Origin: Thermoflexales bacterium
GTDB taxonomy: Bacteria; Chloroflexota; Anaerolineae; J036; Brachytrichaceae
Direction of reading: 5' to 3'
Length of the DNA stretch: 37,544 bases
Assembly (NCBI GenBank): GCA_025057935.1
Contig: JANWUW010000073.1
Location: 1 to 37,544 of the forward strand
Part shown: positions 1-37,544 of the stretch, piece by piece
Layout: each line of letters opens with the position of its first letter
How positions within the stretch are numbered: the stretch's first letter is position 1
The notes under the pieces: model-generated
What the model saw: only the letters and a program-made list of their open reading frames with translations
Database searches by the model: none
What the model was told of the DNA's origin: nothing
Made by a program: the position numbers and the translations under genes

Positions 1-467
1 ATGCCGTTCAGCAAGATGAGCGCGAAGTACGTCGTTTGCGTGCGCTTGGGCAGCCATGCAAACACGATGCTGAGCGCTGCAGCAAGAACCGAAGCAAAGA
101 AGCGCAGTTGGTGCTCCGCGTCGCGAAAAGCCGTCAGGATAGCAGGATAGCTTGGCAGCCCGAGCGCCGCTACCAAGAGCCCGACCAACGCGCCCCATCC
201 TCCGCCGACACCGTGCGCGAGCAACAGCGCAGAGACCCATAGCGGCAGCAGAAACCACTCGTTCCAGAAAATACCCGCGCCCGGGGTGTAGTTGGTGAAC
301 ACGGCGAGGTCGTGTGCGCTGAGCGTGAGCGCAGCGGTGTGGTGCGATGCCCATGGCGCGAAGTGCCCAACGAGCAGCGCGAAACCGACGCCCGCAATCA
401 CTCCTCGCTTGCTAAGGCGGAGGGGCTTCTTCGTGATAGATGTTCCTTCGAGGCGGGAAGAACTCAC
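1..467 (-). CDS. Membrane protein, C-terminus cut by window edge
   Basis: An open minus-strand frame runs from a GTG at 465-467 to the left edge (155 codons) with no stop. It is the first possible start after an in-frame TAA at 474-476, and GAGGAGG lies 10 nt upstream, so the start is well supported. After a short basic N-terminus (KKPLRLSKR) come a hydrophobic segment (GVIAGVGFALLVGHF), a soluble stretch with TNYTPGAGIFWNEW, two more hydrophobic segments (LLPLWVSALLLAHGV and GALVGLLVAALGL), and a fourth near the edge (FFASVLAAALSIVFAWL). It looks like a polytopic inner-membrane protein. The gene is last in the minus-strand operon, 21 nt after the alcohol dehydrogenase. I do not recognise the family and the 3' end is missing, so no function is assigned. 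Confidence 0.7.
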   Translation of the reverse strand, partial: MSSSRLEGTSITKKPLRLSKRGVIAGVGFALLVGHFAPWASHHTAALTLSAHDLAVFTNYTPGAGIFWNEWFLLPLWVSALLLAHGVGGGWGALVGLLVAALGLPSYPAILTAFRDAEHQLRFFASVLAAALSIVFAWLPKRTQTTYFALILLNG

Positions 468-488
468 GGGTGGTTAGCCTCCTCGCGG

Positions 489-1652
489 CTAGAGCGCGCG
501 CATCAACATCCGCACGCGGTCTTCTTGCGCGAGTGCGATGGGATTGGAGCGCATGCTGTTGGCTTGCGCTGCGCGCTCGGCGAGCATCGGCACGTCCTCC
601 ACGCGCATGCCATACGCGCTGAGCGGTGGGATGGGCAGGTCGCGCACCAGTGCGTGCAACCACGCAATGCCCTCCTCCACGCTTGCCTGAGCGCGCCCAG
701 TGAGCATCTGCGCAATCTCTGTGAACCGCGCCAAGATTGGCGAAGCAGGCATGCGCGCCTGGATGAGGCGAGCGTTTTCCTCGAACACGAATGGCAACAA
801 TCGGGCGCACACTGCGCCGTGAGGAGCGTCGAAGGTGCCGCCGATTGGTGCAGCGAAGCCATGCACAGCGCCAAGCCCAGCGTTAGCAAGCGCCATGCCG
901 CTGAACAGGCTTGCTAGGCTCATGTCGCTGCGTGCTTCAAGATCGTCAGGGTGCGACACTGCGCGTCGCAGCGCGCGTGCAGCGCGTGGGATCGCCTCGC
1001 GGCAGAGCGCGTCGGTGAGCGGGTTGGCGCGTGTGGAGACGAACGCCTCGATGAGCTGCGTGAGCGCGTCCATGCCGCTGGCAGCAGTGAGCGACGGTGG
1101 CAGCGTGACGCACAGCGCGGGGTCAACAATCGCAATGCGCGGCAGCATGAGCGCGTGCCGCAGGCTGACCTTCACGCGATGCTCGGGCGAGGTCAGCACT
1201 GCGTTGCGCGTCACCTCAGCGCCGCTTCCGGCTGTGGTTGGGATGGCGATGCACGGCAGCGGTGCGCGTTCGAGCGGCTGTGCCTTGCCAATCACCTCAA
1301 GGTAGTCGAGCGGATCGCCCGGGTTGGTGGCAAGCGCGGCAATTGCCTTCGCCGCGTCCATCGCAGCGCCGCCGCCGAAGCCGATTACCACCTCGCAGCG
1401 CATCGCGCGCGCCTGCTCCGCGCCCTGCTGGACTTCGGCGAGGGTAGGCTCGCCAGCAAGGCTCACAAGGCTCACGCGCAGTCCTGCTTCGCGCAAGCTG
1501 TCCAGCAGAGGCTGAGCGCGCGCAGCGTTCCGACCCGTCACGAGCAACACACTGCTGCCCAGCGAAGCTGCTAGCGGGGCAACCTGTGCAGAGGTGCCGA
1601 TGCCGAAGATCACGCGCCCTGCAGTGGCGAATTCAAAGCTGCTCGCGCTCAT
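489..1652 (-). CDS. Iron-containing alcohol dehydrogenase family protein
   Basis: This 387-residue protein has the full length of group III Fe-dependent alcohol dehydrogenases, which are NAD(P)-linked alcohol/aldehyde oxidoreductases. The N-terminal half is a Rossmann-like domain with the dinucleotide motif GFGGGAAMDAAKAIA. PTTAGSGAEVTRNAV follows, then the C-terminal metal domain with GMDALTQLIEAF, GAVHGFAAPIGG and DAPHGAVCARLLP. The last two supply the His metal ligands. The position after DALT is Gln, where many members have His. The start is ATG 1652, which overlaps the stop of the upstream gene (ATGA), indicating translational coupling. A longer reading from 1751 would lie inside that gene and lacks homology-like sequence. 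The substrate cannot be told; maleylacetate-reductase-like or 1-propanol-dehydrogenase-like members are alternatives. Confidence 0.9.
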   Translation of the reverse strand: MSASSFEFATAGRVIFGIGTSAQVAPLAASLGSSVLLVTGRNAARAQPLLDSLREAGLRVSLVSLAGEPTLAEVQQGAEQARAMRCEVVIGFGGGAAMDAAKAIAALATNPGDPLDYLEVIGKAQPLERAPLPCIAIPTTAGSGAEVTRNAVLTSPEHRVKVSLRHALMLPRIAIVDPALCVTLPPSLTAASGMDALTQLIEAFVSTRANPLTDALCREAIPRAARALRRAVSHPDDLEARSDMSLASLFSGMALANAGLGAVHGFAAPIGGTFDAPHGAVCARLLPFVFEENARLIQARMPASPILARFTEIAQMLTGRAQASVEEGIAWLHALVRDLPIPPLSAYGMRVEDVPMLAERAAQANSMRSNPIALAQEDRVRMLMRAL

Positions 1653-2464
1653 GCAGTAGACACCTCGAAGTTCGCTATGAACTGCAGCACGTTGCCGATC
1701 ACCACATGCACTTCGTACGTCCCCGGCGCAAATCCGCCCTCTGGCGCCCACGTGATGTGTCCAATGCCGGTTGCGGCGAGCGGCAACTGCGTCGAGTCAA
1801 AATGTACGCTGTTTCCGTTGTGAAACCACGTATGGCGCAAGAGCGCATTGGGTGGCACGTTGCGATACTCGAAGACGATGAAGATAGATCGCGTGCCGCT
1901 GATAAAGCGCGTGCTTGGGTTGAGCGGCAGTCCACGTTCATCGAGCGCTTCAGCGAGGCCCACAAGCTGCAAGCGCCGTTCAGGAAGTGGTAAATCTGAG
2001 ATTGGCGTGGAGGTTGGTGTGGCGGAGAGTGGCACAAGCTCGATTTCTGGAGCAGATGTGGGAGTGAGTAAAGGCGCACTCGTGGCGAGTTGAAGCGTGG
2101 GCATGGGCATAGGGCTGGGCGTCAGTGTGGGGACGGGCTGTGGCGTCGGTGCTTGCGCTCCGCGCGCTGTGGCTAGCGACCCGGCAAGCGTCATGGCGGT
2201 TGGTGTTACTGAAGAGGGCAATGGCGGCGTGGCTTCAGTCACGCGCACGACCACAGCAGCGATCAGGAGCACCGCTCCCAACGCAAATGCGGCAAGCGCA
2301 CGCATGCCCTGCCTGCTAGAGTGGCGTCGGCTAGCGCGGCGCTGGCTGTAGTAAGCAGCGCGTTTCCCCCGCTGGTGGGCGGCAATAGCGCTCGAGAGAA
2401 AAGCGACGCCGATGGCAAACATGAACAGCGCTGCGAATAGCAGCGCATCGTGGGGCGCACTCAC
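1649..2464 (-). CDS. Two-segment membrane protein with Pro/Thr-rich linker and C-terminal beta domain
   Basis: The gene encodes 271 residues with a GTG start at 2462-2464; no strong Shine-Dalgarno is visible. Residues about 7-28 are hydrophobic (LLFAALFMFAIGVAFLSSAI). A short Arg/Ser-rich loop leads to a second hydrophobic segment at about 55-78 (ALAAFALGAVLLIAAVVV). A low-complexity Pro/Thr/Ser linker (about 80-155) follows, then a compact C-terminal domain ending GTYEVHVVIGNVLQFIANFEV. That last stretch resembles the beta-rich ligand or accessory domains displayed outside the membrane by many Chloroflexi proteins. Both termini are probably extracytoplasmic, with the second segment anchoring the exposed domain. 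It is first in the minus-strand operon and overlaps the dehydrogenase start by 4 nt. The family is not recognised. Confidence 0.75.
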   Translation of the reverse strand: MSAPHDALLFAALFMFAIGVAFLSSAIAAHQRGKRAAYYSQRRASRRHSSRQGMRALAAFALGAVLLIAAVVVRVTEATPPLPSSVTPTAMTLAGSLATARGAQAPTPQPVPTLTPSPMPMPTLQLATSAPLLTPTSAPEIELVPLSATPTSTPISDLPLPERRLQLVGLAEALDERGLPLNPSTRFISGTRSIFIVFEYRNVPPNALLRHTWFHNGNSVHFDSTQLPLAATGIGHITWAPEGGFAPGTYEVHVVIGNVLQFIANFEVSTA

Positions 2465-2667
2465 GACGAGGCAAGTTTAGCAGCACCGCCGATAAGCGCA
2501 CTTAACACGCTGCCCTTGCGAAGTTGGCATTGGATTAAAACTCTCTAAACTGGGCGCGCGGCGTGACCGCGATGTTATACTGCTGTCAAATTTCAGTTTA
2601 GCATCAGTTGACTTTGCGAGCCTTCGCCAAGGGCGAATACACCCAACACAGCACGCAACAGGAGTGA
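2465..2667 (+). promoter_or_regulatory. Divergent intergenic region; candidate suf promoter
   Basis: These 203 nt separate the minus-strand operon from sufC and must hold both promoters. The best plus-strand -10 is TATACT at 2576-2581, but no good -35 is seen at the right spacing. An AT-richer stretch (about 2531-2550) lies upstream. AGGAG at 2660-2664 is the sufC ribosome site. No IscR/SufR-type palindrome was recognised. The promoter call is weak. Confidence 0.3.
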
Positions 2668-3483
2668 ATGACCGTGAGCGCTTGGTTTGAGATCCGCGAT
2701 CTGCACGTCAAGGTTGCCGAGAGCGACCGCGAGATTATCAAAGGCTTGAATCTCTCCATGAACGAGGGCGAGATTCACGCCATCATGGGACCGAACGGCA
2801 GCGGCAAGAGCACACTCGCCTACACGATCGCTGGTCACCCCGGGTATGAAGTCACGGAAGGTGACATCCTTTTCAAAGGGCAAAGCCTTCTGGAGATGGA
2901 GCCAGATGAGCGCAGCCGCTTTGGGGTGTTTCTTGCTTTCCAATACCCGGTGGCGATCTCAGGGGTCACAGTGGCGAATTTCCTGCGCACGGCGATCAAC
3001 GCGCGCATCAAAGCCGAAGCCGCGGCAAAGAACGGTGGTGTGGTGCCTCACGACGTGAAAGGCATCCCCATCCCTGTGTTCACCAAGCAACTGCGCGAGG
3101 CATTGCAATTGCTGAAGGTTGACCAGAGCTTCGCTGGTCGCTACCTCAACGACGGCTTTAGCGGCGGCGAGAAAAAGCGCGCCGAGATTTTGCAAATGGC
3201 GATGCTCAAGCCCGAGCTAGCGATCCTCGACGAGACCGATTCTGGCTTGGACATTGACGCGCTGCGCATCGTCAGCGAGGGCGTGAACACGCTGCACGAC
3301 CAGAACCCTAAGATGGGCGTGCTGGTGATCACGCACTATCAGCGCCTGCTCAACTACATCAAGCCGCAATATGTGCACGTGATGATTGATGGGCGCATCG
3401 TCGAGAGCGGCGGTCCAGAGCTGGCGCTTCATCTTGAGGAGAAAGGTTACGACTGGCTTAAGGAGCCAGAGGCAACGCAGTGA
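2668..3483 (+). CDS. sufC: Fe-S cluster assembly ATPase SufC
   Basis: SufC is the cytosolic ABC-type ATPase that forms the SufBCD scaffold with SufB and SufD, on which Fe-S clusters are built. The 271-residue sequence shows Walker [10 protein letters not shown] (41-49), a Q-loop in LAFQYP, the signature FSGGEKKR (about 167-174), Walker [13 protein letters not shown] and the switch His in VITHYQ. The combination DETDSGLD is typical of SufC rather than transporter ATPases. ATG 2668 has AGGAG only 3 nt upstream; GTG 2674 would have a 9-nt spacing and is a possible alternative start. It is the first gene of the suf operon, and sufB follows after 27 nt. Confidence 0.97.
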
Positions 3484-3510
3484 GTTGTGCACGAAGGAGG
3501 GTTGGCAATC

Positions 3511-6141
3511 ATGGCTGAAGGAAAGTCGCAGGTTTCGGTGAACGAGGAATATCTGGAGAAGTATGGCTTCGCCGAGCCAGAGAACTACGTCTTCAAGAGC
3601 CGCAAGGGGCTCGACGAGCAGATCATCAAAGAGATTTCGTGGATGAAGGGCGAGCCAGAGTGGATGACCAAGTTTCGCTTGGCGGCATTCGAGGTGTTCC
3701 GCAAGAAACCTATGCCGAACTGGGGCGGCGAGGCATTGAAGGATATAAACTTCGACGACATCTACTACTACATCAAGCCCACTGATCGTCAAGCGACGAG
3801 CTGGGAGGAGTTACCGCCCGAGATCAAGGAAACTTACGACCGGCTCGGCATTCCAGAGGCAGAGCAGAAGTATCTCGCAGGTGTTGGCGCGCAGTACGAG
3901 TCCGAGGTGGTGTATCACAACCTTGCTAAGGAGCTAGAGGCGAAGGGAGTGATCTTTCTCGACACCGACAGCGCGCTCAAAGAGTATCCAGAGTTGTTTC
4001 GGCAGTACTTCGGCACGATTGTGCCCTACACCGACAACAAGTTTGCGGCGCTGAATAGCGCGGTGTGGTCGGGCGGTTCGTTTATCTACGTCCCGCCGGG
4101 CGTCAAGGTTGAGATGCCGCTGCAGGCGTACTTCCGCATCAACGCGAGGAACGTCGGTCAGTTCGAGCGCACGTTGATCATCGTGGACGAGGGCGCGCAA
4201 GTGCACTACGTGGAAGGCTGCACGGCACCGGTGTATTCGAGCGATTCGCTGCACAGCGCTGTGGTGGAGATCATCGTGAAGAAGGGCGCTCGCTGCCGCT
4301 ACACAACTATCCAGAACTGGTCCACCAACGTTTACAACCTCGTCACGAAGCGCGCCGTTGCCTATGAAGGCGCAACGATGGAATGGGTGGACGGGAATCT
4401 TGGCTGCCTTGCAGAGGGCTCGACTGTGATAACGCCGGCTGGCGTCAAGCCTATCGAAGCGCTAGAAGTGGGCGAGCAGGTGCTTTCTTTCGACGAGCGG
4501 GCAGGGCGGTTGTGTTTCCGCCGAGTTGTGGCGAAGCGCTTCTCGGGTTACCAGCGCGTTTGCACGGTCTCCGTTGGTGAGCGCAGACTGCGCGTGACCG
4601 CGAACCATCCCTTCTACTCGTTTGTTTATCAGCCGGGCGCGCCGAAGAAGCTTGGTCGGTATAGGCTGGCATACGTTCGCGCCGACCAACTCAAGTACGC
4701 AATTGTGCCCCGGACATCGATTGACTACGGCAAGCCGTATGCGCTGGCGATGCCGTCGCTGGAGACCTTTTTCAGCTCACACAATCAGCACGTTTCTCAC
4801 TTCACCGCGTGCCGTCACCGCGAGGCGCGCTTGGCACAGCTCGTGACAACCACAGATGAAATCATGTGGTTGTTCGGTCTATGGCTGGGCGATGGAAACA
4901 TCGAGGTCAAGCAGTCACAAACTGAGGGTGTGATCCGCTGGGCGAAAGTCGGCTTTTCGGTGCCAGCAGGCGACCGAGCGCGAGAGCGCTTGATGTCCGC
5001 CATGGCGACTGTGATGAGCGCGAAGCCGAGCGAGCGCGCGGATGGGCGACACGTGTCGTGGAGCAGCAAGGAATTAGCAGAGCTGTTCCAGCGCAACGGC
5101 TTCAGAGGCGCCTCTGCAACCAAGCGCGTGCCGAGCTGGGTGTGGTCGTTGCCTGAGTCGCAGCGGCTCTCGTTCATCGCTGGCTATCTCGATGCGGACG
5201 GCTATGTTGCTGGCGGCAAGTTCCACTTGAAGTCTGTGAACCGCGCTTTGCTGGAAGATTTTGCTTCGCTGCTTGTCAATCTGGGGATTACGCCGCGCCT
5301 GTATGAGGAGTTCAGTGAGCCGCGAACTGTGACGGTGGCGGGGATTGAGTGCACCGCGCATGGCGCCTACCGACTTAGCTTCGCCCTTGACCCGCGCATT
5401 GTGCGACTTGTGAGTCCTGCTTTGCGACGGAAAGCTGAGCGGCAAATGCGCAAGCTTGCTCGCGGCAGGCGCGTAGGGCGGTCCAAGGTCGCCCTCAGCG
5501 AGGATGTTGAGGTTGTGCGTGTGAAAGTGTCTGAGCCTTCGGAAGAACTAGTGCCGACTTGGGACATTGAAGTGGAAGGCACAGGCAACTTTGTCTCTGA
5601 AGGCTTCATCGTGCACAACTCAAAGCTCACCATGAAGTATCCTGCTGTGTACTTGATGGAGCCCGGCGCGCATGGCGAGATCCTCTCGATTGCCTTTGCG
5701 GGCAAGGGGCAGCACCAAGACGCTGGCGGCAAGATCGTGCATGCCGCGCCGAACACCACCAGCAAGATCATCAGCAAGTCAATCAGCAAGGATGGCGGTC
5801 GCACCAGCTATCGTGGCTTGCTCAAGGTGTACCGCGATGCGGAGAACAGCCGCAGCAACGTGGTTTGCGACGCGCTCTTGCTCGATGAGCGCAGCCGCAG
5901 CGATACGTATCCCTATATCGAGGTGGACACCGACAAGGTGATCATCGGGCATGAAGCCAGCGTCAGCAAGATCGGCGAAGAGCAGCTCTTCTACGCCATG
6001 AGCCGCGGCATCAGCGAAGAAGAGGCGAGCACCATGGTCGTCTCCGGCTTCATCGAGCCGTTGGTGAAGGAGCTGCCGATGGAGTATGCCATGGAGATGA
6101 ATCGCTTGATCGCGCTGCAAATGGAGGGCACCGTTGGCTAA
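3511..6141 (+). CDS. sufB: Fe-S cluster assembly protein SufB with in-frame intein
   Basis: SufB is the scaffold subunit that binds the nascent cluster in the SufBCD complex. ATG 3511 is preferred because AAGGAGG (3494-3500) lies 10 nt upstream; a GTG at 3487 would put that site inside the gene. The 876-residue precursor contains a 405-residue intein (4405-5619). Removing it leaves 471 residues, the normal SufB size. The N-extein has LEKYGFAEPENYVF, typical of SufB, and the Cys of EGCTAP. The C-extein has SKLTMKYPAVYL, the Cys of VVCDALLL (matching the E. coli Cys405 region) and the closing EEASTMVVSGFIEPLVKELP block. Both exteins are intact and in frame, so a functional SufB is expected only after protein splicing. 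Operon position and partners SufC and SufD support the call. Confidence 0.97.
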   Translation: MAEGKSQVSVNEEYLEKYGFAEPENYVFKSRKGLDEQIIKEISWMKGEPEWMTKFRLAAFEVFRKKPMPNWGGEALKDINFDDIYYYIKPTDRQATSWEELPPEIKETYDRLGIPEAEQKYLAGVGAQYESEVVYHNLAKELEAKGVIFLDTDSALKEYPELFRQYFGTIVPYTDNKFAALNSAVWSGGSFIYVPPGVKVEMPLQAYFRINARNVGQFERTLIIVDEGAQVHYVEGCTAPVYSSDSLHSAVVEIIVKKGARCRYTTIQNWSTNVYNLVTKRAVAYEGATMEWVDGNLGCLAEGSTVITPAGVKPIEALEVGEQVLSFDERAGRLCFRRVVAKRFSGYQRVCTVSVGERRLRVTANHPFYSFVYQPGAPKKLGRYRLAYVRADQLKYAIVPRTSIDYGKPYALAMPSLETFFSSHNQHVSHFTACRHREARLAQLVTTTDEIMWLFGLWLGDGNIEVKQSQTEGVIRWAKVGFSVPAGDRARERLMSAMATVMSAKPSERADGRHVSWSSKELAELFQRNGFRGASATKRVPSWVWSLPESQRLSFIAGYLDADGYVAGGKFHLKSVNRALLEDFASLLVNLGITPRLYEEFSEPRTVTVAGIECTAHGAYRLSFALDPRIVRLVSPALRRKAERQMRKLARGRRVGRSKVALSEDVEVVRVKVSEPSEELVPTWDIEVEGTGNFVSEGFIVHNSKLTMKYPAVYLMEPGAHGEILSIAFAGKGQHQDAGGKIVHAAPNTTSKIISKSISKDGGRTSYRGLLKVYRDAENSRSNVVCDALLLDERSRSDTYPYIEVDTDKVIIGHEASVSKIGEEQLFYAMSRGISEEEASTMVVSGFIEPLVKELPMEYAMEMNRLIALQMEGTVG
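4405..5619 (+). other. SufB intein with LAGLIDADG homing endonuclease
   Basis: The insert starts at Cys1 (CLAEGSTVITPAG, block A) after extein GNLG and ends FIVHN before Ser+1 of SKLTMKYP. Splicing residues visible are Cys1, block B Thr65 and His68 (TANHPF), block F (TWDIEVEGTGNFVSEG), and His404-Asn405 with Ser+1. This is a class 1 arrangement. Between them lie two dodecapeptide motifs, LFGLWLGDGN (Asp163) and IAGYLDADGY (Asp265), with both catalytic acidic residues present, so the endonuclease looks intact. The length of 405 residues is normal for a bifunctional intein. SufB is a recurrent intein host, mycobacterial SufB being a well-known case. Self-splicing and DNA cleavage are inferred from motifs. 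Confidence 0.95.
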
Positions 6142-6160
6142 CAGCGCAGGAGCAACCGCC

Positions 6161-7450
6161 ATGTCGCTGCTCGCCCCTATGCTCAAACCAGCGCCGGTGG
6201 TCAAAGCTGGTGAGCTCAGCCGCGAGTTGGTGCAAGCCTACAGCGCTGCGCTGGGCGACCCAGAATGGCTCGCTGATCGGCGCCTTGAGGCTTTTCGCGT
6301 GTTCCGTGACACACCCGCGCCCAATCGCCACGATGAGCTGTGGCGCCGCGTGGACTTGAGCTTGTTCAAGCTCGACCAAATTCTCGCTGCAGTTGACCCA
6401 GTGACCAACGGCTTGTCAATTGATCTGCGCCCGCCGTTGAGCGCCGAGACGCTGCAGGCGCAAGGTGTGATCTTCACCACCTTCGAGGACGCAGCGCGCC
6501 GTCACACTGAGCTCATGCGGCGCTACTTCATGACCGAGTGCGTGAAGGTCACCGACACCTACTTTGCAGCCTTGCATGGCGTGTTTGTGCACGGCGGCGT
6601 GGTGCTTTACGTGCCGGCAGGCGTGAAGATCGAAGCACCGTTTCGCGTCTTCACGCGCATGCGCGCTGACCAGCGCACCGCCTTTGGTCACACACTGGTC
6701 GTGCTCGAGGAGGGCGCGCAGGCGATTCTGATCGAAGACTACGCCACTGACGGCGTGCCTGCCCCCGATGCGCCTCAGGCAATGTACAACGGCGCTGTGG
6801 AGATCATCCTGCACAAAGGCGCGCAGCTCGACTACGTGAGCATCCAAGACTGGGCGCGTAACGTGTACAACTTCACCACCGAGCGCGCCCGCGTGCGCGA
6901 AGGCGCCACCTTGCACTGGGTGATCGGTGGCTTGGGCAGCAAGTTCACCAAGAGCCTCATTGAGGCGGATTTGATCGAGCCGCACGGCACTGCCCTGCTC
7001 AGCGGGGTGTACTTCGCTGACACGCGCCAGCAGTTGCACTACGACACGCAGCAAAACCACATCGCGCCTGCATGCAAGAGCGACTTGCTCTACAAAGCTG
7101 CGCTGCGCGACGAGGCGCGCACCGTGTGGCGCGGCAACATCCGCGTCTTCCCCGGCGCTCAGAAGACGGATGCGTATCAAGCCAATCGCAACCTGCAGCT
7201 CTCCAAGCACAGCCGCGCCGACTCGATCCCCGGCCTGGAGATCGAAGCTGACGACGTGCGCTGCACGCACGGCAGCACGGTGGGCACGCTTGAGGAAGAG
7301 CCGATCTTCTACCTGCGTTCGCGTGGCATCCCCTGCAACGAGGCGCGTCGCTTGGTGATTGAGGGCTTCTTCGCGCCCGTGATCGAGCGCATCCCGCTCG
7401 AAGAGACGCGCGAGCGCTTGCTGGCGGAGATCGCTAAAAAGATCGGCTAA
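6161..7450 (+). CDS. sufD: Fe-S cluster assembly protein SufD
   Basis: SufD is the SufB paralogue that pairs with it and two SufC subunits. ATG 6161 has AGGAG (6148-6152) with an 8-nt spacer. A TTG at 6134 overlapping the sufB end is an unlikely alternative. The 429 residues include the shared beta-helix core with ALHGVFVHGGVVLYVPAGVKIEAPF, the QDWARNVYNF and LGSKFTKS blocks (the latter at the site equivalent to the SufB intein junction, here uninterrupted), DDVRCTHGSTVGTL with the conserved Cys and His, and the C-terminal FYLRSRGIPCNEARRLVIEG. It ends the suf operon; a terminator follows 27 nt after the stop. No SufS, SufU or regulator is in the window. Confidence 0.96.
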   Translation: MSLLAPMLKPAPVVKAGELSRELVQAYSAALGDPEWLADRRLEAFRVFRDTPAPNRHDELWRRVDLSLFKLDQILAAVDPVTNGLSIDLRPPLSAETLQAQGVIFTTFEDAARRHTELMRRYFMTECVKVTDTYFAALHGVFVHGGVVLYVPAGVKIEAPFRVFTRMRADQRTAFGHTLVVLEEGAQAILIEDYATDGVPAPDAPQAMYNGAVEIILHKGAQLDYVSIQDWARNVYNFTTERARVREGATLHWVIGGLGSKFTKSLIEADLIEPHGTALLSGVYFADTRQQLHYDTQQNHIAPACKSDLLYKAALRDEARTVWRGNIRVFPGAQKTDAYQANRNLQLSKHSRADSIPGLEIEADDVRCTHGSTVGTLEEEPIFYLRSRGIPCNEARRLVIEGFFAPVIERIPLEETRERLLAEIAKKIG

Positions 7451-7477
7451 GCCAGCTCAGCGCGCATCAGCTTCTTG

Positions 7478-7508
7478 CGCGGCTGATCGCAAAGATCAGC
7501 CGCGTTTT
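7478..7508 (+). terminator. Intrinsic terminator after sufD
   Basis: An 11-bp perfect GC-rich stem (CGCGGCTGATC, 7478-7488, with GATCAGCCGCG, 7494-7504) encloses the loop GCAAA and is followed by TTTT, then GC and TTT. It lies 27 nt past the sufD stop and separates suf from the nifJ-hox genes. Confidence 0.92.
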
Positions 7509-7546
7509 GCTTTGTGGTGCACCCAAGGCGTGCAACCTGTGCAAGC

Positions 7547-7613
7547 GGCTAGGGCGGAAACTAGCCCTGTGGGGATCAGCAAGGGTAAGCTGGCGAGTAC
7601 AACGTAAGCCAGC
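7547..7613 (+). promoter_or_regulatory. nifJ leader with two hairpins
   Basis: Between the suf terminator and the nifJ ATG, two hairpins can form. One is GGCTAG (7547-7552) with CTAGCC (7561-7566), loop GGCGGAAA. The other is GCTGGC (7589-7594) with GCCAGC (7608-7613), ending one base before ATG 7615. No Shine-Dalgarno sits at normal distance; the nearest is AAGGG at 7581-7585, just upstream of the second hairpin. The hairpin could bring that site close to the start codon. No clear -35/-10 pair was found in the 100-nt leader. Confidence 0.45.
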
Positions 7614-7614
7614 C

Positions 7615-10600
7615 ATGCCTGGGGAATTTGTCACGATTGATGGCAACGAGGCTGCGGCTTACGTTGCTTACAAGACGAGCGAAGTCATCGCCATCTACCC
7701 CATCACGCCCTCCTCGCCAATGGCGGAGCTGTGCGACCAGTGGAGCACGCAGCGTATGTGCAACTTGTGGGGAAGCGTCCCTCTCGTCCAAGAGATGCAA
7801 TCGGAGGGCGGTGCTGCAGGCGCAATCCATGGCGCACTCCAAAGCGGCGCACTGGCGACGACCTTCACCTCGTCGCAAGGCTTGCTGCTGATGATCCCCA
7901 ACATGTTCAAGATCGCAGGCGAGCTGACCAGCACTGTGTTTCACATCGCCGCGCGCTCGATCGCCACGCACGCGCTGAGCATTTTCGGTGATCACAGCGA
8001 CGTGATGGCAGCACGCGCCACGGGCTGGGCGATGCTCTTTGCGGGGTCGGTGCAGGAGGTGATGGACTTTGCGCTGATTGCCTTCGCGAGCACGCTGGAG
8101 GCGCGTGTGCCGTTCCTGCACGTCTTCGATGGCTTCCGCACTTCGCACGAGATTCAGAAGATCAGCCAGCTCAGCGACGACGACATGCGCGCGTTGATCG
8201 ACGAAGAGCTCATCCATGCGCATCGTCGGCGCGCGCTCTCTCCCGATCGTCCTTTCATTCGCGGCACTGCGCAGAACCCAGACACGTTCTTCCAGCATCG
8301 CGAAGCAGCCAACCCGTTCTACCTCGCTACGCCGACCATCGTCCAAAATGTGATGGATCGTTTCGCGCAGCAGGTTGGGCGGCAATATCACCTGTTTGAC
8401 TATGTGGGCGCGTCTGATGCTGAGCGCGTAATCATCTCGATGGGGTCGAGCACGGAAACGGTGGAGGAGACCGTGAACTGGTTGAACGCGCACGGCGAAC
8501 GTGTGGGCGCGATCAAGGTGCGCTTGTATCGCCCGTTTTCTGCGCATCACCTCGTGGCAGCGTTGCCGAAGACAGTGGAGCGCATTGCTGTGCTCGATCG
8601 CTGCAAAGAACCAGGCAGCGCCGGCGAGCCGCTCTATCTGGATGTGGTGGCGGCGCTCAACGAGCAGTGGGAAGGCAAGCTGCCGCGCGTGATCGGTGGG
8701 CGCTATGGGCTTTCCTCCAAGGAGTTCACGCCCGCGATGGTGAAGGCAATCTTCGACGAGTTGGCGAAGCCGCAGCCGAAGAATCACTTCACCGTCGGCA
8801 TTCACGACGACGTCACCTTCACCAGCTTGGACTACGACCCATCATTCGACATCGAGCCGCGCGACGTGGTGCGGGCGGTGTTCTGGGGGCTTGGCTCCGA
8901 TGGCACAGTGGGCGCGAACAAGAACTCGATCAAGATCATCGGCGAAGAGACCAGCAACTACGCGCAAGGTTACTTCGTGTACGACTCGAAGAAGTCCGGT
9001 GCACGCACCGTGTCGCACTTGCGCTTTGGACCGCGCCCCATCCGCAGCCCCTACCTCATCAGCAAGGCGACATTTATCGGCGTGCATCAGTTCGGCTTCT
9101 TGGAGCGCTACGATGTGCTCGAACAAGCTGAGCCAGGCGCAGTGGTCTTGCTGAACAGCCCCTACGGACCAGATGAAGTGTGGGAGCACCTGCCGAAGCC
9201 GGTGCAGGAACACATCGTGAACAAGCACTTGCAGCTCTACGTGATTGACGCCTACAAGGTTGCTGCAGCGACGGGGATGGGCAATCGCATCAACACAGTG
9301 ATGCAAACGTGCTTCTTTGCCATCAGCGGCGTGCTCCCCCGCGAGGAGGCCATCGCCAAGATCAAAGAAGCCATTCGCAAGACCTATGGCAAGCGTGGCG
9401 AAGCGGTGGTGCGCAAGAACTTCGAAGCGGTGGATGCAACGCTGGCGCATCTGTATCGCGTCGAGATTCCGCAGGACGCGCCGATCAACGGCATGCCGCT
9501 GCCGCCAGTAGTGCCGCCAGAGGCGCCCGAGTTTGTGCAGAAGGTGACTGCGATGATGATCGCCGGCAAAGGAGACCTGCTGCCAGTTAGCGCCTTCCCG
9601 CCCGACGGCACATATCCAAGCGGCACCACCCAGTGGGAGAAGCGCAACATCGCGCAGGAGGTGCCTGTGTGGGAGCCGGACTTGTGCATCCAGTGCGGCA
9701 AGTGCGTGATGGCATGCCCGCACGCGGTGATCCGCGCCAAGGTGTACGAACCGGGGCTGCTTGCCAACGCGCCTGAGGGCTTCAAGAGCGCCGACGCGCG
9801 CTGGAAGGAGCTGCACGGCTTGAAGTACACCTTGCAAGTCTCAGTTGAGGATTGCACTGGCTGCGCTTTGTGCGTCGAGGTGTGCCCTGCGAAGGACAAG
9901 TCACAAGCAGGGCGAAAGGCGATCAACATGGCGCCGCAGTTGCCGCTTCGCGCTAAGGAGATCGCTAACTGGGCTTTCTTTGAGCGCTTGCCGGAGTACC
10001 CGAACTTCAATCACCTCGCGTTTAACAACGTGAAGAACGTGCAACTGCTCGAGCCGCTGTTCGAGTTCAGCGGCGCATGCGCTGGCTGCGGCGAGACGCC
10101 ATACCTCAGCTTGCTCACGCGCCTGTTCGGCGATCGCATCTACGTGGCGAACGCGACGGGCTGCTCCAGCATCTACGGCGGTAACTTGCCGACCACGCCA
10201 TGGTCGTTCAACCGAGAGGGTCGGGGACCAGCGTGGAGCAATTCGCTGTTTGAAGACAACGCGGAGTTTGGTTTTGGCATGCGGCTCACGCTCGACGCGC
10301 TGGCGGAGAAAGCGCGCAACTTGCTGAGAGCGCTCAGCTCCCTGATCGGGAGACCGCTGTGCGAGGCGATCCTCAACGCCGACCAGAGCACTGAGGCTGG
10401 CGTCCATGCCCAGCGCGAGCGCGTGGCTGAGCTAAAGGCGCGCTTGCAGACGATGGAAATGCCCGAAGCGCGGCAGTTGCTGGAGATCGCTGACACGCTT
10501 GTGCGCAAGAGCGTGTGGATCATCGGCGGCGATGGCTGGGCATACGACATTGGCTATGGCGGACTCGACCACGTGCTCGCGAGCGGTCGCAATGTGAAGT

Positions 10601-11154
10601 TGCTCGTGCTCGACACTGAGGTTTACTCGAACACTGGCGGGCAATCTTCAAAGGCGACGCCGCTCGGCGCAGTTGCCAAATTTGCTGCTGGCGGCAAGCA
10701 CCAACGCAAGAAAGATCTAGGCTTGATGGCAATGGCGTACGGTCACGTGTACGTGGCGCAAGTGGCGATGGGCGCCAACGACGCGCAGACGATCAAGGCG
10801 TTCCTCGAGGCGGAATCATATGATGGACCTGCACTGATCATCGCCTACTCGCACTGCATTGCGCACGGGATCGACATGGCGAAGGGGTTCCAGCAGCAGA
10901 AGCTCGCCGTGGAGTCGGGATACTGGCCGCTTTATCGCTACGACCCGCGGCTGGCGCGCGAAGGCAAAAACCCCTTCCAGCTCGATAGCGGCGCGCCCAA
11001 AGTGCCTTTCAAAGAATATGCTTACAACGAGACGCGCTACCGCATGCTCGCTCAAACTGATCCTGAACTTGCTGAGGCGCTGATGCGCCAGGCGCAGGAG
11101 GCAGTGAATGCGCGCTGGAAGCAGTACGCCGCGCTTGCAGGAAAGGGAGCATGA
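7615..11154 (+). CDS. nifJ: Pyruvate:ferredoxin (flavodoxin) oxidoreductase
   Basis: This 1179-residue single-chain enzyme oxidises pyruvate with CoA to acetyl-CoA and CO2, passing electrons to ferredoxin or flavodoxin. The N-terminal domain starts DGNEAAAYVAYKTSE with YPITPSSPMAE. Two 4Fe-4S clusters are given by Cys691/694/697/701 (CIQCGKCVMACP) and Cys747/750/753/757 (CTGCALCVEVCP). The proximal cluster Cys pair is 822/825 (GACAGCGETPY), with a later Cys in NATGCSSIYGG. The thiamine diphosphate domain has GGDGWAYDIGYGGLDH and DTEVYSNTGGQ. Length and domain order match NifJ-type enzymes. ATG 7615 is chosen because MPGEFVTIDGNEAA matches the family start; the reading from 7507 adds 36 unlikely residues. 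The downstream hox genes suggest that its electrons can end in H2 or NAD(P)H. Confidence 0.97.
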   Translation: MPGEFVTIDGNEAAAYVAYKTSEVIAIYPITPSSPMAELCDQWSTQRMCNLWGSVPLVQEMQSEGGAAGAIHGALQSGALATTFTSSQGLLLMIPNMFKIAGELTSTVFHIAARSIATHALSIFGDHSDVMAARATGWAMLFAGSVQEVMDFALIAFASTLEARVPFLHVFDGFRTSHEIQKISQLSDDDMRALIDEELIHAHRRRALSPDRPFIRGTAQNPDTFFQHREAANPFYLATPTIVQNVMDRFAQQVGRQYHLFDYVGASDAERVIISMGSSTETVEETVNWLNAHGERVGAIKVRLYRPFSAHHLVAALPKTVERIAVLDRCKEPGSAGEPLYLDVVAALNEQWEGKLPRVIGGRYGLSSKEFTPAMVKAIFDELAKPQPKNHFTVGIHDDVTFTSLDYDPSFDIEPRDVVRAVFWGLGSDGTVGANKNSIKIIGEETSNYAQGYFVYDSKKSGARTVSHLRFGPRPIRSPYLISKATFIGVHQFGFLERYDVLEQAEPGAVVLLNSPYGPDEVWEHLPKPVQEHIVNKHLQLYVIDAYKVAAATGMGNRINTVMQTCFFAISGVLPREEAIAKIKEAIRKTYGKRGEAVVRKNFEAVDATLAHLYRVEIPQDAPINGMPLPPVVPPEAPEFVQKVTAMMIAGKGDLLPVSAFPPDGTYPSGTTQWEKRNIAQEVPVWEPDLCIQCGKCVMACPHAVIRAKVYEPGLLANAPEGFKSADARWKELHGLKYTLQVSVEDCTGCALCVEVCPAKDKSQAGRKAINMAPQLPLRAKEIANWAFFERLPEYPNFNHLAFNNVKNVQLLEPLFEFSGACAGCGETPYLSLLTRLFGDRIYVANATGCSSIYGGNLPTTPWSFNREGRGPAWSNSLFEDNAEFGFGMRLTLDALAEKARNLLRALSSLIGRPLCEAILNADQSTEAGVHAQRERVAELKARLQTMEMPEARQLLEIADTLVRKSVWIIGGDGWAYDIGYGGLDHVLASGRNVKLLVLDTEVYSNTGGQSSKATPLGAVAKFAAGGKHQRKKDLGLMAMAYGHVYVAQVAMGANDAQTIKAFLEAESYDGPALIIAYSHCIAHGIDMAKGFQQQKLAVESGYWPLYRYDPRLAREGKNPFQLDSGAPKVPFKEYAYNETRYRMLAQTDPELAEALMRQAQEAVNARWKQYAALAGKGA

Positions 11155-11187
11155 AAAGCACGAGCAACCTCAGTGGACTGGACGCCT

Positions 11188-12210
11188 ATGGTTGACCTGA
11201 GCACAACCTACCTTGGTTTGCAGTTAGCGCATCCGATTGTGCCCTCTGCGGGTCCCTTGACCAGCCGCCTGGATCGCATTAAGCGCCTAGAGGATGCCGG
11301 CGCGCCGGCGGTGGTGCTTGTCTCGCTTTTCGAAGAGCAGATCGAACACGAGAGCTTGCTCCTCGATCACTACTTGAGCTACGGCGCAGAGACCTACGCT
11401 GAGGCGTTGAGCTACTTCCCTGATCTCGGAAGCTACAACCTAGGACCTGAGGAATACCTGAAGCTCATTCAACGCGCGAAGGCAGAGACCAGCATCCCGA
11501 TCATTGCGAGCCTGAATGGTGTGAGCAGCGGAGGATGGACAGAATACGCGCGGCAGATCGAACAAGCCGGCGCCGACGCGCTGGAGTTGAACATCTACTA
11601 CGTCGCGGCAGATATTCACGTGACTGGTGCAGAGGTGGAGCAGCGTTACATTGATGTGCTCAAGCAAGTGCGACAAGTCGTAAGCATTCCTCTAGCGGTC
11701 AAGGTTGGCCCGTTCTTCAGCGCGATGGCCAACATGGCGAAGCGCCTCGTCGAGGCAGGTGCCAACGGCTTGGTGCTTTTCAATCGCTTCTACCAGCCCG
11801 ACTTCGACATTGAAGCACTCGAGGTTGTGCCGCACTTGGTGTTGAGCACTTCAGACGAGCTGCGCTTGCCGCTGCGCTGGATCGCCATTCTTTACGGGCG
11901 TGTGAAAGCGGCGTTGGCGTTGAGCACAGGCGTGCACACCCACGAGGACGTTATCAAAGGCATCATGGCAGGGGCTTCGGTCACGATGCTCACCTCGGAG
12001 CTGCTGAGGCACGGCCCCGGGCGCATCAGCCAACTGGTGCGCGATTTGAGCGAGTGGATGGAGCAGCACGAGTACGGCGCTGTCGCGCAGATGCGCGGCT
12101 GCCTGAGCCAGCGCTCAGTGGCGAACCCCGATGCGTTCGAGCGCGCCAACTACGCGAAGGTGTTGCAGTCATGGCGCGCGGAGCCTTCAGCGCTGGCGCC
12201 AAAATCTTGA
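11188..12210 (+). CDS. Dihydroorotate dehydrogenase-like FMN protein
   Basis: The 340-residue protein begins [23 protein letters not shown], the standard entry strand of class 1 dihydroorotate dehydrogenase TIM barrels. It continues with [45 protein letters not shown] and a C-terminal [13 protein letters not shown]. The usual catalytic-base loop (a Ser/Cys in SCPN-like context after LELN) is replaced by [12 protein letters not shown]. The protein is therefore probably not a pyrimidine-pathway enzyme but belongs to the dihydroorotate-dehydrogenase-like group. ATG 11188 is preferred over GTG 11173 because the family motif follows directly; neither has a clear ribosome site. It lies 33 nt after nifJ on the same strand, so a flavin-dependent redox role linked to the oxidoreductase is plausible but unproven. 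Confidence 0.85.
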
Positions 12211-12236
12211 AAATCGTACACAATCCTCGATATGGG
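12207..12236 (+). promoter_or_regulatory. Candidate promoter for the hox operon
   Basis: TTGAAA (12207-12212) and TATGGG (12231-12236) are 18 nt apart, 55 nt before the hoxE start. The -35 overlaps the end of the preceding gene. The -10 is a poor match, so this is tentative; readthrough from nifJ is also possible. Confidence 0.35.
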
Positions 12237-12290
12237 TGTGTTGGTATTTGCTCCACGTGGGCGAATTTAAGCGAGACAAGGAGGAGCACA

Positions 12291-12845
12291 GTGGTTGCAC
12301 CTAATCCAGCTTTGGGCGCAGCTCGAGGGCCGAGCGCGCCCGCTCCTGATGTTTTGAACGACAAGCGCTACAAGCTGCTGGAGGCAACTATGCGCCGCTA
12401 CGGCTATCAAGGGCACGCGCTGATTGAAGCGCTGCACACGGCGCAGGAAGCCTTCGGCTACCTAGATGACTTCACACTCAGGTACATCGCGCGCCAACTG
12501 CGCCTGCCTTATAGCAAGGTTTACGGCGTGGCGACGTTCTACAACTACTTCACACTGAAGCCGCAGGGCGCGCATGTGTGCGTGGTGTGCTTGGGCACGG
12601 CGTGCTACATCAAGGGATCTCCTGAGTTGGTGAGCGCCCTTGAGTCTGCATACAAGGTGAAGGCTGGCAGCACGACAGCGGACAATGCGCTGTCGTTGCT
12701 GGTGGCGCGTTGTGTTGGCTCCTGCGCACTCGCGCCAGTGGCGGTGCTCGATGGTGAGGTGATCGGCAAAGCAACGCCAGCAGTTCTGCTCGAGCGCGTG
12801 CAGCAGCGGCTGGGCGCAGCGCAACCTGCGGAGGTGGCTTCATGA
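12291..12845 (+). CDS. hoxE: Bidirectional hydrogenase diaphorase subunit HoxE
   Basis: HoxE is the NuoE-like [2Fe-2S] subunit of the NAD(P)-linked diaphorase module of cytosolic [NiFe] hydrogenases. The 184-residue protein has an Ala/Pro-rich N-terminus, the helical [21 protein letters not shown] region and thioredoxin-like fold residues ending in cluster ligands CLGTAC and CVGSC. GTG 12291 is taken as start because AAGGAGG (12278-12284) lies 6 nt upstream; upstream codons to 12054 overlap the previous gene in another frame. Its stop overlaps the hoxF start (ATGA), so translation is coupled. NuoE of complex I is the alternative, but the following hoxFUYH genes settle it. Confidence 0.95.
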
Positions 12846-14554
12846 ACTTCGAGGAGTTGACCCAACTGGCAGAGCGCGAGCGCGCCGCGCAACATGCGAT
12901 GCCCTTCCAAATCCACGTGTGCGCGGGCACGGGTTGTCATGCAGCCGGCAGCGAGATGGTGGCCAAGGCGCTTGAGGGCGAGGTGGCGCGGAGCACCTTG
13001 AAAGGCAAAGTGCTGGTGAAGTGCGTCGGCTGCCGGGGGCTGTGCGCCTCTGGTCCCATCGTCGAGGTGGAGCAGCAACAGCCTAATGCCGAACCAGCAA
13101 GCGTGCTTTACGCGCACGTGCGCCCAGAGGACGCGCCGGAGGTCGTGCGATCAATCGGCGGCGAGCCCGTTGAGCGCCTCTTCCTCGACACCAATCAGCC
13201 CTTCTTCACGCGGCAGCTCAAGATCGTCCTCGAGGATTGCGGCAAGATTGACCCTGAGCGCATTGAGGACTACATCGCGCGCGGAGGGTATCGAGCGCTG
13301 TTCAAGGTGCTGGACGAAATGACGCCCAGCGAAGTGATCGACGAGATCACGCACAGCGGCTTGCGCGGGCGCGGCGGCGCTGGCTTCCCCACCGGCTTGA
13401 AGTGGGCGACGGTTGCGAAGGCGAACCCACAACGCTACCCAACGTATGTGCCACCGGGCGTTCAATCGCAGAAGTTCGTGATCTGCAACGGCGACGAGGG
13501 CGACCCCGGCGCCTTCATGGATCGCAGCGTGATGGAGGGCGATCCGCACCGCGTGCTTGAAGGCATGATCATCGCTGGTTACGCCGTCGGCGCCAACCAG
13601 GGCTACATCTATGTGCGCGCTGAGTACCCGTTGGCGGTGAAACGCCTGCGCACGGCGATCCGCCAAGCGCAGCGTGTCGGACTGCTCGGCAACAACATCG
13701 CGGGCACCGCATTCTCGTTCAACATTGACATTCGGCTCGGCGCAGGGGCGTTTGTGTGCGGGGAGGAAACCGCATTGATCGCCTCCATCGAAGGCGGCCG
13801 AGGCTTGCCTCGACCACGCCCGCCGTATCCTGCCGAGTATGGGCTTTGGGGCTGCCCGACGTTGATCAACAACGTTGAGACGCTAGCGAACATCGCGCCG
13901 ATCATCAACCGAGGCGCGGCCTGGTTCGCCAGCATCGGCACGGCGAAGAGCAAAGGCACGAAGGTTTTCGCGCTCACAGGGCAGGTGAAGAACACGGGGC
14001 TGATCGAGGTACCGATGGGCATCACCCTGCGTGAAATCGTCTTCGACATCGGCGGCGGCATTCCAAACGGGCGCAAGTTCAAGGCGGTGCAGACCGGCGG
14101 CCCTTCGGGAGGGTGCATCCCCGAGCAGTATCTCGACACGCCTGTGGATTATGAGTCGCTCACCGCGCTGGGGTCGATCATGGGCTCTGGCGGGCTGATC
14201 GTGATGGACGACTCGACCGATATGGTGGAGGTGGCGCGCTTCTTCATGGAGTTCTGCATGGAGGAATCGTGCGGCAAGTGCATCCCTTGCCGTGCCGGCA
14301 CAGCGCAGATCCACCACATCTTGACGAAGTTCCAGACCGGGCGCGCCACGATGCGCGACCTGAGGCTGCTCGAAGAGCTGTGCGATGTGGTGAAGCATGC
14401 CAGCCTGTGCGGTTTAGGTCAGTCGGCGCCTAACCCCGTGCTCAGCACGCTGCGCTACTTCCGACATGAGTACGAGGCGAAGCTGCGCAGCGATGGCTAC
14501 GCCTATGGTCACGCGAACGGCGCTGCCGAGGAGGCACTCTCGCATGTGCAGTGA
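12842..14554 (+). CDS. hoxF: Bidirectional hydrogenase diaphorase subunit HoxF
   Basis: HoxF is the flavin subunit that exchanges electrons between NAD(P)H and the Fe-S chain. The 570 residues have three parts. An N-terminal thioredoxin-like [2Fe-2S] domain has Cys27, Cys32, Cys64 and Cys68 ([13 protein letters not shown]). A NuoF-like FMN/NADH domain has [33 protein letters not shown] and [18 protein letters not shown]-terminal 4Fe-4S domain has [13 protein letters not shown] and a later Cys in SLCGLG. The N-terminal extra domain distinguishes HoxF from plain NuoF. Starting at ATG 12842 it overlaps hoxE by 4 nt; hoxU follows after 12 nt with its own strong ribosome site. Confidence 0.97.
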
Positions 14555-14566
14555 GAGGAGGACGCG

Positions 14567-15283
<717 letters not shown>

Positions 15284-15284
15284 G

Positions 15285-15833
15285 ATGGAGAAGCTCAAGC
15301 TGGCAACAGTTTGGCTAGGTGGTTGCTCGGGCTGTCACATGTCGTTTCTGGATCTTGACGAGTGGCTCTTTGATTTGGCAGCCGCGGTGGAAGTGGTGTT
15401 CAGCCCGATCGCTGATGTGAAGCAGTTTCCGGAGCAGGTGGATGTCACCCTCATCGAGGGCGCGGTTGCGAATGAGGAACACCTTGAGCTGGTGCGCATG
15501 ATCCGCGCGCGCAGCCGCATGGTGATTTCGTTTGGCGACTGCGCGGTGACGGGCAACGTGACCGCGATGCGCAACGTGCTCAGCAGTTCCGCAGAAGCTG
15601 TGCTCAATCGCGCTTATCGCGAATTGCCCACCTTCAACCCTCGCATCCCCGATGAAGCGGGCATTGTGCCGCCGCTCTTGGAGCGTGTGCTGCCTGTGCA
15701 TGCGGTGATCCCCGTGGACGTGTTCCTACCCGGCTGTCCGCCGCCTGCGCCGCGCATCCGCGCCGCGCTTCAGGCGCTCATCGAGGGAAAGACGCCAGAA
15801 ATGATCGGGCGCGAGATGCTGAAGTTCGGGTAA
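15285..15833 (+). CDS. hoxY: [NiFe] hydrogenase small subunit HoxY
   Basis: HoxY is the small subunit holding the proximal 4Fe-4S cluster next to the NiFe site. The 182 residues show the ligand motifs GGCSGCHMS (N-terminus), FGDCAVTGN and [10 protein letters not shown]. Like other group 3 small subunits it is short, lacking the C-terminal cluster domain and the twin-arginine signal of membrane-bound enzymes. ATG 15285 has GGAGGG (15273-15278) 6 nt upstream, located inside the end of hoxU. An upstream GTG at 15267 would overlap that site and is less likely. Confidence 0.96.
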
Positions 15834-15852
15834 GGAGGTGAAGGCGCTGACC

Positions 15853-17298
15853 ATGAGCACGCGAAGAGTGGTGATCGACCCTGTGACGCGCATCGAGGGA
15901 CACGCCAAGATATCGATCTTCTTGGACGAATCCGGCGAGGTGCGCGACGCGCAGTTCCACGTGACGGAATTCCGCGGCTTCGAGAAGTTCTGCGAGGGGC
16001 GACCGTTGGGCGAAATGGCGGGCATCACGGCGCGTGTGTGCGGCATCTGCCCAGTGAGCCACATCTTGGCGAGCGCGAAAGCTGGCGACGACATCTTCGC
16101 CGTGGATATCCCTCCTGCTGCGGAGAAGCTGCGGCGGCTGATGAACTTAGGGCAGATTGTGCAGTCGCATGCGCTGAGCTTCTTCCACCTGAGCTCGCCG
16201 GACTTGCTGCTCGGCTTCGACAGCAACCCTGCGCAGCGCAACCTGTTCGGTCTGATCGCGCAGCATCCCGAGTTTGCGCGCGGTGGCATCCGTCTGCGCC
16301 AGTTCGGTCAAGAGATCATCGAGCTGCTCGGGGGGCGCAAGATCCATCCCGCTTGGGCGGTGCCTGGCGGTGTGCGCGAGCCGCTCACGCCCGAGAAGCG
16401 CAATCACATCCTCTGCCGCGTGCCTGAGGCGCGCCAGACGACGCTCAGCGCGTTGGCGTTCGTCAAGCGCTACATCGCCGAGCATCGCGAGGAAGTGGAA
16501 AACTTCGGCAACTTCCCCACGCTGTTCCTCGGCTTGGTGAGCAAAGACGGCGCGCAATGGGAGCACTACGACGGCTACCTGCGCGTGGTGGATAGCGAAG
16601 GCAACATTCTCGTTGATGGGCATGACCCACGCCGTTACACCGAGATCATCGGCGAGGCTGTTGAGCCGCATTCCTATCTCAAATCGCCATACTTCAAGCC
16701 ATGGGGTTACCCAGAAGGCGCATATCGCGTCGGTCCGTTGGCGCGGCTGAATCTGTGCACGCGCATGGGGACACCGCTGGCGGATGCGGAGCTAGCGGAG
16801 TTCAGGCAGCATGGCAACGCGCGTGGGATTGTGCTGTCGTCGTTCATGTACCATTACGCGCGCCTGATCGAGATCCTCGCAGCGACCGAGCGCATTGAGC
16901 AGTTGCTCAACGATCCAGATATCCTCTCCTCGCATGTGCGTGCGGGTGGGGCGATCAACAAGCTAGAGGGCGTCGGGGTGAGCGAAGCGCCGCGCGGCAC
17001 GTTGTTCCACCATTACCAAGTGGACGCGCATGGCATGATCCGGCGCGTGAACTTGATCATCGCCACGGGGCAGAACAACCTAGCGATGAACCGCACCGTG
17101 AAGCAAATCGCGCAGCATTGGATTCACGGCGCGCGCGATGCCCAAATCCCCGAAGGTCTGCTGAACCGCGTGGAAGCCGGAATTCGCGCTTTTGACCCCT
17201 GCCTCAGTTGCTCCACCCATGCTGTGGGTCAGATGCCGCTGGTGGTGCAGCTCTTCGATGCGCAAGGTCGGCTGATCGACGAGGTGCGACGAGATTGA
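15853..17298 (+). CDS. hoxH: [NiFe] hydrogenase large subunit HoxH
   Basis: HoxH carries the NiFe(CN)2CO active site of the cytosolic bidirectional hydrogenase (H2 to or from protons). Of 481 residues, the nickel ligands are Cys63 and Cys66 ([11 protein letters not shown]1) and Cys450 and Cys453 ([10 protein letters not shown]2). The N-terminal [15 protein letters not shown] is the usual large-subunit signature. After His456 there are 25 more residues, the C-terminal extension normally removed by a specific protease after nickel insertion. ATG 15853 is preferred: AAGGAGG (15832-15838) is 14 nt away, with a closer GAAGG at 15840-15844. With HoxEFUY this is a complete group 3d-type enzyme. hyp accessory genes are not in the window. 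Confidence 0.97.
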
Positions 17299-17308
17299 GA
17301 GGGCGCGT

Positions 17309-17824
17309 ATGCGCACGGCGCCAGTGATGGTGATCGGCTACGGCAGCACGCTGCACAGCGACGACGCTGCAGGCGTGCGGTTGGCAGAGGCGATAGCTGC
17401 GCGCGATTACCCGGGTGTGCATGTGTTCACAGTGACGCAGCTCGTGCCGGAGCTTGCTGAGCCGCTCGCGCGCAGCCGTATGGCAATCTTTGCTGATGCA
17501 AGTGTGTCTCCGCCGCGATCGCACCGCCCTTGGCGCTTGTTCGGTGTGACGCGCTTGCAGCCAGCACATGCTTGGGGAGCGCTCGTTCACCAGGGTGATC
17601 CACGCGCACTGCTCGCGTTGGCGCAGTCGCTTTACGGCTATCACCCGCCAGCGTGGCTGATCACCATCCCCGGCGAGCATTTTGAGCTTGGAGATGAGCT
17701 CTCACCACTTGCTCAGCAGAGTTTGGCGCAGGCGCTGAAGTTTGTCGAGCGCCTGCTGTCGCGTATGTCGCGATCGCCGCGCCCCTCCAGCGTTTCTTCA
17801 AGCAGTCACTTCCTGCACAGATGA
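17309..17824 (+). CDS. hoxW: Hydrogenase maturation protease, HoxW-like
   Basis: The protein belongs to the HyaD/HybD/HoxW endopeptidase family that trims the large-subunit C-terminus after nickel insertion. The opening VMVIGYGSTLHSDDAAGVRLAEAI matches the family's G-x-G-N/S-x-x-x-x-D-D-x-x-G block, with the Asp that senses nickel. TQLVPELAEPLA gives the second acidic site, and IFADAS and GEHFELGDELSP resemble later conserved blocks. At 171 residues it is slightly long; the last 20 or so are Ser/Arg-rich and look non-conserved. ATG 17309 has GAGAGGG just upstream and is 10 nt after hoxH, whose C-terminal extension is the expected substrate. Confidence 0.9.
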   Translation: MRTAPVMVIGYGSTLHSDDAAGVRLAEAIAARDYPGVHVFTVTQLVPELAEPLARSRMAIFADASVSPPRSHRPWRLFGVTRLQPAHAWGALVHQGDPRALLALAQSLYGYHPPAWLITIPGEHFELGDELSPLAQQSLAQALKFVERLLSRMSRSPRPSSVSSSSHFLHR

Positions 17825-17904
17825 TGTTTTGGCGCTGAGCGCGGCTTTGGTCGCTGCAGTGTTCCTCGCAGTGCTTCCGGTGGCAGTGGGATAAGCTTGG
17901 CAGC

Positions 17905-20900
17905 GTGAGGATTGATCAAGCAACCACTGCCGCGCGGTTTCGTCGTGCGCGCCTTTTCTCTGCGGCGTCGATTTGTCTTGTGCTGATCAGCGGTGCGGCG
18001 CTGTTCGCTGTGCGACAAGCGCAGGCGTTCGAGCAGCGCGGCAAGCCAGCGCACGGCACAGTGCCTCTGCCGGTTTTCGGGGCGGAGCAACTGCGGCTAG
18101 GGGTGAGCGCTGCGTTGGAGCAATACGACCCCGCTACGCTGGACGCGCGCCTCGCTGCGCTTGCAAAGGCAGGTGTGCGCTACGTGCGCCAGGAGTTTCG
18201 CTGGGACGAAATCGAGCCGCGGCGTGGATACTTTGACTGGAGCACGAGTGATCGCATTGTGGATACAGCGCAGCGACATGGGATACAGCTCCTTGCTGTG
18301 CTGTGGACGACGCCGCCGTGGGCGCGCCAACCTTCAGGCAACCTTGAAGCGCCACCGATTGCCACCGCGCCGCCTGCGGATGTGGATGACTTCGCGCGCT
18401 TTGCTGGCGCGTTCGCTGCGCGCTACGATGCCACTGGCGCGATCCTCGCTTATCAGATTTGGGACGAGCCAAACCTCAGCGCCGCGTGGGGCAATGGGCT
18501 GATCAACCCGACCTACTACCTTCAGTTGTTGCGCGCCGCGCGCCGCGCCATTCACGCAGTCAACCCGAATGCGCTGATTGTGCTTGCTGCGCTCGCGCCC
18601 ACTGTTGAGCAAAGCAACGTGAATCTTGCGCCTCAGCTCTTTTTGCTCAAGCTTTATCAGCTCGGCGGGCATCAAGCGTTCGACGTAGTTGCTGCGAAGC
18701 CCTACGGCTTTAGCTTTCCGCCAGACGATCGGCGCGTGGACGCGCAGGTGCTGAACTTTTCGCACGTGATCTTGTTGCGCGAGATGATGGTGGCGCACAA
18801 CGAGGGACACAAGGCAATCTGGGCAACGCAGTTCGGTTGGAACGCACTGCCGACCGGCTGGCAAGGCGAGCCTTCGATCTGGGGGCAAGTGAGCGAGGAA
18901 CAGCAAGCCGAATTCTTGCTGCGCGCAGTGCAACGTGCTGCTACGGAGTGGCACTGGATGGGCGCGATGTTCATCGAGAACCTGCAGCCGCGTCCGCGCG
19001 CCACGGAGCCTAAGCGCGATGCGCGTTGGGGATTCGCACTGCTCAGCTCAGACGGCACGCCTCGCCTCGCATATCGCCAATTGTCGCAGCTCGTTGCTGC
19101 TGCTGAAGCCGCTCCGCGCCCGCAACTTTTCGCCGCTTGCCGCTCGCCGCAAAGCTTGTATCGCGCGCTCAACCTCGACAACGTGATCACTGCAATGCCT
19201 GAGGTGTTGGCGTCCAAGCCTGACTGCCAAGCGCCGAATCCGCGTGCCTCTTTCAGCGAGGGATGGCGCTTCGATCAGCTCGGCGCGGATACGCCCGATC
19301 GCCCTGATGCGCGGGTTGTCTTCCGTTTTCATGGCGACGCGCTGGCGTTGATCGTGCGCCGCGGCAACTATCGTGCTTATACCTTTGTCAGCGTGGACGG
19401 CAAGCCTGCGAATCGCCTGCCGCAAGAGGCGCGAGGCGCTTACCTTGTGATGACCTCGCCTGGCTTGTATCCAGTGATCGAGGCAATCCGTGTTGCGGAC
19501 GGGCTGGGCGCAGGAGAGCACACTGCCGAGTTGCACGTGGATCGGGGCTGGAATCAGTGGGCGTTGATCGGGTGGTCGCCGTTGCCGCGCGAGGATGCGC
19601 CGCCGTGGGCGGTGATCCAGTTTGTGCTAATTGCTGCTCTAGTGATGGGCTTGGGCGCGGCAGTGTGGAGTGTGCCTCGCGCGCGCTGGGGCGAAGTTGC
19701 TCACGCAATCGCAGCACATGTGCGCAATGCGGCAGCATGGCGCGTGTTCAGCACTGGGGCAGGCTTCAGCGCATTGGCTTGGGGGGCAAGCGCGATCGCC
19801 TGGGCGCAGCACGCAGCCACGGCGTATCAAAACTTGAATCTTGGGGCGCAGGTGGTTTTGCCAGCTCTGGCTTCTGCGCTGGTTGTGTGGGCGCCTGCCA
19901 TGCTGATCTCCGTCGTGGCGTTGACAGTGCTGCTTGCACTCATTGCGCTGCGGCTGGAGGTCGGCTTGTTGCTGCTCGCGTTCTTCGTGCCGTTTTATCT
20001 CGTGCCGCAGCGCTTGTTTGAGCGCGCTTTTGCGATGGTGGAACTGCTAGTGCTGTGGTGTGCAGTGGTGTGGGGGATGCAGCTCGCGCGCCGCGTTTGG
20101 CAGGACTGGCGCGCAGGGGCGCTGCGCTTGTCTTGGCGCACGTTGACGCTTTTCGACTGGAGCGTGATCGCACTCGTCGTGGTGTCAGCGCTCTCGACCA
20201 CACAAGCCGCGTTCCGCGTTGAGGCGCTGCGCGAGTTGCGTTTGGTGATCATCGAGCCGGCGGTCGCTTACGCTGTGTTGCGCACAGGAGCGTGGCTGCA
20301 TCCCGACCGCAGCAAACACGTGCGCGATGCTGCGTTGAGCGGCTTTGTGCTTGGCGCTGCGGCTATTGCGCTGATTGGTTTGTTCAACTATGCGCGCGGC
20401 GAGACGTTTGCGGCTGAGTTCGGCTTGCCACGCATCAAGAGCGTGTTCGGCTCTCCGAACAACGATGCGCTGTTTTTGGAGCGCGCGCTTCCGTTCGCGA
20501 TGAGCGCTGCGCTTTTCGGAGTGGGCTGGCGGCGATGGTTGAGCGGGCTCGCGGCAGGCGCGATCGCCCTCGCGATTGTGCTCAGCTTATCGCGTGGCGC
20601 GCTGCTGCTCGGGGTGCCGCTGATGGCGGCGAGCATGGCGCTGACAATCGGCGGTCGCTGGCGTTGGTTGGGCGCGGTGGTGATAGCGGGCATGATCTTG
20701 GGAGTGATCGTCCTGACCAGTGGAGCGCTAACGCCGTGGTTGGCAGAGACGCGCTTTGCGCGTTTGGCGACAGCGTTTGACGTGCAGCGCAGCACGGGCT
20801 TCTTCCGCCTCAATGTGTGGCAAAGCGCGTTGACGATGTGGCGCGATCACTTTTGGCTTGGCGTCGGACCCGACAATTTCCTCTACGCCTACCGCAGCTT

Positions 20901-21246
20901 CTACATCTTGCCAGTTGCGTGGCAAGAACCGAACCTTTCGCATCCTCACAACGTGGTGTTGGACTTTGCCGCTCGCCTAGGGGTGTTCGGCTTGTTGGCG
21001 GGTGCTGGGTTGGTGGTGGGCTACTTGTGTTTGATTCACGCGGTGCGCGAGCATGACCGTTTGCTCGCTGTGGGCTGCGCTGGCTTGCTTGGCGCCATGC
21101 TGGGGCACGGCTTGGTTGACCATGCGTTCTTCCTTGTTGAGCTTGCCTATGCCTTCATGCTCACGGCGGCGGCAATGCAAGTGAGTGCCGTATCTCTTGC
21201 AGACTGCGGCGCACGTGCGCGCTCTGCCTATAATCCTCGCTTGTGA
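17905..21246 (+). CDS. Fusion: clan-A glycosidase-like domain plus O-antigen-ligase-type membrane domain
   Basis: This 1113-residue protein starts at GTG 17905 with a signal or anchor helix (SAASICLVLISGAALFAV). Residues about 60-420 are a TIM-barrel glycoside-hydrolase-like domain: VRYVRQEFRWDEIEPRRG, YQIWDEPN with acid/base candidate Glu188, VVAAKPYGF, and WATQFGWNAL where the nucleophile is expected but Gln309 stands. A beta-sandwich-like part (about 445-570) follows. The remainder has many membrane helices with Wzy/WaaL-type features (FGSPNNDALFLERALPFA, NVWQSALTMWRDHFWLGVGPDNF, SHPHNVVLDFAARLG). It may polymerise or ligate surface glycans, with the outer domain binding them. The stop overlaps the next start (GTGA). 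Catalysis by the glycosidase domain is doubtful. Confidence 0.85.
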   Translation: MRIDQATTAARFRRARLFSAASICLVLISGAALFAVRQAQAFEQRGKPAHGTVPLPVFGAEQLRLGVSAALEQYDPATLDARLAALAKAGVRYVRQEFRWDEIEPRRGYFDWSTSDRIVDTAQRHGIQLLAVLWTTPPWARQPSGNLEAPPIATAPPADVDDFARFAGAFAARYDATGAILAYQIWDEPNLSAAWGNGLINPTYYLQLLRAARRAIHAVNPNALIVLAALAPTVEQSNVNLAPQLFLLKLYQLGGHQAFDVVAAKPYGFSFPPDDRRVDAQVLNFSHVILLREMMVAHNEGHKAIWATQFGWNALPTGWQGEPSIWGQVSEEQQAEFLLRAVQRAATEWHWMGAMFIENLQPRPRATEPKRDARWGFALLSSDGTPRLAYRQLSQLVAAAEAAPRPQLFAACRSPQSLYRALNLDNVITAMPEVLASKPDCQAPNPRASFSEGWRFDQLGADTPDRPDARVVFRFHGDALALIVRRGNYRAYTFVSVDGKPANRLPQEARGAYLVMTSPGLYPVIEAIRVADGLGAGEHTAELHVDRGWNQWALIGWSPLPREDAPPWAVIQFVLIAALVMGLGAAVWSVPRARWGEVAHAIAAHVRNAAAWRVFSTGAGFSALAWGASAIAWAQHAATAYQNLNLGAQVVLPALASALVVWAPAMLISVVALTVLLALIALRLEVGLLLLAFFVPFYLVPQRLFERAFAMVELLVLWCAVVWGMQLARRVWQDWRAGALRLSWRTLTLFDWSVIALVVVSALSTTQAAFRVEALRELRLVIIEPAVAYAVLRTGAWLHPDRSKHVRDAALSGFVLGAAAIALIGLFNYARGETFAAEFGLPRIKSVFGSPNNDALFLERALPFAMSAALFGVGWRRWLSGLAAGAIALAIVLSLSRGALLLGVPLMAASMALTIGGRWRWLGAVVIAGMILGVIVLTSGALTPWLAETRFARLATAFDVQRSTGFFRLNVWQSALTMWRDHFWLGVGPDNFLYAYRSFYILPVAWQEPNLSHPHNVVLDFAARLGVFGLLAGAGLVVGYLCLIHAVREHDRLLAVGCAGLLGAMLGHGLVDHAFFLVELAYAFMLTAAAMQVSAVSLADCGARARSAYNPRL

Positions 21247-23966
21247 CGCAAGGGCGGGCTTGGGCGCTGTTACGGCTGGGGCGTGCACTGGGCTTGGGCG
21301 GCATTATCGCGTTGGCGCTCACGCAGCCGTTGCCGCGAGTCGCTGCGCAGTCTCTCAACGCTGAGCTGCCGCAGCGCCGTGTGGTGCTTGCTGACGTGCC
21401 CAATGACTTTCTGCCCCGAGCTTACAACGTATGGGCGTGCGCGTGCGATACTGACGGCTGTTGGCCCGGCTGCTTCACTGTCGCCTCGGCAAATGTGTTG
21501 AAGTTCTGGGCGCTGCGTGGCTACAGCCTGCTTTGGGATGGCGACGAGCTGGGCACGCTGCAGCGCTTGCGCGATCACTTCCCCAACCTGTTTTGCTACA
21601 ACAACCGCGACGACGACGGCAAGCCTAGCGACAGCGGCTACGACGTCTTTGACGTCGTGTTCGGTTTGCGCCGCTTCATCGAAGCGCGCGGCTATGCATT
21701 CGAGGTTCAGCCTGTGCCTAACCCTACTTTTGCCCAGATCGTCGCTGAGATTGACGCTGGGCGCCCCATCATCGGCGCATTTGGCATTTCGCCTTGGGGC
21801 AGCCACGCCGGCACTATCGTCGGCTACGACACCACAGGCGCTCAGCCACGCTTCCTCGTTCGTCCGCACTGGGTCAATCAGCCAGACGCTGAGCTTGTTT
21901 GGGGGCAAGGGTATCGCGACCTCAGTTTGATCATTTTGCGTCCCCGCGAGGGCAGCGACGGTCCTCTTGCGCTTCAGCAATATGAAGTCGTGGTGGACGA
22001 TGCGGATCCTGGCGCCAGCTTCACTGGCGATTGGCAATCGTGGACAACGGGTCTTGGCAGCACGGCGCGTTACACCCTTGCTGCTGATCCAGTGCATACA
22101 GCACGCCAAGAGGAAACTGCAAGCTTTACATGGACGCCGACGCTGCCCTTCGATGGCTTGTGGGAGGTTTCAGCATGGGTGCCGCGCGAGGACAACAGCA
22201 AGGAAGCCACATGGGTTGCAACATACCACATCGTTCACGCGGAGGGAATGCACCTTGTGCGCCGGTCGCAGCAACATGCGACGAGAGGTTGGATGTCGCT
22301 CGGGGTGTATCCGTTCGCGCGTGGCTTGCCCGCGCGCGTGCGCTTGACCAACCTCACTGGCGAAGAGGTGCAGCGCACAGTGTGGGCTGACGCGGTGAAG
22401 TTCACCTGGCGCGCGCCGTTGGTTGTGCAGGACGAGGCGGGTGAGTTGCCCCCGGCGCTTGTCGTTGCTGGACGGCGATACCTCATCCCTGACCCCCAAA
22501 CGTTCGAGGCACTGCGCCTAGATCGCGCGTGGGTGCGCAAGTTGCCCGCGCTGGCGCTTGCGCAGTATCCACTTGCCGGACGATTGCCCTCAGTGATGGC
22601 GCGCTGGGTGGGCGTGTTCTACAACAACACCTTGCTCTCGCCGCCGATGGTGGCAGTGGACGAAGCGCGAGCGCTGCGCTTCCATTGGGAGGGGCAATCG
22701 CCAACTGCTGGCGTCGGCGCGCGCGACTTTTCAGTGCGCTGGACGCGCTACTTCGCGCTTGCTGAGGGTGAGCATCCGATCCGCGTCGAAGCGCTTGGCG
22801 GTGTGCGCGTGTGGGTCAATGGTCAGTTGGTGATCAGCGCGTGGGACGCGCCGACTGACCTTCTCGTTGCTCACGAGAAGACAGTAAACCTGCCTGCGGG
22901 GCTGCATCGCGTGGACGTGGAGTTTGTTGCTCGCGGCGATCGCGCACAACTGCGCTTTGGAAACTTGCCGCCAAACGCGCCCATCGCGGCTATGCCGGCA
23001 ATCACGTGGACAAATGCGCCTACTGTGACGCTCATGTGGCATGATGCTGGCGACCCAGACGAAGTGAGCGACGGCAAGGCGCTGCGCTTCTTCGCCACGC
23101 TTTGGCACGAGAGCGGCTGGCGTGCCCAGAGCGGTTGGATCACAGAGACGCGCTGGACGGCGGCGTTGCCGCTAGAAGGTCGCTATCAATGGCACGTGAT
23201 CGCCACAGATGGGCTTGCTAACAGTGCGCCCAGCACGACGCAGAGCTTCATTGTGGATCGCCGCATGCCTTGGGCGCAAATGCAGGCTGCGCTTACTGCA
23301 AAGGTTGCCGACGAGGCAGTGCCGCTCACGCCGATCGATGCGCTGCGGCTGATCACGGATGTGCAAGGAAATGCCATCGTGGCGGCAACAAGTGAAGCGG
23401 TGTTGCCCTCGGTTGAAGAAGCCCAAGTCGTCTCTGCGCAGCGAGCGCTCAGCGAGCGCTTTGGGCGCTTGCCTGCTGTGGTGCTGCGCTGGTGGGGAAG
23501 CGATGTGCCGCATGACCCGCCCTTGCTGACTTACGATGTGCAGGCACGCGAGATCATCCGTGCGCGCACACACTATACACTCACCACCGAGCAGCATGTC
23601 GTCACGCGCACCAGCTACGAGCTGGTGCTCGAGGGCGCGCGCGAGATCACGGTTCCCGTTGTGGTCACTGAAGTAGTAGAGCTTCCCGCTGTTGTGCCGA
23701 TTGTGGATTTTGTGCCCATCCCTAATGCTGAATGGGTCACCATCGCCAGCGGTCTGCGCGTGACCGAGACGCTCTTCATCGGGAGACCTGGCAGCACGTA
23801 CGAGTTTCGCGTCCGCGCCACTGATGCAGCCGGCAACACGCAGCCCTGGCACGACGGCTACGCCGTGCGTGCTGAGATCGATCCGCGCACGGTGCTGCGA
23901 ACGCTCTTCCTGCCACTGATGTACAGCAGCGCAACCACAGCGACACCACCACGTATTTCTGAATAG
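21243..23966 (+). CDS. Secreted multidomain protein: C39-like peptidase, golvesin-like and PA14-like domains
   Basis: The 907-residue protein starts at GTG 21243, overlapping the upstream stop by 4 nt. A signal peptide (GLGGIIALALTQPLPRVAAQ) is followed by a papain-like domain of the C39 type: Cys77 in PGCFTVASANVLKFW is the likely nucleophile, and GSHAGTIVGYD supplies the His. Next is a golvesin-like beta domain (about 240-390: FTGDWQSW, FDGLWEVSAWVP, WADAVKFTW). A PA14-like domain follows (about 450-580: RWTRYFALAEGEHPIRVEALGG with VRVWVNGQLV), then fibronectin-like repeats and a hydrophobic end (TLFLPLMYSS). It may bind or process cell-surface material. The coupling to the glycosidase-ligase fusion suggests a joint role. 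No obvious sorting signal was identified. Confidence 0.85.
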   Translation: MTQGRAWALLRLGRALGLGGIIALALTQPLPRVAAQSLNAELPQRRVVLADVPNDFLPRAYNVWACACDTDGCWPGCFTVASANVLKFWALRGYSLLWDGDELGTLQRLRDHFPNLFCYNNRDDDGKPSDSGYDVFDVVFGLRRFIEARGYAFEVQPVPNPTFAQIVAEIDAGRPIIGAFGISPWGSHAGTIVGYDTTGAQPRFLVRPHWVNQPDAELVWGQGYRDLSLIILRPREGSDGPLALQQYEVVVDDADPGASFTGDWQSWTTGLGSTARYTLAADPVHTARQEETASFTWTPTLPFDGLWEVSAWVPREDNSKEATWVATYHIVHAEGMHLVRRSQQHATRGWMSLGVYPFARGLPARVRLTNLTGEEVQRTVWADAVKFTWRAPLVVQDEAGELPPALVVAGRRYLIPDPQTFEALRLDRAWVRKLPALALAQYPLAGRLPSVMARWVGVFYNNTLLSPPMVAVDEARALRFHWEGQSPTAGVGARDFSVRWTRYFALAEGEHPIRVEALGGVRVWVNGQLVISAWDAPTDLLVAHEKTVNLPAGLHRVDVEFVARGDRAQLRFGNLPPNAPIAAMPAITWTNAPTVTLMWHDAGDPDEVSDGKALRFFATLWHESGWRAQSGWITETRWTAALPLEGRYQWHVIATDGLANSAPSTTQSFIVDRRMPWAQMQAALTAKVADEAVPLTPIDALRLITDVQGNAIVAATSEAVLPSVEEAQVVSAQRALSERFGRLPAVVLRWWGSDVPHDPPLLTYDVQAREIIRARTHYTLTTEQHVVTRTSYELVLEGAREITVPVVVTEVVELPAVVPIVDFVPIPNAEWVTIASGLRVTETLFIGRPGSTYEFRVRATDAAGNTQPWHDGYAVRAEIDPRTVLRTLFLPLMYSSATTATPPRISE

Positions 23967-23968
23967 CG

Positions 23969-24292
23969 ATGCAGCAACAGTCTCCTCTCCCTGTTTATCC
24001 GCCTGCACCGCAGACCAATCCTTGGGCGATTGTGAGCTTGATCGCCAGCATTCTGGCGTGGCTGGGCTTGTTTGGCGTTGGCGGCATCGTTGGCATCATC
24101 ACTGGCTTCATCGCGCGACGTGAGATCGCAGCAAGCGGCGGCGCGCAGACCGGTGATGAACTTGCCATCGCTGGGATCGCGCTCGGTGCGCTGAACATCT
24201 TGACCACGTGCATCGGCGCGCTATGCGTGGCTGCGTTGTTTGTGCTGTTGTTCGGTGCCTCAGTGATCTCGCTGCCGTTCATCTCCGACTAG
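23969..24292 (+). CDS. Small DUF4190-type membrane protein
   Basis: The protein has 107 residues. A Pro/Gln-rich head (QQQSPLPVYPPAPQTNPWA) is followed by two hydrophobic hairpins: IVSLIASILAWLGLFGVGGIVGIITGF, then a short polar loop ARREIAASGGAQTGDELAIAGIALGAL, then a C-terminal helix rich in Leu, Ala and Val. The pattern NPWAIVSLI...GxARREI...GxxLAIAGIxLG is that of the DUF4190 family, whose function is unknown. ATG 23969 is two bases after the stop of the C39-like gene, suggesting co-transcription. A membrane location is clear; nothing else can be said. Confidence 0.85.
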   Translation: MQQQSPLPVYPPAPQTNPWAIVSLIASILAWLGLFGVGGIVGIITGFIARREIAASGGAQTGDELAIAGIALGALNILTTCIGALCVAALFVLLFGASVISLPFISD

Positions 24293-24313
24293 CCGCATAT
24301 ACTTGCGCGGCTA

Positions 24314-25261
24314 ATGCCGAGACAAACGTTATTCGCCAATCTCGCCATCCTTGGTGTGGCGATCATTTGGGGTGGGACGTTTCCTCTCGTGAAGGACGGC
24401 GCTGCCACGGTTTCGGCTGCGGGGTTTGTGGCGCTGCGCATGGGCATTGCTGTGTTGGCGCTGTTGCCGCTTGCATGGCGTGGGTTACGTGCTTTGCCGC
24501 TGCGTTGGGTTGTGTATGCCTCTCTGTGCGGGCTGGTGCTCGGCGTAGGCTATGTGCTGCAAGTGGCTGGGCTGCAGCTCATCGCGCCGGGACGCGCAGC
24601 ATTCATCACCGGCTTCTACGGGCCGCTCACGCCTGTGCTGGCTGCACTTGTTGGTCGCCAAGCGCTCACCAAGCCGACCTTACTTGCGATGTTGTTGGCA
24701 CTGCTTGGGCTCGGCGGTCTGTTCTGGGAAGACCTTTCGTTTAACGTCAGCTTTGGAGATGCGCTGGTGTTGCTCGCAGCAGTAGCGTGGGCAGCGCAGA
24801 TCGTCATGGTGAGCTTCTTTCGCCGCGATCTCGACCCAGCCGCGATGGCACTAGTGCAGTCGCTCGCGTGTGGGCTGGGCGCGTGGGCGGCTGATAGCCT
24901 AAGCGGCGCGCCTACCAATGTTCTCGCACTTTCGGGTCTGACGTGGTTTGCTGCGGCGTTCACAGGCGTCTTTTGCACGGCACTAGCGTTTGCAGTGCAA
25001 GCTTGGGCACAGCGCCATACGCCGCCTGCTGTGGCAGGCCTGATCTTCTGCACAGAGCCTGTGTGGGGCATGTTAGCGGGCGCGCTCTTCTCCGCCGAAA
25101 CCTTTACCTTCACTGCTTTGGTCGGCAGCGTATTGTTGTTGCTCGGCATGATGACGCCCGACGCGGCGACGCTTCTTGCGCAGCGAGGGCAGCGAGTGGG
25201 TCGCGCCCAGCCTAAGCCTTGTGTGGCGTGCGCCGCTGAGCAAACTGTGCAAAGAACGTGA
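24314..25261 (+). CDS. EamA-family (DMT) transporter
   Basis: The 315-residue protein has about ten hydrophobic segments in two EamA repeats, the layout of the drug/metabolite transporter superfamily. Visible marks are the N-terminal ILGVAIIWGGTFPLVKDGA, the end of repeat 1 (GRAAFITGFYGPLTPVLAALVG) and the end of repeat 2 (PPAVAGLIFCTEPVWGMLAGALF). This class exports small metabolites such as amino acids or purines, but the substrate is unknown. The last 30 or so residues are polar with two Cys and are encoded partly antisense to the end of the acetoacetyl-CoA synthetase gene: the two convergent genes overlap by 50 nt. Confidence 0.92.
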   Translation: MPRQTLFANLAILGVAIIWGGTFPLVKDGAATVSAAGFVALRMGIAVLALLPLAWRGLRALPLRWVVYASLCGLVLGVGYVLQVAGLQLIAPGRAAFITGFYGPLTPVLAALVGRQALTKPTLLAMLLALLGLGGLFWEDLSFNVSFGDALVLLAAVAWAAQIVMVSFFRRDLDPAAMALVQSLACGLGAWAADSLSGAPTNVLALSGLTWFAAAFTGVFCTALAFAVQAWAQRHTPPAVAGLIFCTEPVWGMLAGALFSAETFTFTALVGSVLLLLGMMTPDAATLLAQRGQRVGRAQPKPCVACAAEQTVQRT

Positions 25262-27203
25262 GCGCTTCCGGGTTAGCCGTCGAGCCAAGGTTTGCTGCTT
25301 TTTCTAGGGGCACGCCAAGCAGCAAGCGCTTGACAGGCACTTCCATCTTCTTGCCGTTCAGCGTGCGCGGCACGTCGGGCACGGCGATGATTTCGTCGGG
25401 GACATAGCGCGGCGAGAGCTGCTCGCGGATCGCTTTGCGGATGGCGTTGCGAAGCGCATCGTCCAAGGTGACGTTGGGGCGCGTTACAACGAACAGCAGC
25501 ATGACTGCTTCGCCTCCCTGCCTCTCGAGGTCAATCACGAGTGCTTCCTGCACCTCAGGCAGCGCCTCGACTACACGGTAGATCTCGCTTGTGCCAATGC
25601 GCACACCGTGGCGCTTGAGGGTTGCATCGCTTCGCCCATGGATGACCACACCCCCGCTTTCGGTGATCGTTGCCCAGTCGCCGTGGCGCCATACGCCGGG
25701 GTAAACCTCAAAATAGCTCTCGCGGTAACGTCGAAAGTCGGGGTCGTTCCAGAAGTAAATCGGCATCGAAGGCAATGGCTGGCACACCACTAATTCGCCC
25801 ATGCTGCCTACGATTGGCTTGCCCTGATCGTCGAACACCTGCACGTCGGCGCCCAAGAAGCGGCATTGCATCTCGCCCGCGCGCACAGGCAACCAGGGAC
25901 ATCCGCCGACAAACGCAGTGCACACATCGGTGCCGCCGCTGATCGGCGCCAACCACACCTCACGCTTTACATGCTCATACACCCATCGAAACCCCTCGAC
26001 ACTCAGCGGCGAACCTGTTGAGCCAACGCTGCGCAGCGCGCTCAGGTTGCAGGCACGTCCTGGCTCGACGCCTGCTTTCATGCAGGCAGTGATGAAGGCG
26101 GCGCTGGTGCCGAAGAGGGTCATTTCGGTTTGCTCAGCGAAGCGCCAGAGCGCGAGCATGTCCTCCAGCGCCGGGCTGCCGTCGTAGAGCAGGATGGTGC
26201 TGCCCAGCAGCAGACCGCTGACTAGGAAATTCCACATCATCCAGCCGGTGGTCGTGAACCAGAAGAAGCGATCCTCGGGTTTCAGGTCGAGGTGCAGCGC
26301 TAATGCCTTGAGGTGCTCCAGCAAGATGCCGCCGTGCGACTGCACAATTGGCTTAGGCAAGCCAGTAGTGCCAGAAGAGTAGAGCACCCACAGTGGATGA
26401 TCAAACGGCAGCGGCTCGAAGGAAAGCGACGGCGGATCGGTGAATTGGGCGAGCACTTCATCCCAACGCGTCTCAGGCACGCGCACATTAAAGGGCGCGT
26501 CGTCGGCATGCAGGTAAGGCACGCGCACTACATGCTGCAGACCCGGCAGCGCGCCGATGATCTCGGCGACCAGCGCCCGCCGGTCAAACGGCTTGCCGTT
26601 GTACAGATAGCCGTCCACTGCGAGCAGCACGCGCGGCTCGATCTGTCGGAAGCGGTCCAACGCAGCCACTGCGCCGAGGTCGGGCGCGCAGCTCGACCAG
26701 ATCGCCCCAATGCTCGCGCAGGCGAGGAAAGCGATCACCGCCTCAGGGATGTTCGGCATGTACGCAGCAACGCGATCGCCGCTGCGCACTCCGATCGCAC
26801 GCAGCCATGCTGCAAAGCGCGCCACGTCGTTGCGCAGGGCGCTCCAACTGATGGAAACCGTAGCTGGGCGGTGAGTGGTGGTCTCGGTGTGCGCGATCAA
26901 CGCTGGCTGAGCGTCGCGCGCATGGCGAAAGGCGTGGGCAGCGTAGTTGAGCCGCGCACCGGGAAACCAGACGGCGCCAGGCATTTCGCGGCGCATTAAC
27001 ACGCGCGTGTAGGGTTGTGCCGCCTGCACATCGAAATACTCCCAGATGCTCGCCCAAAACGTCTCGAGATCGGACACTGACCAACGCCAAAGCACGTCAT
27101 AGCTCTCGAAGCGCAAACCTAAACGTTGCTCGAGCCAGCGCGCGTAAGCAGTGAGGTTGCTCTGCGCGATGAACTGCGCTGAGGGCTGCCACAGGATCGT
27201 CAT
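25212..27203 (-). CDS. aacS: Acetoacetyl-CoA synthetase
   Basis: This ANL-superfamily enzyme activates acetoacetate with ATP and CoA to acetoacetyl-CoA. Its 663 residues include the AacS-type N-terminus (LWRWSVSDLETFWASIWEYF, MPGAVWFPGARLNYA), the P-loop YSSGTTGLPKPI, FWFTTTGWMMWN, the ISGGTD region, GDWATITESGGVVIHGRSDATLKRHGVRIG with the hinge Asp, and the C-terminal catalytic Lys in RTLNGKKMEVPVK. AacS, rather than acetyl-CoA synthetase, is favoured by the RFFWFTTTGWMMWN and LKRHGVRIGTSEIYR blocks. The start is ATG 27203 or GTG 27212; the GTG overlaps the trpS stop (GTGA). No clear ribosome site exists for either. It probably shares a transcript with trpS. Confidence 0.93.
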   Translation of the reverse strand: MTILWQPSAQFIAQSNLTAYARWLEQRLGLRFESYDVLWRWSVSDLETFWASIWEYFDVQAAQPYTRVLMRREMPGAVWFPGARLNYAAHAFRHARDAQPALIAHTETTTHRPATVSISWSALRNDVARFAAWLRAIGVRSGDRVAAYMPNIPEAVIAFLACASIGAIWSSCAPDLGAVAALDRFRQIEPRVLLAVDGYLYNGKPFDRRALVAEIIGALPGLQHVVRVPYLHADDAPFNVRVPETRWDEVLAQFTDPPSLSFEPLPFDHPLWVLYSSGTTGLPKPIVQSHGGILLEHLKALALHLDLKPEDRFFWFTTTGWMMWNFLVSGLLLGSTILLYDGSPALEDMLALWRFAEQTEMTLFGTSAAFITACMKAGVEPGRACNLSALRSVGSTGSPLSVEGFRWVYEHVKREVWLAPISGGTDVCTAFVGGCPWLPVRAGEMQCRFLGADVQVFDDQGKPIVGSMGELVVCQPLPSMPIYFWNDPDFRRYRESYFEVYPGVWRHGDWATITESGGVVIHGRSDATLKRHGVRIGTSEIYRVVEALPEVQEALVIDLERQGGEAVMLLFVVTRPNVTLDDALRNAIRKAIREQLSPRYVPDEIIAVPDVPRTLNGKKMEVPVKRLLLGVPLEKAANLGSTANPEALTFFAQFAQRRTPHKA

Positions 27204-27208
27204 GGCGT

Positions 27209-28222
27209 TCACGCAGGCGGTTGAAACAATCCCGTGCGCTCGCGCACTTCGCGGATGGTCTTCTGAGCGATCGCGCGCGCCTTCTCTGCGCCCTCGCGCA
27301 TCAGACGATGCACGTGCGCGCGGTCCGCGAGCAGCGCTGCACGGCGCTCGCGCATCGGCTCAGTAAGCGCGATCAGCGCTTCGGCGACAGCATCCTTCAG
27401 CGGCGCGTAACGGCGCGGACCGTTGGCGTAGTCGCGCTCAAACTGCTCCGCGAGATCATTGCGCCCACACGCGCGCAAGATCGCCAACAGGTTCTGCGCA
27501 CCCGGTCCCATGGGCTCCTCAGGGTTGCCTGTGTCAGTGACCGCGCTGCGTATCTTGCTGCGGATAGATTCTGGCGGCTCGAAAAGCGCCACGTAGGACC
27601 TTGGGCCGAGGCTTTTGCTCATCTTCTTCGTTGGATCGTTCAGCGCGTAGAGCTTGGGCGTCTCAGTGAACATCACGTCGGGCAAAGGAAAGTATTCCCC
27701 AAATTGATGGTTGAAGCGCTGCGCGATGTCGCGCGCCAGCTCCAGGTGTTGCTTTTGATCTTGTCCCACGGGGACATGCGCCGCGTGGTAAAGCAGGATG
27801 TCTGCGGCTTGAAGCACGGGATAGGTGAACAAGCCGGCGCTGATGAAGGCGTCTTGCTTCCCTTCGAGTTGCTCGCTTTTTTCCTTGAACTGCGTTTGGC
27901 GCGTGAGGTCTCCGTATGAGCAGACACATCCGAACACCCACGCCAGCTCCGTGTGTTCGGGCACCATGCTCTGCACGAAGACGATAGAGCGCTCTGGGTC
28001 GAGCCCTGCCGCGAGCAGGTCCACGAACATGGACTCGGTGTTCTGGTGCAGCGTCGCTGCGTCGTAGGGCATGGTCATGGCGTGTAGGTTGACCACGCAG
28101 TAGATGGTCTGGTATTGCCCGCTGTTCTGCAAGCGCACCCAGTTCGCCACAGCGCCGAAGTAGTTGCCGATATGCAGCTCGCCGGTGGGTTGAATGCCGC
28201 TGAAGACAATGTTGTTGCTCAT
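27209..28222 (-). CDS. trpS: Tryptophanyl-tRNA synthetase
   Basis: TrpS charges tRNA-Trp with tryptophan. The 337-residue sequence is full length for a class I TrpS. It begins NNIVFSGIQPTGELHIGNYFGA with the HIGH-type motif at 17-20, continues with VVNLHAMT, QAADILLY and the specificity stretch VPVGQDQKQHLELARDIA, and has the KMSKS loop (PTKKMSKSLG). ATG 28222 is chosen because the family N-terminus follows it directly; the open frame to 28309 runs into the divergent riboswitch promoter. The upstream gap to the first cobalamin leader is only about 35-55 nt, so the two divergent promoters must nearly overlap. Confidence 0.97.
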   Translation of the reverse strand: MSNNIVFSGIQPTGELHIGNYFGAVANWVRLQNSGQYQTIYCVVNLHAMTMPYDAATLHQNTESMFVDLLAAGLDPERSIVFVQSMVPEHTELAWVFGCVCSYGDLTRQTQFKEKSEQLEGKQDAFISAGLFTYPVLQAADILLYHAAHVPVGQDQKQHLELARDIAQRFNHQFGEYFPLPDVMFTETPKLYALNDPTKKMSKSLGPRSYVALFEPPESIRSKIRSAVTDTGNPEEPMGPGAQNLLAILRACGRNDLAEQFERDYANGPRRYAPLKDAVAEALIALTEPMRERRAALLADRAHVHRLMREGAEKARAIAQKTIREVRERTGLFQPPA

Positions 28223-28257
28223 AGCTGTTGTTCCGACGCGGATTGTAGCTGCCCGTG

Positions 28258-28263
28258 TATAAT
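28258..28263 (+). promoter_or_regulatory. -10 element of the first cobalamin leader
   Basis: TATAAT is a perfect -10 hexamer and lies 14 nt before the conserved GAATACGCCGAGG start of the riboswitch. No good -35 is seen upstream. The second riboswitch copy has TATACT at nearly the same distance, which supports the call. Confidence 0.6.
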
Positions 28264-28277
28264 CCAAGAGCACAATT

Positions 28278-28446
28278 GAATACGCCGAGGTGACCCGGTG
28301 CCTGCACATGCAGGCTCAAAGGCCCGGATGCCAGGGCTTAAAGGTGGAAGCCGGTGCGAGTCCGGCGCTGTGCCGCAACTGTGATCGCGCTGCAATGCGC
28401 GTAAGCCAGGACGCTTGCCTCGGTGAGCTACGCGCAACCTTCTCGT
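28278..28446 (+). promoter_or_regulatory. Cobalamin riboswitch, copy 1
   Basis: This RNA aptamer binds adenosylcobalamin or a related corrinoid. The closing stem is CCGAGG (28285-28290) with CCTCGG (28418-28423). Inside are AAAGGTGGAAGCCGGTG, the stretch GTGCCGCAACTGTGA, and the B12 box AAGCCAGGACGCTTGCC (28403-28419). A conserved GCGCAACCTTCTCG follows. The first binding-protein gene downstream fits cobalamin control of its uptake. The sequence is almost identical to copy 2 at 30934. Confidence 0.95.
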
Positions 28447-28464
28447 GACCAAGGAGGTGAAGCG

Positions 28465-28482
28465 ATGATCAACGCACCTTGA
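28465..28482 (+). CDS. Five-codon mini-ORF in cobalamin leader 1 (MINAP)
   Basis: ATG ATC AAC GCA CCT TGA follows a perfect AAGGAGGTG (28451-28459) with a 7-nt gap counted from GGAGG. This is among the best Shine-Dalgarno sequences in the window, yet it serves only five codons. The corresponding ORF in copy 2 also has five codons and ends Ala-Pro-UGA. Proline just before UGA is a known slow-termination context, as in the TnaC leader. Translation is inferred only; the same bases also act in alternative pairings. Confidence 0.45.
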   Translation: MINAP

Positions 28483-28514
28483 AGTGTGCGTGGTGTTGGC
28501 TTTGTGACGTTTCA

Positions 28515-28546
28515 CGCTCTGCCGAGAAGGCAGGGCGTTTTCGTTT
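28515..28546 (+). terminator. Intrinsic terminator in cobalamin leader 1
   Basis: The 9-bp stem is CGCTCTGCC (28515-28523) with GGCAGGGCG (28529-28537), one G-T wobble and loop GAGAA, followed by TTTTCGTTT. It lies between the riboswitch and the first binding-protein gene, so it is likely the expression platform. Copy 2 has an equivalent hairpin with different stem bases, the same core loop bases and the same TTTTCGTTT tail. Confidence 0.88.
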
Positions 28547-28583
28547 GTCTGCTTGTCGTTCTATGACCTGTTCACGAAAAGCC

Positions 28584-29945
28584 ATGTCACGCACAGCATC
28601 TATCACCACTTTGAAACATCGTTTTTCGTTTGCTGCCACTGCGTTCCTTGTTGCGGCGCTGGCTGCTTGCGGTGCGCCTACCCCCACGCCTGCCCCGACC
28701 GCCACTGCCCCGACTGTGGCATCGACCGCGACTGTGGTCGCAGCCGCCACATCGGCGCCCGCGCCGACTCCGACTGCACCAACGGTCAACTTAACTGAAC
28801 AGTGCGTCGAAACCTACGATCCTGCGGTGGACTACTTCCCCGAGAAGGTCACCGTCGAGGACGCAACTGGGTTCACGGTGGAGTACTTCAAGCACTATAA
28901 GGTTGTCACGGTGCTTCAGCCATGGGCTGGTGCGAAGGAACAGTTTAAGTACGTCATCGTCCAATGCGGCACGCCCAAGCCAGAGGGCATCGAGAACGCG
29001 CTTGTGATCGAAGCGCCTGCAAACAAAGTGATTGCCATGAGCACCACTCACTTGCCGCATCTCGAGAAGCTTGAGCTGCTCGACCGCTTAATTGGCTTGG
29101 ACAGCTTTCTCTACGTCAACAACCCGAGAGTGCGCGAGATGATCCAAGCCGGCGGGTTGATCGAAATTGGCAGCGGCGCTGAGGTCAACGTTGAAAAGAC
29201 CATCGAGGCGCAACCCGATCTCGTGATGACGTATGGGGTGGGCGATCCCCAATACGATGCGCACCCGAAACTGCTGGAGGCGAAGATTCCCACAGTGATC
29301 AACGCAGAGTATGTGGAGGGCACGCCGCTTGGTCGCGCGGAATGGATCAAGTTCACAGCGCTGTTCTTTAACAAGGAGGGCAAAGCGCAAGAGGAATACG
29401 CTGGAATGAAGAAGCGTTACCTTGCGCTTGTTGAGAAAGTCAAGCAAGTGACCGATAAACCCGCTGTGCTTCAAGGCATAGCCATGAAAGATCAGTGGTT
29501 TGTGCCTGGTGGCGGTAGCTACGCAGCGCGCTTGATCCGCGACGCGGGTGGCGATTATCTTTGGGCGGATGACAACAGCCCGAGCAGCTTGCCGCTGAGC
29601 TTCGAGGCAGCCTACGAGCGCGCGGTGAAAGCGGACGTGTGGCTGCTCGCCAGCTTCCAGCGTTTCGACAGCCTCAAGGCGCTGCTCGAGGCTGAACCGC
29701 GCTACGCCGAGCTTGCTGCCGTGAAGAACGGCAGGGTCTGGAACTACGACAAGCGCGTCAACGAAAACGGCGGCAACGATTACTTCGAGAGCGGTGTCAC
29801 AAGCCCCGATCTCTTGCTTGCTGACCTCGTGAAGATCCTGCACCCTGAGCTGCTGCCCGAGCACGAGCTGGTGTTTTGGCGGCAGATTCCTGCAGCGTCT
29901 GGAACGAGCCAGAAGCTCGACGCTGACCGAATCGTATCACGTTGA
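28584..29945 (+). CDS. Corrinoid ABC transporter substrate-binding lipoprotein (BtuF-like)
   Basis: The 453-residue protein has a lipoprotein signal (FSFAATAFLVAALAAC, lipobox LAAC with Cys29) and an Ala/Pro/Thr-rich spacer. A lead domain follows with a Cys pair (EQCVETY and VQCGTP) and then a type III binding fold: KVIAMSTTHLPHLEKLELLDRLIGLD, EAQPDLVMTYGVGDP, GGSYAARLIRDAGGDYL and WNYDKRVNENGGNDYFESG. The fold is shared by B12 and siderophore receptors; the cobalamin riboswitch upstream favours a corrinoid. ATG 28584 is preferred over ATG 28563 because the paralogue at 31273 shares the context AAAGCCATGTCACGC. Starts further upstream would cross the terminator. It is closely similar to that paralogue. 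Confidence 0.88.
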   Translation: MSRTASITTLKHRFSFAATAFLVAALAACGAPTPTPAPTATAPTVASTATVVAAATSAPAPTPTAPTVNLTEQCVETYDPAVDYFPEKVTVEDATGFTVEYFKHYKVVTVLQPWAGAKEQFKYVIVQCGTPKPEGIENALVIEAPANKVIAMSTTHLPHLEKLELLDRLIGLDSFLYVNNPRVREMIQAGGLIEIGSGAEVNVEKTIEAQPDLVMTYGVGDPQYDAHPKLLEAKIPTVINAEYVEGTPLGRAEWIKFTALFFNKEGKAQEEYAGMKKRYLALVEKVKQVTDKPAVLQGIAMKDQWFVPGGGSYAARLIRDAGGDYLWADDNSPSSLPLSFEAAYERAVKADVWLLASFQRFDSLKALLEAEPRYAELAAVKNGRVWNYDKRVNENGGNDYFESGVTSPDLLLADLVKILHPELLPEHELVFWRQIPAASGTSQKLDADRIVSR

Positions 29946-29985
29946 CTACTGTGAGCACACTTTGAGCAAGGCAAAGGAGGAACCC

Positions 29986-30828
29986 ATGAACGCCAATCAA
30001 TTTCGCCGAATGTTCGCTCTTGTCATTGTCGCAAGCACTATCAGCGCTGCCACAATCGGTTCTGCACAAACGGCCTTGGCGCAAGGGCTGGGTTACGTGC
30101 GTGGCATTGCCTTTGAAGACACAAATGGCAATGGGAAGCGTGACCCGGCTGAGCCTGCGCTGAGTGTTGCTCGCTTCAAGATCACTGACGGCGGCAACTT
30201 CTGGCGCTGCGGCGCGGTGTTCGGCGAGACGCCTTACCAAGTCCCCCTTCGAGCAGGCACGTATTTTGTGATGCCGATCGCAGGTCCTGGACAATACCCA
30301 ACCGTGCCTGTGATCAGGGTGAGAGTCGAGCCCGGCAAATCTGTTGAAGCGAACTTGCCCTTCGGCTCGAATCCACTAGCGGTTGCAGAGAATTGCGGCG
30401 CGTATCAGCCGAAGCGAACCGCACGCGAGCCACTTGGGATTCCCGAGACTATTCTCAGCACCGGCTCGACCACCCTTGTGGGGCTGATAGAGCAAGCAGG
30501 GTTATTCGAAACCCTGAGCGGGCGCGGTCCGTTCACAGTGTTTGCGCCAACCGACTTGGCTTTCGCTCAGCTCACTGAGGAAGAGCTTGAGGCATTGCGC
30601 AACGATCGTGCGCGCCTTCGCTCAGTGCTTAACTATCACGTCGTGCCGGGCTTGTACAAGTCGGAGCAAGTTGCGAAGGCTTTGGGCTTAGGCACTGCGA
30701 ATGGCAAGCTCCTGGTCGTGCGAGTTGAAGATGGAGATGTCTTCGTTGGCGACGCGCGCGTCATCAAGACGGACATCGTTGCAGCAAACGGGGTGGTTCA
30801 CCTGGTTGACAGTGTGCTGCTACCGTAG
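29986..30828 (+). CDS. Secreted SdrD-B-like plus fasciclin domain protein
   Basis: The 280-residue protein starts at ATG 29986, five bases after AAAGGAGG, with a signal peptide (MFALVIVASTISAATIGSAQTALAQ is the hydrophobic area). Residues about 37-130 resemble an SdrD-B or prealbumin-like beta domain: VRGIAFEDTNGNGKRDPAEPALS is its acidic calcium-loop-type signature, followed by VPLRAGTYFV. Residues about 148-280 are a fasciclin (FAS1) domain with LVGLIEQAGLFETLSGRGPFTVFAPTDLAFA, LNYHVVPG, and the closing TDIVAANGVVHLVDSVLLP. Such proteins act in adhesion. It sits 40 nt after the first binding protein, so it should be under the first riboswitch. Its part in corrinoid uptake is unknown. Confidence 0.88.
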   Translation: MNANQFRRMFALVIVASTISAATIGSAQTALAQGLGYVRGIAFEDTNGNGKRDPAEPALSVARFKITDGGNFWRCGAVFGETPYQVPLRAGTYFVMPIAGPGQYPTVPVIRVRVEPGKSVEANLPFGSNPLAVAENCGAYQPKRTAREPLGIPETILSTGSTTLVGLIEQAGLFETLSGRGPFTVFAPTDLAFAQLTEEELEALRNDRARLRSVLNYHVVPGLYKSEQVAKALGLGTANGKLLVVRVEDGDVFVGDARVIKTDIVAANGVVHLVDSVLLP

Positions 30829-30849
30829 TGATCAGCACAAGGGATGTAT

Positions 30850-30900
30850 GCTGAGGCGCGCTGAAGCACTACAGCGCTTCAGCGCACCTCAGCAGGCTTT
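30850..30900 (+). terminator. Large hairpin after the fasciclin gene, probable terminator
   Basis: The outer stem GCTGAGG (30850-30856) pairs with CCTCAGC (30887-30893). One C/A mismatch separates it from the inner 10-bp stem GCGCTGAAGC (30858-30867) with GCTTCAGCGC (30876-30885). The T-tract is short (CTTTA), so termination may be partial. It lies just before the promoter of the second riboswitch. Confidence 0.65.
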
Positions 30901-30914
30901 ACGCTGCGCTGTGC

Positions 30915-30920
30915 TATACT
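30915..30920 (+). promoter_or_regulatory. Extended -10 of the second cobalamin leader
   Basis: TATACT preceded by TGC (TGnTATACT) forms an extended -10, which can work without a good -35; none is seen. It lies 13 nt before the conserved GAATACGCCGAGG, as in copy 1. Confidence 0.6.
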
Positions 30921-30933
30921 AAGTGATACAACT

Positions 30934-31102
30934 GAATACGCCGAGGTGACCCGGTGCCTGCGCGTGCAGGCTCAAAGGCCCGGATGCCAGGGCTTAAAGG
31001 TGGAAGCCGGTGCGAGTCCGGCGCTGTGCCGCAACTGTGATCGCGCTGCGAAGCGCGTAAGCCAGGACGCTTGCCTCGGTGAGCTGCGCGCAACCTTCTC
31101 GG
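30934..31102 (+). promoter_or_regulatory. Cobalamin riboswitch, copy 2
   Basis: The aptamer is nearly identical to copy 1. The closing stem is CCGAGG (30941-30946) with CCTCGG (31074-31079), and the B12 box is AAGCCAGGACGCTTGCC (31059-31075). The few differences fall mostly in peripheral hairpins and largely keep pairing (for example CTGCACATGCAG against CTGCGCGTGCAG). It precedes the second binding protein and the permease-ATPase-salvage genes, so this copy should control the transporter and probably the downstream cobinamide-salvage enzymes. Confidence 0.95.
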
Positions 31103-31123
31103 GATCAAGGAGGTGAAGCGAAG

Positions 31124-31141
31124 ATGCCACGTGCACCCTGA
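31124..31141 (+). CDS. Five-codon mini-ORF in cobalamin leader 2 (MPRAP)
   Basis: ATG CCA CGT GCA CCC TGA follows AAGGAGGTG (31107-31115). Relative to copy 1, three bases (AAG) are inserted before the ATG, and the reading frame into GCA-CCY-TGA is the same. Codons 2 and 3 differ but Ala-Pro-UGA is kept. The kept bases also form the anti-Shine-Dalgarno segment, so conservation alone does not prove translation. Confidence 0.45.
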   Translation: MPRAP

Positions 31142-31171
31142 AGCGTGCATGGCTTTGCTCTGGCACTTATG

Positions 31172-31203
31172 CACCCCGTCGAGAAGGCGGGGTGTTTTCG
31201 TTT
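31172..31203 (+). terminator. Intrinsic terminator in cobalamin leader 2
   Basis: The stem CACCCCG (31172-31178) pairs with CGGGGTG (31188-31194) around loop TCGAGAAGG and is followed by TTTTCGTTT. It corresponds to the terminator at 28515, with stem bases changed on both sides. It is the likely transcription-stop part of the second riboswitch. Confidence 0.88.
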
Positions 31204-31272
31204 AATCGTTGCTGCTGTTATCGCACGTATCAAAGCGTTTTCTAGAGGAACAACAAGAGGTGTCACAAAGCC

Positions 31273-32526
31273 ATGTCACGCAAATTCGAACTTCTGAATC
31301 GCGTACATCGTCCCGTTCTGTCGTTGCTGCTTGTAGCAGCACTAGCCGCGAGCACAGTACCTGCCCTTGCTGCGCCGGCGACGCGTGTCGAGGCACAAGC
31401 AGCCAATCTCACCGCTGGCTGCGTGAAGAACTACAGCCCCGCTGTAGATTACTTCCCGCGGAAGATAAGGGTTGAGGATGCCACAGGGTTCACAGTGAAG
31501 TACTTCAAGAACTACAAAGAAGTCACTGTGCTGAATCCTTGGCGTGGCGCGAAGGAGCAGTTCAAGTACATCCTCGTGCAATGCGGAACACCGGCGCCGA
31601 AGGGGATCAGGAATGCTTTCGTGATTGAAGTGCCGGTCAAGCGCATCATCGCTATGAGCACAACCCATCTGCCTCACCTTGATAAGCTGAACGTGCTTGA
31701 TCGCCTGATCGGCATGGACACCTTCAAGTACGTCAACAATCCCAAAGTGCGCGCCCTCGTACAAGCTGGCAACCTAATCGAAATTGGCGACGGTCCGAAT
31801 GTCAGCATCGAGAAAGTAATCGCATCGCAGCCTGACATTGTGATGACTTATGGTGTGGGCGATCCCAAATACGATTCCCATCCGAAGCTGCTTGAGGCAG
31901 GCATTCCCACGGTGATCAACGCTGAGTACATGGAAGGGACGCCGCTGGGCCGCTCTGAGTGGATCAAGTTCACCGCTCTCTTCTTCAACAAGGAGGCGGA
32001 AGCGCAGCGGGAGTATGCCAACATGAAGCAGCGCTACCTTGCGATTGCAAGAAGGGTGAAGAACGTGGCTAACCGTCCTCTGGTGTTGCAGGGCACGGCG
32101 ACCCGTGATCGCTGGCGCGTGCCTGGCGGAGGCAGCTACGCTGCGCGGCTCATCGCTGATGCTGGAGGCAAATATCTCTTCGCAAACAACAATGAAGCAG
32201 GTTCACTGTCGCTGACTTTCGAAGAAGTATACGCCCGCGCAGCAAGTGCAGATGTCTGGCTGCTCGCCAGTTTCCAGCGCTTCGACAGCATCCAGCAGCT
32301 TATCAACGCAGAGCCGCGCTACTCCGGAATGAACGCAGTCAGAAAAGGGCAGGTGTGGAACTACGACAAGCGCTTAAACGAGAACGGCGGGAATGACTAC
32401 TGGGAAACCGGCGTGGCGAATCCAGATCTCTTGCTTGCCGATCTCGTTAAGATTCTGCATCCGAGTCTCTTACCCAATCACGAGCTAGTGTTCTGGCGGC
32501 AGCTTTCAAGCGGACCGACGCAATGA
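31273..32526 (+). CDS. Corrinoid ABC transporter substrate-binding protein (BtuF-like), paralogue 2
   Basis: The 417-residue paralogue of the protein at 28584 shares its blocks, including AVDYFPRKIRVEDATGF, RIIAMSTTHLPHLDKL, QPDIVMTYGVGDPKYDSHPK, IPTVINAEYMEGTPLGRSEW and WNYDKRLNENGGNDYW. Unlike it, the signal (LLLVAALAASTVPALA, cleavage predicted near residue 33) has no lipobox Cys, and the low-complexity spacer is missing. It would be free, or anchored by an uncleaved helix. ATG 31273 has AAGAGGTG about 12 nt upstream. Its stop overlaps the permease start (ATGA), so this copy is the one joined to the transporter genes. Ligand assignment to a corrinoid rests on the riboswitch and the neighbours. 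Confidence 0.9.
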   Translation: MSRKFELLNRVHRPVLSLLLVAALAASTVPALAAPATRVEAQAANLTAGCVKNYSPAVDYFPRKIRVEDATGFTVKYFKNYKEVTVLNPWRGAKEQFKYILVQCGTPAPKGIRNAFVIEVPVKRIIAMSTTHLPHLDKLNVLDRLIGMDTFKYVNNPKVRALVQAGNLIEIGDGPNVSIEKVIASQPDIVMTYGVGDPKYDSHPKLLEAGIPTVINAEYMEGTPLGRSEWIKFTALFFNKEAEAQREYANMKQRYLAIARRVKNVANRPLVLQGTATRDRWRVPGGGSYAARLIADAGGKYLFANNNEAGSLSLTFEEVYARAASADVWLLASFQRFDSIQQLINAEPRYSGMNAVRKGQVWNYDKRLNENGGNDYWETGVANPDLLLADLVKILHPSLLPNHELVFWRQLSSGPTQ

Positions 32527-33614
32527 GCGCTCAAACAACACGGGCTGGCTGGGAATATGCCCCAGTCAGCCCTTTTCCAGTGCTGCGCATTCGTCGCAGC
32601 GTCTTGCTGCTGCTTGTTGTGCTCGCTGGCACAGCTTTTGCGTCGTCGCTGATGATCGGCGCCGTGAGCATTCCGCCTGGAGAGGTGCTGCGTGTGCTGC
32701 TGGGCGGTCAAGCCAGCAAAGACACTTGGCAGACTATCATTCTTACCTTCCGCTTGCCGAAAGCGATCACTGCTTTGTTCGCTGGCGCGGCGCTCAGCGT
32801 CGCTGGGTTGCAGATGCAAACGCTGTTCCGCAATCCGTTGGCTGATCCGTTTGTGCTGGGTGTCAGCAGCGGCGCTAGCCTAGGCGTAGCGTTGGTTGTG
32901 CTCGGGGGCACATCCGTCAGCGCTAGCGTCTTCGGGCGCACGGCGTTTCTGGGTGAAGTCGGCCTAGTTGGTGCAGCCTCGTTGGGCGCTGCTGCGGTAT
33001 TCGCTGTTGTGCTCGCCATCGCGCGCCGCGTGCAGAGCGCAGTCACGCTGCTGGTGCTCGGCTTGATGGTCAGCTATCTCACGAGCGCGGTCGTCAGCGT
33101 GTTGATCTACTTCAGCTTGCCCGAGCAAGTGAGCGCTTACATCAACTGGACTTTCGGCAGCTTTGGTGGCGTGACGTGGCAGCAAATGCGCGCCTTCGCG
33201 CCAGCGCTGCTGGTTGGGCTGCTGGCGGCATGGATCACAGTAAAGCCTTTGAACGCGCTGCTGCTGGGCGAGAACTACGCCCGCAGCATGGGGGTGAATG
33301 TTCGCGCAGTGCGCTGGTGGGTGGCGGCAAGCGCCTCGCTGCTTGCTGGCGTGGTGACAGCGTTCTGCGGACCGATCGGATTCATCGGGATCGCCGTGCC
33401 TCATCTGTGTCGGGCGCTGTTTGTGAGCAGCGATCATCGCATCTTGATGCCGACCTCAGTGCTGCTCGGTGGTAGCTTGGCGCTGATCTTCGACCTCATC
33501 TCACAGATGCCTGGCACGCAATACGCCCTGCCGCTCAATGTTGTGACTTCAGCCGTGGGCGCGCCAATTGTGCTGTGGATTGTTGCACGCCGACAGAGCT
33601 TCGGGAGGATCTAG
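32523..33614 (+). CDS. FecCD-family ABC transporter permease (BtuC-like)
   Basis: The 363-residue membrane protein has about nine or ten hydrophobic segments, as in BtuC and FecCD. Typical blocks are FRLPKAITALFAGAALSVAGLQMQTLFRNPLADPFVLGVSSGASLG, WTFGSFGGVTW, FCGPIGFIGIAVPHLCR (the cytoplasmic coupling loop region) and LPLNVVTSAVGAPIVLWI near the end. It would form the channel for corrinoid import with the ATPase at 33617 and the binding protein at 31273, whose stop it overlaps. Families importing iron-siderophores share this fold; the cobalamin riboswitch and the salvage genes downstream make vitamin B12 or cobinamide the likelier cargo. Confidence 0.93.
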   Translation: MSAQTTRAGWEYAPVSPFPVLRIRRSVLLLLVVLAGTAFASSLMIGAVSIPPGEVLRVLLGGQASKDTWQTIILTFRLPKAITALFAGAALSVAGLQMQTLFRNPLADPFVLGVSSGASLGVALVVLGGTSVSASVFGRTAFLGEVGLVGAASLGAAAVFAVVLAIARRVQSAVTLLVLGLMVSYLTSAVVSVLIYFSLPEQVSAYINWTFGSFGGVTWQQMRAFAPALLVGLLAAWITVKPLNALLLGENYARSMGVNVRAVRWWVAASASLLAGVVTAFCGPIGFIGIAVPHLCRALFVSSDHRILMPTSVLLGGSLALIFDLISQMPGTQYALPLNVVTSAVGAPIVLWIVARRQSFGRI

Positions 33615-33616
33615 CA

Positions 33617-34522
33617 GTGATCACAGAGTGGCAAGCAGCCGAGCACGTAGTGCATGAGCTGGGCCGCAATTCAAGGCATGCTGAAACAGATGGACACGTC
33701 TTTGGGAACGCACTACATGCTGCAGTCGCTGTGTATGCCAAGGACTTGACCACTGGCTATCGCCAAGGAGCGCGCGTGCGTGTGGTGCATCGAAGGCTTG
33801 AGCTTGCGCTGCCGCGCGGCAAGCTCACAGCGCTGTTGGGTCCGAACGGCGCAGGGAAGAGCACGTTGATGCGCACATTGGCTGGGCTGCAGCCAGCGCT
33901 GGCAGGCACGGTGTGGGTGGATGGCACGCCGCTGCGCGCACTCTCACTCCAGGCGATCGCGCGCAAGCTCGCCGTGGTCCTCACTGACCGCGTGGATGTA
34001 GGCTACGTGACGGCATACGCGCTTGCTGCGCTTGGTCGTTACCCGTACACGCGCTGGGATGGGCAGCTCACGCCCGAGGACGAGCAAATTGTCCAAGAGG
34101 CGATGCGCTTGGCAGGATGTAGTGAGTTGGCAGGACGCATGGTCGTTGAACTGAGTGACGGTGAGCGCCAACGGGTGATGATCGCTCGCGCTTTGGCACA
34201 ACAGACGCCCATCATCTTTCTCGATGAGCCAACGGCGTTCCTTGACCTGCCGCGCCGCGTCGAGGTCATGCACCTGCTGCGCAGTTTGGCGCATCAGACC
34301 AAGCGCGCGTTGCTGATCAGCACGCACGACCTCGAGCTTGCGCTGCGTTTTGCCGACTTGCTCTGGCTAATGGGCAGCGATGGCACATTTGTTGCAGGCA
34401 CGCCGACTGAATTGCTGCAACGCGGCGAGCTGCTGCGCGTCTTCGCTGCTGAGGGCGAAGAGGTGCAGCGATACCTGAAAGAAGTGCATCATCGCTGGCT
34501 TGCGGAAGGATCTGGCGCGTGA
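33617..34522 (+). CDS. ABC transporter ATP-binding protein (BtuD-like)
   Basis: The 301-residue ATPase should power the adjacent permease. It has Walker A GPNGAGKST, a Q-loop-region VVLTDRVDVGYVTAYAL, signature LSDGERQRVMIARALAQ (LSDGE, a common variant of LSGGQ), Walker B IIFLDEPTAFLD and the switch His in LISTHDLELAL. GTG 33617 is chosen because GGGAGG (33603-33608) lies 8 nt upstream and the codon is two bases past the permease stop. This start gives an unusual N-terminal stretch of about 36 residues, rich in His and Ala, before the ABC core at YAKDLTTGYR. A GTG just before that Tyr is an alternative start with no ribosome site. Its end overlaps the cbiA start (GTGA). Confidence 0.92.
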   Translation: MITEWQAAEHVVHELGRNSRHAETDGHVFGNALHAAVAVYAKDLTTGYRQGARVRVVHRRLELALPRGKLTALLGPNGAGKSTLMRTLAGLQPALAGTVWVDGTPLRALSLQAIARKLAVVLTDRVDVGYVTAYALAALGRYPYTRWDGQLTPEDEQIVQEAMRLAGCSELAGRMVVELSDGERQRVMIARALAQQTPIIFLDEPTAFLDLPRRVEVMHLLRSLAHQTKRALLISTHDLELALRFADLLWLMGSDGTFVAGTPTELLQRGELLRVFAAEGEEVQRYLKEVHHRWLAEGSGA

Positions 34523-35952
34523 GCCGCTCTAGCACGGCCGTTCCAACAGTGATCATTGCTGCGCCGCACAGCGGCAGCGGCAAGACCACTATTGCTGTTG
34601 GCTTGATCGCTGCGCTTGCTGCGCGCGGCTTGCGCGTTGCGCCGTTCAAGGTGGGCCCAGATTACATTGACCCATCGTTGCTGTCCCGAGCAGCGGGGCG
34701 CCCATGCTACAACCTCGACCTCTGGATGCTAGGCGAAGAGGCTGCGCGCGAGAGCTTTGCGCGACGCACGGCAGATTCCGACTTCGCTGTGGTCGAGGGC
34801 GTGATGGGCTTGTTCGACGGCGTCAGTGGCGACGACGACGCAGCGAGCACTGCGCATGTCGCTCGCGTGCTTGGCGCGCCAGTAGTGCTCGTGCTCGATG
34901 CCAGCGCCATGGCGCGCACTGCAGCCGCGCTCGTTTGCGGTTTGCGCGAGTTCGATCGCCGCGTTAACCTCGCGGGTGTGATCTTCAACCGCGTCGGCAG
35001 CCCAACGCATGCTCAGATGCTTCGCGAAGCTGTCGTCCGGCACACTGACGTTCGTCCATTGGGCAGTGTGCTGCGCAATGCAGCGCTCGAACGCTCAGAT
35101 CGGCACTTGGGGCTTGTGCCTGCGGCAGAAGATGATCCCTCCAAGTGGATTGCCGCTGCGCGGCAAGCAGTCGAGGCTGGCGTTGACCTTAACGCGTTAG
35201 TGGAGATTGCTGAGCAAAGCTGCCAATGCCCTCTGCCTCTTGCCACAAGCAGAAGAGCAAGCCAAGCGAGCAGCAGCTCGCCTGTCATTGCTGTTGCTCA
35301 TGATGCAGCTTTCAACTTCATCTACCCAGACAACCTCGAACTAATCGAGGAAGCTGGAGGGCGCGTGGTCTTCTTCAGCCCGCTGAGCGACTCAGGCCTA
35401 CCGACGGGCAGCAGCGCACTGATCTTGTGCGGCGGTTACCCTGAGCTTTTCGCAGAGCGGCTCGCGGCAAACGCGAGCATGCGTGCTGCAATTCGTCACG
35501 CTGCACAGAGCGGGATGCCGATCTACGCTGAGTGCGGCGGGCTGATGTACCTGTGCGAGGCGCTCGTTGACCAGCAGGGTCGGGCTTACCCGATGTGCGG
35601 CGTGCTTCCTGGGCGGTCAGTAATGGGCTCGCGTTTGGTGCTGGGCTATCGCACGGCGAGGGCGGAGCAGGACTGTTGGCTTTGGCGCGCTGGCGAGACC
35701 GTGCGCGGACATGAGTTTCACTACTCCACATGGCAAGCGGATGGCTCTTTGCCGCCGCTCTACACATTTGAGCCAAGCCGTTACCAACGCGAACCACGCT
35801 GCGATGGCGCTCGTGTTGGGAATGTGCTCGCGTCTTACTTGCATCTGCATTTTCTAGCGAAGCCCGAGCTTGCTGAGCGCATTGTGCATGCGGCTCAGGC
35901 TTGGCGTGATGCAACAGCTTCACTGACGGAAGCCCATGGACTTGTCTGCTGA
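34519..35952 (+). CDS. cbiA: Cobyrinate a,c-diamide synthase CbiA/CobB
   Basis: This enzyme amidates the a and c side chains of (hydrogeno)cobyrinic acid using ATP and glutamine. The 477 residues contain an N-terminal ATPase domain (APHSGSGKTT at 15-24, FKVGPDYIDP, VVEGVMGLFDG) and a C-terminal class I glutamine amidotransferase domain with the nucleophile Cys339 (YAECGGLMYL) and a late His (YLHLHFL). GTG 34519 overlaps the ATPase stop by 4 nt, showing coupling. CbiA and CobB differ by pathway (cobyrinate or hydrogenobyrinate substrate), which the sequence alone does not settle. It is the first enzyme gene after the uptake genes and overlaps cbiZ by 17 nt. Confidence 0.94.
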   Translation: MSRSSTAVPTVIIAAPHSGSGKTTIAVGLIAALAARGLRVAPFKVGPDYIDPSLLSRAAGRPCYNLDLWMLGEEAARESFARRTADSDFAVVEGVMGLFDGVSGDDDAASTAHVARVLGAPVVLVLDASAMARTAAALVCGLREFDRRVNLAGVIFNRVGSPTHAQMLREAVVRHTDVRPLGSVLRNAALERSDRHLGLVPAAEDDPSKWIAAARQAVEAGVDLNALVEIAEQSCQCPLPLATSRRASQASSSSPVIAVAHDAAFNFIYPDNLELIEEAGGRVVFFSPLSDSGLPTGSSALILCGGYPELFAERLAANASMRAAIRHAAQSGMPIYAECGGLMYLCEALVDQQGRAYPMCGVLPGRSVMGSRLVLGYRTARAEQDCWLWRAGETVRGHEFHYSTWQADGSLPPLYTFEPSRYQREPRCDGARVGNVLASYLHLHFLAKPELAERIVHAAQAWRDATASLTEAHGLVC

Positions 35953-36634
35953 GCCTCTCTTCCTTGGCGTGCTTCTGCGGCGCAGTCCTAAACGGCTGCA
36001 CATCGCGAGCGACCAGCCGCTGATGTGCCTGAGCTCTGCGCCTGTCGGCGGCGGTTGGGCGAAGGCACAGCACATTCTGAACATGCGTGTGCCGTTGGAC
36101 TACTGCTGCGATCGCTACGTCGAAGACATTCAGCGCATGGCGGCTGAGGCTGGCGTCAGCGAGCCGTTCGTTGGGCTGATCACCGCCGCGAGGCTCGAAG
36201 ACGCTGGGCTATATGTGGAACGCTTCGATCAGGGCGCAGTTGCGGCATTGGTGACGCTGGGCATCAGCCTGCCGACAGCTGCAGGACGCGAAGAGAGCGT
36301 GCGCGCGGAGGTCAGCCAGCCCGCAGGCACAATCAACATCATCGTCGTAGTTGACGCAGCGCTATCGCCTGCTGCGCAGGTGAACGCTGTGATCACAGCA
36401 ACCGAGGCGAAGAGCTTGGTGCTCGCCGAGCACAACGTGCGCACGCCCAAAGGGCATTTGGCAAGCGGCACGCCGACAGATTGCGTGGTGATCGCATGCA
36501 CAAATCGAGGCGCGCGCTTTGCGTTTGGCGGACCCATTTCGCCGATTGGCGCGCTGATTGGTCGTGCTGTGCGGGTTGCCACGGAACAAGCCCTGCACGC
36601 CTGGCGTAGGCACACTTCTTCTACCTCAAGCTGA
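35936..36634 (+). CDS. cbiZ: Adenosylcobinamide amidohydrolase CbiZ
   Basis: CbiZ removes the aminopropanol tail of adenosylcobinamide to give adenosylcobyric acid, a salvage and remodelling step found in archaea and some bacteria. The 232-residue sequence shows family blocks: LSSAPVGGGWAKAQHILNMRVPLDY near the N-terminus, FVGLITAAR, NIIVVVDAALSPAAQVNAVITATEAK, and the C-terminal GTPTDCVVIACTNRG followed by FGGPISPIGALIGRAV. It begins inside the 3' end of cbiA (17-nt overlap), so the two are tightly linked. Its presence suggests that the cell imports incomplete or foreign corrinoids and rebuilds them. Confidence 0.93.
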   Translation: MDLSAEPLFLGVLLRRSPKRLHIASDQPLMCLSSAPVGGGWAKAQHILNMRVPLDYCCDRYVEDIQRMAAEAGVSEPFVGLITAARLEDAGLYVERFDQGAVAALVTLGISLPTAAGREESVRAEVSQPAGTINIIVVVDAALSPAAQVNAVITATEAKSLVLAEHNVRTPKGHLASGTPTDCVVIACTNRGARFAFGGPISPIGALIGRAVRVATEQALHAWRRHTSSTSS

Positions 36635-36643
36635 TGAGAAGCG

Positions 36644-37240
36644 ATGAATGACACAACCGAGCTCTACTCCACTCCAGAAGCAAAAGCGTTGCGCGAGCAA
36701 GCGCGTCGCAATCGCAAGCGCAAGGGGCTGGTGATCGTCAACACTGGGGATGGCAAAGGCAAGACCACTGCGGCGCTGGGCATTCTGCTGCGCGCGTGGG
36801 GACGCGGGATGCGCGTTGGCGGCATTCAGTTCTTCAAGCACGAGACCGCGAAGTTTGGCGAGCTGCGCGCGCTTGAGAAGATGGGCATCTCCCTGCGCCC
36901 CATGGGTGATGGATTCACGTGGACCAGCAAGGACTTAGACGAGACCAAAGCCAAAGCGCTCGCTGGCTGGGAAGAGGGCAAGCGAATGATCACCAGCGGC
37001 GAATACGACATCGTGCTGCTGGACGAGTTCACGTATGTGATGCACTTTGGTTGGCTTGACCCAAACGAGGTTGTAGCCTGGCTGCGCGACAACAAGCCTG
37101 AGATGCTGCACGTCATCATCACTGGTCGCCACGCTCCACAAGCCTTGATTGACTTCGCCGACCTAGTGACCGAGATGAAGCTGATCAAGCACCCACTACG
37201 GGACCAAGGCATCCTAGCGCAGCCCGGGATCGAGTTCTGA
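36644..37240 (+). CDS. cobO: Corrinoid adenosyltransferase, CobA/CobO type
   Basis: The enzyme transfers the adenosyl group of ATP to the cobalt of cob(I)yrinic acid a,c-diamide or cobinamide. Its 198 residues match the CobA/CobO/BtuR family. A basic N-terminus (RRNRKRKG) leads into the P-loop [10 protein letters not shown] (35-42 for GDGKGKTT), then [33 protein letters not shown] with the Walker B-like acid pair, and [25 protein letters not shown] 36644 is nine bases after the cbiZ stop. CbiZ acts on adenosylated cobinamide, so this neighbour would supply its substrate. Confidence 0.95.
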
Positions 37241-37242
37241 GC

Positions 37243-37544
37243 ATGAACCAGCCTCAGCCGCATGCGCGCGTTTTGCGCAGCGATGGCAAGTACATCAACC
37301 TGATCCTGAAGACGGGGCACTTGTTCGTGTGCAAAGGGTGCTGCTGCGGTCACGTCGAACGCGGTCATGCGCCCGTGCCCGAGCAGCTTTACCACAGCGA
37401 GTGGGAGCGGCGCAAGCTGCGCCACCGCGTCCACCTCACAATTGGCGGATGCCTTGGGCCTTGCCCGCTGTCCAACGCAGTGATGCTCAACTTTGGCGGC
37501 ACGAGCCTGTGGTTTCAGTCGTTCAACACGGAGTGGCAGGTCCT
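37243..37544 (+). CDS. Thioredoxin-like [2Fe-2S] ferredoxin domain protein, 3' end cut by window
   Basis: An open frame from ATG 37243 (two bases after the cobO stop) runs to the right edge, giving 100 codons without a stop. The text has a Cys cluster, [17 protein letters not shown], and later [15 protein letters not shown], the C-x-G-C with C-x-x-x-C pattern of thioredoxin-like [2Fe-2S] ferredoxins, with one extra Cys. It is in the corrinoid operon; ferredoxins of this kind are often placed next to the cobalt chelatase gene cobN, so a redox role in corrinoid metabolism is inferred. The missing end prevents a firmer call. Confidence 0.8.

Follow-up and report, generated by a model that had tools for sequence, protein, structure and literature searches.

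The window analyzed here, a stretch of 37,544 nucleotides of DNA from a Thermoflexales bacterium, carries two tandem cobalamin riboswitches, each of which is followed by a strong Shine-Dalgarno (SD) sequence, an open reading frame (ORF) of exactly five codons and an intrinsic terminator. As judged from the conservation of its sequence, this mini-ORF is a real coding element, conserved and tied to the riboswitch. The best explanation, which we hold with moderate confidence, is that it acts as a ribosome-loading and pausing device ahead of the terminator. In the textbook view, a riboswitch has a direct target, either a terminator or the ribosome-binding site of the gene itself; a conserved mini-gene between switch and terminator would join sensing, ribosome loading and transcription termination in one short leader.

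Results

Two leaders of the same design

Both aptamers score above the RF00174 gathering cut-off of 31.5 bits (Table 1), and the elements 3′ of them follow the same order: CCTTCTCG, a loop of 5 nucleotides, AAGGAGGTG, the five-codon ORF, a spacer of about 30 nucleotides, the intrinsic terminator and the gene. A predicted anti-SD/SD hairpin (CCTTCTCG...AAGGAGG) thus stands directly after each RF00174 match. The stabilities calculated for the terminators are about −18.6 kcal/mol (28514-28538) and −19.2 kcal/mol (31171-31195). The SD sequence AAGGAGGTG fits the canonical 16S 3′ end, and GGATCACCTCCTT, a candidate 16S 3′ end, is present in the genome. AAGGAGG occurs 8 times within the window for 2.4 copies expected, and hence is not unique to the leaders. 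The loop L5 of the aptamers is invariant (UGUGCCGC), and a complementary loop for an L5-L13 kissing interaction was not found by inspection.

Table 1. Features of the two riboswitch leaders and of the genes behind them (window coordinates)
Feature	Position	Strand	Remarks
Cobalamin riboswitch aptamer, copy 1	28276..28436	+	Rfam RF00174, 45.3 bits, match over full length
Cobalamin riboswitch aptamer, copy 2	30932..31092	+	Rfam RF00174, 44.3 bits
CCTTCTCG, copy 1: anti-SD strand of the expression-platform hairpin and candidate antiterminator strand	28438..28445	+	
CCTTCTCG, copy 2: anti-SD and candidate antiterminator strand	31094..31101	+	exact complement of CGAGAAGG, 31180-31187
Shine-Dalgarno AAGGAGGTG, copy 1	28451..28459	+	GGAGG-to-ATG gap 7
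Shine-Dalgarno AAGGAGGTG, copy 2	31107..31115	+	gap before ATG 10
Mini-ORF copy 1, MINAP-stop (ATG ATC AAC GCA CCT TGA)	28465..28482	+	kept in homologues
Mini-ORF copy 2, MPRAP-stop (ATG CCA CGT GCA CCC TGA)	31124..31141	+	
Possible hairpin, copy 1	28472..28491	+	28472-28477 (mini-ORF 3′ half) with 28486-28491 (post-stop)
Possible hairpin, copy 2	31130..31151	+	31130-31136 (mini-ORF 3′ half) with 31145-31151
Intrinsic terminator, copy 1	28514..28546	+	GAGAA loop and T-run
Intrinsic terminator, copy 2	31171..31203	+	T-run
BtuF-like periplasmic binding protein gene, copy 1	28584..29945	+	Pfam PF01497, E=7e-29
BtuF-like periplasmic binding protein gene, copy 2	31273..32526	+	Pfam PF01497, E=2e-27
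Rest of B12 uptake/remodelling cluster: FecCD permease, ABC ATPase, CobB/CbiA, CbiZ, CobO	32523..37240	+	Pfam

Every coordinate in the original prediction is correct, and it had described the SD as far stronger than the sites of the genes downstream. This is indeed so, as the gene starting at 28584 has no SD and that starting at 31273 has a weaker and distant one. The Pfam content of the cluster (Peripla_BP_2 twice, FecCD, ABC ATPase, CobB/CbiA, CbiZ, CobO) shows that the riboswitch targets in the window are B12-related; similar genes stand behind many homologous leaders. A gene for a fasciclin-domain protein (window 29986-30828) lies between the two riboswitch-controlled BtuF-like genes.

Conservation of the five-codon ORF

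Homologous leaders were sought with RF00174 in 60 relatives, 41 genomes of family f50 and 26 of family f86. They were collected regardless of any ORF, and 111 distinct ones were chosen on the anti-SD/SD hairpin. The window's own family, f1, appears to be Roseilinea/Thermoflexales-like (class Anaerolineae) and f50 to be Chloroflexaceae-like (class Chloroflexia). When 84,980 species were scanned for a B12 box with CCTTCTCG and AGGAGG behind it, 27 stretches matched, all of them in Chloroflexota (Thermoflexales, Candidatus Roseilinea, Oscillochloris and other Chloroflexaceae, Anaerolineaceae).

The ORF is exactly five codons long in 31 of the 34 f1 leaders that bear a start codon, a count that takes in two related Anaerolineae, and in 25 of 46 f50 leaders; the leaders are related to one another and these counts are not independent events. 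Shuffling of the sequence 3′ of the ATG gave means of 1.0 (maximum 6) and 0.8 (maximum 5), respectively, and the other two frames yielded 0-1 such ORFs. Furthermore, 49 of 100 homologous leaders from all families carry M-x-x-[A/G]-P-stop with its start at this same place (shuffled mean 0.04, maximum 1), with the consensus M-[I/P/T/A]-[R/N]-[A/G]-P-stop. Among these 49, codon 3 specifies Arg 31 times and Asn 13 times, and the stops are 33 TGA, 11 TAA and 5 TAG. Arg is encoded by CGC, CGT, CGA or AGA; Ala at codon 4, replaced by Gly in five leaders, by all four of its codons (GCA/GCC/GCG/GCT); and Pro at codon 5 likewise by all four (CCG/CCC/CCA/CCT). In f1, the first and second bases of codons 4 and 5 lie at 0.2-0.8 bits, and the positions 3′ of the stop are near saturation (1.7-2.0 bits). 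The gap from GGAGG to ATG is 6 nucleotides in 47 of 59 leaders.

The MPRAP peptide of window copy 2 is present, with other codons, in other Chloroflexota (L077, L087, L124, L183, L184, L196, L231), and the same peptide end is written with differing codons across two classes (CGT GCA CCC TGA, AGA GCA CCG TGA, CGC GCT CCA TAA). That one peptide is spelled by differing codons in two classes is hard to account for without selection on the peptide.

The comparison that had been suggested as a check, of SD, ATG, ORF length and proline before the stop in related Chloroflexota, is therefore clearly positive. The core idea of the original prediction, that the riboswitch may control ribosome loading on a mini-ORF whose translation affects termination, survives through this conservation. 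Its emphasis on UGA does not: Pro before UGA had been singled out, and what is kept is Ala/Gly-Pro-stop with any of the three stops, usually after Arg or Asn.

Conservation of the 3′ half might have another origin. If the mini-ORF were translated but its 3′ half kept mainly for pairing with the post-stop segment, as in amino-acid attenuators, the ribosome would open the ORF/post-stop hairpin and thereby change termination, and the identity of the peptide would matter little. The ORF together with the following segment is more stable than shuffles (mean z −1.1, s.e.m. 0.18-0.24), and RNAalifold retains six pairs in nearly all 14 sequences of the window clade, mostly with one-sided changes. However, covariation is no higher than in shuffles, members with MINGP disrupt a pair yet retain [A/G]-P-stop, the ORF-region alignment of Chloroflexaceae-type leaders gives no consistent hairpin (RNAalifold, only 3 pairs), and the second helix that such a device requires, to the 5′ arm of the terminator, shows no advantage over shuffles (mean z +0.36). 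Moreover, a need for pairing would not leave every Pro codon and every stop in use. We thus consider it unlikely that pairing is the main reason for the conservation; a hairpin between the ORF 3′ half and the post-stop segment is plausible from the folding models of the window clade, and is not general.

Specificity for the riboswitch

The f50 genomes were searched with the strict MxRAP-stop pattern GGAGG-N4-8-ATG-NNN-CGN-GCN-CCN-TRA. All of the 17 matches in the 41 genomes lie within about 60 bases 3′ of an RF00174 match on the same strand, and the reversed control of the pattern gave one match. A looser MxxAP-stop pattern in f1 was found 13 times, each time behind a B12 riboswitch, with a single further match in another family. 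This ties the ORF to the riboswitch; it is not a general leader.

The SD hairpin and the terminator

In the minimum free energy folds, the SD is paired with the CCTTCT strand in all 111 leaders, for which the hairpin was the selection criterion. Ribosome access is therefore the natural output of the aptamer in these predictions. The same pairing would be expected of an ordinary class I B12 riboswitch with an intrinsic terminator, in which the SD-like purines serve only as the hairpin's 3′ strand and a mini-ORF would be incidental. In keeping with this, other Anaerolineae families have a CCTTCGCGGAAAGGGGG hairpin and then a terminator, mostly without a mini-ORF, and several Chloroflexaceae-type leaders retain the hairpin without a start codon or with a long ORF. 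Left unexplained, however, are the five-codon length in 31 of 34 leaders, the fixed SD-ATG spacing, the three kinds of in-frame stop and the synonymous changes of the Ala and Pro codons, which make an incidental ORF quite improbable. The alternative offered earlier, that the SD is merely a pairing partner, is thus right about the pairing and, given the positive conservation check, insufficient alone to explain the ORF. It is very improbable that the mini-ORF is a constitutive sensor of release-factor or ribosome state through which termination answers translation stress as well as B12: arrest peptides commonly respond to some condition, and the end that is conserved here is prone to stalling, but with the SD masked in the riboswitch hairpin B12 and translation would not be independent inputs, and no sensed condition is known.

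The original prediction had missed that CCTTCTCG, which pairs with the SD, is also complementary to CGAGAAGG, the loop and 3′ arm of the terminator. The complementarity is exact over 8 nucleotides in both window terminators (28523-28530, 31180-31187), and exact or nearly so in the close relatives. Terminators of the GAGAAGG type number 2 in the genome, solely at these two leaders. In the f1 leaders, the complement of CCTTCTCG in the terminators measures 5.5 nucleotides on average versus 3.8 for permuted strands, with 3 of 280 permutations as good. The match loses strength in f50, where 14 of 280 permutations equal it, and in f86 there is none (141 of 280), though some f86 leaders have mini-ORFs. 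An antiterminator formed by CCTTCTCG would therefore be limited to certain clades, and either the others use another link or the link is wrong. In transcripts cut before completion of the terminator, CCUUCUCG is predicted to fold onto CGAGAAGG; once fully transcribed, the terminator by itself exceeds the predicted ribosome-on alternatives in stability. CCTTCTCG can thus either cover the SD or disrupt the terminator, and a ribosome bound at the SD would tip the balance towards disruption of the terminator.

A trp-type attenuator with mutually exclusive 1:2, 2:3 and 3:4 helices finds no support. Its 1:2 helix is modest (mean z −0.70), and its 2:3 helix, the antiterminator that would join the post-ORF segment to the terminator 5′ arm, is not more stable than shuffles (mean z +0.36).

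Discussion

We propose that the first target of the cobalamin riboswitch would be ribosome access to the conserved five-codon leader ORF. With B12 bound, CCUUCUCG would pair with the strong SD, ribosome loading would be blocked, the terminator would form and the B12-uptake gene would be off. In the absence of B12, the SD would open and a ribosome would start on the mini-ORF and pause at the end of M-x-(R/N)-(A/G)-P-stop, with slow release of peptidyl-Pro, especially after Arg-Ala or Arg-Gly. The loaded ribosome would stop CCUUCUCG from pairing again with the SD and, in the window's clade, the freed CCUUCUCG may pair with CGAGAAGG in the terminator as an antiterminator. Translation of the mini-ORF, slow release or stalling at its end, dependence on B12 and antitermination are steps that we infer. 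A point against loading and pausing as the explanation is that a ribosome at the stop codon would cover the SD only partly.

We regard it as possible, and tentatively so, that M-x-R-[A/G]-P-stop is a minimal termination-arrest peptide, five residues long and under riboswitch control, the ribosome parked at the stop being the antitermination device. Asn in place of Arg in 13 of the 49 leaders speaks against the arrest reading, and window copy 1 has Asn, so that only the Pro-stop argument applies there. Should it indeed stall release, the peptide would rank with the shortest arrest peptides found in nature.

The closest known system is the ppe2 switch of M. tuberculosis, in which a riboswitch controls a translated upstream ORF, uPPE2 (Kipkorir et al. 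2024, PMC11260477). Both have a B12 aptamer and, past the B12 box, a hairpin in which the SD of an upstream ORF is bound by an anti-TIR strand, and the switch of ppe2 is said to act first on the upstream ORF. It differs in that this ORF overlaps the start of ppe2 and acts by termination-reinitiation, whereas the window leaders have five codons with a conserved stall-like end, followed by an intrinsic terminator and a spacer before the gene. The TnaC leader has Pro before the stop, acts on Rho-dependent termination and is longer than the mini-ORF. With TnaC and the trp and his leaders, the window leaders share a leader ORF with an SD ahead of a terminator and, as in TnaC, the Pro-stop end; however, the regulated step here would be ribosome loading instead of codon supply or a bound amino acid.

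The R-A-P or R-G-P end and its position upstream of the regulated gene also recall the RAPP/RGPP arrest peptides (ApdA, ApdP, ApcA, and SecM with RAGP). RAPP arrest peptides have RAP, placed in the P site, as their core (PMC10951233), RGPP works too as an arrest motif, and Arg is described as irreplaceable in RAPP-type arrest (PMC12992588). Ala and Gly alternate in both, and R-A/G-P-stop corresponds to the first three residues of the motif with the stop replacing the last Pro. Copy 2 and many homologues end in R-A/G-P-stop and copy 1 in N-A-P-stop, not in R-A/G-P-P (or RAPG/RAGP). The known peptides are long, usually secreted, and have a sense codon after RAP, whereas the whole mini-ORF peptide has five residues, the stop comes next and Arg is often replaced by Asn. 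A C-terminal Pro is reported to slow peptide release (PMC7246954, citing Hayes 2002 and Pierson 2016).

In the literature searched, mostly outside subscription journals, we found no earlier description of such a riboswitch-linked mini-ORF; tiny ORFs behind riboswitches are easily overlooked. Should the peptide stall release, its natural variants (R or N, A or G, three stops, five-codon length) would form a test set for the minimal nascent chain that slows termination.

Variant leaders and downstream genes

In the leaders with MIRAP-stop, the gene behind the riboswitch (L041:507-1460, L043:508-1560, L048:546-1514, L051:518-1510, L053:556-1527, L054:571-1560, L062:536-1513) encodes a protein of 320-350 amino acids with an alpha-alpha toroid signature (squalene-hopene cyclase/prenyltransferase models). 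Weak matches to PF01122 (eukaryotic cobalamin-binding protein) fall under the cut-off of that model; from sequence, it may be a bacterial transcobalamin-like B12-binding protein.

In L124 (G426:C280; contig 4423-4450, 5320-5348), two divergent B12 riboswitches have a mini-ORF each (MARAP-stop, MPRAP-stop). One f86 genus (L150, L151, L152, L155, L167) retains the start and an MxDAP-like beginning and has lost the stop, so that the ORF crosses the terminator region; the f50 leaders L191, L194 and L198 read MARAPA... or MARVPA... without a stop. Different short ORFs (MAQGP-stop, MIRIPLD-stop, MAHFRP-stop) at times come behind the related hairpin CCTTCGCGGAAAGGGGG in the thinly sampled Anaerolineae that do not belong to f1 (e.g. 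L006, L009, L070). Finally, Flexilinea L095 has the same hairpin and SD immediately before cobO, with no mini-ORF and no terminator seen; the module can therefore also work as a plain translational switch.
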